The notes below the pieces were generated by a model, which was given only the letters and a program-made list of their open reading frames with translations, did no database searches and was not told the origin of the DNA. This document shows positions 1-64,000 of a stretch of 64,000 nt of DNA, piece after piece. The stretch's first letter is position 1. Each line of letters opens with the position of its first letter. The stretch spans positions 62,001-126,000 of the forward strand of contig JANSXP010000010.1 in the NCBI GenBank assembly GCA_024742875.1, written 5' to 3'. Source of the DNA: Planctomycetaceae bacterium. GTDB lineage: Bacteria; Planctomycetota; Planctomycetia; Planctomycetales; Planctomycetaceae. The translations under genes and the position numbers were made by a program.

Positions 1-1
1 T

Positions 2-322
2 ATCCGCGAGCCAGACGGCCTCGCGATGAGCAGCCGTAACCGCTATCTGTCCGCCTCACAGCGTCGGCAGTCTCTCGCCCTGCATCAGGCGCTCACCCGC
101 GCTGACGAGCTTGCCCGGGAAGGTGCTTCCGCCGGGGACATTCAGCAGGAAATGCGGCAGATACTGGGCACTGCACCGGGCGTGAAGCCGGATTATGCAG
201 TGGTGGTCGATGCCACAACACTGCTGGAGCCCGCAGGTGACCAGAAGACGGTCGTGGCTTTGGTGGCCGCCCGTGTCGGAGACACCCGTCTGATTGACAA
301 TCAGATTCTGCAATTACGCTGA
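2..322 (+). CDS. panC: Pantothenate synthetase, C-terminal part (cut by window edge)
   Basis: This is the C-terminal end of pantoate--beta-alanine ligase, which joins pantoate and beta-alanine using ATP in pantothenate and CoA synthesis in the cytoplasm. The reading frame is open from the first bases of the window, and the visible segment begins with the family signature REPDGLAMSSRN, which contains the KMSKS-like loop of this nucleotidyltransferase fold. About 106 residues are visible, so roughly the first 170 lie upstream of the window. The tail (AxxGDTRLIDN) matches the usual C-terminal strand of PanC. The internal ATG at base 26 is the Met of LAMSS and not the true start. Confidence 0.9.
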   Translation: MREPDGLAMSSRNRYLSASQRRQSLALHQALTRADELAREGASAGDIQQEMRQILGTAPGVKPDYAVVVDATTLLEPAGDQKTVVALVAARVGDTRLIDNQILQLR

Positions 323-426
323 TTTGCCATTGTTCGCTATAGTTCCGGAAAATGGCAGCTGTCGATCCGGCCCTTTGCCGGATTGCCAGAGGTCGCTGGG
401 CCGATCGGCGGCAGGAAACGGGTGCG

Positions 427-1512
427 ATGCGAAAAGTACTTCTGCGAATCATCTTTGACCAGCTGTGGCTGTTGCAGTCACAGGGCAACGAACTGCTGGT
501 GGGTTATGGCTGGGCGATCGTCGCCTGGTGCGTCTGTGCGGCTGTGGGGCTGGGCGTATTGTGGAAGCTGACCCGCGACATGCAGCAGGTCAAATCTTCG
601 CTGCTGTTCTGGGGCGCGATTCCCGCTGTGCTGGCCATCCTGCCACGACTCAACCTGCCAGTGGCGCAGTCCGGCATCCCCGTGTTTGGCTATGGCTTCA
701 TGATGTTTGTCGGGTTTTCTACCGGCACGGTACTGGCCGCGCGACGCGCCAAATCTGTGGGACTGGAGCCTGATGTTGTCTGGGACCTGATGATGTGGCT
801 GTTGATTCCCGGCCTGATTGGCGCCCGCATTATCTACCTGTCACAAAACTGGCAACGGGTGATGGGCGGCAAAACGGGCGTGGAGTTTTTCAAATCCGCC
901 ATCGCCCTGTGGGATGGTGGCATTGTGTTTTATGGCTGCATCATTGGCGGCGTTGTGGGACTGCTGATCTACTGTCGCCGAATCGGCGTACCGGCGCTGC
1001 AGCTGGCGGACGTCATTATGCCGTCTTTGTTTGTGGGCCTGGGATTCGGGCGAATCGGCTGTTTCCTGTACGGATGCTGCTATGGGGGCGTCTGTGATCT
1101 GCCGTGGGCCGTGCAGTTTCCTCCCGACAGCATGACGTTTGAGGCGCTGACCGTGAAGAATTCGGACATGCTGATGGCCGATGGCTCAGCGACGGTCCCC
1201 CTGCATCCGACCCAGATTTACAGCTCTGCCCTCGCGTTTCTGCTGGCCGGTATTCTGACATGGTATTTTCGAAGACGGCCATTCGAAGGTGCTGTGTTTG
1301 CTTTGGGCTGGATGCTTTATCCCGTCAACCGATTCATTCTCGAGTCGATTCGCGACGACGAGCCGGATCGCCTGCTGGGGATGACCTTCTCGCAGAGCAT
1401 GAGCGTTGCACTGTTTGTGATGGGATGCGTGCTGATGTTCTGGCTGCAGTCACAGAACCGGCGGCAGTCTCCGGAATCCACCGCTCAGCCAACTGCCGAT
1501 ACACCCACATGA
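427..1512 (+). CDS. lgt: Prolipoprotein diacylglyceryl transferase
   Basis: An integral inner-membrane enzyme that transfers diacylglycerol from phosphatidylglycerol to the lipobox cysteine of prolipoproteins. The protein is about 361 residues with seven or so hydrophobic segments. The signature around residues 203-220 reads GFGRIGCFLYGCCYGG, a cysteine-rich variant of the Lgt signature. HPTQIYSS and the C-terminal FILESIRDDE block are also typical. The frame is open to base 352, but the ATG at 427 places the first membrane segment sensibly and has a purine-rich stretch (caggaaacgg) ahead of it. It follows panC by about 100 bases on the same strand. Several predicted lipoproteins in this window are plausible substrates. 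Confidence 0.93.
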   Translation: MRKVLLRIIFDQLWLLQSQGNELLVGYGWAIVAWCVCAAVGLGVLWKLTRDMQQVKSSLLFWGAIPAVLAILPRLNLPVAQSGIPVFGYGFMMFVGFSTGTVLAARRAKSVGLEPDVVWDLMMWLLIPGLIGARIIYLSQNWQRVMGGKTGVEFFKSAIALWDGGIVFYGCIIGGVVGLLIYCRRIGVPALQLADVIMPSLFVGLGFGRIGCFLYGCCYGGVCDLPWAVQFPPDSMTFEALTVKNSDMLMADGSATVPLHPTQIYSSALAFLLAGILTWYFRRRPFEGAVFALGWMLYPVNRFILESIRDDEPDRLLGMTFSQSMSVALFVMGCVLMFWLQSQNRRQSPESTAQPTADTPT

Positions 1513-1619
1513 GCGACTGCATTGAGCTTTCCGGCGCAATGAGTTGCAATACGCAGGCCGCTGTCGGGCGACACCCGGCGGCACACTCCGTAATCCTGCA
1601 AAAGTGTGGCTGATCAACC

Positions 1620-2189
1620 GTGGATTCTCCTGACGACAAAGAGCTGGTAAAGCAGTCCGTCGCCGGAGACCTGCAGGCCTTTGAGCGGCTGGTTCATCGC
1701 TATCAGGATCGGCTGACCCACAGTCTGGAACACGCGCTGGGATCACGAGAAGATGCGCTGGATGCCGCCCAGCAGGCTTTCATTTCTGCCTGGCGGAATC
1801 TGTCTGGCTTCCGCATGGACTCCGCGTTTTATTCGTGGCTGTACCGCATCGCCATGAATGCGGCCATCAGTGCCCGCCGCCGACAGAGAATCTCCACCAC
1901 GCCCATTGACCGTTCGGATGATGGAGCGGGTTTTCAGGCAGAAGATCAGCGTCCGGACGCGGATCCTGCCTATCAACTGCAGGCGGAGGAGCGTGTGCAG
2001 CTGGTGCGATCCGAGCTGTTGAAGGTCCCCGAAGAATTTCGGCAGCCGCTGGTACTGAAGGAAATCGACGGCATGTCCTACGAGCAAATCGCCGACGTGC
2101 TGGGTATCCCTGTGGGAACGGTTCGCAGTCGCATTTTTCGGGCCCGCAAAGAGCTGATCGAACGCCTGCAAAGACGCACCGAGCAATAA
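1620..2189 (+). CDS. ECF-type RNA polymerase sigma factor
   Basis: A 189-residue sigma-70 family factor of the extracytoplasmic-function type. Region 2 spans about residues 18-85 (AFERLVHRYQDRL, then a DALDAAQQAFISAW segment for core binding and -10 recognition). Region 4 is near residues 130-185, with the helix-turn-helix MSYEQIADVLGIPVGTVRSRIFRAR. Translation starts at GTG, about 108 bases after lgt. No anti-sigma gene lies next to it: the downstream neighbour is a convergent cysteine-rich secreted protein. What it senses and which promoters it serves cannot be read from the sequence. Confidence 0.92.
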   Translation: MDSPDDKELVKQSVAGDLQAFERLVHRYQDRLTHSLEHALGSREDALDAAQQAFISAWRNLSGFRMDSAFYSWLYRIAMNAAISARRRQRISTTPIDRSDDGAGFQAEDQRPDADPAYQLQAEERVQLVRSELLKVPEEFRQPLVLKEIDGMSYEQIADVLGIPVGTVRSRIFRARKELIERLQRRTEQ

Positions 2190-2219
2190 AAAGGGAAGGT
2201 CACCAAGAGCGACCTTCCC
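2188..2219 (-). terminator. Hairpin terminator between convergent genes
   Basis: A perfect 9-bp stem (gggaaggtc at 2193-2201 pairing with gaccttccc at 2211-2219) has a 9-base loop. Read on the minus strand it is followed by a run of T (ttttta), so it best serves the cysteine-rich gene ending at 2249. The same hairpin sits just after the sigma factor stop and may also slow plus-strand transcription. Confidence 0.75.
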
Positions 2220-2248
2220 CATCTTCGTGGAACAGTACCGTATCCGGC

Positions 2249-2569
2249 TTACGTTCCGCTTGTCTGGCAGCAGCCGGACTCACAGCAGGCCGCGCTTCCG
2301 CCCGCGGTGTTCGCGTCGGAGGATTCCTGACAGCAGGTCGCGGAGCGTTCGGCGTCAGAGCCAGCGGAGCATTCCGGCCCACAGCAGCCGAAATCGCACT
2401 CACAGATGCCGCCTGGCAGACAGCAGCCAGAGACCAGACAGCATTCACAGTCGCAGCTGCAGACAGCGTCGCTGCCCATCTCTGAAGACTGATCGGTCAG
2501 GGCGGGAGAGTAAACAGCGAAAGCGGTGGTGGCTGCAAGCGCAACCACACCCAGAATAAGAGACTTCAT
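2249..2569 (-). CDS. Small cysteine-rich secreted protein
   Basis: A 106-residue protein with a clear N-terminal signal peptide (MKSLILGVVALAATTAFA) and a mature part with 18 cysteines, many as CC pairs (CSCDCECC, GCC, ECDFGCC, TCC, ACC, GCC). The rest is mostly Gly, Ser, Ala and acidic residues. I do not recognise a named family. The composition suggests disulfide cross-linking or metal binding outside the cytoplasm, which is inference. The frame continues upstream, but the ATG at 2569 directly precedes the signal peptide. It is followed by a second, longer cysteine-rich gene on the same strand, and the two may form one unit. Confidence 0.75.
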   Translation of the reverse strand: MKSLILGVVALAATTAFAVYSPALTDQSSEMGSDAVCSCDCECCLVSGCCLPGGICECDFGCCGPECSAGSDAERSATCCQESSDANTAGGSAACCESGCCQTSGT

Positions 2570-2643
2570 GGAATTAACCTTTAACAGAGAAGAAGAAAAA
2601 CGGGGCGACCTGGGGACGCCCGGGGCGCAGATTCTCTGTCCGG

Positions 2644-3135
2644 TTAATTGAGCCAGACCTTGAGCCTGGCGAGACGACGCTGAAGAGGGACTTCCTCGCG
2701 TGCGTCGCGAGGGGGATTGATGGGCGATTTGGTGGCGGGCTGACCGAGGGTGGTGATAGGCGTGGCCACTCCCACCGCTGTCGGAATGGGAAAACGTGAA
2801 ACCAGCACGGCGGAGTCCGTGGGGACGTCCTGACAGCAACTGCCACAACATCGACCACCGCAATCCGGCGCCGGGGAATCCCGCGAATCTACGCTGGCAG
2901 ACTGGTCACCATCACAGCAGGAGGCTGGCACACAGCAGGAGGCTGGCTGGCAGCAGGACGCTGTGGTGATTCTGCAGTTCTCACAGCCAGACTGTGTCTG
3001 CTGAACGTCACTGGCGGAATCCGCCAGGAGGCGCTTTGTGCAGCAATCACACGCCACCGTGACCTGCTGGCAGATCAGCGCCAGCCACGCACAGGAGGCG
3101 AGTAAAAATCGTGTTGTCGTACAGACACATGCCAT
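2644..3135 (-). CDS. Cysteine-rich secreted protein
   Basis: A 163-residue protein with an N-terminal hydrophobic signal (TRFLLASCAWLALICQQVTVA). About 16 cysteines follow in the first 100 mature residues, including a short repeat (SCCQPASCCVPASCC) and RCCGSCC. The last 60 residues have no cysteine, are rich in Pro and Thr and end with a basic stretch (LQRRLARLKVWLN). I do not recognise the family. It lies 74 bases upstream of the shorter cysteine-rich gene and diverges from the acyltransferase gene at 3424. The ATG at 3135 is chosen because it begins the signal peptide; the open frame runs further upstream but is low in plausible content. Confidence 0.65.
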   Translation of the reverse strand: MACVCTTTRFLLASCAWLALICQQVTVACDCCTKRLLADSASDVQQTQSGCENCRITTASCCQPASCCVPASCCDGDQSASVDSRDSPAPDCGGRCCGSCCQDVPTDSAVLVSRFPIPTAVGVATPITTLGQPATKSPINPPRDAREEVPLQRRLARLKVWLN

Positions 3136-3423
3136 AGCACCATTTTTCGTCTTCTGCCGTTTCCGGTCAACCCTTTCTGTCGCCTTTTTATTTGACGTGA
3201 TGGCGGCGGCTGACCTTACTGAGCCACCGCGCTGAGGCCGTCTTGGGTCCGCTTCTGCCCGGGCCGGTATCGTCTGCAGCGAACGTGTCGACTGTGCGGC
3301 AACGTTGCCGTACTGTGGCACGGCCGGAGGGGGGAATCTCTGGAAACTGCTTGAGCACATTTCCGTCGGTGAGGCAGGATAGGGCATCGATCATCGTGCC
3401 ATCAACGACGCTGACTTCCCATT

Positions 3424-4845
3424 ATGGCCATTCCGGAACCTGACGATCTGTTTCCTCTGCCGTTAACTGCTTTTGAGCAGTTCATGCTGGCCGATGAGTC
3501 GGAAGAATATCCGATGGTCTTCTACCTGCAGACCCAGCTGAGCGGTGTGGTGGATCGGAAGGTGATGCGACGGGCCGTCGATGAGACACTGGCTCGGCAC
3601 CCACTGCTGGGCTGCCACGTGCGGAAGGTCGATGGACGTCTGTGCTGGGTTTGGGCGGGCGAACAGATTCCAGAGGCCGACTGGGACCCGCAACACTGGC
3701 AATGTGAGCAGCCATGGCGTCGGTCGATCGACCTGAAGACAGAGATTGGTCTGCGTGTCTGGGGAGAGCAGACGGATGAGCACGCCACGTTGACGCTGCA
3801 GTTTCATCACGCCTGCTGCGATGGCATTGCCGCCGCTCAGTTCCTGGAAGACATCGCCGTCAGCTACGCTCGGCACTATGCACTCTGTCATCAGACGGGA
3901 GAAGAACTGCCGGAACTGCGACCGCTGGATCTGCAACTGCTGAAGACCCGCAACCATCGAGCGGGGCGGCGTGTGGCCGACGTTCATGGCGGGCTGCTGC
4001 GCAGAATCCGTGTGGTGCTCAAATACACGCTTCGCTATCTGCGGCAGATCAAGCTGCCCGTTGCGGCCGATGACACACTGGTGCCTTCGGATCCACAGCA
4101 GGGGCTGGGCCTTTTGGAGACTCGGCTGGATCGCAAACAGACACGGGCGTTGCGCGATGCGGCCCGCCATCACAACGCCTCACTGAACGACCTTCTCGTG
4201 TGTGAGTTGATGCACACGGCCCATCACTGGAATCACCAATTGCCAGGCTGGCAGCCACCCAAACGATTGTGGAAGCAGCCCACGTGGTGTGTGCTGGTGC
4301 CGACGAGTCTGCGGGGGCCATCTGATACCAGTCTGCCGGCCAGCAATGTGGTCAGCTATGTTTTTATGGCGCGGAGCCTGTCTCTGCTGGAGGACCCCGC
4401 TGGACTGCTGCATTCGATCCGTGACGAAATGCAGTTGGTTCACAAACACCAGGGGGGCTGGCTGTTTGTCCAGGCCATCGAAACCATGCAGAAGATTCCG
4501 GGGCTGATGCGACTGATCATGAAGCGGACGGCCAACAGCTGCATGAGTACAACCGTGCTTTCACATATGGGGAACCTGCTGAATGCGGTGGGCAGTCGAC
4601 TTCCGCGACAGGATGGCAGGATTTGCATGGGCAATCTGCTGGTCGATCAGATTGGCGGTGTGCCGCCCGTTCGTCAGGGCACGGCTGTTGCGTTTTCCAC
4701 CATGCTGGTGGGCGGTCAGCTGGTCATCAGCATGCGGTGCTGTGCTCGTCGTTTTTCCAGACAGGCGGCTGAGCGGCTCCTCGAGCAGTTTGCCAGGCAA
4801 CTGCGATCGCACAGTGAAAGTCGTCCACTGCTCGCAGACCAGTAA
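3424..4845 (+). CDS. Condensation-domain-type acyltransferase (first paralogue)
   Basis: A 473-residue protein of the chloramphenicol-acetyltransferase-like superfamily that includes NRPS condensation domains, wax ester/DGAT synthases and mycobacterial PapA acyltransferases. The catalytic motif HHxxxDG is present as HHACCDG at residues 128-134. The N-terminal block (FPLPLTAFEQFM, then TLARHPLLGCHV) and the C-terminal block (AVAFSTMLVGGQLVISM) follow the usual pseudo-dimer layout. The likely reaction is O- or N-acyl transfer from an acyl-CoA or carrier protein. The acceptor is unknown. It is the first gene of a same-strand group with a paralogue, a desaturase and an MMPL transporter. No strong Shine-Dalgarno precedes the ATG. 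Confidence 0.82.
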   Translation: MAIPEPDDLFPLPLTAFEQFMLADESEEYPMVFYLQTQLSGVVDRKVMRRAVDETLARHPLLGCHVRKVDGRLCWVWAGEQIPEADWDPQHWQCEQPWRRSIDLKTEIGLRVWGEQTDEHATLTLQFHHACCDGIAAAQFLEDIAVSYARHYALCHQTGEELPELRPLDLQLLKTRNHRAGRRVADVHGGLLRRIRVVLKYTLRYLRQIKLPVAADDTLVPSDPQQGLGLLETRLDRKQTRALRDAARHHNASLNDLLVCELMHTAHHWNHQLPGWQPPKRLWKQPTWCVLVPTSLRGPSDTSLPASNVVSYVFMARSLSLLEDPAGLLHSIRDEMQLVHKHQGGWLFVQAIETMQKIPGLMRLIMKRTANSCMSTTVLSHMGNLLNAVGSRLPRQDGRICMGNLLVDQIGGVPPVRQGTAVAFSTMLVGGQLVISMRCCARRFSRQAAERLLEQFARQLRSHSESRPLLADQ

Positions 4846-4964
4846 ATCCCACCAGTCAGGTGTGTTTTTGAACACTACGTGTCTGCGTTTGGTTTTCGCC
4901 AGCAAAAATACGGGGCATCAGACGTTCTGATCTGACGGCAATGAGAGTCACAACGACAGAGAAA

Positions 4965-4995
4965 GGGGCTTTTGGGGTGTTGGGGAGGTTTGGGG
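4965..4995 (+). other. Four-tract G-quadruplex motif
   Basis: Four runs of GGGG (4965-4968, 4974-4977, 4982-4985, 4992-4995) are separated by loops of 5, 4 and 6 bases on the sense strand. It lies about 100 bases upstream of the second acyltransferase start, probably within its leader or promoter. The sequence meets the strict G4 pattern; folding and function are not shown. Confidence 0.6.
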
Positions 4996-5098
4996 AAACT
5001 GTCGTGTTGTTTGCCTGGGAGGGGAAGTAGTCTTGGGCGACCCACCTAGGGGTATCTGCTTATGCGAAAACTCGATTGTTCCGATCCCGGACACGGAA

Positions 5099-6592
5099 AT
5101 GACTACTGCGAAGTGTGACAAATCAATGGCCGTCAGCCAGTACTTCCCACTGCCGCTGACCGATTTTGAGCACTACGCGTTCAACGATGATTCCCCCGAA
5201 CATCCGATGGTGATCATCATGCGGACGCTGCTCGAGGGCCCGGTGGACGCTGGCGTGCTGGAGAACGCCATTCGCTCTGTCATCAAAGACAATCCGCTGC
5301 TGCACAGCACCATCGATGGCAGCCGCTGGTCACCTCGCTGGAAGCTCGCCAAACACCTTGAGCCGTCCTTCACGGTCGTCGACACCGGCACGGCAGATCC
5401 CTCTGAGCAGTGCGCCGCGCGACGTATTGATCTGACGCAGCAAACGGGTGTGCAGTGTGAATTGCGGCGCGGTGCGAATCGATCTGTCCTGGTGACCTGG
5501 TTTCACCACGCCTGCGTGGACGGAATCGGCGCGATTCGGTTTCTGGGGGACGTGTTCGCGGAATACGGTCAGCACACGTCGGCCCCCGATCAGGAACGAC
5601 CGTCCCTGCGGACGATTGATCATTCCTTGCTCGCGCGGCGGGGGACCCGCCGCATGCCAGGCAATGGCCGCGATCGGCGGGCGCCTCTTGTGCACACCCT
5701 GATGGAGACGTTTCGGCTGTTCGGTCGTCGTGCCTACCGTCTGCTTCGTCAGCCACCATCGCTGCAGCCTGCCGCCAACACGGCCAGCCCCAACATTATC
5801 CAGACCCGGATACTGGATCGACAGGTCACGCGACGACTGAAGCGTCTGGCGGCCGAGCAGGGCGTCACCACCAACGACCTGTGCATGCTGGTGTTTCTTG
5901 ACCAGCTGGAACGGTGGGCACCCGGCAACGCGCACCGCAGACCGGCAGACCTGTTCCGTGTGCTGATGCCCGTGAGTATGAGAAATCCGGAACATGATCA
6001 GATTTCTGCCTCAAATGTGCTGAGCTACGTTTTTCACAGTTACCGGCGACAGGAGATTCGTGACACGAATCAGCTGCTGGCGAACATTCATCGCAAGTCG
6101 CATCAGATGCTGACGCGCAACGAAGGGGCCGCCATGCTCTGGGGCTTTGCCATTGCTCGCCGCATTCCGGGGCTGTTCCGATTTTCCCGTCGCGTCCAGC
6201 CGGATTTTGCCACGACCGTGCTCACCAATGTTGGCGAGGTACGGCGACTGTTTGAGAATCGCTTTCCTCTGAAAAAAGGTCGCGCCGTGGCGGGCAACGT
6301 GCTGATTCAGAGTGTGGATGGCGTTGCGCCCGTTCGCGAGAACACCAATATCGCCATGGCCTTCGGAACCTATGGCGGGGAACTGATCATGCATGTCAGT
6401 CGCAACACGCGACTGTTCTCGGAAGCGGATGTGGATGTCCTTCTCGATGCTCTGGTCGATCGGATCACCGGACTGACCGAAATCCCGGCGACGCTCGTCA
6501 AAGATCTGGCCATGCCGGGACCATCTGCGGTCGGCCCATCAGCGACGGAGCTGTCTTCCGCCTCGGATAGTTCCTCCCGCGTGCCTGTTTGA
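5099..6592 (+). CDS. Condensation-domain-type acyltransferase (second paralogue)
   Basis: A protein of about 497 residues, paralogous to the preceding acyltransferase. It shares the N-terminal pattern FPLPLTDFEHY and the catalytic motif HHACVDG at residues 136-142, followed by IGAIRFLGDVF. The C-terminal half keeps the SNVLSYVFHSYRR and AMAFGTYGGELIMHVS blocks seen in the first copy. The frame is open from 5033 (TTG), but the ATG at 5099 is more likely; an ATG at 5126 is an alternative. The stop is 21 bases before the desaturase, which suggests co-transcription. Having two copies suggests two acylation steps or two acceptors, as in PapA pairs, but that is inference. Confidence 0.82.
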   Translation: MTTAKCDKSMAVSQYFPLPLTDFEHYAFNDDSPEHPMVIIMRTLLEGPVDAGVLENAIRSVIKDNPLLHSTIDGSRWSPRWKLAKHLEPSFTVVDTGTADPSEQCAARRIDLTQQTGVQCELRRGANRSVLVTWFHHACVDGIGAIRFLGDVFAEYGQHTSAPDQERPSLRTIDHSLLARRGTRRMPGNGRDRRAPLVHTLMETFRLFGRRAYRLLRQPPSLQPAANTASPNIIQTRILDRQVTRRLKRLAAEQGVTTNDLCMLVFLDQLERWAPGNAHRRPADLFRVLMPVSMRNPEHDQISASNVLSYVFHSYRRQEIRDTNQLLANIHRKSHQMLTRNEGAAMLWGFAIARRIPGLFRFSRRVQPDFATTVLTNVGEVRRLFENRFPLKKGRAVAGNVLIQSVDGVAPVRENTNIAMAFGTYGGELIMHVSRNTRLFSEADVDVLLDALVDRITGLTEIPATLVKDLAMPGPSAVGPSATELSSASDSSSRVPV

Positions 6593-6613
6593 ATTCATTG
6601 ACTGGTTGAAGTT

Positions 6614-7579
6614 ATGTCACTGAGACTTCTGCTGCGACTGCTGGCGTTCCCCATGGTGGCCTGTGCCGGACAGGTGATCTGGATGTGGAATTTCGATCCC
6701 ACCGACCTGCTGTCCTCAGCGATCTGGATTCCCGTTCTGGCGTACTGCTGGTTTTGTATCGGCGGGCTTTCTCACGAGGTTGTGCATGACAATCTCGACC
6801 TGGGAAAAAGAGCGGGTGCATTGATCGCGCGGGTGATTGGCGTGCTGCTGTGGATTCCGTATTCGGTGTACCGGGAGGTCCACATGCGGCATCACGCTTA
6901 CCTCAATACGCCGCTCGACTGGGAGATGTGGCCCTATACCGATCCCCAGGCATCGCTGCGATTTCGCCGCGTGTTTGTCTGGTTTGATATCCTGCTGGCC
7001 TGGATTATCACGCCGTGTATCTGGGGGCGGATCTGCTTCTCGAAGTCCTCCCCCGTCGCGCCCGAGGTGCGTCGTGAAATGAAGATGGAATATCTGGTGA
7101 TGGCCATCATCTGGGTGACTATGATCACCACCTGCGTCTGTGTTCACGTTAACGGAATTTTTGTGTTTCGGCCGGACATGCTGATCTTTGCCATTCCGCC
7201 GCTGCTGGCCACGGTCGGCAACGGCTTTCGCAAGATCATGGATCATGTGGGCACGGCCAGTTTTGATCCGCTGCACGGCACAAGGACCATTGTGGGCAAA
7301 AGCTGGCTGACTCGCCTGTTGTCGTTCTTCAACTTTGATCTGGCGATTCATGGCCCGCACCATCGCTATCCGAAGCTCGATCATTCCCGGCTGCGCGGAC
7401 GGATGGAGGAAATCGAAGCAGAGCGTTCCAGCGAGACGTTTCCCGTCTTTCCCAGTTTCTGGTCAGCCTTCGTGGATACGATGAAGACGATCATCAGGAA
7501 CCCGGGCGTCGGTGTGAATGCGGGCTGTGCAGCGGACCTTAGTCATCTGCCACTGGACAAGCAGGCGGCCGCTCGATAG
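6614..7579 (+). CDS. Membrane fatty acid desaturase/hydroxylase family protein
   Basis: A 321-residue membrane protein with the three histidine boxes of the di-iron desaturase/hydroxylase superfamily: HEVVH (54-58), HMRHH (90-94) and HGPHH (246-250), plus a further His at 211 (IMDHVG). Hydrophobic segments flank the boxes. The expected chemistry is O2-dependent desaturation or hydroxylation of a fatty acyl or other lipid substrate, with diiron at the cytoplasmic face. The spacing also fits beta-carotene hydroxylase/ketolase-like members, so the substrate is open. It starts 21 bases after the second acyltransferase and is followed 68 bases later by the MMPL transporter. This context argues for modification of an exported lipid. 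Confidence 0.85.
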   Translation: MSLRLLLRLLAFPMVACAGQVIWMWNFDPTDLLSSAIWIPVLAYCWFCIGGLSHEVVHDNLDLGKRAGALIARVIGVLLWIPYSVYREVHMRHHAYLNTPLDWEMWPYTDPQASLRFRRVFVWFDILLAWIITPCIWGRICFSKSSPVAPEVRREMKMEYLVMAIIWVTMITTCVCVHVNGIFVFRPDMLIFAIPPLLATVGNGFRKIMDHVGTASFDPLHGTRTIVGKSWLTRLLSFFNFDLAIHGPHHRYPKLDHSRLRGRMEEIEAERSSETFPVFPSFWSAFVDTMKTIIRNPGVGVNAGCAADLSHLPLDKQAAAR

Positions 7580-7647
7580 ACCGTCAGGGGTCTGTACGGC
7601 AGGTCTCATCCCGTCAGGCGTTGTTTGCGTTGTTACGATGACGGCCC

Positions 7648-9900
7648 ATGAAACTGCTGGCAGAAATCTGTGTTGAACGTCGCGCGATCGGATGGCTGGT
7701 CGTGCTGCTGCTCAGTGTTCCTCCGATCCTTGGCGTGGTCGGCTGGCGAATCGCTGAGCCGCTGCCGTCCGGCTGGGTGGCCCCGGAAGTCATCGAGGAA
7801 CTGCGCGCAGCGGAAGAGCAGTTTCAGGCCAGTGCCTCCCTGGTGCTGGTGCTCGAATGCGACGATTTCTTTCAAGCGGATCGTGTAGCTGCACTCCGGG
7901 ACACGGTGGCTGATCTGCGTGAACTGCCGTCTGTCAGGTATCTGGCCTGGCCGGGTGACGTGCAGGAAATCAGTTTGTTTGGTCGCCGTACGGATTTGCT
8001 GCCAGCCACCGAGTCTGAAGATCCTGTGGACTGGCCGTCCGTGCGGGAACGACTCGTTTCCCATCCTCTGGTGGCTGGCAATCTGATGTCGCGCACCGGC
8101 ACAACCATGCTGGTCGTGATGGACGTGGTTTCGCGGACAGATACCCCCACGATTCGGCAGGTTGCGGTGTCCGGTCTGGCGCCTGCCGGGATCCGCACCC
8201 GCGTGACGGGCACCATGGCGCTGTACGACGTTCATGATCGAGCGCTGCAGGAAGATCACCTGCGGATTCAACTGCTGGCCTACTGCCTGGTGGGTTTTTT
8301 GCAGCTGGTGATTTTTCGCCGGCCCATCGCGATCATCGTGGCTTGTGCCGGGCCGGTTGTCGGAGTGGCGTGGACCATGGGCTGGCTGCTGTTGATCGGA
8401 CAGGCAGAAAATGAACTGGCAAAAATCATTCTGCCGGTGATGGTCATCATGATTGGATTTACCGACGGCGTTCACCTGATAGTCCGCCTTCGTCAACTGC
8501 GTGCAGTCGGTCGGCTGCCTGCAGATTCCGTGAGACAGGCCATCCTGCAGACCGGTCCGGCCTGTTTTCTGACATCCGTCACCACTGCCATCGGCTTTGG
8601 CTCACTGATGATGTCGCAGTCCGATATGATCGCCGGGTTTGGTCGCGCGTCGGCGATTGGTGTGGTCGTGACTTTTCTGGCCGTCGTGATTGTCAGCCCG
8701 CTGCTGGCAATGTCAGCTGTCGGGCAGAGAATGCACGTCAGCGCTCACAGTGATCCACTCGCTCGGCTGATGAAGCGTCTGACTGGCATCGTCAGCTTCT
8801 CCAGCCGATTTGCACGCAGTGTCACGATCACAGGGATCGTGGTGACCGGGCTGTGCCTGGTGGCCTCCTCGCAACTGGTGCCTGATGATCGCGTCAGCGA
8901 TCGCGTGCCGCAGGACTGCGAGGAATGGCAGGCCATGCACCACTGTGATCGGAACGTGGGCGGAATCCGCAGTGCCCGCCTGATGATTGGCTGGCCCGAG
9001 GATGCTTCGCGCCGAGAGATCTGGGAGGTTGTTCGCCGTGGTGAACGGCTGCTGAGCGAACAGCAGGCGTTTAGTAATCCCCAGTCGATTCGGACGGCCA
9101 TGACCGTGGTGAAGCGTCCTCCGGGCAAAGAAGTCACTTTGTTCGTCAGTCGGCTGCCAGAGAGCCTGAAGCGGCGATATTTTCGTGAAGACATTCGCAC
9201 GGCCCTCGTGACGGCTCGGATGCAGGATCTTGGTTTTGCCGGATTCGCACCCGTGTTCGCACAGGTGGAGCGGCAATTGAAACAACTCCAGACCGAGTAT
9301 CCGCTGTACACTTTTGACTTTTACAGCGATGTGGTGGTCGAAGGTCGCGTGGTCAGTCAGATGATTCATGAGATGATGGACAGCCTCATGATGGCGGCCG
9401 TCATCATTTTTGGCATTCTGGCGGTCGGGTTTGGTTCGCTGCGGACAGGGTTGATTTCCATTATTCCCAATCTCATGCCACTGGCTGTCTCCGGCGCGAT
9501 TCGACTGTGGCTGGGCAGTTCGATGGGCGTGGCCGGCGCGTGTTCTTTCGCGATTTGCCTGGGAATCGCCGTGGATGACACCATTCACTATCTGTGGCAC
9601 TTCCGGCATGAGCGACGACGGGGGGCGACCGCTCTGCAGGCCAATCAGGCCACGTTTGTTACGGTGGGCAGCGCACTGTTGATGACCACTGTTGTGATGA
9701 CGGCCGGTCTGGGCACGGTCCTCACCAGTCGTCTGCCACCCCACGTCAATTTCGCTGCAATGGCCGTGACCACACTGGCCGTGGCGCTGCCAGCCGATCT
9801 GCTGTTCCTGCCGGCTTTGCTCACGCTGTTTCCCGGACGAGTGGCCGGAGATGATGCGACGCAGCCGCCGAACGTCGACCCACCGGGGGACGTCGACTAA
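7648..9900 (+). CDS. MMPL/RND family lipid exporter-like transporter
   Basis: A 750-residue protein with the duplicated RND layout. One membrane helix near residues 14-32 is followed by a large extracytoplasmic loop and a helix bundle around 205-355; then a helix near 390-405, a second loop and a bundle around 575-735. Conserved intramembrane blocks are GFTDGVHLIVRL in the first half and GIAVDDTIHYLWHF in the second, each followed by a TxxTTAxGFGSL-like segment. This matches MMPL or sterol-sensing-like RND proteins rather than tripartite drug pumps. Such proteins export lipids or hopanoids using the proton gradient. The adjacent acyltransferases and desaturase suggest it moves their product. 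Confidence 0.85.
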   Translation: MKLLAEICVERRAIGWLVVLLLSVPPILGVVGWRIAEPLPSGWVAPEVIEELRAAEEQFQASASLVLVLECDDFFQADRVAALRDTVADLRELPSVRYLAWPGDVQEISLFGRRTDLLPATESEDPVDWPSVRERLVSHPLVAGNLMSRTGTTMLVVMDVVSRTDTPTIRQVAVSGLAPAGIRTRVTGTMALYDVHDRALQEDHLRIQLLAYCLVGFLQLVIFRRPIAIIVACAGPVVGVAWTMGWLLLIGQAENELAKIILPVMVIMIGFTDGVHLIVRLRQLRAVGRLPADSVRQAILQTGPACFLTSVTTAIGFGSLMMSQSDMIAGFGRASAIGVVVTFLAVVIVSPLLAMSAVGQRMHVSAHSDPLARLMKRLTGIVSFSSRFARSVTITGIVVTGLCLVASSQLVPDDRVSDRVPQDCEEWQAMHHCDRNVGGIRSARLMIGWPEDASRREIWEVVRRGERLLSEQQAFSNPQSIRTAMTVVKRPPGKEVTLFVSRLPESLKRRYFREDIRTALVTARMQDLGFAGFAPVFAQVERQLKQLQTEYPLYTFDFYSDVVVEGRVVSQMIHEMMDSLMMAAVIIFGILAVGFGSLRTGLISIIPNLMPLAVSGAIRLWLGSSMGVAGACSFAICLGIAVDDTIHYLWHFRHERRRGATALQANQATFVTVGSALLMTTVVMTAGLGTVLTSRLPPHVNFAAMAVTTLAVALPADLLFLPALLTLFPGRVAGDDATQPPNVDPPGDVD

Positions 9901-9916
9901 GCGCGGGCGCAGCAAA

Positions 9917-9964
9917 CAGCGGCTGCTCGGACAAAGTCGTCTGACTCTGCGTGAACAGCCGCTG
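9917..9964. terminator. Hairpin in a convergent gap
   Basis: A perfect 9-bp inverted repeat (cagcggctg at 9917-9925, cagccgctg at 9956-9964) with a 30-base loop lies between the convergent MMPL and PQQ-propeller genes. There is no T-run, so it may be a factor-dependent end or simply chance. Confidence 0.3.
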
Positions 9965-9999
9965 AGATGATCGCCGGCGACCCCGGTGTGCCCGTTTGG

Positions 10000-11358
10000 C
10001 TAGTCGGCCGCGACGCAGGACAGGTGCTGTTCTCCGCGGATGAACAGTTCGCTGTCAACCGGCGCAGGCGTGGCGTCCACTGTTTCGCCCACCGAATTGG
10101 TGGACACGATTTCGAAACGGTCGGCGTCTTTAATAACCACCGTAGTGCCACTGCGGCCGGTCAGGTAGACGTGTCCTCCGGCCGCCACTGGAGAAGCGTA
10201 AATGCTGTTCAAACCCGGAACGCGGCTGGGGCCAAACAGCGTTTTTCCGGACGCGGCATCCAGGCAGGAAATCACGCCCGTCTTGCCTTTGTGGAAATAC
10301 AGCCGGCCCTCTGACAGCACGGGCGACGCAATGTCGGGAGTGTCGCGGCCCACCGACCAGGCGACGCTGGGCGAGCCGGCAATGTCGCCAGAGCCATCCG
10401 GACGGAATGCGCCCAGAAACGAACCGCGAAATCCACTGCCGACAAATACCAGGCCATCGCCGGAAACCGCACAGGCCACGGGTCGCTGCGTCTGGCCGCC
10501 ACACCTCCAAAGTTCCTCTCCGGTCTGCAGATCGTAAGCGCGCGCGTTGTTTTGTCCATTCATGACGATCTGCTGCCGGCCGCCCTGTTCAATGATCAGG
10601 GGCGTGGCCCAGCATGTCGGTTCGTCTCGTTCGGTCTTCCAGATAGTTCGGCCCGTTTTTTTGTTCAGCGAATACAGGGCAGACGGCCCTTCGTGATCCC
10701 ACGGCACGATGATCGCATCACCGGCGATGGTGGGAGAGCTGCCTTCACCGAAAGTGGCACGTGTGGACATTTTACCGAAGTCCTCCCGTTTCCACTTCAG
10801 CTCTCCGTCCATGCTGTAGCAGAACAGCCCGCGGGAGCCAAAATGAGCATACACACATTCGCCATCCGTACAGGGAGACGCCGATGCGAAGCCATTGGTG
10901 GAGTGCGTGCCTTCGTGCGGTTTGGCAACGGTGGCCAGTTCGTCCCAGATCAGTTTGCCAGTGCTGCGGTCGTAGCAGAACACGCGAAACTCGAGCATGG
11001 GAAGGGGCGCACTGCCGCCGCGGCCTCGTCCGCCACGATCACGCTGGTCCCGTTGCCCGCGCTGCGGCGGCTGCGAGAGCGAGACGGTCTGCGCGGTCCG
11101 CTGCGGCACAGGCACGGCTGACGTCACAAAGACGCGATTTCCCCAAATGACGGGGGAACCGGATCCGCGTCCTGGCAGCTTGACCTTCCACCGAATGTTC
11201 TCGGTTGGCGACCAGGTCGTGGGTGGGGTGGCCGTCGTGGAAACACTGTTGCCGCCTTCGCCTCTCCAGTGCGGCCAGTTTTCGCCACTGGCGGAAGAAA
11301 GTAAAACGGGGGAGAGCAGGGGGACAGCCAGAATCGTGGTTGTGAGCGCACGCAACAT
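10000..11358 (-). CDS. Secreted PQQ-like beta-propeller protein (BamB-like)
   Basis: A 452-residue protein with a signal peptide (about residues 1-25, LTTTILAVPLLSPVLLSSASG), then NWPHWRGEGGNS, the typical opening of planctomycete outer-membrane-assembly BamB-like propellers. Repeats of the pattern GxLxWxxxxG and YDxxTGKxxW run through the chain (for example YDLQTGEELWRC and LDAASGKTLFGP). No PQQ-dehydrogenase catalytic motif is evident, so an enzymatic role is not supported. The low-complexity insert near residues 90-115 (QRGQRDQRDRGGRGRGG) is unusual. It is transcribed alone, convergent to the MMPL gene. Confidence 0.82.
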   Translation of the reverse strand: MLRALTTTILAVPLLSPVLLSSASGENWPHWRGEGGNSVSTTATPPTTWSPTENIRWKVKLPGRGSGSPVIWGNRVFVTSAVPVPQRTAQTVSLSQPPQRGQRDQRDRGGRGRGGSAPLPMLEFRVFCYDRSTGKLIWDELATVAKPHEGTHSTNGFASASPCTDGECVYAHFGSRGLFCYSMDGELKWKREDFGKMSTRATFGEGSSPTIAGDAIIVPWDHEGPSALYSLNKKTGRTIWKTERDEPTCWATPLIIEQGGRQQIVMNGQNNARAYDLQTGEELWRCGGQTQRPVACAVSGDGLVFVGSGFRGSFLGAFRPDGSGDIAGSPSVAWSVGRDTPDIASPVLSEGRLYFHKGKTGVISCLDAASGKTLFGPSRVPGLNSIYASPVAAGGHVYLTGRSGTTVVIKDADRFEIVSTNSVGETVDATPAPVDSELFIRGEQHLSCVAAD

Positions 11359-11975
11359 AATCAGGTTCCGCAGCAGATGGTGGGAAGCAGGCTTCAGCGG
11401 ACGTCAGCTTAGTCGACATGGGGCGAAATTCGAATCGAGTCGGCCACTCCGAAGCGTGGGCTCTGCTTGGGGCGGCCGCTGATCGCAGACGCGCGTCTGC
11501 AGGGTTGCCAGGAAGTCTGAGTGTTTCTCCTCGAGCGACGACGGACTGTTCGCCGAAATCGCCATTTATCAGACTGATGCCAATACGCCCCGTGCGGGCC
11601 CGTTGGTCGGAGCAGGCAAATTGCTAACTTTTGAGAGGTGTTGTTGTCATTTTGATGGCGTTCGGGTGTTGTTCTGCAGTGGCCAGTCTGCGGTCGGAAC
11701 GTACACCGCGGATGCAGCCATATGACCGGCTGCCGCATGGTCGTGCGGCAAATCGGCAAATTCTGCCGGTCGGCCGGGCGACACCCGCAATTCGTGCCGG
11801 TCCCGAATCAGGCTGTTCTGGTGGAGGATGAGGAGCTTCCCAGGGGGGAGCAAAAACCGTTCGATTCACCTCGCTGCCATCGTTCCCTCCGATTATACCT
11901 CGCCCACATCTCGTAAGAATTCTCACCGCGCAGCGCCCCTTCTCTCACTGCTGTGCGTCTCTCTCACCAACATAA
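11359..11975. other. Intergenic region, no supported gene
   Basis: About 617 bases lie between the divergent PQQ-propeller and Wza-like genes. Short open frames exist on both strands, but their products are Arg/Pro-rich with no recognisable domain or signal. The region should hold the promoter of the exopolysaccharide cluster. I could not assign -35/-10 boxes with confidence. Confidence 0.5.
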
Positions 11976-13046
11976 ATGATGACAACACTCATGGATGAGC
12001 GTTGCCGACAGTCGCTTTGTTTGTGCCTTCTGCTGCTGAGCGCAACAGGATGTGTCCAGACTCAGTATCTCGCCAATGAGGTTCCCCGGCAATTTGCCGC
12101 GCGGCCGATTCGCAATTACGCGACCGTGGACTTTACGCCCTACGCGCGGAACATTGCGGACAACAACACCATTCAGCCGGGCGATCAGCTGTCCGTGAAA
12201 CTGGATACCGGCACTCACGCCGAAGACTCAGAACTTGACTGGTCTGTCAGCGTGGACGAAACGGGCGAGACGTCTCTGCCCAATATCGGCGCCATTCAGC
12301 TGGCGGGGCTGACACGCTCCCAGGCAGAAAAACAGATTGTCACCGCCAGCCAGCAGCGCGATGTGTTCCTGACGCCTACCGTTGAAGTTTCCGTGCGGGA
12401 ATCCGAGGAGCGGACTGTTTATGTCCGCGGTGCTGTGAAAGAGCCGGGCCCCATCGTCGTCCGTGGTGCCAGCGTCACCGTGGCTGATGTGCTGGCCCGC
12501 GCCGGCGGGCTCACCAGCGATGCGTCGGGCAACATCAGCGTGTCTCAGGGGGAGTCTGTTTCCAGCGGGATCATCCGTGCAGTGGGCAGCAGCGAATCTG
12601 CCGCCACGCCGGCCGTGCAGGTCAGTCTGGCAAACACCTCACCGGAAGAACTGGCCCGGCTGAACGTCACAGATGGGGCCGTCGTGAACGTGGAAGCCAC
12701 TCCGCCACGGCCCATCAAGGTTGTGGGGGTCATTCAGAATCAGGTGGTGGAAGTGCCGTCCGGGCTGAACGTGCGTCTCCTGGACGCTCTCACTCTCGCG
12801 GGTGGCCAGACCTATTCCAACTGGATCAGTGACAAGGTGACCATCATTCGTCGCGTTCCCAATCGCGACGAGACCATTCGAATCAAGGCATCCATCCGGC
12901 GGGCAAAGAATGATGATGCTGAAAACCTGCTCCTTGCACCGTACGACATCGTCAGTGTGGAGGAGAATCTCGTGACATTCACGCTGTCAACTCTCAGTGG
13001 TCTGTTTGGCGCTGGAGTCAGCGCCGCTCAGATTGGCGCATTTTAG
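11976..13046 (+). CDS. Polysaccharide export outer-membrane lipoprotein (Wza-like)
   Basis: A 356-residue protein with a lipoprotein-type signal ending LLSATGC (Cys 26). A polysaccharide biosynthesis/export domain begins at about residue 66 (IQPGDQLSVKLDTG ... TSLPNIGAIQLAGLTRSQAEKQI) and is followed by two SLBB-type segments (VYVRGAVKEPGPIVV, IKVVGVIQNQVVEVP). The family forms the outer-membrane channel for capsule or exopolysaccharide. It is the first gene of a four-gene same-strand cluster with a co-polymerase kinase, a polymerase/ligase and an initiating sugar transferase. The C-terminus lacks an obvious amphipathic Wza-type helix but ends in a hydrophobic stretch (LSTLSGLFGAGVSAAQIGAF). 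Confidence 0.9.
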   Translation: MMTTLMDERCRQSLCLCLLLLSATGCVQTQYLANEVPRQFAARPIRNYATVDFTPYARNIADNNTIQPGDQLSVKLDTGTHAEDSELDWSVSVDETGETSLPNIGAIQLAGLTRSQAEKQIVTASQQRDVFLTPTVEVSVRESEERTVYVRGAVKEPGPIVVRGASVTVADVLARAGGLTSDASGNISVSQGESVSSGIIRAVGSSESAATPAVQVSLANTSPEELARLNVTDGAVVNVEATPPRPIKVVGVIQNQVVEVPSGLNVRLLDALTLAGGQTYSNWISDKVTIIRRVPNRDETIRIKASIRRAKNDDAENLLLAPYDIVSVEENLVTFTLSTLSGLFGAGVSAAQIGAF

Positions 13047-13089
13047 GCAGCAACCGCACTCGTCGCCGTCGGCACGGACAGAACGGACC

Positions 13090-15486
13090 ATGGAACCATA
13101 CTTACTGGAACAGGTAGAAACGGCACAGCCCAGCGGCCTGCACGCGGTCCTGCGATTTCTTCGTGTGGTCAACCGGCAACGCATGATTCTGGTGGGCGCT
13201 CTGGCGGCCGCCGCGTTTTTGGGGTTTGTGCGATTTAAGCGTCTGCCCAGACAGTATTCGTCGTCCATGCGATTGATGGTGACGCAGCAGGAAAGCAGCG
13301 GCGAGGACGGTGTGTCCAGTCAGCAGGGCGCAGGTCTGGCTGGCTACAAGCAGCTGCTTCTGAGCGATGTTGTTCTGAGCATGACGATTGAGAAACTGAA
13401 GCCACTGCCTCCGGAGCTGACGGGCGTTGTCGACAAAGACCTGTGGCTGCCTGTGCTGCGCAACATGCTGTCTGTCAAAGACGATCCGGCGGAGCAGACC
13501 CTGGAGATTTCGTGCGTGTCCGGGCGGCCGCAGTCCACGCTCGAGGTGCTGGATACTTTGCGGGAAACCTCCAAGACGTACATCGCCGACTTTCAGGAAG
13601 TGAATTCCCAAAAACTGCGTCGCGAGCTGGAGGCCAACCGTAGTACGGTTGAGACGCGACTCAGCGAGAAAGAACTGGAGTTGCTGAAATCGCGGCGCGA
13701 AAGCGGCGACCTGATGCTCACTGAAGGTAAAGACGAACTGCACCCGCTGGCCCAGCGCGTCAGCCGGCTCACGGAAGAACTTTCGGCCATTCAGAAACGC
13801 CGGCTGGAGATTCAAAGCACGCTGGAGATGGCCAGTCAGCTGGTCGCCACCAATGCTGACCTGACTGTGGCTGTGCAGAAGCTTGGCAGTCTTGTGGGCG
13901 AGCAGGTCATCGAGAGGATGCCGGGCACTGGTGGGATGACCACCAAAATGATCGAGGAAATGGAAGCTGAACTGAAGCGGATGGAAGCGGAGATGGATGC
14001 TCTGCGACCACACTTCGGGGCGCGGCACTCGGACATGATCCGCCGGCAGAAGACCATCTCTTCCAAACAGAGTCAAATTGCACAGGCACGTGAGGAAATG
14101 CGTCGCCAGGTGCTGGTTGGCATTCGCGAGCCACAGGTCGGGCAGTGGCTGCTTGGGCATCTGCAGGCCGAACTGGCGGCCACCGTGCAGCTGGAAAAGA
14201 GCGTGATTGCCGAATACTCGCTTGCCGAATCAGAGGCGCAGTCGCTCAGCGACGAGCTGGCTCAGATTCAGAGCATCGAACGCGAGGCTGAGACGCTGCG
14301 GAATCTGCATCAGTCTCTGCTGACGCAGCTGAACTCTCTGGATTTCAGCAGCAGTAACGGCGGCTACCAGGTGGCGTTGCTGAGTAACCCCCTTCTGCCC
14401 TCCAGCGCCAGCTATCCCATCATGCACCAGGTTCTGGGCATGTTTTGTGTCGTTGGGTTCCTTGCGGGCATCGGTATCATCTACGTCCGCGATCTACTCG
14501 ACGATCGCCTGCGTTCGCCGGAAGAAGTGCGTGAGCAGCTGGGACTTCCCGTGCTGGCCGTGATTCGCAAACTTCCGGATCGCGAAGTGGAACAGGCAAA
14601 GATTTACGTCCACGGTTTTCCACAGACACCGCACGCCGAATGTTTCCGAACGCTGAAGACATCGCTGACACTGTCCGCGTTGGAGACCAAATGCCTGGCG
14701 ATCACCAGCACGGAGGCGAGCGAAGGCAAAACCACGACCACCGTGAACCTGGCGGCTTCGTACGCACAAACTGGTGTGCGGACACTGCTGATTGATGCCG
14801 ACATGCGTCGCCCGGTGCTGTCGCGCCTGCTGGAGATTCGCGGGCAGGGCGGGTTGTCAGAAGTCCTGCGGGCCGAATCTGACGTGGCCGGCATGGCGCG
14901 GGAACGCATTGTGCAGACCGACGTCCCCCTGCTGGATGTGCTGCCCTGCGGCCCTCGGATACTTAATGCCGGCATGCTGCTGTCGATGCCCACGCTGCCT
15001 GATTTGCTGGACTGGGCGGTCTCTGAATATGACCAGGTGATCGTCGACTGTCCGCCCACGCTCCCCGTCAGTGACGCGGCCATCGTGGGCCGCTATGTGG
15101 ATGGCATGCTGTTCCTGATGAACCCTGACAAGACGCATCGACGCAGTGTCGTGCGGGCCGTGGATCAGCTGCGAAGCATGGAACTGAAGATTGTCGGGGT
15201 GGTGGCGAACACCAGCCTGAATGAAGAGAAGAGCGGCTATGGCTACCAGTACGGTTATGGCTATGGCTACACGAGCGATTACACATACGGGCACGACGAA
15301 GAAGATGACTTCTATGATTCGGCCGTGAGCAGCGCTGCCACAGGTGCGACGATGAATCCACTGACGGAGACTCGCGTCCCTGCTGATGCACCCACTGGTG
15401 CGGCAGCCAGTGATCTGACGGCACCCAGCGTCGAAGCGCCGGACGGAGACGGTGACCTGGACGATGAGTTTGAAAGGGCCGCCTGA
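13090..15486 (+). CDS. Wzz/Wzc-type polysaccharide co-polymerase with BY-kinase domain
   Basis: A 798-residue protein. An N-terminal Wzz domain has a membrane helix near residues 36-52 and is followed by a long coiled-coil periplasmic region (about 170-440). A second helix lies near 445-465, and a C-terminal cytoplasmic tyrosine-kinase domain follows. Walker A is SEGKTTTT with Lys 547; Walker A' is LLIDADMRRP, and VIVDCPPT is Walker B. The tail carries a Tyr cluster (GYGYQYGYGYGYTSDYTYG), the usual autophosphorylation site. The frame is open from 12997, but the ATG at 13090 follows the previous stop by 43 bases. Its stop overlaps the next start (TGATG). It regulates chain length and export through phosphorylation. 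Confidence 0.92.
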   Translation: MEPYLLEQVETAQPSGLHAVLRFLRVVNRQRMILVGALAAAAFLGFVRFKRLPRQYSSSMRLMVTQQESSGEDGVSSQQGAGLAGYKQLLLSDVVLSMTIEKLKPLPPELTGVVDKDLWLPVLRNMLSVKDDPAEQTLEISCVSGRPQSTLEVLDTLRETSKTYIADFQEVNSQKLRRELEANRSTVETRLSEKELELLKSRRESGDLMLTEGKDELHPLAQRVSRLTEELSAIQKRRLEIQSTLEMASQLVATNADLTVAVQKLGSLVGEQVIERMPGTGGMTTKMIEEMEAELKRMEAEMDALRPHFGARHSDMIRRQKTISSKQSQIAQAREEMRRQVLVGIREPQVGQWLLGHLQAELAATVQLEKSVIAEYSLAESEAQSLSDELAQIQSIEREAETLRNLHQSLLTQLNSLDFSSSNGGYQVALLSNPLLPSSASYPIMHQVLGMFCVVGFLAGIGIIYVRDLLDDRLRSPEEVREQLGLPVLAVIRKLPDREVEQAKIYVHGFPQTPHAECFRTLKTSLTLSALETKCLAITSTEASEGKTTTTVNLAASYAQTGVRTLLIDADMRRPVLSRLLEIRGQGGLSEVLRAESDVAGMARERIVQTDVPLLDVLPCGPRILNAGMLLSMPTLPDLLDWAVSEYDQVIVDCPPTLPVSDAAIVGRYVDGMLFLMNPDKTHRRSVVRAVDQLRSMELKIVGVVANTSLNEEKSGYGYQYGYGYGYTSDYTYGHDEEDDFYDSAVSSAATGATMNPLTETRVPADAPTGAAASDLTAPSVEAPDGDGDLDDEFERAA

Positions 15487-18158
15487 TGCAAACTGCTGCA
15501 GAAACAGTCCTTTCCGCTGATTCGCAGCCTGCCTCACAGGTCGTCGCGCATGGTCTCCTGCCCGTTGTGCTGCGGACGCTGGACCGTTTGGTGGACCTCG
15601 GTTTGGCGATCGTTCTGTTTGTGGTGCCGTTTACGATGGCCGGAATTCGGGAAACCGGAGTTGCCGTCTTCGTGTGTGCGGCGCTGACAATGTCTGTGGC
15701 ATGGGCCGTGAGGGAACTGCTGCAGCCGCAGTCTGCCACACCCATGTCCGTGGCGTTTCTGATTCCAGCGGCGGCCGCCGCCCTGGTGTTTTGTCAGCTG
15801 ATTCCTCTGCCTGCAGCGCTGCTGGAACGGCTGTCTCCGTTTACCGCCCGTTATCTGCCAGTCTGGAATACGGAACACTTTCTGTTTCCGGACACGACCC
15901 GCTGGTCACGTCTCTCGCTGACGCCGTCCCTCACACAGTCAGGGCTGGTGCTGCTGGTGGCTTATGGACTGTTCTTTCTGACGCTCACTCAGCGGATTCG
16001 TTCGGCTCGTGATATTGATCGAGTGCTCAAGTGCGTCTGCGTCACGATGGGGCTGATGGGCCTGGTGGCCCTGGGCCAGTTGTTTTTTCCCAACGATCGC
16101 TATCTGTGGACGTTTGAGTACCCCTTTCGTCCGGCCAGCTGGCCGGCCAAAGGCACATTTACCAATCAAAATCACTTCGCCCACTTTCTGGCTTTGGGAA
16201 TTGGTCCACTGCTGTGGTGGTGGAAATCGCTGTTCGCCCGATCGGCCGACGATCGAGCGGCCACCTCCGACTCGCAGTCCGGTCCTTCTTTTGGATCGGG
16301 ATCCCGCGGCACACTTTCCAATCGTCAGATGGTGCTCACCGGCATCGTTGTGATGGTGGCGTTCGCCGCCGTGCTGAGTCTGTCGCGGGCCGGCATTCTG
16401 GCGTTTGGCACCGCGGCATTGATTTCCGTGCTCGGCCTGGGAATTGAGCGGCGAAGAATTCTGCTTTACGGATTGCCCGCGCTGCTGTTTGTTGGCGCGG
16501 CGCTGCTGACATTTGGGACAGACTCGCTGCAGGATCGCGTGGACACGGTGGTCCACGCCCAGTCGCTTCAGGAGATCAGTCCCGGACGATTTCAGCTTTG
16601 GTCCTCCCTGCTTCGCGGGCTGCCGCATTTCTGGATGGCAGGCGCTGGCGTCGGCAGCCACGCGTACGTCTACCCGGTGTGGATGGAGACAGATCCGGAT
16701 GTGCGATTCTCACACGCCGAATCCGGCTATCTGCAGGTGCTGGTGGAAACAGGTGTCCCCGGCCTGGTGCTGGTCGTGGCCGCCCTGCTGATGGTCCTGG
16801 GCTGGTCGTGGCGCGCCTGGCGGAGAAGTCGCCCTGGTGGGCCTGTGAGAATACGTGTCAGTATTTTGACTGCTGGCATTGTTGTTTCAGCCGGTCACGC
16901 GTTTGTTGACTTTGCCTGGTACGTTCCCGCCTGCACGATCTTTGTGGCCGTGCTGGCGGCATGCCTGTGTCGCCTGAGTCAGATGACTGTACGTTCCAGA
17001 CAGCCCGCCACCCGCTGGCCGGTCGCCCAGGCGTTCGCCATTTTACTGCTGGCCGCTCCCGTGACGGAACTGGCGGCGGAAGTCGTTTTTGCCGACGCCG
17101 CGGCTGAGTCCTCCTGGCTAAAATATCGTCGTGATATCGTCGAAGCGGGACGTGAGGACCTTTATGACTCACCCGATGCACTGGATGAGCGGCTGGACCG
17201 CATGATTGCCAGCCTGGAAGAGTGCCTGCACCAGGATCCTTCCCAGTTTCCGGCGATGTCAGAGCTGGCCACGCTGTATCTGCGGCGCTTCGAGCATGTT
17301 CAGGCTGGCAGCGACAATCCCATGTCGCTGCGTGAAATCAAGAACACGGTAGAGACGGCCGAATTTGAAAGCCCGCAGCAGATTATGGAGTGGCTGGAGC
17401 AGGCGTTCGGGCCGCACGTCATCGACCTGTACCGAGGTCTGGTGATGGCCGAACGGGCTGTCAGCGGTCATCCGCTGCGTGGTGAAACCTACCTGAATCT
17501 GGCTCAGCTCGGCTTTCTGAAGGGCATGCCGGCGTCTGCCGAAGCGCGGCTGGTCGAGCAGGCCGTGTTGCTGCGACCAAGCAAGCCCCCCGTTCTGTAT
17601 TTTGCAGGCATGGTGGAGGCCGAACGTGGTCAGCTGGACAAAGCGTGCGAATGGTGGAAAAAAGCGTGGCACCAGTCTCTGGAGATCCGGCCGCTGATTC
17701 TGGCAGGTTTGGATTCCACGCTGACCCCACGGGAAATTGTCTGGCACATGTCGCCCGGCGAACGCGGTTTGTGGGAAATGTTTGTCCGCTATCGCGTCAA
17801 TGAGCGACCAGACGCTCAACGGTGGATCGCCTCTTATTACGCCTCGAAGTTTGCCGAAGTCCTCGAAACGCACACCCAGAAGGACGCCTCATTCTGGCTG
17901 CGTGCCGCAGACATCTTTGAGTTTCTGCCAGGGCACGAACAGGCGGTGAAGTGTCTGGAGCAGGCTGTTGCCGCACAGCCATCCAGCTACGACATTAAGA
18001 AGCGTTATGCACTCGCTTTGCAGCGTGCTGGTCACTCGGAACAGGCACGCTCCGCTTTGGAGTGGTGCCTGATGAAGCGGCCGGAAGATCTGCAGGTGAT
18101 TCAGGCACTGCAGCCGGAGGGGAGCGACTCAGCAGGAGGCGGAGTGCGTGGCATCTGA
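15486..18158 (+). CDS. O-antigen ligase/polymerase-family membrane protein with TPR tail
   Basis: An 890-residue protein. The first ~480 residues hold about ten or more membrane helices, with a Wzy/WaaL-type region (FTNQNHFAHFLALGIGPLLWWW; later ISPGRFQLWSS, then AGVGSHAYVYP and HAESGYLQVLVETG). These blocks match the O-antigen ligase domain family used for polymerising or ligating polysaccharide repeat units in the inner membrane. The last ~350 residues are soluble and look like TPR repeats (for example LNLAQLGFLKGMPASAEARLVEQA and KRYALALQRAGHSEQARSALEWC). It starts inside the stop codon of the kinase gene, a sign of translational coupling, and overlaps the next gene by 11 bases. Confidence 0.85.
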   Translation: MQTAAETVLSADSQPASQVVAHGLLPVVLRTLDRLVDLGLAIVLFVVPFTMAGIRETGVAVFVCAALTMSVAWAVRELLQPQSATPMSVAFLIPAAAAALVFCQLIPLPAALLERLSPFTARYLPVWNTEHFLFPDTTRWSRLSLTPSLTQSGLVLLVAYGLFFLTLTQRIRSARDIDRVLKCVCVTMGLMGLVALGQLFFPNDRYLWTFEYPFRPASWPAKGTFTNQNHFAHFLALGIGPLLWWWKSLFARSADDRAATSDSQSGPSFGSGSRGTLSNRQMVLTGIVVMVAFAAVLSLSRAGILAFGTAALISVLGLGIERRRILLYGLPALLFVGAALLTFGTDSLQDRVDTVVHAQSLQEISPGRFQLWSSLLRGLPHFWMAGAGVGSHAYVYPVWMETDPDVRFSHAESGYLQVLVETGVPGLVLVVAALLMVLGWSWRAWRRSRPGGPVRIRVSILTAGIVVSAGHAFVDFAWYVPACTIFVAVLAACLCRLSQMTVRSRQPATRWPVAQAFAILLLAAPVTELAAEVVFADAAAESSWLKYRRDIVEAGREDLYDSPDALDERLDRMIASLEECLHQDPSQFPAMSELATLYLRRFEHVQAGSDNPMSLREIKNTVETAEFESPQQIMEWLEQAFGPHVIDLYRGLVMAERAVSGHPLRGETYLNLAQLGFLKGMPASAEARLVEQAVLLRPSKPPVLYFAGMVEAERGQLDKACEWWKKAWHQSLEIRPLILAGLDSTLTPREIVWHMSPGERGLWEMFVRYRVNERPDAQRWIASYYASKFAEVLETHTQKDASFWLRAADIFEFLPGHEQAVKCLEQAVAAQPSSYDIKKRYALALQRAGHSEQARSALEWCLMKRPEDLQVIQALQPEGSDSAGGGVRGI
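18134..18139 (+). promoter_or_regulatory. Shine-Dalgarno that sets a GTG start
   Basis: AGGAGG lies 8 bases upstream of the GTG at 18148 and inside the end of the upstream coding region. It supports the GTG as the true start of the sugar transferase. Confidence 0.75.
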
Positions 18159-19095
18159 ACATCCCCCGACAACCCAGACAACCAGAACTCAGTCCGAAGC
18201 AACCCCGGAGCTCATGTCACCAGTTTCCCATTCGTCTGTTCCTGCAGCCAGTCCGTTAACGACGGGGGTCGGCCGCTATCTGAAGCGCGGTCTCGACATC
18301 TGTCTGTCTTTGCCAGTCGTCGTGATTCTGCTGCCACCCGCGGCGGTTGTGACGTGGCTGGCTCATCGGCTGCAGTCACCAGGTCCGTTGCTGTTTCGAC
18401 AGGAGCGATGTGGACTGGGTGGCCGGCGTTTCACCATCCTGAAATTCCGCACGATGAATCCGGAGAGAGCGGATGCTGCGTCCGAAACCCAGTCACGCAT
18501 CTTCCCGATAGGCAATATCCTGCGGAAAACCAAGATCGATGAGATTCCGCAGTTTGTCAACACGCTCATCGGCACGATGTCGATCGTGGGGCCCCGACCC
18601 CATCACTTTGCGGACTGCGAACAGTTTGGAAAAGAGGTGGAAGAGTATTCCCTGCGGACTGTGGCCAAGCCAGGTATCACCGGGCTGGCGCAGTACAAAG
18701 AATATCGGGGCGATTTTGAGTGGAACTGTGTGAGCAACCGGGTCCAGCGCGATCTGGCCTACATTCGCGAATGGTCTTTGCTGCTCGATCTGCGGTTGAT
18801 CGTGAAGACGGCCAACGTCATTCGTCGCAAATGCTGGCAGGCTGCCGTCCATAAAGTGGAACATCTGCCAATGGTGGAAAAAGCGGGCCCTCGGCTGGGC
18901 ATCTTCTCGCCGTTCACTGCGTCCGCACGTCCGGTAAAACAGAGTACTGCCCTCATCGCCGAGGAGGACTCGGTCACCGACAGCACGCGTCATGACATCA
19001 GCGCAGGTCAGGCTGTGACTGACAGTGTCCCGCCGGCTGTGTCCGCTGAGGATGGCAGCCGAGAGGACACGAAGGACACGAAAAAGGCGGCCTAA
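18148..19095 (+). CDS. Polyprenyl-phosphate sugar transferase (exopolysaccharide initiation)
   Basis: A 315-residue bacterial sugar transferase that starts polysaccharide synthesis by moving a sugar-1-phosphate from a nucleotide sugar to undecaprenyl phosphate. It is the short form: a leader of about 40 residues, one membrane segment (CLSLPVVVILLPPAAVVTWL), then the catalytic domain with GPLLFRQERCGLGGRRF, LKFRTM, the DE pair in KTKIDEIPQF, and SIVGPRP. The long-form N-terminal membrane domain of WbaP/WcaJ is absent. The last ~75 residues are hydrophilic and probably disordered. The GTG start with AGGAGG lies within the previous gene. Together with the three genes before it, this makes a near-minimal Wzx-less export cluster. 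Confidence 0.92.
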   Translation: MASEHPPTTQTTRTQSEATPELMSPVSHSSVPAASPLTTGVGRYLKRGLDICLSLPVVVILLPPAAVVTWLAHRLQSPGPLLFRQERCGLGGRRFTILKFRTMNPERADAASETQSRIFPIGNILRKTKIDEIPQFVNTLIGTMSIVGPRPHHFADCEQFGKEVEEYSLRTVAKPGITGLAQYKEYRGDFEWNCVSNRVQRDLAYIREWSLLLDLRLIVKTANVIRRKCWQAAVHKVEHLPMVEKAGPRLGIFSPFTASARPVKQSTALIAEEDSVTDSTRHDISAGQAVTDSVPPAVSAEDGSREDTKDTKKAA

Positions 19096-19553
19096 ACCGC
19101 CCACCTCGATGTCAGTCAGCGTGTTTGGGTTTGTCGCACGAAAGACTCACGTTGATCGGCGGCGGCAGAATGCGGCACAGCGAGTGCCGGGTGGCCGTTT
19201 TAAAAAGCAGCCGCTTCTCCAAGCGGTCGCTCTAAAAAAGCGGTCGCTCTAAAAAAGCGGTCGCTCTAAAAAAGCGGGCAATGGTGCTGCATTCCCGCGC
19301 ATTTTGGCCAGTTCCTGTGGGATCGTGCACGAAATGCGACCGCCAAAGCGGCAATTCCCTCCCGGGTGAGACGGTTTCCCGCTCGCAAAAAGGCGTGGAA
19401 ACGCGGATAATTGGGCGTTGCCCCCGCATCTGCGTCCGGTCGATACCGTGTTCACGGTGGATAAGCGTTGCATTCGCACGTGATTTGCGTCGTGGTTGCT
19501 GGGCCGATCTTCCCGGATTGCGCCGGTCCGAACCCGCCTGATTGAATTCACCG
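19096..19553. other. Intergenic region with tandem repeat
   Basis: About 458 bases without a supported gene. A small inverted repeat (ggcgg/ccgcc) sits on the sugar transferase stop, and a 17-base tandem repeat follows at 19223-19273. The remainder shows nothing I recognise and presumably contains the promoter of the next gene. Confidence 0.5.
19223..19273. repeat. 17-base tandem repeat, three exact copies
   Basis: The unit gcggtcgctctaaaaaa is repeated three times without spacers, then starts a fourth time (gcggg). It is preceded by a short hairpin (ccgctt ... aagcgg, 19211-19226). It is too short and too tightly packed to be CRISPR; slippage is the likely origin. Confidence 0.85.
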
Positions 19554-21995
19554 ATGTCTTCCACGCTGGACAACCAGATTCGCATTAATCTTCCGTCGGC
19601 CATCCGTGAGTTGTTGACGGCCGTGCGGGGACGAGTGCGTCGTTATTCCGTGCTCTCCGGAGTCCTGTTTCTGATGATTGCGGCGGCCCTCTCCTTCTGG
19701 GTCACGTATGGACTCGATTCCGGCTGGTTTGCCATCCAGCGGCTGGAACTCCCCGTTGGGCTGCGTTTTTTGATGCTGGTCATCATGGCGGCTGCCGCTG
19801 CCTGGTTGATTCTGGGGCGTGTGCTGCGACCATTGATACGCCGGCACCGAGACCGCGAAATCGCCGTGCTGCTTGAGCGCCGCTTTCCCGAGTTTCAGGA
19901 CCGCCTGGTGACAACGGTGGAATGCAGTGATGGCTATCCGGGCGAAGGTCCGGTCGTTGGTGCAATGCTGAGTCGCACGGCCGAAGATGCGGGTGCGTTT
20001 GCCAGCACGGTCAACACGCAGGACGTTTTTGAGCTGCGGCAGTTGAAAGGACAGGGCTGGGCCGCCGGACTGCTGGGCCTGAGCATACTGGGTTATGGCC
20101 TGTTTCAGCCCGGCTCTTTGCAGCGGTGGTGGTCTGCCTTTGTGCAGTGTGAAGAAACCTACCACGAGCGAACGACCACGCTGGAGTTTCGGGCGGTGGC
20201 GCAGCCCGGAGATCGTCGGCAGTCGTTCCAGTCGTCGGAAGCGGAGGGCGGGGCGCCGTTCTATCTGCACCCCCGAGGCTCGGACTTCGAACTCGAGATG
20301 ACAGTTCCCACGGGTAAGTCACCTGCCGGACGGGAGTGGGTGGTGCCGGAACGCGTTCGTGTGGACCTGATTCGTGAAGACGGCACGCGCAGTCGCACCT
20401 ATGTGTCGGCCTCGTCGGAACGTCGTTTTCGGTTTGTGGTGACGCGTCTGCAGGAAACCATCTCGCTGGAGATTCTGGCGGGCGATTTTCGTACCAGCGT
20501 TCCGCTGGAGATTCGTTCTGTCGAGCCGCCCACGGTCACTTCACTGCAGGCCGATTGTGTCTATCCCGCCTACACCGGATGGAACCGACGTCGGCAGCGA
20601 AACGTGACAGTGCTTGGCAGCGAACTGTCACTGCCGATTGGCACTCGTTTCGATCTGGTGGCTGCCAGCAACAAGCCGCTGCAGTCGGCACGTCTGGTCG
20701 GTGATCTGTTTGAGGTGACCGGTGACCGTGAATCCTGTCAGGTGATCCCGAGAGAAGGTTTTCAGGTCACGGCGCAGCCCACCGCACCGCTGGTTTCCGC
20801 GGACGGACTGGCTGTCTCGGCCGAATTTCAGCTGGTGCTGGAGCCAGCCGACACGCCGCTCGCTGTACCTGCGGAGGCGGACACCGCCACCACGCCGCAG
20901 CAGGCTGATGATTCTGCTCTTTGCATCACCTCCAACAGCACTCTGCGATTTTTCCTGCACGATACGGACAACATTATTTCTTTGTCCCCGCAGACAGTGA
21001 GGATTCGCGGAGTCGCGGACAAGCCTCCTGTGATCGCCACTCGTTCTGTTGGCGTGGCCAATGCCATTACTCGTCGTGCCGTGATTCCGTTTGCCGGATC
21101 TATTCAGGACGACTACGGCGTGGCCAAAGCGCGTTTTGAGTTCATCGTTGATGACGGAACGACGTGGCGTGTCCGTGAATTCCAGACGCCTCTGGTGTCT
21201 GGCGCCATTGAGTACGAACTGCTGTCTGATGAGGCGGGACGTCCGGAACGTTTTGATGTGCTTCCACTGGAGTTGTCAGAAGGCCAGACACTGTCGATTT
21301 CTGTCACGGCCACAGACGCCTGCACGGAGCCAGCCCCTCAGACGTCCCGCGCTGAGCCGGTCGTTTTTCGTGTCGTCAGTAACGAAGAACTGCTGTCGCT
21401 GCTGTACACACGCGAATTAAACATGCGACGGCGTTTTGAAGAGGTCATTCGGCGACTGGAACAGATTCGCGACGATGTGCAGTTTCATGAAGCCGCCGCC
21501 GCGCGACTGGCCTCCGGCGAGGCGGCCGATACGGTCAGTCAGGATCGCATCGCTCTGACCGACTGCGCGCGTCGCAGCGGCGATTCTCTCCGGGTGCAGA
21601 GCAACGAACTGGCGTCCATTCGGGTGGGTTTTGAGGAAGTCATTGAGCAGCTGATTAACAATCAGATCCCTCCGAAACAACTGGCCAGTGACATGCGTAA
21701 TCGCATCGTCACGCCACTGCAGAAGATTCTGGACGTTCAGATGAAGGATGCTGACAACACAGTCAGCGAATTTCGGGTGGCCGCCAGTCGAGGTGAAGAC
21801 TGCAGCGGACTGGTCGCGCGTTCGGTGACGGACATCGAAGCGGCCATCGTCGGGCTGCGAGGCATTCTGGAAAACGTCCGGGATATGGCCGAGTTTCACG
21901 AAGTGCTGAGCGATCTGAATGCCATCCTGAAGGACCAGGAGAAGATTCAGAAGGAAACAAACGCCGAGCAGATCAAGCGACTTGGCTTCGATTGA
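19554..21995 (+). CDS. Large membrane-anchored protein, DUF4175-like, function unknown
   Basis: An ~813-residue protein. Two membrane helices near the N-terminus (VLFLMIAAALSFWVTYGL and LRFLMLVIMAAAAAWLIL) are followed by a basic linker and a block DREIAVLLERRFPEFQDRLVTTVE. A large, probably beta-rich extracytoplasmic region follows, and the last ~190 residues look like coiled coil. The architecture resembles DUF4175-type proteins that often sit near MoxR/BatA-type genes, but I assign this by general pattern only. The ATG at 19554 (MSSTLDN) is preferred over a TTG at 19542. It is the first of a same-strand run of uncharacterised envelope proteins with an HtrA pair at the end. Confidence 0.75.
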   Translation: MSSTLDNQIRINLPSAIRELLTAVRGRVRRYSVLSGVLFLMIAAALSFWVTYGLDSGWFAIQRLELPVGLRFLMLVIMAAAAAWLILGRVLRPLIRRHRDREIAVLLERRFPEFQDRLVTTVECSDGYPGEGPVVGAMLSRTAEDAGAFASTVNTQDVFELRQLKGQGWAAGLLGLSILGYGLFQPGSLQRWWSAFVQCEETYHERTTTLEFRAVAQPGDRRQSFQSSEAEGGAPFYLHPRGSDFELEMTVPTGKSPAGREWVVPERVRVDLIREDGTRSRTYVSASSERRFRFVVTRLQETISLEILAGDFRTSVPLEIRSVEPPTVTSLQADCVYPAYTGWNRRRQRNVTVLGSELSLPIGTRFDLVAASNKPLQSARLVGDLFEVTGDRESCQVIPREGFQVTAQPTAPLVSADGLAVSAEFQLVLEPADTPLAVPAEADTATTPQQADDSALCITSNSTLRFFLHDTDNIISLSPQTVRIRGVADKPPVIATRSVGVANAITRRAVIPFAGSIQDDYGVAKARFEFIVDDGTTWRVREFQTPLVSGAIEYELLSDEAGRPERFDVLPLELSEGQTLSISVTATDACTEPAPQTSRAEPVVFRVVSNEELLSLLYTRELNMRRRFEEVIRRLEQIRDDVQFHEAAAARLASGEAADTVSQDRIALTDCARRSGDSLRVQSNELASIRVGFEEVIEQLINNQIPPKQLASDMRNRIVTPLQKILDVQMKDADNTVSEFRVAASRGEDCSGLVARSVTDIEAAIVGLRGILENVRDMAEFHEVLSDLNAILKDQEKIQKETNAEQIKRLGFD

Positions 21996-22025
21996 TCAAC
22001 GGCAGCAGTGAAAGGGCTCCGAGCA

Positions 22026-23825
22026 ATGACAATTCTTCGACAACGATACACGGCCTGCGTGGCACTGCTGGCCGCCGCGGCGATGTTGACCGTCTCGTGT
22101 CTGGACGTGACGGCCGACGAGCAGCCGCCTTCGGGCGCACGTTTGCGGAACGAGCAGGAGTCCATCAGCGGGCGTTACGCGCGGTTTGAGCGTGTGCTGA
22201 CGCAGATGGCCGACATCCTGGGGTACGAAGATCCGGAACGCGCCGAACTGCTGCGACGCGCTATCAGCGAAAGCCGGGAGAAGGGAATCGCGCTGACGCT
22301 GGAACAGATTGCCAAAGATCTGGGGCGATCGGAATTTGGTAATGCCATCGACAAACAGAAAAGCGTGACCACCGATCTGCGGGAACTGCTGAAGCTGCTG
22401 CAAAGCGAAGACCGGATGAGCGCGGTGGAACGAGAACGGCAGCGAATCGCCGATCTGTTGAACGACGTCAACAATCTGAAGGCCCGACAGCGTGCGGTTC
22501 GTGCGCGGACGCAAAACTCGGCGGCTCCCTCCAGCGCGGCGCCTGGTCAGCAGCAGGCTCAGGAGGATGCCGAAGACATCCTGGGAGAAATGAACGAACA
22601 CGACGGCACAGGCGATAGTGAAACCACGGATGGCGAGCCCAAAGACGGTGAACCGGCCGATGGCTCATCCGGCAGTAACAGCCCCTCCGAGTCAGGAGAA
22701 AACGGCAGTCCCAACGGCGACAGCAAGCCGCCAGCCGAAGGCGCAAGTCCGGGCGAAGGCGATCCGCAGGACGAACCGAAAGATGGTGAGCCCAAAGATG
22801 GTGAGCCCAAAGATGGTGAGTCAGGCAAAACGGGCGACACGCAGAAAAGCGGTGGCGATTCGTCGGCAAAGCCACAGGACTCCTCGCAGACTCCCAGTGG
22901 ACAAAATGGAAGCGGCAATGAATCGGAATCGCAGGATTCTTCATCACAGAGTTCGCCGTCTTCTCCGTCGCAGTCCGGGTCAAGCGACAACCAGACAGAG
23001 CAGACGCCAGGCAAAGAACAGTTGAAAACAGCCAGCAATCTCATGATGGAAGCTCTCGACGAACTGCGAGAGCAGGAACGCGAGGCAGCCGTTGCGAAAC
23101 AGGACGAGGCCATTTCCGAACTGCAGAAGGCGGCCGCCGAACTGGAGACCATGCTGCAGCAGCTGCGTGAGGAAGAAAAGGAAATGGTGCTGGCCACGCT
23201 GGAAGCCCGATTCCAGCGTCTGCTTTCGCTGCAGACACGAATTTATGAAGGCACCGTCGATCTGGCGGCAACCCCCCGAGAGAAGTGGCTCGACAATGCG
23301 GTCAGTGAATGCCGCGAACTGAGTCAGGAGCAGCTCGACGCCACTCAGGAATGCAGTTTCACAACGTCCCTGCTGCGCGAGGACGGAACATCGGTTTCCA
23401 TCCTCGTTGCGGTGGAAGATATCGAAACAGACATGGGGGCCATCGCCGAGCGTCTGCAGCAGACAAAAGTGGGACCTTTGACGCAAAGCATGGAAACCGA
23501 CGTCATCGAAGCGCTGAAGGAGCTGATTGAAGCGACGCAGCGAGAGATGGCCGAAATGAAAGAGCAGCAGAATCAGTCTCCGCCGCCGCAGCAGGACCCC
23601 AACGCCCAGAAGCCGCCACTGGTTCAGTTTATGGAAGAAATCAAAGTGCTGCGGTCGCTGCAGCAGCGTGTGAATCGCCGCACCCGGCAGGTCAACGGGC
23701 TGCTCGATGAGGTCACCCCCGATGATGTGGAAGACCTCAAGGCCCAGCTGGACGAGTTAGCGCGTCGCCAGGAACGACTCAGGCAGTCGGCGCTGAAGCT
23801 GGCCGAGCAGATGGAGAAGCAATAA
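22026..23825 (+). CDS. Secreted coiled-coil protein with low-complexity Ser/Gly/Lys-Asp-Gly linker
   Basis: A ~599-residue protein with an N-terminal signal (ACVALLAAAAMLTVSC; the Cys could be a lipid anchor, though the box TVSC is atypical). A helical region lies at about residues 40-165. A low-complexity stretch of some 170 residues follows, rich in Gly, Asp, Ser, Pro, Glu and Gln and including three PKDGE-type units. A long coiled coil (about 335-599) closes the protein, with Glu/Gln-rich heptads. I recognise no enzymatic motif. The ATG at 22026 has aaaggg upstream; a GTG at 22008 is an alternative. Its stop overlaps the next start by one base (TAATG), which indicates an operon. Confidence 0.75.
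   Translation: MTILRQRYTACVALLAAAAMLTVSCLDVTADEQPPSGARLRNEQESISGRYARFERVLTQMADILGYEDPERAELLRRAISESREKGIALTLEQIAKDLGRSEFGNAIDKQKSVTTDLRELLKLLQSEDRMSAVERERQRIADLLNDVNNLKARQRAVRARTQNSAAPSSAAPGQQQAQEDAEDILGEMNEHDGTGDSETTDGEPKDGEPADGSSGSNSPSESGENGSPNGDSKPPAEGASPGEGDPQDEPKDGEPKDGEPKDGESGKTGDTQKSGGDSSAKPQDSSQTPSGQNGSGNESESQDSSSQSSPSSPSQSGSSDNQTEQTPGKEQLKTASNLMMEALDELREQEREAAVAKQDEAISELQKAAAELETMLQQLREEEKEMVLATLEARFQRLLSLQTRIYEGTVDLAATPREKWLDNAVSECRELSQEQLDATQECSFTTSLLREDGTSVSILVAVEDIETDMGAIAERLQQTKVGPLTQSMETDVIEALKELIEATQREMAEMKEQQNQSPPPQQDPNAQKPPLVQFMEEIKVLRSLQQRVNRRTRQVNGLLDEVTPDDVEDLKAQLDELARRQERLRQSALKLAEQMEKQ
22782..22820 (+). repeat. 15-base in-frame tandem repeat
   Basis: The unit gatggtgagcccaaa occurs twice, followed by a partial third copy, encoding DGEPK repeats inside the low-complexity linker of the coiled-coil protein. 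It keeps frame, so copy number changes would alter linker length only. Confidence 0.8.
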
Positions 23826-24934
23826 TGTGCGTCCACAGACACCTCCAGCCATTGCGACTGGCCGCTGTTGCCGTGCTGCATCTGACCCTGGGATCAGCTC
23901 TGGCGCAGCAGGACCAGCCTCGGGTCGATGAAACTCCGCCCGGCGAATTGCAGCAAACTCAAGCGGAAGGATCAGCCGACCCCGTGATTGCTTTCGCCCG
24001 GATGGATTCGGATCGCGTGCGGACAGAAGTGCTCAGCTGGCTGGCGTCTTCCGGGCAGACGGCCGAGACGCTGAAGAATGTGGCGGCCCGCTGGGCGGAC
24101 ACGCAGGCTCTTTCGCGCTTGACGGGCGAACAGCTGCTCGACCTTGCCGTGGAGTCATTTGCTGTGGCCGACGAAGGAACGCGGCAGTTGCTCGAAGCCA
24201 CTTATACCGATCAGCCCGTTGATGCCATTTTGTTTGACGGCATCCGGAATTCTCCGTTTTACGAAAGCCAGGTGCGTCTGCTGCACGGTCGCTGGCTGAC
24301 TCAGCATCGGTATTATGATGAAGCTCTGGCGATGATGGAGCCGCTGAATCCGGAAGATGTCATCGATCCGGCCAGCCTGCTGTTTTATCGTGCGGTTGGT
24401 CAGGCCGAGTTGCTGCGACGCAGGGACGCACTCGACTCTCTGGCACTGCTGCTGTACAGCACGCAGGAGGTTCCCCGTCGTTTTCAGATCGTGGCAGAAA
24501 TGCTGCAGGAGGATTTGATGGGACGCGAAGATGAGGGCATGGATCTGGTCGAACGCCTGATGAAGGATGTCGAACGTCGTTTGGAACTGGGTGAGTCCGG
24601 CAAGCCCACGCAGGATCAGGGAGATGCCATCATTGCCGCGCTGGACAAGTTGCTCGAAGACATGGAATCTGAGCAGGAGCAGCAACAGCAAAACGGCTCT
24701 GGCAACGGGGGCGGGCAGCAACAGGCTCCGCAGCAGGCGGCCAATCAAAGCACCATCAAAGGTGGTTCTGCGGACGGAGAGGCAGACAGGAAGAATCTGA
24801 CCGAAGAGGGCAGCTGGGGGATGCTGGACAGCAAAGCGGAAGCGCGGGCCCGAGAGCTGATCCGTGGCAAACTGCCGGCCAACTATCTGGATCAGATCGG
24901 GCGTTTTTCCCGGAAACTGGCTGAACAGAAATAG
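23825..24934 (+). CDS. Secreted helical protein of unknown function
   Basis: A 369-residue protein with a signal peptide (LAAVAVLHLTLGSALA, cleaved near AQQDQ). The mature part is mostly helical with a TPR-like middle (LLHGRWLTQHRYYDEALAMMEPL, LLFYRAVGQAELLRRRDAL) and a Gln/Gly-rich stretch (EQEQQQQNGSGNGGGQQQ) before a conserved-looking C-terminus (GMLDSKAEARARELIRGKLPANYLDQIGRFSRKLAEQK). I do not recognise a named domain. The start overlaps the stop of the previous gene, and the NPCBM gene begins 37 bases later. With its two upstream neighbours it appears to form one functional set in the envelope. Confidence 0.75.
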   Translation: MCVHRHLQPLRLAAVAVLHLTLGSALAQQDQPRVDETPPGELQQTQAEGSADPVIAFARMDSDRVRTEVLSWLASSGQTAETLKNVAARWADTQALSRLTGEQLLDLAVESFAVADEGTRQLLEATYTDQPVDAILFDGIRNSPFYESQVRLLHGRWLTQHRYYDEALAMMEPLNPEDVIDPASLLFYRAVGQAELLRRRDALDSLALLLYSTQEVPRRFQIVAEMLQEDLMGREDEGMDLVERLMKDVERRLELGESGKPTQDQGDAIIAALDKLLEDMESEQEQQQQNGSGNGGGQQQAPQQAANQSTIKGGSADGEADRKNLTEEGSWGMLDSKAEARARELIRGKLPANYLDQIGRFSRKLAEQK

Positions 24935-24971
24935 GATTCTCCCCAAAGAATCGTGTGACCGTTCTTTTTTC

Positions 24972-26246
24972 ATGGAGCTGCTCTTGATCACGTGTGCCAA
25001 CTATGCCTTTGCTCTGCTGCTGCTGACGGATGTGAAGGTTGATCTTCTGGAAGGTCCCTCACTGGCGGGCGAATTGAAAGTGCTGGACGAGGACAGTGTG
25101 ACGCTGTCCGTGGACGGAGCTGAAGTCACCCGTCCGGTGGACGATGTATTGAAAGTCGTTTTTTCCGAAACACAGTCCGCTCCGGTCGGGTTGCAGGTTC
25201 TGCTGCAGGACGGCTCGCGGATTGCCGCGGACGACATTACAGCCACGGCATCTGACGTGCGGCTGACATCGGCCGCCATAGAAGAAACGGTGATTGACCG
25301 CAAACTCGTGCGCGGTCTGCTGCTGAAGAAGCTCGCCAGTGCCGCCCAACCGCAGTGGTCCGCATTTTTAAAACGTGACAATGAGCGTGACCTGCTGGTT
25401 GTGCAGAAGCGGGACGAACCAGGGCTCGATTTTCTGACGGGAATCGTCTCCAGCGTCACTCAGGAAAACGTGCCCTTCCTGCTGGATGGCTCAGAAATTC
25501 CTGTCCCCCGAGAGCGGATTGTGGGCGTCGTTTTTGGACGCGCGGAACAGGCGGACGGTCGACCCGACGGTGCTCGTATCCAGATGACGGACGGTTCGGC
25601 GTTTTATGGTGAGGACATTTTTGTGGAAGACGATCTGGTGTCGTTTGAAGCGGGGTGGGGCGAGTTTGTGGAGGTCCCGCTCGATCAGCTGGCCGCCGTT
25701 GATTACAGCGTGGGGCGCTTTCATTATTTGTCAGATCTGCCGCTGCTCACCGAGGACTATTTCGGTCTGCAGCCGGAGGGAGATGCCTGGGGCGATCAGT
25801 TTGAAGCAGATCGCTCCACACGACTGGGGCTTTCCAGTCCATGGCGGATGTCGCGCGATCGATTTCCCAACACGGGGCGGCCGCCGCTGACGCTGCGCGG
25901 ACAGCGATACACCAAAGGGCTTTGTATCTTCCCCAGCGCGCGGATCGAGTTTGCCCTGGACGGTCGCTACTCAGCCCTGCAGGCAGTGGTGGGCGTCGAT
26001 GATGACGTGGCATTCAACCAGCGGAAGGGGCAGCCGGTGACGGCCGTGGAGCTGAGAATTGAGAAAGATGGTGAGATGGTGACGAAGAAACTCGTTCGCG
26101 CGCTGGACGAGCCATTCCGCCTGAATGTGGATCTGACGGAAGCCAACACGCTGTCACTGGTTGTGGATTTCGGGGACGGATCCAGTGTTTGCGACTATCT
26201 GGATCTCGCGGAAGCGCGGCTGATCGTGAACAAGTCTGCGAAATAA
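24972..26246 (+). CDS. NPCBM/NEW2 domain secreted protein
   Basis: A ~424-residue protein with a hydrophobic N-terminus (LLLITCANYAFALLLL). The middle is beta-rich with repeated PVDDVLKVVFSE / PRERIVGVVFGR / PLDQLAAVDYS blocks. The C-terminal ~110 residues form an NPCBM/NEW2-type module (TKGLCIFPSARIEFALDGRYSALQAVVGVDDDV), a carbohydrate-binding fold found beside glycosidases and in many planctomycete secreted proteins. No hydrolase domain is fused. The ATG at 24972 is chosen because it begins the signal; the frame is open from 24864 inside the previous gene. Nineteen bases separate it from the HtrA-like protease. Confidence 0.8.
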   Translation: MELLLITCANYAFALLLLTDVKVDLLEGPSLAGELKVLDEDSVTLSVDGAEVTRPVDDVLKVVFSETQSAPVGLQVLLQDGSRIAADDITATASDVRLTSAAIEETVIDRKLVRGLLLKKLASAAQPQWSAFLKRDNERDLLVVQKRDEPGLDFLTGIVSSVTQENVPFLLDGSEIPVPRERIVGVVFGRAEQADGRPDGARIQMTDGSAFYGEDIFVEDDLVSFEAGWGEFVEVPLDQLAAVDYSVGRFHYLSDLPLLTEDYFGLQPEGDAWGDQFEADRSTRLGLSSPWRMSRDRFPNTGRPPLTLRGQRYTKGLCIFPSARIEFALDGRYSALQAVVGVDDDVAFNQRKGQPVTAVELRIEKDGEMVTKKLVRALDEPFRLNVDLTEANTLSLVVDFGDGSSVCDYLDLAEARLIVNKSAK

Positions 26247-26265
26247 CAGAACGGGAACAGTCGGA

Positions 26266-28089
26266 ATGAACGTGTGTTTGCTGAAAAACCGCATTGCCGG
26301 GATCTTTTGCCTGGTGGCTGCTGTTTGCACAGGAGCGGTTTGTGCCCAGGATCTGTCGTCCGCCGAGCGGCAGCAGCAGCGGGTACGTGTGATCGAACAG
26401 ATCGCCCCCTCCGTGGTTTGCGTGATGCCCGCCACAGGACAGGGCGGTGGTTCGGGTGTGCTGATCTCTGCCGATGGTTATGCGATCAGTAACTATCACG
26501 TGACCAGCGGGTCAGGCGACTTCATGAAGTGCGGCTTGAACGATGGTCGGGTTTACGACGCCGTGATCGTTGGCATCGACCCCACTGGAGATATCGCCCT
26601 GATTCGACTGCTGGGGCGCGATGATTTTCCGTTCTGCAAAGTGGGCGACAGCGATCTGGTCCAGGCGGGAGATGAGGTGCTGGCACTGGGAAATCCGTTT
26701 TTGCTGGCGTCTGATTTTTCGCCGACGGTGACATACGGAATTGTCAGCGGCGTGCAGCGTTATCAGTATCCGGCCAATTCGTATCTGGAATACACCGACT
26801 GCATCCAGATTGATGCGTCCATCAATCCCGGCAACTCGGGCGGCCCGCTGTTCAATATTCAGGGCGAGTGGATTGGGATCAACGGGCGCGCTTCGTTTGA
26901 AAAACGCGGTCGCATTAATTCCGGCGCGGCCTACGCAATATCTGTGCGTCAGGTGATGCTGTTTGTGGAGCAGTTGCGGTCTGGTCGCATTGTCGATCAT
27001 GGTCGCACGGACTTTACCGTCAAAACGGGGGCTGATGGTGTGGTGGAAGTGGCTGAGGTGTCGCAGATCTCAGAAGCCCGGCGGCGTGGCCTCAGGCCCG
27101 GTGATGAATTGATTTCATTTGCCGGTAGGTCGCTGACCAGTGCCAATGATTTCAAAAACATTGTTGGCATCTTTCCGGCAGGAACCCGTGTGCCTTTCAC
27201 ATTTCGCAATCGTGAAGGCGTGCAGAAGGGGACGGTCCGGCTCAAACCACTTCATGAGTTTGACGCGGCGCCAGAGATTCCCGGTGGCCCCCCCCAGCGT
27301 CCCGGCGGGCAGCCTCAGCCAGACGAAGACGGTGAGGAAGGTGAGGAAGGTGAGAATGACGAACGGCCGGATATTCCGCTGCAGCAACTTATGTCGCCGC
27401 CGGCTCCGCCCCCTCCGGCAAAGTATGCTCACCTGTTTGAGAAGAAGAAATCCTTTGCCAACTTTTACTTCAACCGCATTGCCACCGACAGAGTGCTCAC
27501 GCCGCTTAAGGAGCGTTTAGCGACAGACACGCCAGCCGTTCGTTCGTGGTTGATTGAGCTGGAGAATCCCGCAAACGCCGATGGGGCTGTGGGAGAGTTG
27601 ATGATTAGCGCGGAGGCCGCGGGACTGCTTGGAGAGACCTGGCCGGTGGCCCATCAGAAGGCGGGCGAACTGGCGGCTGATTCGGAGCCGTTTGAGTTTT
27701 ACGGCCTGCTGGCTGGCGGTATGGAGTGGTTTCGACTGTTTCGGGGTGAGCGTGAACAGTACGCCGAGATCATCTATCTCGGAAAAGAAACGCTGTTTGG
27801 AACACAGACAAACGTGGATGTCATGCAGATGACGTCGGATTCACAGACGGCCCGCTGGTATTTCGAGCCCGGCGAGCCACTGCCCGTGGGGCTGGATTTG
27901 ATGTTTACTTCAGGTGCGGACGAAGCACGACTGAGATTTCGCGACTGGCAGTCGGGAGGCGGGCTGCCATGGCCGGCCGAAATTGGAGTCGTGGATAATG
28001 AGACCGAGCAGTTGATGTGGCTGAAGGTGAATTCTTTGAAGGGCCGCACCGCATCGGTTCAGGGCGACAGGCAGGGACGGGCACAATGA
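26266..28089 (+). CDS. HtrA/DegP-like S1C serine protease with PDZ and C-terminal extension
   Basis: A 607-residue secreted protease. It has a signal peptide (residues 1-27, cleaved after VCA) and a trypsin-like domain with an intact triad: His 78 (SNYHV), Asp 109 (PTGDIALI) and Ser 191 (GNSGGPL). A PDZ domain lies at about 250-330 (ISEARRRGLRPGDELISFAGRSL). A Pro/acidic low-complexity linker (about 345-385) leads to a ~220-residue C-terminal region that I do not recognise. The usual role is envelope protein quality control. Its stop overlaps the start of a paralogous gene (ATGA), so the two are translationally coupled. Confidence 0.88.
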   Translation: MNVCLLKNRIAGIFCLVAAVCTGAVCAQDLSSAERQQQRVRVIEQIAPSVVCVMPATGQGGGSGVLISADGYAISNYHVTSGSGDFMKCGLNDGRVYDAVIVGIDPTGDIALIRLLGRDDFPFCKVGDSDLVQAGDEVLALGNPFLLASDFSPTVTYGIVSGVQRYQYPANSYLEYTDCIQIDASINPGNSGGPLFNIQGEWIGINGRASFEKRGRINSGAAYAISVRQVMLFVEQLRSGRIVDHGRTDFTVKTGADGVVEVAEVSQISEARRRGLRPGDELISFAGRSLTSANDFKNIVGIFPAGTRVPFTFRNREGVQKGTVRLKPLHEFDAAPEIPGGPPQRPGGQPQPDEDGEEGEEGENDERPDIPLQQLMSPPAPPPPAKYAHLFEKKKSFANFYFNRIATDRVLTPLKERLATDTPAVRSWLIELENPANADGAVGELMISAEAAGLLGETWPVAHQKAGELAADSEPFEFYGLLAGGMEWFRLFRGEREQYAEIIYLGKETLFGTQTNVDVMQMTSDSQTARWYFEPGEPLPVGLDLMFTSGADEARLRFRDWQSGGGLPWPAEIGVVDNETEQLMWLKVNSLKGRTASVQGDRQGRAQ

Positions 28090-29102
28090 AAGTCCATCTG
28101 ATCATGACCGGATTGGCTGTGGCTTTGATCGCCGGTGACGCGGCCGCAGACGATGACGTGATTGCCTCACGGCAGGGAGCCATCGTGAAGCTGTTTGGTG
28201 CCGGCGTGGGTACGCTGGACTCCTACGGTTCCGGCGTTCTGGTATCTGCTGAAGGCCATGTGGTGACGGTTTGGAATCACCTGGTCAACACCGGATACCT
28301 GACGGCCGTGGCGTCCGACGGCCGACGGTTCGACGTGGAAGTGGTCGGCACGAGCCTGGATCACGATCTGGCCGTATTGAAACTGCAAACGATCGAGTCG
28401 GACACGTTCGAGTTTGTCGATATCAAAAATGCGAGTGATGCGGCTGCCGAGGCGATCAATGGGCAGTCAGTCCTCGCATTCAGCAACGTCTTTCACGTGG
28501 CGACCGGAGACGAGCCGGTTTCCGTGGTTCACGGTGTCATTGCCTGTCAGGCTCCACTGGCGGCCGGACTGGGACAATGGGAATTTCCCGTGAAGGAACC
28601 GGTCTACATTCTCGATGCGATTACCAACAACTCGGGCGCGGCGGGTGGCCTTCTGACAGACGCCGGTGGTCGACCGCTGGGACTGCTGGGACGGGAAATC
28701 CGACATCGTGAGACGCAGATGTGGGTGAACTATGCGGTGCCATGGGCAACTCTGCAGCCGGCCGTCACAGCCATTCTGTCCGGGCAGCGGGTCGCCGCCT
28801 CCAACACCGAAGAGCCGGATCGTTTGTCGGTCGGTCATCTGACTCAGCGTTTTGGACTGACCGTCATCCCGGGGGCACTGGAACGAACGCCTGCGTTCAT
28901 CGACCGTATTGTGCCGGATTCCATCGCTGACAGGGCGGGCCTGCGGCGGGGCGATCTGATTGTGCTGGTGGATGATCGAGTGATCAAATCCGCCAAACAG
29001 CTACGAGTCGCCCTGGCATCGTTCCGCCCACGTCAAAAAATTTCCATCACCATTGATCGAGGTGGTCGGCTGGAGATCTTGTCGTTGCGAATGCCCCGTT
29101 AG
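28086..29102 (+). CDS. HtrA-like paralogue lacking the catalytic serine (predicted pseudoprotease)
   Basis: A 338-residue protein with a signal peptide (to about residue 21, GDAAA) and a trypsin-like fold followed by one PDZ domain (about 250-335: IVPDSIADRAGLRRGDLIVLVDD). The His (65, VWNHLV) and Asp (94, LDHDLAVLKL) of the triad are in place. At the serine position the motif reads GAAGGLL instead of GNSGGPL, so Ala 186 replaces Ser. It overlaps the active paralogue by 4 bases. I infer a regulatory or scaffolding partner of that protease rather than an enzyme. The frame is open from 28017, but the ATG at 28086 begins the signal peptide. Confidence 0.85.
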   Translation: MKVHLIMTGLAVALIAGDAAADDDVIASRQGAIVKLFGAGVGTLDSYGSGVLVSAEGHVVTVWNHLVNTGYLTAVASDGRRFDVEVVGTSLDHDLAVLKLQTIESDTFEFVDIKNASDAAAEAINGQSVLAFSNVFHVATGDEPVSVVHGVIACQAPLAAGLGQWEFPVKEPVYILDAITNNSGAAGGLLTDAGGRPLGLLGREIRHRETQMWVNYAVPWATLQPAVTAILSGQRVAASNTEEPDRLSVGHLTQRFGLTVIPGALERTPAFIDRIVPDSIADRAGLRRGDLIVLVDDRVIKSAKQLRVALASFRPRQKISITIDRGGRLEILSLRMPR

Positions 29103-29135
29103 CTGGCACATCTTCCAATGAGCGCGGGCAACGGG

Positions 29136-29192
29136 AGGCCCCTGAGTCGCCCCGAACTCAGGCCCCTGAGTCGTCCCAACCTCAGGCCCCTG
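29136..29192. repeat. 24-base tandem repeat with inverted symmetry
   Basis: Two copies of a 24-base unit beginning aggcccctgagtcg (29136-29159 and 29160-29183, differing at a few bases) and a truncated third (29184-29192). Within it, actcag-gccc-ctgagt forms a hairpin. It lies in the gap ahead of the DNA ligase gene. Confidence 0.75.
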
Positions 29193-29305
29193 TTCGAACG
29201 GGAATTGCTCACTCGACTTGCATTTGTCTGGGTTTTCGACACGCTTAAGGGAAGCGGTCTGCCACGCGGCGACCAGAGACAGAAAAACCGGGTGAGTCTG
29301 ACGCG

Positions 29306-31231
29306 ATGAAGTTTGTGGGTGCAGAAGACGTGCGGCAGTGGATGGCTGACGCGGATGATATGTCGGAACTGACTGGCGGCATGGGAACGGGCACCGGCCA
29401 GCTGCCGTCGGAACTGGGTGTGCCGGAGCACCTGCAGTTTCTGATCTCAGAGTTGATCGCCGACGAAGGCGTTCTGCCGTCTGACGCTTTGGACTCCATT
29501 CCGTTTTACAGTCTGTGCCGCGGCCTGTTTTTGCCGCTGTCGATGCTGGATCCAGGCCGTGTTGCGCAGTTGTTTGGATTGCAGGTGGAGCCACCGCCGG
29601 ACTCGGCCGCGCGTGAAGTGCTCCTGAAAGACCTGCTTGATCGAGATATTGGACTCACGCTGCCGGAACAGATCGGTTGTATTCTGGGCGACGTCTTTCT
29701 CGGGGGCCGCAGCAGTGTGCGTCGTGACAGTCTGGTACGTCTGCTGATGTCACTGCGAATGATGTCCCGTCGCGACTGTCTGGACAGACTGACGCAGGTC
29801 GGTGATATCGCCGTGATGTTTGCCGAAGCGGCGGCCGACTTTCGCGGTGATCCACCACTGACCGCCGCGGAAGTGATTCGCACACTGCGGGTGCTGCCCC
29901 GGGCCAGACGCACGCAGAAGTTTCAGATTCTGCGATCACTTTACAGCCGCTGTGGACGGCTGGAAGCGTACTTTGTCACGCGGCTGCTGCTGCAGAAAGC
30001 CGGGCTGGGATTTGAGTATCAAAGTTCGCTGATTGGCCGACTGCTGGGCGAGAAGTTTGGCGTCGACGCGGAGCAGGTTGGTCACGCGATGGCACTCACA
30101 GACGTTTTTCATGTGGCAAAAGTGCTGCTGGAAGACGGGGCGGTCGGTCTGCAGAAGATTCAGCTGCAGCCTCTCGTCGCCGTCCGTCCTATGCTGGCCG
30201 GTGGTGTTACCAGCGATCTGACGGATGAGGAGTTTCCCGTCTGGGTGGAGCGGAAGTATGACGGCATCCGCCTGCTGCTGCACAAGTCCACGGATGCGCA
30301 GGGATCTGTTCTGTGTGCTTCCTACACGCGCAACCGCGGCGACTGGCTGGAACAGATCGCCGGTATGGAAGCCTCCATCAGATCGCTGCCGGCCGTGAAC
30401 GCCATCGTGGACGGTGAGTTGTTCGGGACAGTCGTGGATCTGGAAGCCGGCGTTCGACCAGCCTCGGTGTATGAAGTGTACTCTTCGCTGCAGGGGCAGA
30501 CGTCCACTCCGGTGAGCCTGCGATTTGCGGCCTTCGATCTGCTGTATCTGAACGGCATGGATGTCACCCGCAGCCCGCTCAATGAACGGCGGCAGTTGCT
30601 GATGAACCTGTTTTCGCCACTCAGTGGAGCGCCGACGCCAATTCCGTTTTCGGTCTCTCAGGGGCAGATGGCTACCAGTCATGAGGAGGTGAATCGCCTG
30701 TTTCAGCATTTCCGTTCGCAGGGTTACGAGGGGATCATTTCCAAACAGCTTCAAGCGCCTTATCGACTGGCGCATCGGGATAAGGGGTGGAAGAAACGCA
30801 AGCCGGAGATCACGCTGGATCTGGTGATTCTGGCTGCCATGCAGACCGTCACCACCAAGCAAACCAGCGGTATGTTTGGCTCGTATGTGGTGGGTGCGCG
30901 AAATTCCGAGGGTGGCTATGACATCATCGGCGACGTGGCGGGCATTGACCGCGTACGTGAGCAGGACATTCACCGCGAGATCCTGCGGGACGGTTTGATG
31001 ACCGGAGAACGCGTCGAACGCCCGAGTGCCAGCGGCGCCCGACCAGGCTTCGCCCTGCGTCCGTCCATTGTGGTGACGGTTCGGTTTGAGGGAGTCGCGC
31101 GTGATCAGGTCACTGGCGTGCTGAGTTTGCGCGACCCCAAACTGGTCGTCATTCGCTCCGACAAATCAGCCGTGGAGGCAGACACCATGTCGCGCATTGA
31201 AGAGATCTACCTGCGGCAGCGCGTCAGCTGA
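29306..31231 (+). CDS. ATP-dependent DNA ligase
   Basis: A 641-residue ligase of the archaeal/eukaryotic type I layout. It has an N-terminal helical DNA-binding domain (about 1-280), then the nucleotidyltransferase domain with motif I ERKYDGIR (Lys 317 is the expected adenylated residue). Further motifs are VDGELFG (III-like), FDLLYLNG (IIIa), EGIISKQ (IV) and WKKRKPE (V), and a C-terminal OB domain follows. It seals nicks using ATP. Bacteria normally rely on NAD-dependent LigA, so this is probably an accessory repair ligase. No Ku or polymerase domain lies nearby, so classical NHEJ is not supported here. It starts 203 bases after the HtrA pair. Confidence 0.9.
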   Translation: MKFVGAEDVRQWMADADDMSELTGGMGTGTGQLPSELGVPEHLQFLISELIADEGVLPSDALDSIPFYSLCRGLFLPLSMLDPGRVAQLFGLQVEPPPDSAAREVLLKDLLDRDIGLTLPEQIGCILGDVFLGGRSSVRRDSLVRLLMSLRMMSRRDCLDRLTQVGDIAVMFAEAAADFRGDPPLTAAEVIRTLRVLPRARRTQKFQILRSLYSRCGRLEAYFVTRLLLQKAGLGFEYQSSLIGRLLGEKFGVDAEQVGHAMALTDVFHVAKVLLEDGAVGLQKIQLQPLVAVRPMLAGGVTSDLTDEEFPVWVERKYDGIRLLLHKSTDAQGSVLCASYTRNRGDWLEQIAGMEASIRSLPAVNAIVDGELFGTVVDLEAGVRPASVYEVYSSLQGQTSTPVSLRFAAFDLLYLNGMDVTRSPLNERRQLLMNLFSPLSGAPTPIPFSVSQGQMATSHEEVNRLFQHFRSQGYEGIISKQLQAPYRLAHRDKGWKKRKPEITLDLVILAAMQTVTTKQTSGMFGSYVVGARNSEGGYDIIGDVAGIDRVREQDIHREILRDGLMTGERVERPSASGARPGFALRPSIVVTVRFEGVARDQVTGVLSLRDPKLVVIRSDKSAVEADTMSRIEEIYLRQRVS

Positions 31232-31433
31232 CCGACGTGGATCGTGACCTGGGCGGCCGCTGCCTGCGAAACCGGAGGGCGGCCTGTCTCAGTTGGAAGT
31301 CGGCGTTTTCCAGAGGCCTGGAATCCGGCGGTTGAGTTTGCCGTGCATCGGTGTGCATTCGACAATGCGGCAAAGGGGACGTGATGTTTGCCGCGGAAAA
31401 ATCCGCCGCCACCTTCCCGCCTCTAATTCTTCC

Positions 31434-31793
31434 ATGAGTGTCGAACGGATGAGCAAGCTGGAATCAGTAACGGTTGTGAAGGCCGCCAATCTTTATTTTG
31501 ACGGCCGGGTTTCCAGTCGTACGGTGGAACTGCCGGACGGCTCCACCTGTACCCTGGGCGTGATGCTGCCGGGTGAGTACACCTTCAATACAGACAAGCC
31601 GGAGCTGATGGAAATCCAGGCGGGCTCTGCCGCATGGCGTCTGTGCGAGTCGCCCGAGTCACCAGAGTCGGCCGAACCGGCGAGTTTCGTTCCCGTAGGA
31701 GCCGGAGATTCGTTTCACGTTCCTGGCAAGGCGTCGTTTCTGATACGCGTCGAGCAGACTTTGGATTACATCTGCTCGTTTCTTTCGCAGTAG
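31434..31793 (+). CDS. ppnP: Pyrimidine/purine nucleoside phosphorylase (DUF1255/PpnP family)
   Basis: A small cupin-fold protein, about 119 residues (114 if the ATG at 31449 is used). Landmarks are AANLYFDGRVSSRTVELPDG, GVMLPGEYTFNTDKPELMEI, FVPVGAGDSFHVPGKASFLIRV and the ending YICSFL, all typical of PpnP (YaiE), which phosphorolyses several nucleosides. It carries a short Glu/Ser/Pro-rich insert (ESPESPESAEPAS) before the GAGDSF block, which is not typical of the compact family. Its stop codon directly abuts the stop of the convergent NHL gene, leaving no spacer. Confidence 0.85.
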   Translation: MSVERMSKLESVTVVKAANLYFDGRVSSRTVELPDGSTCTLGVMLPGEYTFNTDKPELMEIQAGSAAWRLCESPESPESAEPASFVPVGAGDSFHVPGKASFLIRVEQTLDYICSFLSQ

Positions 31794-32903
31794 TCATGGC
31801 CTGTCGCTCTTGGCGCGATCAACTTCCTGCCGGGGCACCGCCATTCGGAGAATGCGGTTGTGGCTGGTGTCAACAATGTACAGGTGGTCGCCTTCCCAGC
31901 AGACACCGTGAGGATTCCTGAGGACCAGTGATTCTTCTCCGATCCCCCGTCCCAGAACGGTCGTGACCTGCTGGGTGTCCGGATCAAACCGTCGTATGGC
32001 GGCATTGCGATCATCGGCGATGTAGACCCGATTGTCGGGGGCGACACACAAATGCTTGGGGGAGTCAAACTGAGCCTGCGTTCCCCTGCCGTCGACGAAT
32101 CCTTTCTCACCGTTGCCGGCCACCGTGTGAATGGTGCGATTTGGCCTGACGACCCGCAGCGCATGGCCACCGCGTTCCAGTATGTACAGGTTACCGTTCG
32201 TGTCGGCCGCCACAGCCCGAGGATCCACCAGTGGTGCTGCGGTCGCAATGGCGCCGTCTTCGGGAACCCCCCGCGTGCCGTTGCCGGCGATGGAAGTGGT
32301 CAGCCCAGTGGCCAGGTCGATGGCCCGAATACGACGGTTGCCGATATCCACCACATGCAGCACGTCGGCGTCCGGCGTCAGTGTGACGCACATGATGTCG
32401 GAAAACTGAGCGTTCAGCGCTGGCCCGCCGTCTCCGGAGAATCCGGATTCGCCTGTTCCGGCAAATCGATTGACGTTTCCGGTGGCCGCGTCAATGCGGC
32501 GAATGCAGTGATTCCACGTGTCGGCAATGTACACGTCCCCGTTGGGTGTGACAGCGCAGTTGTGCATCCCATTGAACGTGGCATCACCGAGGGGGCCATC
32601 GTCCCCTTTCCAGGACCGGGAGCCGTCGCCGGAAACCCAGAGCAGATCTCCTGTGGGATCACGTCGATGGATCCGACCGCCCTCCAGTTCGACAATAAAC
32701 ATGCGGCCCTCTGTGGTGAAGTCGATCCCGAATGGCCGCTTCAGCGGACTGCTCTCGGGTGACCAGCCGCCACCCTCGCTGGTGAGCACATCACCGACAA
32801 CGATTTCGACGTGTTCAAACTGGCGTTCGTCGGCAACACAAGCAGCAGTGAGTCGATTCAGAAACATCGCAGGGAGCAGCAGGATAAGCAGCAGCGGAGG
32901 CAC
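31794..32903 (-). CDS. Secreted NHL-repeat beta-propeller protein
   Basis: A ~369-residue protein with a signal peptide (PPLLLILLLPAMFLNRLTAA) and about five to six NHL-type blades. Repeated blocks include NGDVYIADTWNHCIRRID, NGNLYILERGGHALRVV, DNRVYIADDRNAAIRRFD and HLYIVDTSHNRILRM, interleaved with AGTGxxGFSGDGGPA. Such proteins are common in planctomycetes and are thought to bind other macromolecules or act as lactonase-like folds; no catalytic residues can be assigned. The GTG start at 32903 is chosen because AAAGGA lies 6 bases upstream and the signal follows directly; the frame is open to 33083. Confidence 0.82.
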   Translation of the reverse strand: MPPLLLILLLPAMFLNRLTAACVADERQFEHVEIVVGDVLTSEGGGWSPESSPLKRPFGIDFTTEGRMFIVELEGGRIHRRDPTGDLLWVSGDGSRSWKGDDGPLGDATFNGMHNCAVTPNGDVYIADTWNHCIRRIDAATGNVNRFAGTGESGFSGDGGPALNAQFSDIMCVTLTPDADVLHVVDIGNRRIRAIDLATGLTTSIAGNGTRGVPEDGAIATAAPLVDPRAVAADTNGNLYILERGGHALRVVRPNRTIHTVAGNGEKGFVDGRGTQAQFDSPKHLCVAPDNRVYIADDRNAAIRRFDPDTQQVTTVLGRGIGEESLVLRNPHGVCWEGDHLYIVDTSHNRILRMAVPRQEVDRAKSDRP

Positions 32904-32909
32904 GGCAGT

Positions 32910-32915
32910 TCCTTT
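32910..32915 (-). promoter_or_regulatory. Shine-Dalgarno that sets a GTG start
   Basis: On the minus strand AAAGGA precedes GTG (32903) by 6 bases. It decides the start of the NHL protein in favour of this GTG over an upstream in-frame codon at 33083. Confidence 0.7.
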
Positions 32916-33086
32916 CGGTATCGGTGGTGAGAAAGACGGCTCAGAAAGCCGTTCATGAAACGGGGCATGAATCGAGGCACGCCCGGGGGGACGCGGATTG
33001 TGCGGCTGTGCGGCTGAGTGTATTCTGCGGACAGCGCTGCTGTCATCAGCGATGTCCTGCACTCTTTCTTCTGTTCTGAGCAACTC

Positions 33087-34316
33087 ATGTCAATATCGTG
33101 TGCGTGGATTTCACGAGGTCGTTTATTTGTCAAACGTGACGACGAGGACGTCATTGAAATTGAAAGTGACTTCGCCCGCAATTCCCTTGAGCGAGACATG
33201 CGACGCGCTGGAAACAATGCCTGGAAAGGTCGCAGTGGCGTCTGGGGCAGTCTGGGAATGGAGCCGCCCGGCGCAGTCCCCTGGGAAAACGTGGAGGCCG
33301 TGCGACAGATTCGATTTGTCTCGGTGGCACCAGGCGATCACCCCAGCGAGATCTACTACGTGCTCGATCTTGGCGCGGTGGGTGGCCTGTTCAGCTACGA
33401 CATCGATCTGGAAGAGGAAACACGGCTGATGCACAGCCAGGCGTTTCAGGCGCGGGATCTGTCGCGGCATCCGACTGATCGGCGGATTGCCGTTTCCGTG
33501 ATTCGCGATGATGGCACAATGGGGCTGTCCATCACCCGGCATGACGGACTGTTTGGCAAAGGTGTATCGCTGTCAGATACCATTGATGAGGCCCCTTCCT
33601 GGGTTCCCGATGGCAGTGCGAAGCTGGTTTTTCAGTCCGCCGCCATCGGCCGCAATGAGGCGGGGGCGGCCGTTGGTCAAAGTACACGTCGGATTGAACT
33701 GCTCGATCTGGAGGCCGAGCAGATCACGAATCTGACAGAAGAGGATGACTTTGATCTGCTGCAGCCTCGTATGCTGTCGGACGGCAGTTTGCTGTATATT
33801 CGGCGGCCATATCGCAGTTCACACCAAAAGCCTCCTGCCTTACTGGAGACGCTGCAGGATATTGTTTATTTCCCTTTCCGACTGGCGCGCACCGCCGTCT
33901 ATTTTTTCAACTTCATGTCGATGGCCTTTTCCGGGAAACCGCTGATGACGGCCGGTCTGCAGCCGCAGAAGAACCAGGATCAGGATCCCTGGCTGGTGCT
34001 GTACGGTCATACGATTGACACCCGCAAAGCGATGGCAAACGGGGCTGACAAAGACCCCGACCGACCGCTGGTGCCCAAAGACTGGGAACTGATCAAACGC
34101 TCGGCAGACGGCAGACAGAGTGTGCTGACCTCCGGCGTGGCCAGCTTTGATGCGGATCCCGATGGTCGCGTTGTGTATTCCAACGGCCGCGGCGTCTATC
34201 TGCTGAATGAAGATGGCAAATCCACCATGCTGGGCAAAGGGGATCTGGTTCAGAAGGTCGCTCTGCTTAATCGCTCAGCGTTTGCCGGCCTCGAACAAAC
34301 GTCCAGCGAAGCATAG
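33087..34316 (+). CDS. TolB-like propeller protein of unknown function
   Basis: A ~409-residue protein with no clear signal peptide. The first part (GRLFVKRDDEDVIEIESDFARNSLERDMRR) is distinctive. The middle shows WD40/TolB-type propeller repeats (DLSRHPTDRRIAVSVIRDDG, APSWVPDGSAKLVFQSA, LLQPRMLSDGSLLYIRRP). A hydrophobic segment (DIVYFPFRLARTAVYFFNFMSMAF) interrupts the repeats near residue 280, and the end returns to propeller-like sequence (GVASFDADPDGRVVYSNGRGVYLL). I do not recognise a specific family. The ATG at 33087 follows the short divergent gap to the NHL gene. Confidence 0.75.
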   Translation: MSISCAWISRGRLFVKRDDEDVIEIESDFARNSLERDMRRAGNNAWKGRSGVWGSLGMEPPGAVPWENVEAVRQIRFVSVAPGDHPSEIYYVLDLGAVGGLFSYDIDLEEETRLMHSQAFQARDLSRHPTDRRIAVSVIRDDGTMGLSITRHDGLFGKGVSLSDTIDEAPSWVPDGSAKLVFQSAAIGRNEAGAAVGQSTRRIELLDLEAEQITNLTEEDDFDLLQPRMLSDGSLLYIRRPYRSSHQKPPALLETLQDIVYFPFRLARTAVYFFNFMSMAFSGKPLMTAGLQPQKNQDQDPWLVLYGHTIDTRKAMANGADKDPDRPLVPKDWELIKRSADGRQSVLTSGVASFDADPDGRVVYSNGRGVYLLNEDGKSTMLGKGDLVQKVALLNRSAFAGLEQTSSEA

Positions 34317-34488
34317 GCTTTGCCAGCAACTCAGCGGGAGTTTGGGAATAGTTGGGTGAACCACCGTTTTTGTGCGACTCGCCTGTACGTGTCTCAGGTT
34401 TGTAGTCCTGTGCTTTGTGATCTGCACCGGCATGCGGGCTGTCTGCATGTGTTGATCGGCTCAAACAGACTCAACAGGAGAGACAACA

Positions 34489-35274
34489 GTGCGAGTAAAA
34501 TATGCGCTGATCGCGGCCCTTGGAGTGGCGCTGATTGGACAGGAATCCGTCCAGGCGGCTCAGCCTCCCGGCCGCGGACCACGTGGTGGTTTTGGTGAAC
34601 GAGAAGGTCGCGGTCCTCGTGAGGGGGGGCCGGATCGGGAACGCGATGGCGACCGTGGCGAACGGGAGGGCGGGGATGAAGAAAGACGTGGTCCCCGAGC
34701 GGATCGTGAGCGCCCGCAGCGGGACGGCGACAATGACCATCGCCAGCGCGGTGAGCGCCCTCAGATGGGTGATCGCAAGGGGCCGCCACACCGCGGCATG
34801 GACCATGATCGCAGTCGCGACGGGAAACGAGGACATGACGGTCAGGCTCACGGCTCCAGAGGAAAACGCTCCGCAGAGAAGGCACGCGGCAGGTCGGGGC
34901 ATGGTCGCGATGGAAAATCGGGAATGAAAGGTCGCGGCGACCACCGGGGACCAGGTTTTGCGCAGGGACAGCGTTCCGTCCGCGGATCGGGTTTTCGGGG
35001 CGGAAGTTCTCGACGCAGTGGGCCACCCTCGATGCGAGGTCGTGGACCGGCGGGGCGGGGAATTGGCCGCATGAGTGGCGGGCCGGGTTTTGGTGGATTT
35101 CGATTTGGTCGCAGCCCGCGTTCAGGCTTCGGTGGTATGGGCGCTCGATCGGGGCGCGGGCCGGGCAGCTTCCGTGGCCCCGGCAGCTCTCGCGGACCGC
35201 AGATGAAGGGCGGTCGCGGGGCGGGCAAAGGGCCCGTTCGCTTCAGTGGTCGTGGGCGCTCACGACGATCGTGA
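34489..35274 (+). CDS. Arg/Gly-rich secreted low-complexity protein
   Basis: A 261-residue protein with a signal peptide (VKYALIAALGVALIGQESVQA, cleaved near AQPPG). The mature chain is dominated by Arg and Gly. The first half also has many Asp/Glu (GDRGEREGGDEERRGPR), and the second half is RGG-like (GFRGGSSRRSGPP, RSGRGPGSFRGPGSSRGP). Predicted charge is strongly positive and structure disordered. The GTG start has a good Shine-Dalgarno (caggag, 8 bases upstream). A strong hairpin terminator follows. Function is unknown; exported RGG-type proteins are uncommon, and binding to nucleic acid or acidic polysaccharide is only an inference. Confidence 0.72.
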   Translation: MRVKYALIAALGVALIGQESVQAAQPPGRGPRGGFGEREGRGPREGGPDRERDGDRGEREGGDEERRGPRADRERPQRDGDNDHRQRGERPQMGDRKGPPHRGMDHDRSRDGKRGHDGQAHGSRGKRSAEKARGRSGHGRDGKSGMKGRGDHRGPGFAQGQRSVRGSGFRGGSSRRSGPPSMRGRGPAGRGIGRMSGGPGFGGFRFGRSPRSGFGGMGARSGRGPGSFRGPGSSRGPQMKGGRGAGKGPVRFSGRGRSRRS

Positions 35275-35303
35275 GCTATCGATTCATTACAGACAAAAAG
35301 AAG

Positions 35304-35341
35304 AAACGCCGATTCGCGGGTTGCGATCGGCGTTTTTCGTT
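35304..35341. terminator. Bidirectional intrinsic terminator
   Basis: A 10-bp perfect stem (aaacgccgat at 35304-35313, atcggcgttt at 35326-35335) is followed by a T-rich tract on the plus strand (ttcgttt) and preceded by an A-rich tract that gives T on the minus strand. It separates the Arg/Gly-rich gene from the convergent ThuA gene. Confidence 0.85.
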
Positions 35342-35428
35342 TGCGCCAGATGGTAGCGCCAGTTGGCAGCGTCAGGCTGTTGACCGTCGCTGGTGGCCGC
35401 CATATCGCTGGCGTCCGGGATCATGGGG

Positions 35429-36190
35429 CTAGGGCTTTCCGGCCGCCCATTTCATGCCGTTGATGACCGTGTCCAGAAACACATCGTCTTCAAACGTCTC
35501 ATTGCCGTGGCCATATGTGGTGCCGAAAACACGTGCCTTGCCGTAAGTGTTCGTCCAGATGACCGGATGGAGCTGACCTGTCTTCTCACTGACGGAAGTC
35601 GCCAGAACGGTCGTGTTGGGCCAGACTTTTTCAATCACATAAAGTTCATCATTGGGCGTCGTCCATTCCTGCGGAAAGTCCTTCATCACCGGATGGTCGG
35701 GTTTCGTGTTTTTGACGACGTAATTGCTCTTGTGTTCATGGCGACGGCTGGTCACGCCCAGCATCTGCCGCCAGTCGTCAATTTCTGCATTCCGATAGGT
35801 GTGCATCGCACAGTGTATGACGACGGCATTCACCCCTTTGAAGTGGGGCTCGGTGATCGTCCTGATGTATTCCGGATTGGTCGTCTTGGCAAAGCACTCG
35901 TTGTGAATGACAACATCGAAGCCTTTGGCCCAGTCCGGGTCACGATAGAAGTCGATTTCTGCGTCTGTCCCGTACCCGCCGGCATTCACAATGGTCCAGT
36001 TGACATCCACCTTGCGTGCGCGGGCCGCTTTTTGCAGCTGCATCGTCTGGAAGGGGTAATCGTGGCAGCAGCCTCCAGTGATCACCAGCACGTTGAGGGG
36101 ATCGGCTGGTGCGGGATCGGCCGAGGCGGGAGTCGCTGGCACGAGCGAGCACAGCAAAAGCAGAGTGATGGAGGTGAGTCGATTGAGCAT
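35429..36190 (-). CDS. Secreted ThuA-like domain protein
   Basis: A 253-residue protein with a signal peptide (LTSITLLLLCSLVPATPASA) and a ThuA-type, glutamine-amidotransferase-like fold. Landmarks are VLVITGGCCHDYPFQ, DVVIHNECFA, GVNAVVIHCAMHTYR and the end RVFGTTYGHGNETF. ThuA domains are linked to trehalose and other sugar utilisation, although the enzymatic activity is poorly defined. In planctomycetes many secreted copies occur. It lies 70 bases downstream of the VOC gene on the same strand and could be co-transcribed with it. Confidence 0.85.
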   Translation of the reverse strand: MLNRLTSITLLLLCSLVPATPASADPAPADPLNVLVITGGCCHDYPFQTMQLQKAARARKVDVNWTIVNAGGYGTDAEIDFYRDPDWAKGFDVVIHNECFAKTTNPEYIRTITEPHFKGVNAVVIHCAMHTYRNAEIDDWRQMLGVTSRRHEHKSNYVVKNTKPDHPVMKDFPQEWTTPNDELYVIEKVWPNTTVLATSVSEKTGQLHPVIWTNTYGKARVFGTTYGHGNETFEDDVFLDTVINGMKWAAGKP

Positions 36191-36260
36191 AGTGGTCTCG
36201 CGAAAGGTGAGTGGAATTCCTGAGGATATCGCGAACCGTTAACGATGCCAACCTGCCCGC

Positions 36261-36740
36261 TTAGTCGAGCGTGGCCGGATCCCGGCAGATCAGTTCCAGC
36301 ACATTGTCTTCCGGGTCGCGAAAGAAAATGGCGCGAGCCAGCATGTCGGGGAACTGCGTTTCCACGGGGCTCAGCTGTAACTTCTGCAGACGTGTCAGGT
36401 GATCTGCGTAGGCGTGGGGAGGAATCTCAAACGCCAGGTGATTGAGTGTGGAACGAGAAACGTCGTGTCCCTTCAGACGCTGTCGGGCGAAGACGTGCCG
36501 CTGGTAGTCGATCAGCACGAGCAATTGAGGGTGCCGGCATCCCAGGGGCGTATTGAGTGGCTGGATCGTCAGAAAACTGATGGTCGCTTCTCCGTGCGGG
36601 TTGGGAATCTCTGACTCCATGCAGATTTCCGAATGCAGCGGGAATCCCAGAACGTCCGTGTAAAACTGCCTCATCGCAGGCAGATTCGCGACGCTCAATA
36701 CAATCTCGGCGACTCCGGTAATGGGGGGCGCATCTGACAT
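36261..36740 (-). CDS. VOC superfamily (glyoxalase/dioxygenase-like) protein
   Basis: A ~159-residue cytoplasmic protein of the vicinal oxygen chelate fold. It begins ITGVAEIVLSVANLPAMRQFYTDVLGF, the typical first half-module, and the second begins LNHLAFEIPPHAYADHLTRLQ and ends IFFRDPEDNVLELI. Candidate metal ligands are His in LNHLAF and Glu in VLELI; the first-module ligand is not certain. The substrate cannot be inferred. The ATG at 36740 has agaaagag upstream; the frame is open to 36800. Confidence 0.85.
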   Translation of the reverse strand: MSDAPPITGVAEIVLSVANLPAMRQFYTDVLGFPLHSEICMESEIPNPHGEATISFLTIQPLNTPLGCRHPQLLVLIDYQRHVFARQRLKGHDVSRSTLNHLAFEIPPHAYADHLTRLQKLQLSPVETQFPDMLARAIFFRDPEDNVLELICRDPATLD

Positions 36741-36920
36741 GGTGCTCTTTCTGCGAACAGCGAGTGGGACGGCCGGTCCTATAATCGGCGCACGACGCAA
36801 AGTTTAACAGGCGTTTCGAGGCAGATCTGCACAGCCGTGGGGTTAAACGCGCCGCCCAGACTCTGTGAGCCAGGATCGAGTGACTGCTTCCCACTTTCTG
36901 TTTTTCACTGAGCGTTCCCC

Positions 36921-37307
36921 ATGCCCAGCTGCAAATCCCTCAAATTCTCTCGCTGCTTCGACCGCGAAACCGTCCTCGATGACGCACCCGTCACCCTGCA
37001 GCGAATCGTTCGGCGGCGTTTGTTCCGTCCTCTGATGACGGCCGAACTGGGCCCGCGAAAGCTCAGGATGGATGCTGGCGAACAGGAGTGTCTGACCGCG
37101 AGTGAAGTCACGGTCGGCTGTGATGCTGACTGGCAATCGGCCAGCTCAACGGCTCTGTCCCAAACCTCCGATGTGGCGATTGACGCGAATCCAATCGAAA
37201 TGGAATTTGTTGGCACAGACGACGAGCTGCAGCACGAAACCGATCAGCAGACCCGCGCGATTTTGCGACAGCTGGGTGACTTCAACCGCATGCTGCTGGG
37301 ACGTTGA
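36921..37307 (+). CDS. Hypothetical small protein
   Basis: A 128-residue reading frame beginning MPSCKSLKFSRCFDRETV and ending in a helical stretch (ETDQQTRAILRQLGDFNRMLLGR). There is no signal peptide or recognised domain. The composition is ordinary for a soluble protein, and it fills an otherwise empty gap between genes on the opposite strand. Competing frames on the minus strand look less protein-like. No clear Shine-Dalgarno is present. It could be a real lineage-specific gene or chance. Confidence 0.4.
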   Translation: MPSCKSLKFSRCFDRETVLDDAPVTLQRIVRRRLFRPLMTAELGPRKLRMDAGEQECLTASEVTVGCDADWQSASSTALSQTSDVAIDANPIEMEFVGTDDELQHETDQQTRAILRQLGDFNRMLLGR

Positions 37308-37365
37308 AAGTCCGGCAAACGCGGCACGTGAGCAAGCCCTGCCGCGCCCGATCGTGACGACACAG

Positions 37366-38190
37366 TCACTTCTTTTCTGTCTCGTCTTTGGGCTCTTCAT
37401 GTGAGGCGGGCAGGACTTTAGCCTCGTCTTCGGCTTTGGCATCTGCGATCTGCTGTTCAAGGACTGCCGGGTGCACGAACTGGTGTGAGTCCGCGATCGT
37501 CAGAGGTGCAGGTTCCCTCTCCCCGCCGTCGGAACGACGGAGGATTGACGGCATGCGCAGTTGCCAGTCGGCAAAGTGGACACCGTCATAAATGGATCCG
37601 CGCTGCAGCGGTCCGGCGCCCATCACCCATGTGTCCCGCGCGTCGCTTTTGTGAATGGCCGAACCGGACTGCCAGACGGGGGTGCCCGTTTCCCGGTGAT
37701 ACGCGTAGGCGATGATCTTGCTCGTCGACAGGGTGGAGTTGCGTTTGCCAAAACTGATTTCGGGAATCGTGGGCAGTGGTGGTGCACTGCTGACCAGCGA
37801 GGCGGCCTGTGAAAGCGCGTTGCTTGCCGGCAGACCGTACGTGACTTCCAGCGAGTCGGTGCCCAGCGCTCCGATACGCGCCTCAATGATGTAGTCCGCC
37901 TGTTCTTTGGAGGACTGTAACAGGCACCCGGATGTCGTCAGCTTGTGTCTGAGCGTGCTGACAATGTAGTCCGCGTTGACAAACAGCAGCCCCTTGACCG
38001 AGCGGATGTAGGTTGTGTCCAGAAAGACTTTGCGTCCGGACAGCACGCCAAATTCCAGCTGGTCCACACTGCGGTCAACAGAGTCTGACAGCAGCAGCTG
38101 TTCGGTTCCCGAACGCTTCTGGGTGCTGCCGCAGCCTGTCACAAGACAGACGGCCGTCAGAAACAGAAAAAGAGCGTGCGCAGATCGCAT
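37366..38190 (-). CDS. Predicted lipoprotein of unknown function
   Basis: A 274-residue protein with a good lipobox (CLVTGC, Cys 20). The mature part is alpha/beta: FGVLSGRKVFLDTTYIR, ADYIVSTLRHKLTTSGCLL, QADYIIEARIGALGTDSLEVTYGLP and TSKIIAYAYHRETGTPVWQSG, followed by a hydrophilic tail rich in Ala, Glu and Lys. I think the middle matches a planctomycete family of lipoproteins with a LptE/GNA1162-like look, but I cannot name it with confidence. It diverges from the DUF1501 gene across a 260-base gap and is the only gene in its transcription unit as far as I can see. Confidence 0.75.
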   Translation of the reverse strand: MRSAHALFLFLTAVCLVTGCGSTQKRSGTEQLLLSDSVDRSVDQLEFGVLSGRKVFLDTTYIRSVKGLLFVNADYIVSTLRHKLTTSGCLLQSSKEQADYIIEARIGALGTDSLEVTYGLPASNALSQAASLVSSAPPLPTIPEISFGKRNSTLSTSKIIAYAYHRETGTPVWQSGSAIHKSDARDTWVMGAGPLQRGSIYDGVHFADWQLRMPSILRRSDGGEREPAPLTIADSHQFVHPAVLEQQIADAKAEDEAKVLPASHEEPKDETEKK

Positions 38191-38450
38191 GGTGAAATGA
38201 GAATGGGAGGTGGGGGGGGACGGCGGCGGCCGTCGGAGGGAGCTCGTAATGTAGCTGCAAAGTGCACGATTTGTGGTTCATTTTTCCAGCGAACAGCGTT
38301 CCCGGCAGACACGGACCGCCGGCTGACTTCAGTTCGGCAGAAACTGCCGCTGTGAGCGGATGCCCTCTCGCCAGTCGAGGGGGGATGCTTCATAATGAGG
38401 CGTGCGACCCACCAGCCAGTTTGCCTGCCGCCTGTTGCCACGGAGAATTC

Positions 38451-39878
38451 ATGATGCTGAAAGTCATCGGCCCGCGAATGAAAAATTGCGCGGGCACGGG
38501 CCGGCGTACATTTCTGTCGGCCGGCAGTCTCGGTTTTGCTTTTGGTGGCAGTGGCTGGACACTGCCTGACCTGCTGCGCGCTGAGGAAAAGGCGGGCCTG
38601 TCCGGTTCACGAAAAGCGGTGATCAACATCCATCTGGACGGTGGCCCGCCGCAGCTGGAGACGATTGATCCCAAACCGGACGCGCCGCGGGAGATCCGTG
38701 GCGAATTTGGGCCTGTGCAGACTTCCATTCCCGGGCTGCAGATTTCCGAACTGATGCCACGCGTGGCTGCCGCCGCACAGGACTTTGTTTTCGTCCGCAC
38801 TCTGGTGGGTTCGGATGGCCGGCACCACGCATTTCAGTGCCAGTCCGGTTTTCCGGAGACGGAGCTTGCGGCACTCGGAGGTCGGCCGGCCATGGGCTGT
38901 ACTTTGTCCCGGCTGATGGGCTCACCGGATGATGTGGTTCCCGCGTTTGTGGACCTGATGCAGGGCCGACCGCTGGTCAGAAACTCGGCCCGCCCCGGAT
39001 TTCTGGGGCCTTCATATCAGCCGTTTCGCCCGGACCTGAGCGGCATGTTTCGTCGGCAGCTGGAACCGGGAATGGTGAATGAACTGAAGCGCCTGGGAAC
39101 CGATCAAACCGTCAGTCTCACGCTGAACGCGTCGTTGAGTCAGACTCGTCTGAACAATCGACGTGAGTTGCTGCAGGGGCTGGATCAGATTCGTCGTCAG
39201 GTCGATGCTTCCGGGATGATGGATGCGATGGATCGATTCCAGCAGCAGGCCGTGGGAATCCTCACGTCGGGAGAATTTGCTAGGGCGATGGATTTGAGTC
39301 AGGAAGATCCGGAGGTGGTGTCGCGCTACACGGCCCCGGCAACCGGCCGTGGTGTGCAGTCTGCCACCAGTGAAGGGCCAGACTGTGTCCGCAAGTTTCT
39401 GCTGGCCCGGCGGCTGGTGGAGGCGGGCGTGCGCTGTGTGAGTGTTTCGATCAGTGATTTTGATACGCACTCTGCCAATTTCTCGCGGATGCAGAACCTC
39501 GTCCCCATTGTGGATCATGGTCTGGCCGTGCTGGTGGAAGACCTCAAACAACGGGGCCTGCTGGACGATGTGACCGTGGTGGCCTGGGGGGAATTTGGTC
39601 GAACGCCGCGTATCAATGACAAAAACGGGGGGCGGGATCACTGGCCCCGTGTGGGACCGGCGCTGCTGGCCGGTGGAGGGATGAAGACCGGTCAGGTGAT
39701 TGGAGTTACCGATCGCATTGCCGGTGCGCCAGTCAGTCGCCCCGTGCACTACAAGGATGTGTTTGCCACGCTGTATCGCAACATGGGCATCGATGCGCGG
39801 CAGGTCACCATCGATGATCCCCAGGGCCGGCCTCAGTACCTGCTTGACGACGGGCAACCGCTGGCGGAATTGGTTTGA
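38451..39878 (+). CDS. DUF1501 (sulfatase-like fold) secreted protein
   Basis: A ~475-residue protein with a Tat-type N-terminus (GRRTFLSAGSLGFAFGG) and the DUF1501 layout common in planctomycetes. Landmarks are INIHLDGGPPQLETIDPKPDAP, GEFGPVQTSIPGLQISELMPR, VSISDFDTHSANFSRM, VVAWGEFGRTPRIN, GRDHWPRVGPALLAGGG and HYKDVFATLYRNMGID. The fold is alkaline-phosphatase/sulfatase-like, but the actual substrate is not known. The usual DUF1553/DUF1549 partner gene is not adjacent. The ATG at 38451 has ggag upstream; the frame is open to 38262. Confidence 0.9.
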   Translation: MMLKVIGPRMKNCAGTGRRTFLSAGSLGFAFGGSGWTLPDLLRAEEKAGLSGSRKAVINIHLDGGPPQLETIDPKPDAPREIRGEFGPVQTSIPGLQISELMPRVAAAAQDFVFVRTLVGSDGRHHAFQCQSGFPETELAALGGRPAMGCTLSRLMGSPDDVVPAFVDLMQGRPLVRNSARPGFLGPSYQPFRPDLSGMFRRQLEPGMVNELKRLGTDQTVSLTLNASLSQTRLNNRRELLQGLDQIRRQVDASGMMDAMDRFQQQAVGILTSGEFARAMDLSQEDPEVVSRYTAPATGRGVQSATSEGPDCVRKFLLARRLVEAGVRCVSVSISDFDTHSANFSRMQNLVPIVDHGLAVLVEDLKQRGLLDDVTVVAWGEFGRTPRINDKNGGRDHWPRVGPALLAGGGMKTGQVIGVTDRIAGAPVSRPVHYKDVFATLYRNMGIDARQVTIDDPQGRPQYLLDDGQPLAELV

Positions 39879-39921
39879 CGGGCTGAGAGAGGGGACGCAC
39901 CTGTTGCCGTCTCTGAGCCCG
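39879..39921 (+). terminator. Hairpin after the DUF1501 gene
   Basis: A 12-bp stem with one mismatch (cgggctgagaga / tctctgagcccg) immediately follows the stop codon. It lacks a T-run, so it may be a factor-dependent end or an RNA-stabilising hairpin. Confidence 0.45.
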
Positions 39922-40136
39922 CGCAGAAGCTTCGGCTGATCCCGGTTCCCGCCAACTCCCTTTTCGATCCCGGGGCGCCGAGTTGGTGGTAAGGCAATTC
40001 ACGGAATTGCTCCGTAAGACGTTCCAGACCCACCGCGTCTGCCGGTGTGTGATGTCCGCTACAGAGCTGCTGGCCGTTTTCCGCCAGGATGCGCGCGTGG
40101 AGTCACACTATTTCTATTTGCTTCAGGGACGAAGAA

Positions 40137-40358
40137 ATGAAACACAGTCGATACATGATGGCCGCTGTTCTGGTTTTGGGGATGCTGGTTTCCGGTTGTG
40201 CGCAGGGACGCTGGCCCGGAAGCGGTTGCCAGTGTGCTCCCGCCGGGGGATCGGCGGGTTCTGCGCCGCTGTATGGTGGAGGGGGAGCCGTGCCGGGAAG
40301 TTATGCGCCGCCTCCTGCTGGCGGATACGGTGACTTTCAGGGATCGGGTTCCCGCTAA
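40137..40358 (+). CDS. Small glycine-rich lipoprotein
   Basis: A 73-residue protein with a lipoprotein signal (MAAVLVLGMLVSGC, Cys 21) and a short mature chain rich in Gly, Ala, Pro and Ser (APAGGSAGSAPLYGGGGAVP). It has no recognisable domain. The ATG at 40137 is preceded by agggacgaagaa. It stands alone between the DUF1501 gene and the glycosyltransferase pair. Small Gly/Pro-rich lipoproteins of this kind are frequent in planctomycetes. Confidence 0.65.
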   Translation: MKHSRYMMAAVLVLGMLVSGCAQGRWPGSGCQCAPAGGSAGSAPLYGGGGAVPGSYAPPPAGGYGDFQGSGSR

Positions 40359-40508
40359 GCAGAGCCACTGTCGAATTCCCGGGAATGATGAGGGGCGAGG
40401 GCAGGGCGGCCGACACAATGAAATCCCGTTTGCGATACACTTTGCGGAAACAGGCCTGTGACAGCACTCACACTCTCACTCTCTCTCGACTCACGACACG
40501 ATTTCTCC

Positions 40509-41246
40509 ATGACGACGAATCCCGCAGAAGACCTGACGGATGTTGTTGTCATCATTCCCGTTCTGAATGAGGAAGACTCCATTGGCCTGGTGCTGGCGGA
40601 CCTTCCGGCTGTCGGACGAGTGGTCGTTGTGGACAACGGTTCCACGGACGGCACCGCCGTGCAGGCCCAGGTGTCTGGGGCCCACGTCGTGCGAGAGGAC
40701 CAGCGGGGGTACGGAGCGGCCTGCCTTTGCGGACTCGCCGAAGTGGAACGCCTGCGGGATACCGGGGAGATTGATCCGCAGATCATCGTCTTTCTGGATG
40801 GTGACTACAGTGATCACCCGGAGGAACTGGTGGATGTGATCGCCCCGATTCGCACGGGGGAAGCCGAACTGGTCATCGGATCGCGCCTGAAAGGAAAGAT
40901 GCAGGCAGGCGCGATGCCGCCGCAAAGTCGTTATGGAAACAAACTGGCGTGTGGCCTGATGCGGCTGCTGTTTGGTGCGCGATACACCGACCTGGGACCG
41001 TTCCGCGCGATCCGCCGCGACAGCCTGCAACAGCTGCAGATGGTCGATCAAAATTTCGGCTGGACGGTCGAAATGCAGATCAAGGCCGTCAAACGCAAAC
41101 TCAAAACGGTGGAAGTCCCCGTGTCCTATCGTCGGCGTGTTGGGGTGAGCAAGATCAGCGGGACTGTGTCGGGAACGATTCGAGCGGGGTACAAGATACT
41201 TTATCTGATCGCCCGCTATGGCCTGTTCGACCGATCGGCGTCCTGA
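40509..41246 (+). CDS. Family 2 glycosyltransferase (dolichol-phosphate-sugar synthase-like)
   Basis: A 245-residue GT-A enzyme. Landmarks are VVVIIPVLNEEDSIG, VVVVDNGSTDGT, FLDGDYSDHPEEL (metal-binding DxD-type), LVIGSRLKG, the GPFRAIRR acceptor block and VPVSYRRRVGVSKISG. There is no C-terminal membrane region. Members with this layout make polyprenyl-phosphate sugars used as donors by membrane GT-C enzymes. The next gene, starting one base after the stop, is a GT-C-like membrane protein, which fits a donor-maker/user pair. The ATG at 40509 is preferred over an earlier in-frame codon at 40458. Confidence 0.88.
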   Translation: MTTNPAEDLTDVVVIIPVLNEEDSIGLVLADLPAVGRVVVVDNGSTDGTAVQAQVSGAHVVREDQRGYGAACLCGLAEVERLRDTGEIDPQIIVFLDGDYSDHPEELVDVIAPIRTGEAELVIGSRLKGKMQAGAMPPQSRYGNKLACGLMRLLFGARYTDLGPFRAIRRDSLQQLQMVDQNFGWTVEMQIKAVKRKLKTVEVPVSYRRRVGVSKISGTVSGTIRAGYKILYLIARYGLFDRSAS

Positions 41247-41247
41247 G

Positions 41248-43161
41248 ATGACGACCCCGACGTCAGCAGATTGCGAGCGGGCAGCGGTCGAATCCAGGCA
41301 TCTGGGGATTCTCATCTTCTCCGGCAGCCTGCTGTGGCTCATGCTGCTGGGCGTCTCACTGCTCTCGTGGCAGTTTGGTGTCGAACATCGTCTGGCGGGC
41401 CGACCGGTGCGGTCGTTTGTGATCATGATGTCGCTGGCGTTTGTCCTGTATCTTCTGGCGCTGCGTTCTGCAGTGCGGCTGAAGAACGGCCGTCGGGCCA
41501 CATGGTGGATTCTGCTGTTTGCTGTGGCGTATCGATCCGTTCTGCTGCCATCGGTTCCCATTCAGGAAATCGACATCTACCGCTACATGTGGGACGGAGC
41601 CGTTGTGGCGGCTGGTGGTAATCCGTACCAGTTTAGTCCGCGCGACGTTCGTGAGACGCCAACGGGAATCGGTGAAGACGCACTGCAGCCGTTGCTCAAA
41701 CTTCGTGATCGCGATGACTCCGCACGGCTGGCGCTGCAGCGGATCCACTATGCCCATTTGACGACCATCTATCCGCCCGTTAGTCAGGCTGTGTTTGCCG
41801 CTGCCGCCTGGGCCACGCCGCAGTCTGCCACAATCAGAACGCGCATGATTCTTACCAAGCTGTGCATTGTGGCGTTTGATCTGCTCGCGGTGCTGGGCCT
41901 GCTGCGGTTGCTGAGGTTGTTTCACAAAGCCGATGGCTGGGTGGTTTGCTACGCCTGGTCGCCGCTGGTGCTCAAAGAGTTCGCCAACAGTGGCCATCTG
42001 GACGCCATTGCTGTGGGAATCACCGTCTGGGCGATTTACTGGTGGATGCGGGCGATGAATCGTCAGTCGTGGTCCCTGTTGCTGCTGTCGGCTGCGGTGC
42101 TCGGTCTGGGGACTGGCGCCAAGCTTTATCCGGTCGTGGTTGTGCCCGTGGTGGCCGTCAGTGTGCTGCGGCAGTTTCGCTGGCAGGGAATTGTTCTGTC
42201 CGGTGCGATGTTCTGTGGAGTGACGTCGCTTACCCTGGCTCCCATGCTGATCGCACGCCCGCAGGCCTCACAGGAATCGTTGACTGACCATTCTGCAGAC
42301 AGCGGAACCATCGAGTCAGGATCGCTCGAAGAGCTTCCTGCGCCACCGATACCGGAACTCGTCGATTCCGCGGCGGACGCGACACAACGACGGGAACGGG
42401 CCACAGTCGAGCCACCCGTCCCTGAACCTCAGGACGTCCTGCCGATTCCGATCACACAGCCGTCTGTCACTCAGATGACGGAGGTATCGGGTGGCTCAGG
42501 TCGTCCTCGGAAGCAGACAGGTGCCGGGCTGACAAAGTTTCTTTCGTCCTGGAAGATGAATGACTTCTTCTTTCTGATCATCCAGGAGAACCTGATTGTG
42601 GAATCCAAAGCCTGGTTTTCCATTCTGCCCCGGAGCTGGAAGCAGGCAGCCACTGGGCCTGTCAGGCGACGAACCGGACAGTCGGAATCGGACGCATCGT
42701 TCCTGATCGCTCGAGCGATCACTGCCGGTCTTCACCTTGCCATCGTCCTGTGGCTGGCAGGGAGGGCGTGGTGGGCGAAAATCGACGAGTTGCCGCGTCT
42801 GGCTTTTCTGTGCATCGCCTGGTTCTGGCTGCTGCTGCCAACCCTGAATCCATGGTACTGGATTTGGGCAATGCCCCTGTTGCCGTTTGTCCGACAGCGG
42901 TCATGGCTGCTGCTGTCCGGCTGCGTGATGGTCTACTATCTTCGTTTCTATCTGCGCAATGACTGTGCCGGCCAGGAAATCCTGCACAGCGGATACTATG
43001 GCGCGGACTTCTTTCACTACGTGATTGTGTGGCTGGAGTATGTTCCACTGCTGCTGCTGCTGGCCGTGGAGTGGTGGTGGTCATCAGGATTCCGGCGGCC
43101 GCCGGAGCCCGACTCATCACACGGTGACGCTTTGCCGTCTGCCGCCAGCGTGACGGCGTGA
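41248..43161 (+). CDS. GT-C-like polyprenyl-phosphate-sugar-dependent membrane glycosyltransferase
   Basis: A ~637-residue membrane protein with ten or more hydrophobic helices. The conserved luminal block EIDIYRYMWDGAVVAAGGNPY (near residue 110) and HYAHLTTIYPPVSQAVFA match GT87/DUF2029-like mannosyl- or glycosyltransferases. The acidic residues in that loop are the likely catalytic ones. Between membrane bundles (about residues 345-435) lies an unusual hydrophilic insert rich in Ser, Glu, Pro and Thr. The C-terminal block LLLPTLNPWYWIWAMPLLPF is also typical. It starts one base after the GT2 stop (TGAGATG). Confidence 0.82.
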   Translation: MTTPTSADCERAAVESRHLGILIFSGSLLWLMLLGVSLLSWQFGVEHRLAGRPVRSFVIMMSLAFVLYLLALRSAVRLKNGRRATWWILLFAVAYRSVLLPSVPIQEIDIYRYMWDGAVVAAGGNPYQFSPRDVRETPTGIGEDALQPLLKLRDRDDSARLALQRIHYAHLTTIYPPVSQAVFAAAAWATPQSATIRTRMILTKLCIVAFDLLAVLGLLRLLRLFHKADGWVVCYAWSPLVLKEFANSGHLDAIAVGITVWAIYWWMRAMNRQSWSLLLLSAAVLGLGTGAKLYPVVVVPVVAVSVLRQFRWQGIVLSGAMFCGVTSLTLAPMLIARPQASQESLTDHSADSGTIESGSLEELPAPPIPELVDSAADATQRRERATVEPPVPEPQDVLPIPITQPSVTQMTEVSGGSGRPRKQTGAGLTKFLSSWKMNDFFFLIIQENLIVESKAWFSILPRSWKQAATGPVRRRTGQSESDASFLIARAITAGLHLAIVLWLAGRAWWAKIDELPRLAFLCIAWFWLLLPTLNPWYWIWAMPLLPFVRQRSWLLLSGCVMVYYLRFYLRNDCAGQEILHSGYYGADFFHYVIVWLEYVPLLLLLAVEWWWSSGFRRPPEPDSSHGDALPSAASVTA

Positions 43162-43187
43162 GCGTGAAACGCGGTCCCTGCGCGGTT

Positions 43188-45287
43188 TCAGGACGGTTCC
43201 AGCGGTACAAACATCCGGCGCTGCGTCTGCTGATCATGGGCGGCCGCCTCCGTGGCCCGCTGTTGAAAGACCTGCTGAGAGCGAAATCCGTTTGCCGGAT
43301 CGCGGGGGGCCGAGTAAGTGCCGTCTGATTTGATGGTGCGGGCACTCGCTGTGTCTTTCATGCAGGTCTGCAGGATGTCGATTGCCGTTCGTTTGCAGTC
43401 GGGATCCAGAATCGGCACCAGCAGTTCGATCCGACGATCGAGGTTTCGCGGCATCATGTCAGCGCTGGAGAGCAGAACAACATCTTCGCCTCCGTGGCGG
43501 AAGTGGAACAGCCGGGTGTGCTCCAGAAAGCGACCCACAATACTGACCACTTTGATGTTGTCACTCAGGCCCGGGACACCGGGCTTCAGGCAGCAGATGC
43601 CCCGCACATTCAGGCGGATTTTTACGCCCGCCTGGGAAGCTTTGTACAGGGCGCTGATGATTTCCGGATCCACCAGCGAATTGAATTTCGCCGTAATTCG
43701 TCCCTCTGAGCGATCTTTGCAGCGATCCGTTTCAAACTGAATCAGTTCGAGGATCTTCTCCCGCAGGCCAATGGGTGCTGATGCCAGATGCTGAAACTGC
43801 TGCAACTGAGAATAGCCTGTGGTGGCGTTAAACCACGCGATGACGTCGTTGCCGAGTTCCTCGCTGCACGTCATATAGCTGACGTCGGTATACAGTCCCG
43901 CCGTGGATTCGTTGTAATTGCCTGTTCCAAAATGGCAGTAACGGACAAATCCCTGCGGCTCTCGCCGCACAACCACACACGCTTTGGCGTGAGTCTTCAG
44001 GCCCCGTACCCCGTAGATGACCTGTACGCCCGCCAGTTCCATTTGTCGCGCCCATTCGATATTGCGGGCTTCATCAAAGCGGGCTTTGAGCTCCACAATC
44101 ACGGTCACATTCTTGCCGTTGCTGGCCGCCTCTTTCAGTGCTTTGACGATCGGGCTGTTGCGACTGGTGCGGTATAGCGTTTGTTTGATGGCGACGACGT
44201 CCGGATCGATGGCGGCTTCTGTCACCAGACGGACCACCGGATCGAATGTCTCGTACGGGTGATGCAGCAGGCGGTCACGCTCGCGGATCGCGTCGAAAAT
44301 GGACTCACCCGGCGTGAAGCCCGGAGCGTGACAGGGCGTCCACTGCGGATAAGCGTGTTTCTCAAACCCACTGACATTGGCGACCCGCATCATGTCTCCC
44401 AGACCGATCGGTCCTGGCAGCACGTGCACATCCCGACTGCGCAGCCGCAGCAGTTTCTTGAGGAATGCCAACATGGGCGTTGTGACGTGGTCCGACAGTT
44501 CCAGTCGCACACAGAAGCTGTCTTTGCGCTCTTCCAGAACGTCCTCCATCTCGGCCAGCAGGTCCGTGCCGTCTTCTTCACGTACGCTCTGATCGGCGCT
44601 GCGCGTGATGCGAAACGGAACCGTGGAGGCAATCTCCTCACCGGGAAAGAATCGCTGTACGAGCAGCGAGATCACATCCTCGCCCAGCACAAACTCTTCT
44701 TTTGCACCTGCGGACGGCAGGTTGATGAATCGCAGGTCTGAGCGACCGAATGGAATCACGGCGTAGCGGTAGTCGCCCCCTTCTTCGGCCGGATACAGCT
44801 GCACGGCCACGTTGGTGGTTCGCCCCATCAGGAGTGGAAACCGCTCGGGGTCATGCACGGCAATTGGTGTCAGTGTTGCGCTGATCTGTTCGTCGAACAG
44901 TTGCTCCACAAATTCCGACTGAGCCTGAGACAGCTCTGTCACGTGTCGCCGCCGGATGCCCAGATTCTTCAGTGCCGGCTCGATGCGGTTCAGATAAATG
45001 TCGTACTGGGACTCGACCATCTGATGCAGGCGGGCCGAGACAGCTTCCAGCTGCTCGACGGCTGATAGCCCGCTGGGGTCAACGCCCGGTTCATTGTGGC
45101 GAATGGCGCTGCGGAGGCTGCCGACTCGCACCATGAAGAATTCATCCAGGTTGGAGGCAGTAATGGCCAGAAAACGCAGCCGCTCCAGCAGGGGAACGTC
45201 CGGGTTGTCGGCTTCATCGAGCACTCGCTGATTGAATTCCAGCCAGCTCAGTTCACGGTTGATGTACTTTTCAGGATCAGGATTCAT
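43188..45287 (-). CDS. ppk1: Polyphosphate kinase 1
   Basis: A 699-residue enzyme that reversibly polymerises the gamma phosphate of ATP into inorganic polyphosphate. It opens with YINRELSWLEFNQRVLDEA and has the full four-domain length. The phosphorylated histidine is expected at His 433 (GLKTHAKACVVVRRE) and the second histidine at 590 (GRFLEHTRLFHF), matching positions 435 and 592 of the E. coli enzyme. The ATG at 45287 is preferred over a TTG at 45311. It follows ppx by 30 bases on the same strand, so synthesis and breakdown enzymes are co-transcribed. Confidence 0.95.
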   Translation of the reverse strand: MNPDPEKYINRELSWLEFNQRVLDEADNPDVPLLERLRFLAITASNLDEFFMVRVGSLRSAIRHNEPGVDPSGLSAVEQLEAVSARLHQMVESQYDIYLNRIEPALKNLGIRRRHVTELSQAQSEFVEQLFDEQISATLTPIAVHDPERFPLLMGRTTNVAVQLYPAEEGGDYRYAVIPFGRSDLRFINLPSAGAKEEFVLGEDVISLLVQRFFPGEEIASTVPFRITRSADQSVREEDGTDLLAEMEDVLEERKDSFCVRLELSDHVTTPMLAFLKKLLRLRSRDVHVLPGPIGLGDMMRVANVSGFEKHAYPQWTPCHAPGFTPGESIFDAIRERDRLLHHPYETFDPVVRLVTEAAIDPDVVAIKQTLYRTSRNSPIVKALKEAASNGKNVTVIVELKARFDEARNIEWARQMELAGVQVIYGVRGLKTHAKACVVVRREPQGFVRYCHFGTGNYNESTAGLYTDVSYMTCSEELGNDVIAWFNATTGYSQLQQFQHLASAPIGLREKILELIQFETDRCKDRSEGRITAKFNSLVDPEIISALYKASQAGVKIRLNVRGICCLKPGVPGLSDNIKVVSIVGRFLEHTRLFHFRHGGEDVVLLSSADMMPRNLDRRIELLVPILDPDCKRTAIDILQTCMKDTASARTIKSDGTYSAPRDPANGFRSQQVFQQRATEAAAHDQQTQRRMFVPLEPS

Positions 45288-45317
45288 GCGCTCGGTATTC
45301 TGACCATGCAATGATAC

Positions 45318-46919
45318 TTAAGTGGTGCTTTCACGGAGCAGGACGCTCATGCCAAACACTTCTTCAAACAGAGCCGAGTTCTGTCGCAGTTCCAGCTGTT
45401 CCATCGACAGATCCCCCCGGCGCCCGCGGGCCACAATGATCAGACGCCCTTTTTCCACCTGGCACTCGATGGACCGAATTCGCTGTGTTCTGGATTGCGC
45501 CAGGGCGATGGCAATCCGCAAAATGGCGGCCATCTGCGTCAGGATGACGCGGCTTTCGCGATCCAGCTGTGCATACGTAGTATGGCTGGGTTTGGGAAAG
45601 GCGCGGCGGTGATAGCGCGCCACCAGCGCGGCCAGTGTGTGATCCAGTGAGTTCAGCCCAAAGATGTCACTGTTGCTGATCAGGTAGTTGGAATGCTTGT
45701 GGTAACTGGGCGTGCTGACGAACAGTCCGCATTCGTGCAGCAGTGCGCCAACATACAGGATGGTCTCACAGCGAACATTCATGCTGTGGTACGAAGACAG
45801 CTGGCGGAACAGATCCCGCGCCAGGTTGGCCACGTGATAGCTGTACTGCAGGTCCACCTGAAAGTGGCGGGCCAGGTCATCGGCCGAGCGAATAATCTGT
45901 TCGCTCAGGTCAGTGGACCAGCCGGACGGCTGCAGCATCTCCTGGAGCAGGGCGTCCCGCAGATTAAAACTGGTGACCAGAACCTGATCCGTATCCAGCA
46001 TGCGTGCCATGCGGACATAGGCCAGCAGGGCCGGCGCAACGGTCTCCGCCTGCGACAGTTCCATGTGGTAGGTCTGCATGATCTGCTCGGTGGTGAGCCG
46101 GGAAAGATCGGCCGCCATTCGCTCCAGCTTCCGCAGCGGAATACGCTGCAGCTGACAATTCTGATCTTCCGGCTGCAGGTGGCGAGCAGCAAAGCGAACG
46201 TCTCCCCCAATGGCCAGCAGTTCGATACGGCCGCTTTGGGGGATGAAGTCGCGCAGCTGTTCCAGTGTTCTGTCGATCTGGCCGGTAATGATCTGCAGCG
46301 CCTGATCACGGGCTGCGTGGTATTGTCGGATCAGCTGCTGCAGACGGACCGTGCCCAGCCGATAGGACTGCGAATGCAGGATGTTCCTGCCCCGCAGCAG
46401 CAGGATGTCCGTGCTGCCTCCGCCGACTTCCATCAGCAGGCTGCGGGTGTCGCGTAACTCCGCCTGCTGATCAAGCAGTGGACGAATGCCCAGGTAGGTC
46501 ACTCTCGCAATTTCCGCATCGTCGATCGGCTCTACCACAAATCCCGTGGCCGTGTAGATGCGATCCAGAAACGAGAGGCGGTTGCTGGCTTCACGCACAG
46601 CGCTGGTGGCCACCACGCGAATGTGACTGGGATTGGTGCACTGATATTCGGCCAGCTTGCGGCGATAACTCTTGAGAACCTGAATGCACTGCCGCAGCGT
46701 ATCCCGTTTGATCTCACGGCGGGTGAATGTGTCTTTGCCGATGGCCACGCCGCGAACCAGCTGCTCCAGCATGCGCACTTTGGAGACCCCGTCGGTTTCT
46801 CCGATGGCCATGCGGATAGCGGACGTACCCAGCTCGATCACAGCCATCGGGTAGACGGACTGCGGTCGTCGTTTGGAGTCCGACCCGGATGTGGAATTGT
46901 GTTTCTGCGAAGGGGACAT
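45318..46919 (-). CDS. ppx: Exopolyphosphatase/guanosine pentaphosphate phosphatase (Ppx/GppA)
   Basis: A ~533-residue ASKHA-fold phosphatase. It has the N-terminal phosphate loop VIELGTSAIRMAIGE, RVVATSAVREASN, the second nucleotide/phosphate block LLMEVGGGSTDILLL and SYRLGTVRL, then AIGGDVRFAARHL. The C-terminal half is an HD-like helical domain (HVANLARDLFRQL, GALLHECGLFVS, YHKHSNYLI). In the family it removes terminal phosphates from polyphosphate or pppGpp. It is 31 bases downstream of the ROK kinase and 30 bases upstream of ppk1, so all three are probably one operon. The ATG at 46919 is chosen over a GTG at 46937. Confidence 0.92.
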   Translation of the reverse strand: MSPSQKHNSTSGSDSKRRPQSVYPMAVIELGTSAIRMAIGETDGVSKVRMLEQLVRGVAIGKDTFTRREIKRDTLRQCIQVLKSYRRKLAEYQCTNPSHIRVVATSAVREASNRLSFLDRIYTATGFVVEPIDDAEIARVTYLGIRPLLDQQAELRDTRSLLMEVGGGSTDILLLRGRNILHSQSYRLGTVRLQQLIRQYHAARDQALQIITGQIDRTLEQLRDFIPQSGRIELLAIGGDVRFAARHLQPEDQNCQLQRIPLRKLERMAADLSRLTTEQIMQTYHMELSQAETVAPALLAYVRMARMLDTDQVLVTSFNLRDALLQEMLQPSGWSTDLSEQIIRSADDLARHFQVDLQYSYHVANLARDLFRQLSSYHSMNVRCETILYVGALLHECGLFVSTPSYHKHSNYLISNSDIFGLNSLDHTLAALVARYHRRAFPKPSHTTYAQLDRESRVILTQMAAILRIAIALAQSRTQRIRSIECQVEKGRLIIVARGRRGDLSMEQLELRQNSALFEEVFGMSVLLRESTT

Positions 46920-46950
46920 AATCAGTCGGCCTGTCACCGAAATGCCATCG

Positions 46951-47958
46951 CTACGAAAGTTGACGTGCCTGCTGTCTTACCCAGGCGGCCGCTCCAATGA
47001 CAGCCGAGTAGTCACCAAGTTCGGCAATTTTGATCTCGAAGACATCTCTTAACGAAGGCAGCACGTTGCGACGCGCACCTTTCAGTGTTTCTTTCAGATA
47101 AAGATCGGGCATCGCCTCTGCCAGACCACCTCCGAGAACGACCACATCCGGTGCCAGCAGATTAACGAGCGAGCCGATACCCCGACCGACCTGCTCGGCC
47201 GCCCGCCGCACAATCTCTTCAATCGCTTTGTCACCCTGTTCGATGGACCTGGCCAGTACGCCGCTCTTGATGTCGGCCAGATCGGTGCCCGCTTCCACGG
47301 CCAGGTACGGCGCTTTTCCGCGGTAGACCGCCTTGGCCGCTTCAGCCGAGATGGCCAGACGACTGGCCAGAGCCTCCAGCGTTCCCACTGGACCGACACC
47401 GGCCGCCGGGCCTTCGGTGGCCATCTGCAGAAAACCGACTTCCATGCAGGAGGCGCGGGCCCCCCGGAAAATGTGTCCTTCATACACCATGCCGCCACCG
47501 ATGCCGGTACCCGGAAACACGCCCACCACACAGCGTGCCCCCCGACCGGCACCCTGGACGTACTCGCCATAAACGCCCGCGTCGACATCGTTGCAGATTT
47601 CCACATGACAGTGGAATTCTTCATGCAGGATGGAGCGCAGGTCGACGTTCTTCCAGCCCAGGTTCGGGGCCTCCAGAATGATGCCCGCATTCAGATCCAG
47701 CGGTCCCGGGCAGCCAGCGCCGATTCCCGCCACACGTTTGGGGTGCACGCCCGCTTCGTCCAGTGCCATGTGGATCGTTTCCACGAGGCGTTCTGTGGGG
47801 ACTCCGTCTTTGCTTTTGTCACGCGTCTTGCGGCGTTTGCGTCCCAGTACGTTGAGCTCGTTGTCGTACACAACCGCCATCATTTTGGTGCCACCTAAAT
47901 CGAATCCGATCCAGACAGATTCAGAATCGAAGGTGGTGGGAGATGGTGCGTCTGACAT
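46951..47958 (-). CDS. ROK family sugar kinase without the zinc motif
   Basis: A 335-residue ROK-family kinase. The N-terminal phosphate loop is GFDLGGTKMMAVV; the catalytic base is expected at Asp 124 (CNDVDAGVYGEY), and the second phosphate loop is FPGTGIGGG. Where ROK glucokinases have ExGH and then CxCGxxGCxE, this protein has EVGF (173-176) and AGVGPVGTLE (186-195), so the histidine and all three cysteine ligands are gone. The reaction is most likely glucose phosphorylation. The phosphoryl donor could be ATP or, given the ppx-ppk1 operon, polyphosphate; as far as I recall, actinobacterial polyphosphate glucokinases also lack this zinc motif. It is the first gene of the operon. Confidence 0.85.
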   Translation of the reverse strand: MSDAPSPTTFDSESVWIGFDLGGTKMMAVVYDNELNVLGRKRRKTRDKSKDGVPTERLVETIHMALDEAGVHPKRVAGIGAGCPGPLDLNAGIILEAPNLGWKNVDLRSILHEEFHCHVEICNDVDAGVYGEYVQGAGRGARCVVGVFPGTGIGGGMVYEGHIFRGARASCMEVGFLQMATEGPAAGVGPVGTLEALASRLAISAEAAKAVYRGKAPYLAVEAGTDLADIKSGVLARSIEQGDKAIEEIVRRAAEQVGRGIGSLVNLLAPDVVVLGGGLAEAMPDLYLKETLKGARRNVLPSLRDVFEIKIAELGDYSAVIGAAAWVRQQARQLS

Positions 47959-48216
47959 TGGCGTCTTCCTGTCGTTGTCTGTCGCGCGGGCAGCTGTCGT
48001 TGCTGAAGGATAGTGGGATCAAAGGGGAACGTCAGCTTCGCCCGACAAGAATCCCGCGGTCGTCATGAAGTCGGCCACCATGGGCGCTCGGGCGATTCCC
48101 CAGCCAGGGGGCCGACTTTCGTCCGCACACGCCTGCCGTTCTGTGTCAACCGGCCGATCGACTGCGAACGATGGTTTAGGAATGGTGGCTGGAGAACCGT
48201 ATACGACGCTCGCACG

Positions 48217-49518
48217 TTAGCTGTCGTGGTGCCAGTCGTGATAACGCTTCAGGCCCCGGCCCGCGCGGGATCCAGGCCACTGATCGCGCGACCACTCTCC
48301 CGTCTGCTCGTCGGGGCGTTCGCTGGTGTAGTAAGACAGGTGGTCGGCGGACGTCCACTCCGCTTCTTCCGGCTGCGGACTGCCGGTGGAGAAGCCCAGC
48401 AGTCGTTTGATGACCTGGACCAGCTGCAGCGACACGCCCAGCAGCACAATCATGAACAGCCCCATCAGGACGAGGACCGGGCCCATGTCAAAAAATCGCT
48501 TGGCCAGAGGCCACGAATGGGGCCAGGTCAGCAGCAGCAGGATGGTGGCGATACTCAGAAACGGACCGTAAGGAATCTCATTGTCGCGATGGGCGACGAA
48601 GTTGCCGATGGCGACAAGGATGGCCAGCATGGGGGCGACCATGAAGACGGCTAGAACAGGCTGCCAGCCAATCACGCTGCCAATCATCCCCATCAGGACA
48701 ACATCGCCAAAGCCCATGGCCTCCTGCTTCAGCACGAGGAATCCAATCTGCCGCACGATCCAGACGGAACCTGCGCCGGCGAGTGCCCCCACAAGACTTA
48801 CCAGCAGTCCGTGCAGATGAGGCCATGACTGGATAAAGGCTGTGGCATCCCAGGGTTGAAACAGAGGCTGCAGCAGTTCTGGCAGCAAGGGCTGCAGCAG
48901 CCGAACGGTGCTGGGGTCCTGGAACCAGATCGGCACGATGTACAACTGCCCGAACATCGTATGTGCCATCAGGGCAACCAGCAGCACGGGGATGGTGCTG
49001 CCGTCAGGGATCAGCCGAAGGCGGCGATCAATTTCCGTGGCGACAATCAGGCCGCAGATCATGAACATTTGCAGCAGCCATCGCAGCTGCAGCCATGTGG
49101 CTGGTGACCACAGGCCTTTAATCACTTCCGGGCCGGGTGGGCCTTCCGGCGACACAAGACCGCTGTCCCGAATGCCTGTGCCGGCACCCATTGGCACTGC
49201 CCACCAAAACGTGTACGCAAACAGAAAACCGGTGAGCAGTTCGATGACGGTAAATGTGACGGGCACCCGTGCGCGGCAGTCACGACAGCGGCGTCCATTG
49301 ATGATCCAGCCTGCGACCGGGATTTCTTCGGTGATGTGCGGACTGGCATGGCACTTGCGACAGACTGCCCACGGAGCCGCGAGGGATTTGAGCTGATTCC
49401 ACAGGCTGGGGTCGTCGGCGAAACGCAGCGCACAGATATTGAGTAATCGGCCAACATAAAGGCCGACCGCAAACAGCACCACCAGCACGATGGATGCCGG
49501 GACCGGGTAGCTGATCAT
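48217..49518 (-). CDS. Prepilin peptidase (A24 family, PilD-like)
   Basis: A 433-residue membrane aspartic protease that cleaves and N-methylates prepilin-like proteins. The N-terminal methyltransferase-type region has the four-cysteine zinc site CRKC (53-56) and CRDC (78-81). Membrane helices follow, with the catalytic aspartates expected in VATEIDRRLRLIPD and in GFGDVVLMGM. An expanded middle segment with loops makes it longer than the usual ~280-residue enzyme, and a soluble tail of about 60 residues is added. Planctomycetes use it for type II secretion and type IV pilus proteins. Its start overlaps the aroK stop (ATGA). Confidence 0.88.
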   Translation of the reverse strand: MISYPVPASIVLVVLFAVGLYVGRLLNICALRFADDPSLWNQLKSLAAPWAVCRKCHASPHITEEIPVAGWIINGRRCRDCRARVPVTFTVIELLTGFLFAYTFWWAVPMGAGTGIRDSGLVSPEGPPGPEVIKGLWSPATWLQLRWLLQMFMICGLIVATEIDRRLRLIPDGSTIPVLLVALMAHTMFGQLYIVPIWFQDPSTVRLLQPLLPELLQPLFQPWDATAFIQSWPHLHGLLVSLVGALAGAGSVWIVRQIGFLVLKQEAMGFGDVVLMGMIGSVIGWQPVLAVFMVAPMLAILVAIGNFVAHRDNEIPYGPFLSIATILLLLTWPHSWPLAKRFFDMGPVLVLMGLFMIVLLGVSLQLVQVIKRLLGFSTGSPQPEEAEWTSADHLSYYTSERPDEQTGEWSRDQWPGSRAGRGLKRYHDWHHDS

Positions 49519-50072
49519 AATGACTCGCTCCCCGTCACGTGATTCGGCAGATCACGGGATGCACCCACCAGACGCACAATTGTCTCCACGACTTCGGCCG
49601 GTGTGCTGTCTGCCGTATCCACCTGGTGAGTGGCGGCCGCCTCGTACTGCGGTCGACGCGCATTGAGAACTTCGGCCACTTCTTCGGTTACACTTTGCCC
49701 GGTGAGGCTCGGACGCAGCGTCTGCGAAGCCGCGTCTGCGGCGATGCGGGCGGCGAGGACTTGTGCCGGCGCTGTGAGCCAGATGACGGGTCCCGCGGCG
49801 TGCATCAGCTGTCGGTTTTCTTCGGCCAGGATGGCTCCTCCTCCGGCGGCCAGAACAAGGTTTGCTCTTTGCAGCAGTGTTCGCAGCACGCTGGTCTCTC
49901 GGCGACGAAAACCGGACTCCTGTTCCGCGGCGAAGATCTGGGCGATGCTGCAGTTTGCCTGACGCTCGATTTCCGCATCACTGTCGGCGCACTCATAGCC
50001 GAGGCGTTCCGCCAGCAGCGGAGCCACGCTTGATTTGCCGCAGCCGCGATATCCCACCAAAGTGACTGTCAT
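49515..50072 (-). CDS. aroK: Shikimate kinase
   Basis: A 185-residue P-loop kinase that phosphorylates shikimate at the 3-hydroxyl in chorismate synthesis. It has the Walker A GYRGCGKSS (Lys 13), the shikimate-binding DSDAEIE and FRRRETSVL blocks, the AAGGGAIL loop and the lid TLRPSLTG with its arginine. The length is normal for the family. It overlaps the prepilin peptidase by 4 bases, so expression is coupled although the functions are unrelated. It diverges from the amidohydrolase gene. Confidence 0.93.
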   Translation of the reverse strand: MTVTLVGYRGCGKSSVAPLLAERLGYECADSDAEIERQANCSIAQIFAAEQESGFRRRETSVLRTLLQRANLVLAAGGGAILAEENRQLMHAAGPVIWLTAPAQVLAARIAADAASQTLRPSLTGQSVTEEVAEVLNARRPQYEAAATHQVDTADSTPAEVVETIVRLVGASRDLPNHVTGSESL

Positions 50073-50507
50073 GCTTGCCGGCTGTCCGTGTTACGTTCCT
50101 GAGAGATGCAGTGAAGAGTCTGTCTGGAGTTTGCCTGAGCAGTGTTTGCCTGAGCCTGATTGCCGATTCCTGAAAGATCCGCGAGGGTGGCACGTGGCTG
50201 GTGTGAGCCTCTGTGCACCGCCCAAATTCCGGGACGGCAGCGGGCGACCGACCGTCCCTCCGTTTACTACGCTGCATCGACTGCGCGCGTGTGGGGAATT
50301 CGACTCTAACGTCAAAACGCGAACTGGATCGATTGTGCCGAGCAAATTCGGCGAATTTCGGTGCAGTTGCCGAGCGACAGCTTGCCTTTGGAAAAAACGC
50401 GCTCGCTCGGCGTGGGGGAATTAACGCAATAGTCGGCATGTGGCAGATGAGCCCGCAGGCGTCGTCGTGTATTCTCACACGGCCATCTCACCGATCAGGA
50501 ACGCCAC
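50073..50507. other. Divergent intergenic region
   Basis: About 435 bases between aroK and the amidohydrolase gene hold no convincing gene. A short direct repeat (gtttgcctgagc, twice, near 50128-50155) is visible. Promoters for both directions are expected here; I cannot place them reliably. A caggaa motif precedes the amidohydrolase ATG. Confidence 0.5.
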
Positions 50508-53500
50508 ATGAAAACGCTCCACTGGTTTGCTCTGCCTGCTGTGCTGCTGGGTGCTGTGCTGCCCATCACCCTGTCTTCCCTTCACGCGGCCGTTGAAGAC
50601 TCACCCGCCTGGGACGTCAATCATCCGCCCGGCCCCCTCACAGAGCAGAATATTGACACCGACCAGGGCACGTGGATGTCGGTGGATGTCAGTCCCGATG
50701 GCCGCGAGATCATTTTTGATCTGCTGGGTGATCTGTATGTGATGCCTGTCGAAGGAGTGCAGGGCGATCAACTGGCCGAGCCACTGACGTCCGGAGCGGC
50801 CTGGGACATGCAGCCGAGATTCAGTCATGACGGAAAGTGGATTGCCTTCACCAGTGACCGCCCGGGTGAGTCCGGCAAATCGGGCGATAATCTGTGGGTG
50901 ATGAATCGCAGCACGCAGGAGGTCACGCAGGTCACGGAGGAGTCATTCCGACTGCTGAATGGTCCAGCGTGGTCACACGACGATCTGTATCTGGTGGGCC
51001 GCAAACACTTCACCAGCCGGCGTTCTCTGGGTGCCGGTGAGCTGTGGATGTACCACCGCGATGGTCTCAGGCTGGGCGCCACAAAGGGTGTCGGTCTGAC
51101 AGAAAAGCCTAACGATCAAAAAGACGTCAACGAGCCGGCGTTCAGCCCGGATGGTCGCTACCTGTACTACTCTCAGGACACCACGCCCGGCAGTGAGTTT
51201 GAGTACGACAAGGATTCCAACGGGCAGATCTACGTCATTAAGCGGCTGGACCTGAAAAAGGGAGAGACAGAAAACTACATCACCGGCCCGGGAGGCGCCT
51301 GTCGGCCCGTGCCATCGCCGGATGGTCGGTCGATTGCCTTTGTCAGACGCGTGGGACACGAATCGGTGCTGCATGTGTTTGATGTCGACAGCGGGGCCGT
51401 TCGCCCTGTGTACGGTCCGCTGGAACGCGACATGCAGGAGGCATGGGCCATTCATGGTGTGTATCCGGCATTTAACTGGACGCCGGATGGGCAGTCGATT
51501 GTCATCTACGCCAAAGGGAAAATTCGCAGGGTGTCTGTGGCCAGCGGCACTGCGGAAGTGATTCCGTTTCGCGTCCGGGATTCGCGACAGGTCAACGGTG
51601 TGGTGCGATCCGCCGTGAAAGTCGCACCGGAAAAATTCCCCGTGAAGATGTTGCGCTGGGTGACCGTCTCTCCCGATGGTCGCCATGCCGTGTTTCAGGC
51701 GCTGGGTCAGTTGTATGTTCGCAACCTCGCTGACGACAGCCTGCGCCGACTGACCAGTCGGGAAGGCGAATTTGAGTTCTATCCGAGCTTTTCTCGAGAT
51801 GGCCGGCAGGTGGTCTACACCACGTGGAATGACAGCACGCTTGGCAGTATCCGGGTGGTATCGCTGGAAGATCCAAACGCATCGCGGGCGGTTACCGTTC
51901 GTCCAGGCCACTATCGGGATCCCGTCTTTTCGCCCGACGGCCGAATGATCGTCTTTCATCGCACCAGTGGCGGGCGATTGCGATCGCCTTTGTATTCGCA
52001 TGAACCGGGAATTTACAAAGTGGGGGCGGCCGGTGGTCGGCCGGAACGCATCGCAAAAAACGCCCAGCGACCGCAGTTCGGGCGCGACTCGGATCGTGTG
52101 TTTCTGCAGCGAACCAAATCGGAAAAGGATGCCGACAACCTCACGCTGCTGTCTGTGGATCTGAATGGTCACGAACAGCGGGAGCACTACACCAGTCGCT
52201 GGGCGACGGACTACTGCATTTCGCCCGATGGTCGTCACGTGGCGTTCGTGGAGCGGTTTCACGTTTACACGGCGCCTTTAGTGGCGACTGGCAAGCCAGT
52301 GACCGTCGGGCCGAAGTTTGAAGGCCTGCCGGTTCGCAAAGTCAGCAGCGAAGCGGGCGATCGCCCTCATTTTTCCGGAGACAGTCAGCGGCTGCACTGG
52401 TCGCTGGGGCCCGATCTGTACACCGTCGATCTCAACGCACCGGCGGTCGCCCCAAACGATGCGGATGACGCGGAGGACGATGCGGCCAGTCCTGTCACTT
52501 CGCGCAGCCTCGGTTTTACTTATCCGCACCATCAGCCGGACGGATCGCTGGTGTTGACCGGTGGTCGGCTGGTCACGATGGGGCCGAACGGAGTCATTGA
52601 AGAGGGGACCATTGTGATCGACGGCAATCGGATCAAAGCCGTCGGTCCGGCCAGTGAAGTGCTCATCCCGGCCGGAGCAAAGGTACTCGATCTCAACGGA
52701 CGCACCGTGCTGCCAGGTTTCATCGACGCGCACGCGCACGGCGGTCAGGCGTCGGCCGGAATGACGCCGCAGCAGAACTGGGTTGACTATGCGCGACTGG
52801 CGTTCGGGGTGACCACCATTCACGATCCTTCCAACAACACGCACGATATTTTTGCCGCCAGCGAGCTGACAAAGGCGGGGCTGATTACGGCGCCGCGCAC
52901 GTTTTCCACAGGCACCATTCTGTACGGCGCTGCTGGCAGCTTCAAAGCCGAAATCGAAAGCCTCGACGACGCGCTGTTCCATTTGAAACGCATGCAGGCC
53001 GTTGGTGCGTTTTCGGTGAAAAGTTACAACCAGCCCCGACGCGATCAGAGACAGCAGGTGATCGAAGCGGCGCGGCAACTGGGCATGATGGTCGTGCCGG
53101 AAGGTGGATCGACGTTTATGCACAACATGACCATGATTGTGGACGGCCACACGGGAATTGAGCATACGCTGCCCGTGCAAACCGCTTATGCCGACGTGAT
53201 GCAGTTGTGGCAGGGCACTCAGGTTGGCTACACGCCCACACTGTCTGTCGCGTACGGCGGGCTGGGTGGGGAGAACTACTGGTATGAAGTCGATGACCTG
53301 TGGCAGCACGAGCGACTGCAGACGTTTATTCCACCAGGGCAGTTGAATCCGCGTTCCCGTCGCCGCACCAAAGCGCCACTGGAAGATTACAACCATCGTC
53401 GGGTTGCAGAAATCACAAGGCAACTGGTCGACGTGGGCGGCCTGGTGCAGGCCGGTGGGCACGGTCAGTTGAATGGCATCTGCACACACTGGGAGATGTG

Positions 53501-53834
53501 GAGCTTTGTGCAGGGCGGCATGACGCCCCTGCAGGCACTGCGCAGCGGGACTTTGCACGGTGCGAAGTATCTGGGGCTGGATGGCGACCTGGGTTCGCTG
53601 GAGCCCGGCAAACTGGCCGACTTGATCGTCATGCAGGCGGACGCTGATCCCACGGTCGATATTCGCGATTCCGAAAAAATCGCCTACACGATTGCCAATG
53701 GCCGCCTCTTCAAAGCGGACACCATGGAAGAGGAGGGAGGTGCGCCGGCGCCGCAGTTCTTCTGGCAAAAATCAGGGCAGGGCGTCAGTTTTCCTCTGCT
53801 GGGGCTGCCTGGCTGCGGCTGCCTGCGTCAGTAG
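50508..53834 (+). CDS. Secreted TolB-like propeller fused to an amidohydrolase
   Basis: An 1108-residue protein with a signal peptide (LPAVLLGAVLPITLSSLHA). The first ~640 residues are PD40/TolB-type beta-propeller repeats (for example VSPDGREIIFDLLGDLYVMP, RFSHDGKWIAFTSDRPG, FSPDGRMIVFHRTSGG). The last ~420 residues form an amidohydrolase: LPGFIDAHAHGG gives the HxH metal pair, with further candidates in HNMTMIVDGHTGIEH and VQAGGHGQL, and the domain ends ALRSGTLHGAKYLGLDGDLGSLEPGKLADLIV. The fusion is known in Bacteroidetes and Planctomycetes. It may be a secreted peptidase- or imidazolonepropionase-like hydrolase, but the substrate is unknown. Confidence 0.88.
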   Translation: MKTLHWFALPAVLLGAVLPITLSSLHAAVEDSPAWDVNHPPGPLTEQNIDTDQGTWMSVDVSPDGREIIFDLLGDLYVMPVEGVQGDQLAEPLTSGAAWDMQPRFSHDGKWIAFTSDRPGESGKSGDNLWVMNRSTQEVTQVTEESFRLLNGPAWSHDDLYLVGRKHFTSRRSLGAGELWMYHRDGLRLGATKGVGLTEKPNDQKDVNEPAFSPDGRYLYYSQDTTPGSEFEYDKDSNGQIYVIKRLDLKKGETENYITGPGGACRPVPSPDGRSIAFVRRVGHESVLHVFDVDSGAVRPVYGPLERDMQEAWAIHGVYPAFNWTPDGQSIVIYAKGKIRRVSVASGTAEVIPFRVRDSRQVNGVVRSAVKVAPEKFPVKMLRWVTVSPDGRHAVFQALGQLYVRNLADDSLRRLTSREGEFEFYPSFSRDGRQVVYTTWNDSTLGSIRVVSLEDPNASRAVTVRPGHYRDPVFSPDGRMIVFHRTSGGRLRSPLYSHEPGIYKVGAAGGRPERIAKNAQRPQFGRDSDRVFLQRTKSEKDADNLTLLSVDLNGHEQREHYTSRWATDYCISPDGRHVAFVERFHVYTAPLVATGKPVTVGPKFEGLPVRKVSSEAGDRPHFSGDSQRLHWSLGPDLYTVDLNAPAVAPNDADDAEDDAASPVTSRSLGFTYPHHQPDGSLVLTGGRLVTMGPNGVIEEGTIVIDGNRIKAVGPASEVLIPAGAKVLDLNGRTVLPGFIDAHAHGGQASAGMTPQQNWVDYARLAFGVTTIHDPSNNTHDIFAASELTKAGLITAPRTFSTGTILYGAAGSFKAEIESLDDALFHLKRMQAVGAFSVKSYNQPRRDQRQQVIEAARQLGMMVVPEGGSTFMHNMTMIVDGHTGIEHTLPVQTAYADVMQLWQGTQVGYTPTLSVAYGGLGGENYWYEVDDLWQHERLQTFIPPGQLNPRSRRRTKAPLEDYNHRRVAEITRQLVDVGGLVQAGGHGQLNGICTHWEMWSFVQGGMTPLQALRSGTLHGAKYLGLDGDLGSLEPGKLADLIVMQADADPTVDIRDSEKIAYTIANGRLFKADTMEEEGGAPAPQFFWQKSGQGVSFPLLGLPGCGCLRQ

Positions 53835-53848
53835 TCTGATTTTTCCGG

Positions 53849-54889
53849 CTACCGAGTTGTCGGGATCCACGGATTCCACGAGCAGTAGTACATCGCGCGT
53901 GGTGTGCTGGATTCCAGCAGTAACTGCAGCGCCGATTTTTCCTGCTTCGCCGCTGAGCTGAGCAGGGCATCCAGCAGTGTGGGAGTGGAGCCGTAGCTGA
54001 TGACTTCGTAGTCGGACAGTTTCAGTGACTCTGCCAGGGCCTGCAGTGCGTCTTCTTCGTAGCCGATCTGATCCACCATTCCGTTGGCGAGTGCCTGATT
54101 GGCCGTGTAGATCTGGCCGGTGGCCAGTTCACGCACACCGGCGTCGTCCAGCCGGGGACGATTGTCAGCGATGACGCCGACAAACCGCTCAAAGCTGTCT
54201 GCCAGAATGCCATCCCAGACGGCCTGCTCCGGGCCCGTCAAATCGCGGAATGGATTCAGCGAATCTTTGTAGGGGCCGGTCACCAGTGGTTCGACTTTGA
54301 TCCCCACCTTGCTGCCCAGATCGGCCGCGTTGTAACGCGGAATGATGACGCCGATCGATCCTGTCCAGGTGGTCGGTTCGGCAAAAATACGACTGGAATC
54401 ACCACCGGCGACGGCGATGTAATAGCCGCCGGAAGCCGCCATGCGCTTCATGCAGACATAGACGGGCTTTTGCTCTTTGAGCTTTTGCAGTTCGTGGTAC
54501 AGCTGATGGCTGTCCGCAACCAGCCCTCCCGGACTGTCGATGGCCAGCAGCACACCTTTCACGGAGTCGTCTTCTTTTGCCGCCTCAATTTGTTTCAGCC
54601 AGCGTTCGGTGAACGGCGGCATGATTGTGCCGGAGAAGTTAATCACGGCCAGTTTGGCGTCGGCCGCCTCTGAGCCGGAATGGTGACGTGACACCACGCC
54701 GGCCGACGATCCGGACTGCGCTGCCTGGTTGATCAGGAAGGTGACGTTCAACAGGACGGACAGCGGCAGGATGAACATCACGATCCGCCATCCGATGGAA
54801 CGGGCAGACGTTTCAGAGGCCACCTGAATGACCACTGGGCCTGCGACCGTGGTGGATTCTCCGGGATTCAGTTTCACTTCTTTTGCCAT
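53849..54889 (-). CDS. sppA: Signal peptide peptidase SppA-type S49 serine protease
   Basis: A ~346-residue inner-membrane protease with one N-terminal helix (IVMFILPLSVLLNVTFLI). The S49 core has Ser 153 (MAASGGYYIAV) and Lys 208 (TGPYKDSLNPFRDLT) as the expected Ser/Lys dyad. GVLLAIDSPGG and the TGSIGV block are also typical. It is the short, single-repeat form rather than the ~600-residue E. coli form. It degrades remnant signal peptides or other membrane peptides. The ATG at 54889 has aaagga upstream; the open frame extends to 55045. Confidence 0.9.
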   Translation of the reverse strand: MAKEVKLNPGESTTVAGPVVIQVASETSARSIGWRIVMFILPLSVLLNVTFLINQAAQSGSSAGVVSRHHSGSEAADAKLAVINFSGTIMPPFTERWLKQIEAAKEDDSVKGVLLAIDSPGGLVADSHQLYHELQKLKEQKPVYVCMKRMAASGGYYIAVAGGDSSRIFAEPTTWTGSIGVIIPRYNAADLGSKVGIKVEPLVTGPYKDSLNPFRDLTGPEQAVWDGILADSFERFVGVIADNRPRLDDAGVRELATGQIYTANQALANGMVDQIGYEEDALQALAESLKLSDYEVISYGSTPTLLDALLSSAAKQEKSALQLLLESSTPRAMYYCSWNPWIPTTR

Positions 54890-55175
54890 GACCGTCCTTT
54901 TGCTGCAGGTGAGGTCGGAGTGTGGCGAATTGCCTCCCGGATGTGAAGACAGGAGGAATGGGTGGGATTTGACTGTTTTTCTGAATGTGAATGATGTTCG
55001 GAACGACATCGTCGTGCGGCCGGGAAATCTGCATCTGCGGACCAACAGGAGGAATCGACAAAGTCGATATGACTGTCGAGTCCATACAGCCCGATCCCGG
55101 TGTGCTCAGGCGAACGGCACCAGCCGTAAAGTGAAGCGTGGATCCGAGGCTCAGTTACCTGAAGGAGTCAGGACG

Positions 55176-56810
55176 ATGAAAAAGCAACGCGGTTTGAAGG
55201 TCTTTCTCTCTGCAGCTCTGGCAGGAAGCCAGCTGCTGGCAGCACTGTCTGTGTCTGCAGAGGACAACCAGTCCTCCACCCCTCCCGCGAAAACAGCCCA
55301 GGCCGCTCCGCAGACAACCGTGCAGCGGGAACTGCAGAAGCTGGTTCATGAGGATCAGGCCGGCCAGCAGAGCAACCGCCCGGTGCCCGCGATCCGGCAG
55401 GTGCAGGCCACTCAGGCTTCGGCCAGCGGGCAGCAGGTGAACCCGCAGCAGGTGAACCCGCAGCAGGATCTGCGCACCGCTCGCAAAGCCGTGCGGGAAG
55501 AGCGTCGGCAAAATGGATTCTTCCGCCGGCTGTTTACCGACAACTCACAGCCGAAGCAGATTCCCGGCCTTGGTGCACCGCCGCCAAAAATCGGCAATCC
55601 ACCGCCGCTGATCTATCGCTCCGTTGCCGGGCAGACCGTCCAGACAGGTGGGCCATCCGGCCGCACAATGGTCGTCAGCAACTCGGCTGCACCTGGCAAA
55701 TCCACGGTACCGATTGTGACCAGCAACGGTAAGCCTGTGACCAGCAGCGCGAAGCCTGTGACCAGCAGCGCGAAGCCAGTGAACGGCAACGCCAAAGTGT
55801 CGACAACCGACGGGCGAGCTTTTGAGAATCCGTTTGAGACGGCCGCTGATCAGGCCACTGATCAGGTCGACGACGTGCTGATGGATCTGGATGCCCTGGT
55901 GGCTGAAGAAAAAGCGGCGCTGGAAAAAGCCGAGTCGCAGGTGCAGTCCGCCGCCGTTGCCGCCGTTCCGGAACCAGCGGTTGCTGCCGAGATTGAGCCA
56001 GGCCTCGCCGTTGTGACGGAGTCCGCCGATCTTCCCCACGAACTTCCTGCTGTTGTCTCTGCCGACTCTGAGGATGTCGCTCCTGTGACGCTGCCAGTCG
56101 TCGAACCGGGCGATTCGGTTGCCGCCGAAGACGTCGTTCTGACAGAAGCCACGCCAGCTGACGACGAAGCTCTCGAAGCCGTTCCTCTGCTCAAAGTGGA
56201 AGCGGCCGACGCTGTGGTGTCCACAGAGCCAGCCGCCCCCATGGCCCTGACTCCCGTGGACGCTGCCACAGACAATGTGCCGGCTGAAGCTGTGGTCCAG
56301 GCACCGGCTGCGAACGCCAAACCGCAGTTGGACGTTGCCGACACAGCTGTTCCACAGCAGGCAGACGTCAGCCAGCAGCCTGAACAGAAACGGTCGGAAC
56401 TGTCTGTGGAAGAACGCCGTCGTCTGCTCGCCAGTCGTGCTCGCCGCGATCACCAGACCTATCGCATCATGGCCCGAACCGGAAAGACGGGTTTCAAGGG
56501 ATTCTGTCCGGTTGAGTTGCGGGATAACCGCGAGCTGATCGACAGCCGTCAGGACCACAAAGCGCGGTTTGGTCTGCAGACGTACTACTTCAGTTCTGAG
56601 GAAGCTCGGGTGGCCTTCGAGGAGAATCCTTCCCGCTACGCTCCCGCTGCTGGAGGCAGTGACGTGGTGCTGCTGGTCAATACCAGCGAAGAAGAGCCAG
56701 GCAGCCTCGACTTTTCGCTGTGGTACCGTGATCGGTTATTCCTGTTCCGATCTCGCGAAACGCAGCAGCTGTTCTCAAAGAATCCGGCTCGCTACGCCAA
56801 CCAGTATTAA
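55176..56810 (+). CDS. Secreted repeat protein with C-terminal YHS-like domains
   Basis: A 544-residue protein with a signal peptide (GLKVFLSAALAGSQLLAALSVSA). A long, probably disordered middle follows, rich in Ala, Val, Pro, Glu and Asp, with two short tandem repeats (QQVNP units near 85-97; KPVTSSA units near 185-200). A coiled or acidic stretch of VxPxEPAxAAE type runs to about 380. The last ~110 residues contain two copies of a YHS-like pattern: GFCPVELRDNRELID ... FSSEEARVAFEENPSRYAP and FSLWYRDRLFLFRSRETQQLFSKNPARYA. YHS domains often accompany metal proteins. The ATG at 55176 has a strong Shine-Dalgarno (aaggag). A strong terminator follows. Confidence 0.78.
   Translation: MKKQRGLKVFLSAALAGSQLLAALSVSAEDNQSSTPPAKTAQAAPQTTVQRELQKLVHEDQAGQQSNRPVPAIRQVQATQASASGQQVNPQQVNPQQDLRTARKAVREERRQNGFFRRLFTDNSQPKQIPGLGAPPPKIGNPPPLIYRSVAGQTVQTGGPSGRTMVVSNSAAPGKSTVPIVTSNGKPVTSSAKPVTSSAKPVNGNAKVSTTDGRAFENPFETAADQATDQVDDVLMDLDALVAEEKAALEKAESQVQSAAVAAVPEPAVAAEIEPGLAVVTESADLPHELPAVVSADSEDVAPVTLPVVEPGDSVAAEDVVLTEATPADDEALEAVPLLKVEAADAVVSTEPAAPMALTPVDAATDNVPAEAVVQAPAANAKPQLDVADTAVPQQADVSQQPEQKRSELSVEERRRLLASRARRDHQTYRIMARTGKTGFKGFCPVELRDNRELIDSRQDHKARFGLQTYYFSSEEARVAFEENPSRYAPAAGGSDVVLLVNTSEEEPGSLDFSLWYRDRLFLFRSRETQQLFSKNPARYANQY
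55431..55467 (+). repeat. 15-base in-frame tandem repeat
   Basis: The unit cagcaggtgaacccg occurs twice and then partly again, encoding QQVNP repeats in the YHS-like protein. It keeps the reading frame. Confidence 0.8.
55731..55772 (+). repeat. 21-base in-frame tandem repeat
   Basis: Two perfect copies of a 21-base unit starting aagcctgtgaccagc, flanked by partial copies on both sides, encode KPVTSSA repeats in the same protein. Confidence 0.8.
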
Positions 56811-56901
56811 CAGGCGTGCTGACCGATCAGAACGGCTTTTGAAGGGCCCGAGGCAGTTTCAGTAGCGCTTATGCTGAACGCCCACCCTGATGACAGACTT
56901 C

Positions 56902-56940
56902 AGGCTGCTGTTGCCAAACGGTGACAGCAGCCTTTTTTTT
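56902..56940 (+). terminator. Strong intrinsic terminator
   Basis: A 10-bp stem (aggctgctgt at 56902-56911, acagcagcct at 56924-56933) with a 12-base loop is followed by eight T. It ends transcription of the YHS-like gene and isolates the regulator gene downstream. Confidence 0.9.
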
Positions 56941-57163
56941 GCGCTGCAGGTTAGCGGCGCGAAGTGCAGCGTTTGGCTGCATTGCGCTGACGCTTCGCAT
57001 CCGATTTGTGCTGATGCAGAATTCGAACGATGTCAGACGCAGCGCCGATCTGCAGGATCTGCCGGTACCGGTCCAAAACTCTGAGTGTTCACCTTCAATT
57101 TCGTCACGATGACAACTTTTTGTTGAAGAGTGAGCAAATCGTTAACGCTTTTTGGAGGAAACC

Positions 57164-57223
57164 ATGTTGACACAAAAAGCCGATTGGAATTATCACTCGG
57201 CCTCTCAAGGAAACTCATTCTGA
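57164..57223 (+). CDS. Possible 19-residue leader peptide
   Basis: An ATG preceded by an excellent Shine-Dalgarno (ggaggaa, 57154-57160) opens a 19-codon frame (MLTQKADWNYHSASQGNSF) that ends about 180 bases before the regulator gene. No in-frame downstream extension links it to the regulator. It may be a translated leader, but it could be a chance ribosome-binding site. Confidence 0.35.
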   Translation: MLTQKADWNYHSASQGNSF

Positions 57224-57403
57224 GTTCACATCATACCTCTCTCATCCTTCCTTCCCGTTCGGGAAACAGAACACGACGACTTCCTTCCACAAGTCAGCAG
57301 GTCAGACCCATCATCTCAAAGATTCGTCTTACTGCAGTCGCGTTCAAAGATCTCTCAATCCTGCCTCTCTCTCCTTTCGTACTGCTCTCAAGTTGAGGAT
57401 ATC

Positions 57404-58927
57404 ATGAACGAGTACCCCTCAGGCGCTCATCATGAGCCGCAGATTTTAAGGTTTCCCGGTGCTGCCGCACCAACCGGAACCCCTGCTGCTCAGGAAATGT
57501 CTCATCAACAGACTTCCTTCACGCCGGAAGCTGCCACACCGCCTCCTCAATCGGTGCTGGTGTTTTCGCCTCGCCCTGGTGCTCGACAACTGCTGGCTGA
57601 TGATGTCCGCAAACGCGGCATGACGGTCTGCGAGACGGACAGCCCGGACGCCATGCTGTTTCATCTGAGTCGCCAGGAATTCCAGATCTGCATCATCGAT
57701 GACGCGGATCAGGTGTCGCGACTGCAGGAAGTGAACGCGGCCATTCGAAATCACTCTCGGTCCGCTCAGGTGCTGTGCATCGTCTCTGAAGACTCCCGCT
57801 GGGGACGAGAGACGGTACCCAGCTTTGACTGCGAAGTCATCGAGCGGCCATTCTCGGCCACTCGCTTCGGTGCCGGTCTGCAGACCGCCATTCAGAAGAA
57901 TGAGCTGATCCGGGAAAACGAAAACCTGAAGCGTCAGTTGCTCAATCGCAATCTGATGGATCTGGTGGGCAGCACGCCCGCCATGCAGGCTCTGCGAGAG
58001 AGTATTCGCATTGCGGCGGACGACGATCGCACTGTGCTGGTCCGAGGGGAGGCGGGCAGTGGCACAACTCTGATCGCGGAAGGTCTGCATCGCTGCAGCC
58101 GCCGTGCAGAGAAGCCTTTTCTGCGAATCGACTGCAGTCTGCACTCTGTCGAAACGCTGGAGCATCAGCTGTTTGGTGACGGCACGGCGGAAGGCTTTCC
58201 CGGTTATCTGATGATGGCCGATGGCGGCTCCATTCTGCTGGACAACGTGGAAACCGTGGCTCTGCCGTTTCAGAAGAAACTGGCCCAGCTGCTGGAGCAG
58301 CGAGCCACTTCCATTCTGAATGGCACGCAGGATTCGCCCAACATTCGCTTTGTGGCGGCCACGCACTGTGATCTGAATCGACTGGCTATGGAAGGCCGGT
58401 TCCGTGATGATCTGCTGCAGCACCTCAGCGGAATTACACTGCAGTCACCACCGCTGCGAGTGCGACACAACGACATTCCACTGCTGGTGGAACATTTCAT
58501 CGGTGAAATTTCGCTCAAGGAAGGGCGACCGCCGCGTGCGGTGAGCAGGGAAGCTCTGCAACTTCTGGAAAGTCACTCCTGGCCGGGCAACGTTCGCGAA
58601 CTTCGCAACATGATCGAGCGAGCCTGTACGGTGGATGTGGGTGGCACGATCGACGCGGAGAGCATTCGACCGTGGCTGCAGAATGAAGCAGTCGAAGAGC
58701 ACAACGTCGAATCCGTGGGCATGACGCTGCGGGAAATGGAACGCAAACTCATCGAATCCACTTTTGCTCGCTGCAACGGCAATCGGGAACGCACGGCTCA
58801 GATCCTGAAAATCGGTCTGAGAACGCTGTCCGGCAAACTCAGAGAGTACGGCTATCCTCCTCGTGGGGGTCCCGGATCCAACCTGAAGGTTCACGCTCCG
58901 GCTGTTGAGCAGCGTCGCGCTGCTTAG
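57404..58927 (+). CDS. Degenerate NtrC-type AAA+ regulator
   Basis: A 507-residue protein with the layout of a sigma-54 activator. A receiver-like domain spans residues 50-165 (FQICIIDDAD; the N-terminal acidic pair is missing), and a linker helix leads to an AAA+ domain (188-410) and a Fis-type helix-turn-helix (RERTAQILKIGLRTLSGKLREYG). Key residues are lost: Walker A reads GEAGSGTT (Thr 221 for Lys), Walker B LLDN (Asn 281 for Glu) and sensor I AATH. The second arginine-finger position is His 340, and the GAFTGA loop for sigma-54 contact is absent. It is unlikely to hydrolyse ATP or activate sigma-54 in the usual way. The start has tgagga upstream. Confidence 0.85.
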   Translation: MNEYPSGAHHEPQILRFPGAAAPTGTPAAQEMSHQQTSFTPEAATPPPQSVLVFSPRPGARQLLADDVRKRGMTVCETDSPDAMLFHLSRQEFQICIIDDADQVSRLQEVNAAIRNHSRSAQVLCIVSEDSRWGRETVPSFDCEVIERPFSATRFGAGLQTAIQKNELIRENENLKRQLLNRNLMDLVGSTPAMQALRESIRIAADDDRTVLVRGEAGSGTTLIAEGLHRCSRRAEKPFLRIDCSLHSVETLEHQLFGDGTAEGFPGYLMMADGGSILLDNVETVALPFQKKLAQLLEQRATSILNGTQDSPNIRFVAATHCDLNRLAMEGRFRDDLLQHLSGITLQSPPLRVRHNDIPLLVEHFIGEISLKEGRPPRAVSREALQLLESHSWPGNVRELRNMIERACTVDVGGTIDAESIRPWLQNEAVEEHNVESVGMTLREMERKLIESTFARCNGNRERTAQILKIGLRTLSGKLREYGYPPRGGPGSNLKVHAPAVEQRRAA

Positions 58928-58949
58928 ACCAACCGGACGAAAAATGTGG

Positions 58950-58985
58950 AAAGGGCGAGTTCTCACCAGGGACTCGCCCTTTCTG
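58950..58985 (+). terminator. Intrinsic terminator after the regulator
   Basis: An 11-bp stem (aaagggcgagt at 58950-58960, actcgcccttt at 58972-58982) with an 11-base loop and a short T tract lies 23 bases after the regulator stop. Confidence 0.8.
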
Positions 58986-59099
58986 CGTTGGCGGCCTGTG
59001 AATTAGACTTCTCCAGCCCGACCAGCTGTCTTCCTGGAAGATCTGTGCGGGCCGGCGGTCGTTCGATCTGATTTTGTCTGGCTGAGACCTGCAACAGGG

Positions 59100-60260
59100 A
59101 TGTTTCAAGCGCTATCCAGGAGTGCACGGCACTTTGCCACTGCCGTGCTGTTGCTGCTGCTGCTGCTCGGACTGGCCGAAGTCGGTCTGCGAGTGAGTGC
59201 CCCTCCACGCGCTGCCACCGTGGCTTCTGTGGCTGCCGGACAGCTACAGTCACTGTTGGTTCCTTCAGCCACATCGCACCACGAAATGGTGCGACTGTCG
59301 ACAGTTGTCTGCGAAACGGGCGTCCCCATTCAAACCAACAGTCTGGGACTGCGGGGGCCGATGCCGGACAGTGATCTGCCCGCTGATATGCCCCGCATTC
59401 TGGTCCTGGGCGATGAGACCATTCTGGGCCCTCAGCTGAACGATGAGGAAACGGTGCCCGCGCGGCTGCAGCAGCTGCTGGAAAAAAACGGTGTTGCGGC
59501 CGAGGTGATCAACGGCGGTGTTCCGGGATACAGCCCCCTGCTGTCGTGGCTGCTGTATCATCATGAACTGCAGCGACTGCAGCCGGATTTCGTGATCCTG
59601 CATTTTGACATGACGGATGTGGCCGACGACGCCTTCTATCGCCCCGCGCTCAAATCTCAGGGGGACGAGCGGGTGTGCTGTCATTCCGTGCTGCAAACCA
59701 CTCCGCAAAGCCCGGGCCTGCTGGTTGATCTGGTCCGTTCGTCAGCGGTGGCCGGATGGGTGCAGCAGGCGGCCGGGCTGGACGGCGGTGCCCGAACAAA
59801 GGATCGGACCTGGCTGCGTGAGCGTTACCAGTGGACGGCTGCGTCGGGCGCCGATCTGCGGCTGCTGGTGCGTCATGCGCTGGAACCGGTGGACCTGTTT
59901 GCCAGTGCGGCGCGGGAACAGAATTTCGAGTTGATTCTCGTGACCAGTCCGGTTCCCTGGCAGGTTGCCACTGAGGACGGCTTTCCGCGTTTGGCAGAGT
60001 CCATCGGCATCAATGCCTCATGGCCCGTCACTCAGGATCTGCCACAGCGGATTCTCTCGATGAAGAGTGAGAAAACGGCCACTCGGTTTTGTGATGCGAC
60101 GGCCGCGTTTCGTACGTTCAGTCAGCCCGCGCGGCTGTTTCTGGAGGATGATCGCAATCTGTCACGGCTGGGCGCCGCTCTGTATGCCAGAGAGCTGGCC
60201 GGCCAGATACTTTCGCTGAATTTTGCCCGGACCGACAGGCAGAACGGAACAATGCATTGA
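59100..60260 (+). CDS. SGNH-hydrolase-fold protein without catalytic residues
   Basis: A 386-residue protein with an N-terminal membrane helix (TAVLLLLLLLGLAEVGL) and an SGNH/GDSL-like domain. The fold landmarks are intact: RILVLGDE at 99-106, LNDEETVPARLQQLLEKNG, INGGVPGYSPLLSW and LQPDFVILHFDMTDV. Glu 106 stands where the catalytic serine belongs, the Asn of the GxND block is Thr (DMTDV), and the final DxxH reads DDRN with Asn 353 for His. It is therefore probably not a hydrolase. The domain may still bind a carbohydrate or acyl ligand. It follows the degenerate NtrC-type gene after a terminator. Confidence 0.78.
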   Translation: MFQALSRSARHFATAVLLLLLLLGLAEVGLRVSAPPRAATVASVAAGQLQSLLVPSATSHHEMVRLSTVVCETGVPIQTNSLGLRGPMPDSDLPADMPRILVLGDETILGPQLNDEETVPARLQQLLEKNGVAAEVINGGVPGYSPLLSWLLYHHELQRLQPDFVILHFDMTDVADDAFYRPALKSQGDERVCCHSVLQTTPQSPGLLVDLVRSSAVAGWVQQAAGLDGGARTKDRTWLRERYQWTAASGADLRLLVRHALEPVDLFASAAREQNFELILVTSPVPWQVATEDGFPRLAESIGINASWPVTQDLPQRILSMKSEKTATRFCDATAAFRTFSQPARLFLEDDRNLSRLGAALYARELAGQILSLNFARTDRQNGTMH

Positions 60261-60329
60261 GTCCGATTTGGTTTGCTGTTCCAATCCGTCACCTTCCTGC
60301 CTGACGCCATCTGAGGGACGTCGCTGAAC

Positions 60330-61559
60330 ATGAACGCTTACGAATCTGCACGCCACTATTTTGAGACCGCGGCGGCCGTTATGGACCTGTCGCCAAATAT
60401 GAAAAAACTGCTGATGACGCCCGAACGGGAGGTCAAAGTGCAGGTGGCGCTGAAACTGGACAACGGAGAGATCGCCACATTTGTCGGCTATCGCATGCAG
60501 CACAACAGTGCGCGTGGCCCCATGAAAGGCGGTCTGCGATACCACCACGAAGTGGATGCGGAGGAAGTACTGGCGCTGGCCTCGCTGATGACATGGAAAA
60601 CGGCGGTTGTCGATATTCCCTATGGCGGCGCCAAAGGGGGCATCAGCGTGGCCCCCAAGACGCTCAGTGAATCTGAACTGGAACTGATGACCCGCAAGTT
60701 TGTGGATGAACTGCAGGACGTGATTGGTCCCGATAAGGACATTCCAGCTCCCGATATGGGAACCAACGCACAGGTGATGGCGTGGATCGTCAATCAGTAT
60801 GAAAAGTATCACGGTTTTAATCCGGCATGCGTGACGGGCAAGCCGCTGGAACTGCACGGCGCGGATGGACGTGAAGAGGCGACTGGGCGCGGTGTGGGTC
60901 TGTTGACAGAGGTGATGCTGAAAAAATTCGATCGCACTCTGGCGGACGCCACCATTGCGCTGCAGGGCTTCGGTAACGTCGGGTCACATGCGGCCAGGTA
61001 TCTGTCGGACAATGGGGGGAAGGTCGTGGCGATCTCTGATATCAGCGGCGCCTGCTATGACTCTGGCGGGATCGACATCGCCGCAGCGCTGGCGCATGTG
61101 AAGCAGCACCGTTCTCTGGAAGGGTTTGATGCTGAAAAACGAATTTCCAATGAGGAACTGCTGGCGCTGGATGTGGATGTCCTGATCCCTGCCGCTCTGG
61201 GGGGAGTGCTGACTGAAGAGAATGCGGGCGATGTGCGGGCGAAATACATTGTGGAAGCGGCAAATGGCCCCGTGCTGCCGGAGGCTGATGAGATTTTCCG
61301 CAAACGAGAGATCCCCGTTCTGCCGGATATTCTCGCCAACGCTGGTGGTGTAACGGTCAGTTACCTGGAGTGGGTGCAGAACCGACAATACTTCAAATGG
61401 GATCTGGATCGCACACGCGCTGAACTGGCTCGAACGCTCACGGCGAGCTTTGACAAGATGTGGCAACTGGCGACAGAAAAGCATATTCCCCTGCGTACAG
61501 CCGCGTATCTGATGGGAATCGGACGTGTGGGACGCTCTACCGTACTGGCAGGCATCTAG
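60330..61559 (+). CDS. gdhA: Glu/Leu/Phe/Val family glutamate dehydrogenase
   Basis: A 409-residue enzyme interconverting glutamate and 2-oxoglutarate plus ammonia. It has the substrate block [14 protein letters not shown], the active-site lysine segment [21 protein letters not shown], and the dinucleotide loop [12 protein letters not shown]. The C-terminal [10 protein letters not shown] and [12 protein letters not shown] are also typical. The length fits the ~410-420-residue hexameric type. A gagggac purine stretch precedes the ATG. NAD or NADP preference cannot be fixed from the sequence by eye. Confidence 0.95.
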
Positions 61560-61641
61560 AATTCTTGCGCTGCCCGGGGCCGGTCATGCCCCCGACAGCA
61601 ACGACGATCGACAGTGTTTCTCTTCAGGAACGGGCGAGACT

Positions 61642-62166
61642 ATGAATATGCTGACCGAAGATCTGACTGCGCTGCAGATCTTCACCGGACTGGGCCCGGA
61701 TGCGGCCTCCCGAATTTGTGCGTCACTGCGAACGCTCGAATTCAGTGCTGACGATCTCATTCTGAATGAAGGTGAGAGCGTTCAGGCACTGTGGATTATT
61801 CTGGAGGGGCGCTGTGTCGTGAGTCGATCGTGTGACGTGTCGCAGCAGCGGGTGCTGGCGGAATTGAAACCGGGTGACGTGTTTGGCGAAATGAGCTTTG
61901 TCCGTCGCGCTCCGCATTCGGCCTCGATTCGTGCAGTGACTGACGTCAAAGTCTGCTCCTATCGCCGCTCTGAGTTTCTGGATCTGCTCAAAGATGACCC
62001 CGAAGCCGCCTGGCGGGTGACGTCCAACATTGCCGACGTTCTGGCAGAGCGTCTGCGACGCATGGACACGTGGGTGTGCGAAATCATGGAACGACCGGAC
62101 GCAGAAGATCGTCGCAACGAATGGGAGACGTTTCGTTCGGCCGTCTACACAAACTGGAATTTCTAA
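61642..62166 (+). CDS. Cyclic-nucleotide-binding domain protein
   Basis: A ~174-residue protein with a single CRP/cNMP-binding beta-roll (ALQIFTGLGPDAASRICASL, LILNEGESVQALWIILEGRCVV, then the phosphate-binding block FGEMSFVRRAPHSASIRAVTD). A short helical C-terminus (VTSNIADVLAERLRRMDTWV) follows. No helix-turn-helix is visible, so it is not a CRP-type transcription factor; it may sense cAMP or c-di-nucleotide and act through protein contacts. The ATG at 61642 lies 82 bases after gdhA, and the frame is open to 61525. Confidence 0.85.
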   Translation: MNMLTEDLTALQIFTGLGPDAASRICASLRTLEFSADDLILNEGESVQALWIILEGRCVVSRSCDVSQQRVLAELKPGDVFGEMSFVRRAPHSASIRAVTDVKVCSYRRSEFLDLLKDDPEAAWRVTSNIADVLAERLRRMDTWVCEIMERPDAEDRRNEWETFRSAVYTNWNF

Positions 62167-62495
62167 ACGCATCGCCGCGGCACGGATGCAATTTCCGCCT
62201 GCTGCAGGACCATGGCTTGCACCTCCGTTCATGCCGTATGCACGGTTATTTGCCCAGGCACTTTGTCGTGTTTCAGTCCTCCGCCTGACTCCCCCGACAG
62301 GCCATAACTGTGCAGAGCGTGCCGAAAGGAACGGGGCGAGTCGGCGTCTGTTTCCTGACCTGCGCGGCTGCCGGCTGGTGCCTGCTCAGCTGTGCGACAA
62401 TGCGGACTAACCAGCGTGGGTGCGTGAAATGCGACGGGGCTGTGGAACTGTCGGCTCACCGTTCGTATGGTGATTCGAATCGACCTGAATTCTGA
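62167..62495 (+). other. Gap before proA with a possible small lipoprotein frame
   Basis: About 329 bases. A 61-codon frame (GTG 62310, stop 62495) has a hydrophobic, lipobox-like segment (CAAAGWCLLSC) and ends exactly where the proA ATG begins. Nothing else is recognised; I cannot decide between a tiny lipoprotein and chance. Confidence 0.35.
62310..62495 (+). CDS. Possible 61-residue lipoprotein
   Basis: A GTG-started frame encodes a short basic N-terminus (PKGTGRVG), a hydrophobic core (VCFLTCAAAGWCLLSC) with a Cys after LLS, and a hydrophilic 33-residue tail ending SYGDSNRPEF. It would be a small lipoprotein if real. Its stop directly precedes the proA start, which could allow coupling. 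No strong Shine-Dalgarno is present. Confidence 0.3.
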   Translation: MQSVPKGTGRVGVCFLTCAAAGWCLLSCATMRTNQRGCVKCDGAVELSAHRSYGDSNRPEF

Positions 62496-63767
62496 ATGCT
62501 GATCAAACTGATGACTGACTTATCGCAATATGTGCGGTCTGTCGCCGACCAGGCGCGACAGGCTTCGATTGACCTGGCGGCCGCCACCGGAGAGCAAAAG
62601 CTGGCCTGGTTAGGTCGCTGTGCGGACATGCTGGTATCCCGAGCGGACGAAATTCTCGCCGAGAATCAGAAAGACCTGGTGGCGGCCGAGCAGGCGGGCC
62701 TGAGTGACGCCATGGTCGATCGCCTGCGTTTGACTCCCGAGCGTCTGCAGAATCTGGCCAGCGCCGTACTGGAAATTGGCCAGCTGCCGGATCCCGTTGG
62801 CGAAGTGATTGACAGTTCCAAACGCCCAAATGGTCTTTTGGTCACTCGCGTGCGTGTTCCCCTTGGGGTTGTGTTTTTTATTTACGAATCACGTCCGAAC
62901 GTCACTATGGATGCCGCCGCATTGTGTGTGAAGAGCGGAAATGCCGTCATTCTGCGTGGTGGAAAAGAGGCGATTCACAGCAACACCATTCTGCATCGCG
63001 TCATCGCCGACGCGCTCCGGGCTGAAGGTCTGCCCGAACACGCCGTGCAACTGGTCGAAACGACAGATCGCGCCGCTGTGGGCGAATTTCTGGGGCAGGG
63101 GGATCTGATCGATGTCACCATTCCCCGAGGGGGAAAATCACTGATTGAACGGGTGGCACGCGAGGCCACGATGCCCGTCATCAAACACTACGATGGCATC
63201 TGTCATGTCTACGTGGATGCCTCCGCCGACCCGCAGATGGCCACGCGGATCGCGATCAACAGCAAATGTCAACGTCCGGGGGTCTGCAATGCGGCCGAAA
63301 CACTGCTGATCCACAGGGAAGCGGCGGCGAAGTTCTGGCCCGAACTGGCGGCCGAACTGCAGGCGGCCGGTGTTGAGCTTCGATGTTGTGAGAAGAGCGT
63401 GGAAGGTATCGACGGAGCGATCGCCGCGACCGAGGAAGACTTCGGCACGGAATATCTGGACCTGATCCTGTCAGTGCGAATCGTGGATTCTCTCGACGAG
63501 GCGGCAGCGCACATCCGCCGCTTTGGGTCAGGTCATACCGAATCGATTGTCACGGCAGACCTGGCGGCCGCGGGCTGGTTTCAGACACACGTTGACTCTT
63601 CGGCTGTGATTGTGAATGCCAGCACCCGATTCAACGACGGTGGAGAATTTGGTCTGGGGGCCGAGATTGGCATCAGCACGGACCGATTCCACGCACGGGG
63701 GCCCTGTGGGCTGCGGGAAATCATGACTTACAAGTATGTGGTGCACGGAGCAGGGCAGGTGCGCTAG
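62496..63767 (+). CDS. proA: Gamma-glutamyl phosphate reductase
   Basis: A 423-residue (or 418 from the ATG at 62511) NADPH-dependent enzyme of proline synthesis. It has the aldehyde-dehydrogenase-like layout with [18 protein letters not shown], the nucleotide region [20 protein letters not shown] and the catalytic cysteine in [12 protein letters not shown] (Cys 264 from the first ATG). The C-terminal [19 protein letters not shown] is characteristic. Its usual partner proB is not in the window. The first ATG directly follows the stop of a possible small lipoprotein frame. Confidence 0.95.
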
Positions 63768-64000
63768 ACGGGGCACGCGGTCATTGACCCGTGCAATCCG
63801 TGACGCCCTCCAGCGGCAGATGAGAGGTTGTCGAGCAGTCGGCAGGCTGCCGCCAATCGAGCGGCCGGCAGCATCGTGCCTTGTGGGTGATCTCTCGGGA
63901 AAATGTCACCGAATTGACGCCTCGGTTTGCGAAACGCCAGCTTGCTGCCGATATTCTGAGGACGAACTGGACTTCTGTCGCAAAACCGAGCAGGAACCCA

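Follow-up and report, generated by a model that had tools for sequence, protein, structure and literature searches.

Reading of open reading frames in the window, which is the whole stretch of 64,000 nt of DNA that was analysed, identified four intact ORFs, all on the + strand and in the order AT1, AT2, DES and MMPL. The planctomycete genome that hosts it has a size of 8.18 Mb. Genes AT1 (3424–4845, 473 aa) and AT2 (5126–6592, 488 aa) code for standalone enzymes of the condensation/CoA-dependent acyltransferase superfamily, both with an HHxxxDG motif (HHACCDG, 3805–3825, and HHACVDG, 5504–5524, respectively). Next come DES (6614–7579, 321 aa), coding for a membrane di-iron desaturase/hydroxylase with three histidine boxes (HEVVH, 6773–6787; HMRHH, 6881–6895; HGPHH, 7349–7363), and MMPL (7648–9900, 750 aa), coding for an HAE3-like MMPL/RND transporter with acidic residues in the motifs GFTDG (8455–8469) and GIAVDD (9562–9579). 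An earlier sequence-only reading of this DNA had reported the order, the single strand and gaps of 21 and 68 nt at the last two junctions, all of which proved exact, and the motifs and families of the two HHxxxDG acyltransferases, the three-histidine-box desaturase/hydroxylase and the MMPL/RND transporter were as it had described.

The start codon of AT2 is most likely the ATG at 5126, because its orthologues begin a few residues ahead of a common FPLxL stretch; alternative starts are an ATG at 5099 and a TTG at 5033. With the start at 5126, the intergenic gaps are therefore of 280, 21 and 68 nt, and AT2, DES and MMPL form a tight unit from which AT1 is set off by the first of these gaps. This AT1–AT2 gap (4846–5125, with no strand assigned) contains no conserved ORF, and a small gene in it, such as one for an acyl carrier protein, was ruled out because no ORF was common to six genomes in a six-frame reading. 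The gap may contain a second promoter; a scan of it for promoter-like signals scored no better than shuffled sequences. Neither the cassette nor its close surroundings contain a gene for a PKS or a FadD-type/acyl-AMP ligase, and the cassette also lacks genes for a carrier protein, a reductase and an aminotransferase. A tie to the polysaccharide-export genes situated downstream was rejected, because such genes do not adjoin the cassette in relatives.

Protein families

Both AT1 and AT2 are single-domain proteins rather than parts of a module that also includes adenylation and carrier domains, and the NRPS condensation domains of this genome are on another contig. With the Pfam Condensation model (PF00668, cut-off 30.6 bits), AT1 scored below the cut-off (27.6 bits, E-value 1.5e-6) and AT2 narrowly above it (35.8 bits, 5e-9). 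Ranked by E-value, the first of the full-length curated models, spanning much of both proteins, was that of the WS/DGAT enzymes of the same superfamily (NCBIfam TIGR02946; AT1, 46.3 bits and 2.7e-12; AT2, 43.2 bits and 2.4e-11), but the two scores are far below its cut-off of 309.95 bits. The Pfam WS/DGAT model PF03007 was also missed (15.9 bits for AT1 and 17.8 for AT2, vs. a cut-off of 23.6), as were PapA_C (PF16911; AT1, 17.5 vs. 30 bits; no match for AT2) and the NCBIfam PapA5 model (AT1, 20.9 bits and 1.4e-4; AT2, 25.1 bits; cut-off 396). The HHxxxDG motif was complete in 42 out of 50 relatives of these acyltransferases, with its second His (H129 in AT1 and H128 in AT2) and the Asp invariant in the 50.

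In a tree of the acyltransferases that also included PapA5 and NRPS domains from the same genome, the branches of the references had a length of 3 to 8 changes per column. Their placement was not usable, and the comparison was therefore based on profile scores and fold matches. When the profile of the 50 relatives was compared to PDB, the best single-domain match was to PapA5-type proteins (67 bits), above NRPS domains (46 bits) and wax-ester synthases (44 and 37 bits). The AlphaFold model of AT1 (pLDDT 91) matched the standalone, two-lobed condensation-type fold. Its first hit was 8s6l (Z 32.3, 407 residues), a Pseudomonas aeruginosa protein annotated as PapA5 and titled AzeD dehydratase, followed by several NRPS condensation domains (Z ca. 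28) and by PapA5 (1q9j, Z 25.6); this ranking, which is for the AT1 model only, therefore backs the superfamily more than membership of PapA. The fold is shared with PapA5 and AzeD over the whole length of the model, whereas their identity to a cassette acyltransferase is ca. 16–18 %. A kinship with PapA rather than with NRPS domains, the point that the sequence-only reading had proposed to check, is hence favored by the profile, whereas the fold places the PapA-like 8s6l first and PapA5 itself below several NRPS domains. In eight loci, relatives of AT1 and AT2 belong to type I PKS clusters or adjoin them, and members of the family adjoin other MMPL genes in two genomes (G047 and G055).

The product of DES matched FA_desaturase (PF00487; 7.1e-30, 105 bits vs. 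a cut-off of 29.7), and the histidines of its boxes are invariant across 13 relatives. A sequence search against PDB found no real relative among the solved structures, and the DES model (pLDDT 85) matched 8xks_K/8xqw_M, chains of chloroplast Ycf2-FtsHi complexes (Z ca. 20), AlkB (Z 12.2) and SCD1 (Z 6.9). DES is a clear PF00487 protein for which, judging from sequence, desaturation and hydroxylation are equally possible.

Likewise, MMPL matched its Pfam family (PF03176; 2.7e-22, 79.6 bits vs. a cut-off of 20.5) and the Asp residues of GFTDG and GIAVDD are invariant in 13 relatives, although it missed the cut-offs of the curated subfamilies: 153.1 vs. 351.9 bits for the best model, HAE3 (TIGR00921, 7.8e-45), 88.5 vs. 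874.7 bits for the mycobacterial-type MMPL RND transporters (TIGR00833), and 60.8 vs. 751.85 bits for the hopanoid transporter HpnN. The transporter is thus best described as an HAE3-like MMPL/RND protein that, by curated cut-offs, is neither an MmpL nor an HpnN.

Conservation of the gene order and the AT2–DES pair

Each cassette protein was searched for in 118 relatives. The complete order AT1-AT2-DES-MMPL was present in the genome of the window and in G003, G004 and G005. It therefore appears in at least four genomes of the genus, taken to be Fuerstiella, and, as far as these searches reach, is confined to this genus rather than extended to the family; conservation of the four-gene order among relatives, for which the sequence-only reading had suggested a search, is accordingly restricted to these genomes and, in part, to three others. 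Two of these, G001 and G002, contain AT1-AT2-DES without an adjoining MMPL, and the contig of G001 stops 68 nt past DES. In the third, G007 (ca. 90 % complete), the contig with DES-MMPL has its start within DES and the frame of MMPL is broken once, and no match to AT1 or AT2 was found anywhere in this genome. AT1 is present in the six genomes that contain the cassette AT2, and MMPL follows DES in all six except for G002 and, because of the contig end, G001. Orthologues of AT1 are 60–63 % identical in five Fuerstiella genomes, those of AT2 55–59 % and those of MMPL 58–63 %.

A protein-by-protein comparison of the loci showed that the cassette genes are common at the same place, whereas the flanking genes differ between relatives; the only other matches, three in number and weak (32–34 % identity), linked proteins that do not adjoin it. 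Conservation inside with unrelated sequences outside suggests that the block is a functional unit and not a chance neighborhood. The trees of AT1, AT2 and DES contained the same within-genus pairs, G003 with G004 and G001 with G002, which also appear in the MMPL tree, where the position of the window's own MMPL is unsure. The four genes are inherited as a block within Fuerstiella. Genome G006 (ca. 96 % complete) showed no match to AT1 or AT2; a cassette-type MMPL is also missing, the best match being of 36 %, and its DES is a relic split over two frames.

The cassette-type MMPL of G001 is located in a second cluster, where it comes last, after an AT1-like gene and genes for a class III aminotransferase, an AMP ligase and another acyltransferase, in this order. 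The sister cluster of G002 has decayed to fragments, with an intact MMPL within. Both second-cluster MMPL proteins are nested among those of the cassette, next to G007 (99/98). The intact gene of G002 fits its retention for AT1-AT2-DES, and there could be other reasons for keeping it.

Several planctomycete lineages outside Fuerstiella have an AT2-type gene immediately ahead of DES, with no MMPL gene beside the pair in the loci examined. Scanning 84,980 species genomes with a DES profile identified 31 loci. A tree was built with 49 DES proteins. The 20 that are linked to an acyltransferase or belong to the cassette were all in a single clade (100/97), outside of which were the 29 unlinked proteins, and this amounts to one change on the tree. 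The 20 include the DES of G007, counted as a cassette member, whose link to an acyltransferase is unseen because its contig begins inside the gene. The pairing of AT2 with DES is therefore exclusive, and the pair is the older core of the cassette, common to other planctomycete lineages without MMPL and absent from the sequence-only reading, the four-gene order being a genus-level trait built upon it. In seven loci (G005 contig 807, G034, L173, L174, L178, L181 and L183), the pair is accompanied by an Mpo1-like gene; the three products tested with PF06127 scored ca. 91–110 bits and that from G005 92 bits, and most genomes of the family contain elsewhere a paralogue scoring ca. 50 bits.

Possible function of the cassette

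On balance, we lean towards the four genes being a genus-level cassette for the assembly and export of a lipid, through acylation, desaturation or hydroxylation, and transport. AT1 and AT2 would be cytosolic and would use the HHxxxDG histidine to shift a fatty acyl from CoA or a carrier protein to an acceptor, at a hydroxyl or an amine. They would probably act in succession, with the acceptor acylated once or twice. DES might add a double bond or a hydroxyl to the chain transferred by AT2, or to the AT2 product, and MMPL would move the acylated product over the inner membrane, to the periplasm or the outer membrane, at the expense of the proton gradient, possibly as a surface lipid. Since the cassette lacks a PKS, an acyl-AMP ligase and a carrier protein, the acyl groups would derive from ordinary fatty acid metabolism. 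Counting against this reading are the restriction of the order to one genus, the occurrence of AT2-DES elsewhere without an adjoining MMPL, the partial cassettes of G001, G002 and G007, the lack of an activating enzyme, and the large number of MMPL-type genes in these genomes.

An alternative reading is that only AT2 and DES are a functional pair, acting on an intracellular or membrane lipid (e.g., an unsaturated wax-ester-like, or an acylated storage or membrane lipid), with AT1 and MMPL having separate functions, adjacent by descent, and no export. The conservation of AT2-DES as a unit without MMPL outside Fuerstiella, the 280 nt that part AT1 from AT2, the location of MMPL elsewhere in G001 and G002, and the first rank of the WS/DGAT model are in line with this alternative. 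Nevertheless, we consider it rather unlikely, given that AT1 accompanies the cassette AT2 in every case and MMPL follows DES with the two exceptions above, that all four genes were lost or decayed together in G006, and that the WS/DGAT match is far under the cut-off (46 vs. 310 bits). Still less probable is a role of MMPL in the efflux of drugs or of amphiphiles in general, with an acylatable compound being modified or detoxified by the products of the other genes: the best curated match is to the hydrophobe/amphiphile efflux family HAE3 and MMPL paralogues occur without such acyltransferases, but the cassette-type MMPL tracks AT1-AT2-DES in the genus and is also found in the biosynthetic cluster of G001 that includes the aminotransferase and the AMP ligase. 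Finally, we give very little credit to DES being a carotenoid-type hydroxylase/ketolase, with the acyltransferases esterifying carotenoids or sterol-like alcohols that MMPL carries to the outer membrane, because, although PF00487 takes in carotenoid enzymes, the best curated NCBIfam match of DES is the beta-carotene hydroxylase CrtR (1.8e-4) and MMPL has sterol-sensing-domain similarity (Pfam), the CrtR score is 20.7 vs. a cut-off of 475 bits, the sterol-sensing similarity is general among RND permeases, and the flanks of the cassette showed no gene for carotenoids.

Returning to the cassette for lipid assembly and export, acyltransferases PapA2 and PapA1 act before transport by MmpL8 in the synthesis of sulfolipid-1 of M. 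tuberculosis, whose locus also combines two HHxxxDG acyltransferases with one MMPL-family transporter (PMC6463170). In contrast, the cassette contains a desaturase instead of Pks2, FadD23, Chp1 and Sap, and its proteins are below the curated cut-offs for PapA and the MMPL subfamily. The parallel with PapA-MmpL systems drawn by the sequence-only reading can thus be kept in outline, as a putative likeness in which the two acyltransferases and the transporter coincide and the PKS and FadD-type ligase of the mycobacterial loci have no counterpart. Relatives of the acyltransferases also occur in zeamine-like/secondary-lipid (Pfa/PKS) clusters with a thioester reductase and an aminotransferase in other planctomycetes, as in G113, and in a reduced form with MMPL in G001; unlike these, the cassette of the window is devoid of PKS, reductase, aminotransferase and ligase. 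Biosynthesis of stieleriacine (N-acyl tyrosine) was considered and rejected, since neither a desaturase nor a transporter or a condensation enzyme is named in the paper on it. Our literature search found no paper joining planctomycete, MMPL, acyltransferase and desaturase in a gene cluster.

As a tentative extension, less probable than the cassette reading itself, AT2-DES, joined in several lineages by an Mpo1-like dioxygenase, may be an undescribed planctomycete module that makes modified acyl lipids of a new class. Fuerstiella would have added a second acyltransferase and MMPL to this module, resulting in an exported surface lipid. The envelope lipids of planctomycetes are poorly mapped, and the AT2-DES pair offers a compact genetic handle, because losing the two genes should abolish one lipid if the cassette reading is true. 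In that case, the lipid export with two acyltransferases and an MMPL transporter of mycobacterial cell walls would have a counterpart in planctomycetes.

Genes flanking the cassette

Upstream of the cassette, two neighbouring genes on the minus strand (2252–2570 and 2647–3135) code for small proteins that are rich in cysteine and whose N-termini resemble signal peptides; the pair adjoins a gene for an ECF sigma factor (1620–2189). Neither protein matched any family in a Pfam search, in which the 2252–2570 product was used minus its first residues. Downstream of the cassette, the region 11976–19095 holds polysaccharide export genes (Poly_export/SLBB and Wzc-like), followed by ORFs identified by reading as ligase-like and sugar-transferase-like; the cassette loci of the relatives have no adjoining counterpart of these genes.

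Other associations of acyltransferase and MMPL genes

A gene for a PF01757 acyltransferase abuts an MMPL gene in locus L102 (7132–11294), on contig 130 of the same genome, and in locus L111 (6292–9785) of the relative G004, where it is the fifth gene of the cassette, situated at its end. A sister cluster in relative G001 (L105, contig 298) contains an AT1-like gene, a class III aminotransferase, an AMP ligase, an acyltransferase and a cassette-type MMPL; the cluster is decayed in G002 (L104, contig 64), with its MMPL gene still intact. The cluster of relative G113 (L116–L117) resembles zeamine-like secondary lipid clusters, and comprises a 3565-aa type I PKS, a reductase, an aminotransferase, an AMP ligase, a condensation-type acyltransferase and a divergent MMPL. 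A similar acyltransferase-to-MMPL spacing occurs in six further genomes of the same family as G113.

An Mpo1-like gene beside AT2–desaturase pairs

In seven non-cassette loci, the AT2–desaturase pair is adjoined by an Mpo1-like gene (2-hydroxy-fatty-acid dioxygenase family), found in L173 (2037–2444), L174 (9984–10430), L178 (1788–2114), L181 (6973–7491), L183 (4058–4393), L108 (G005 contig 807; 2692–3123) and L115 (G034 contig 120; 1075–1620). This adjacency hints at hydroxy-fatty-acid chemistry.
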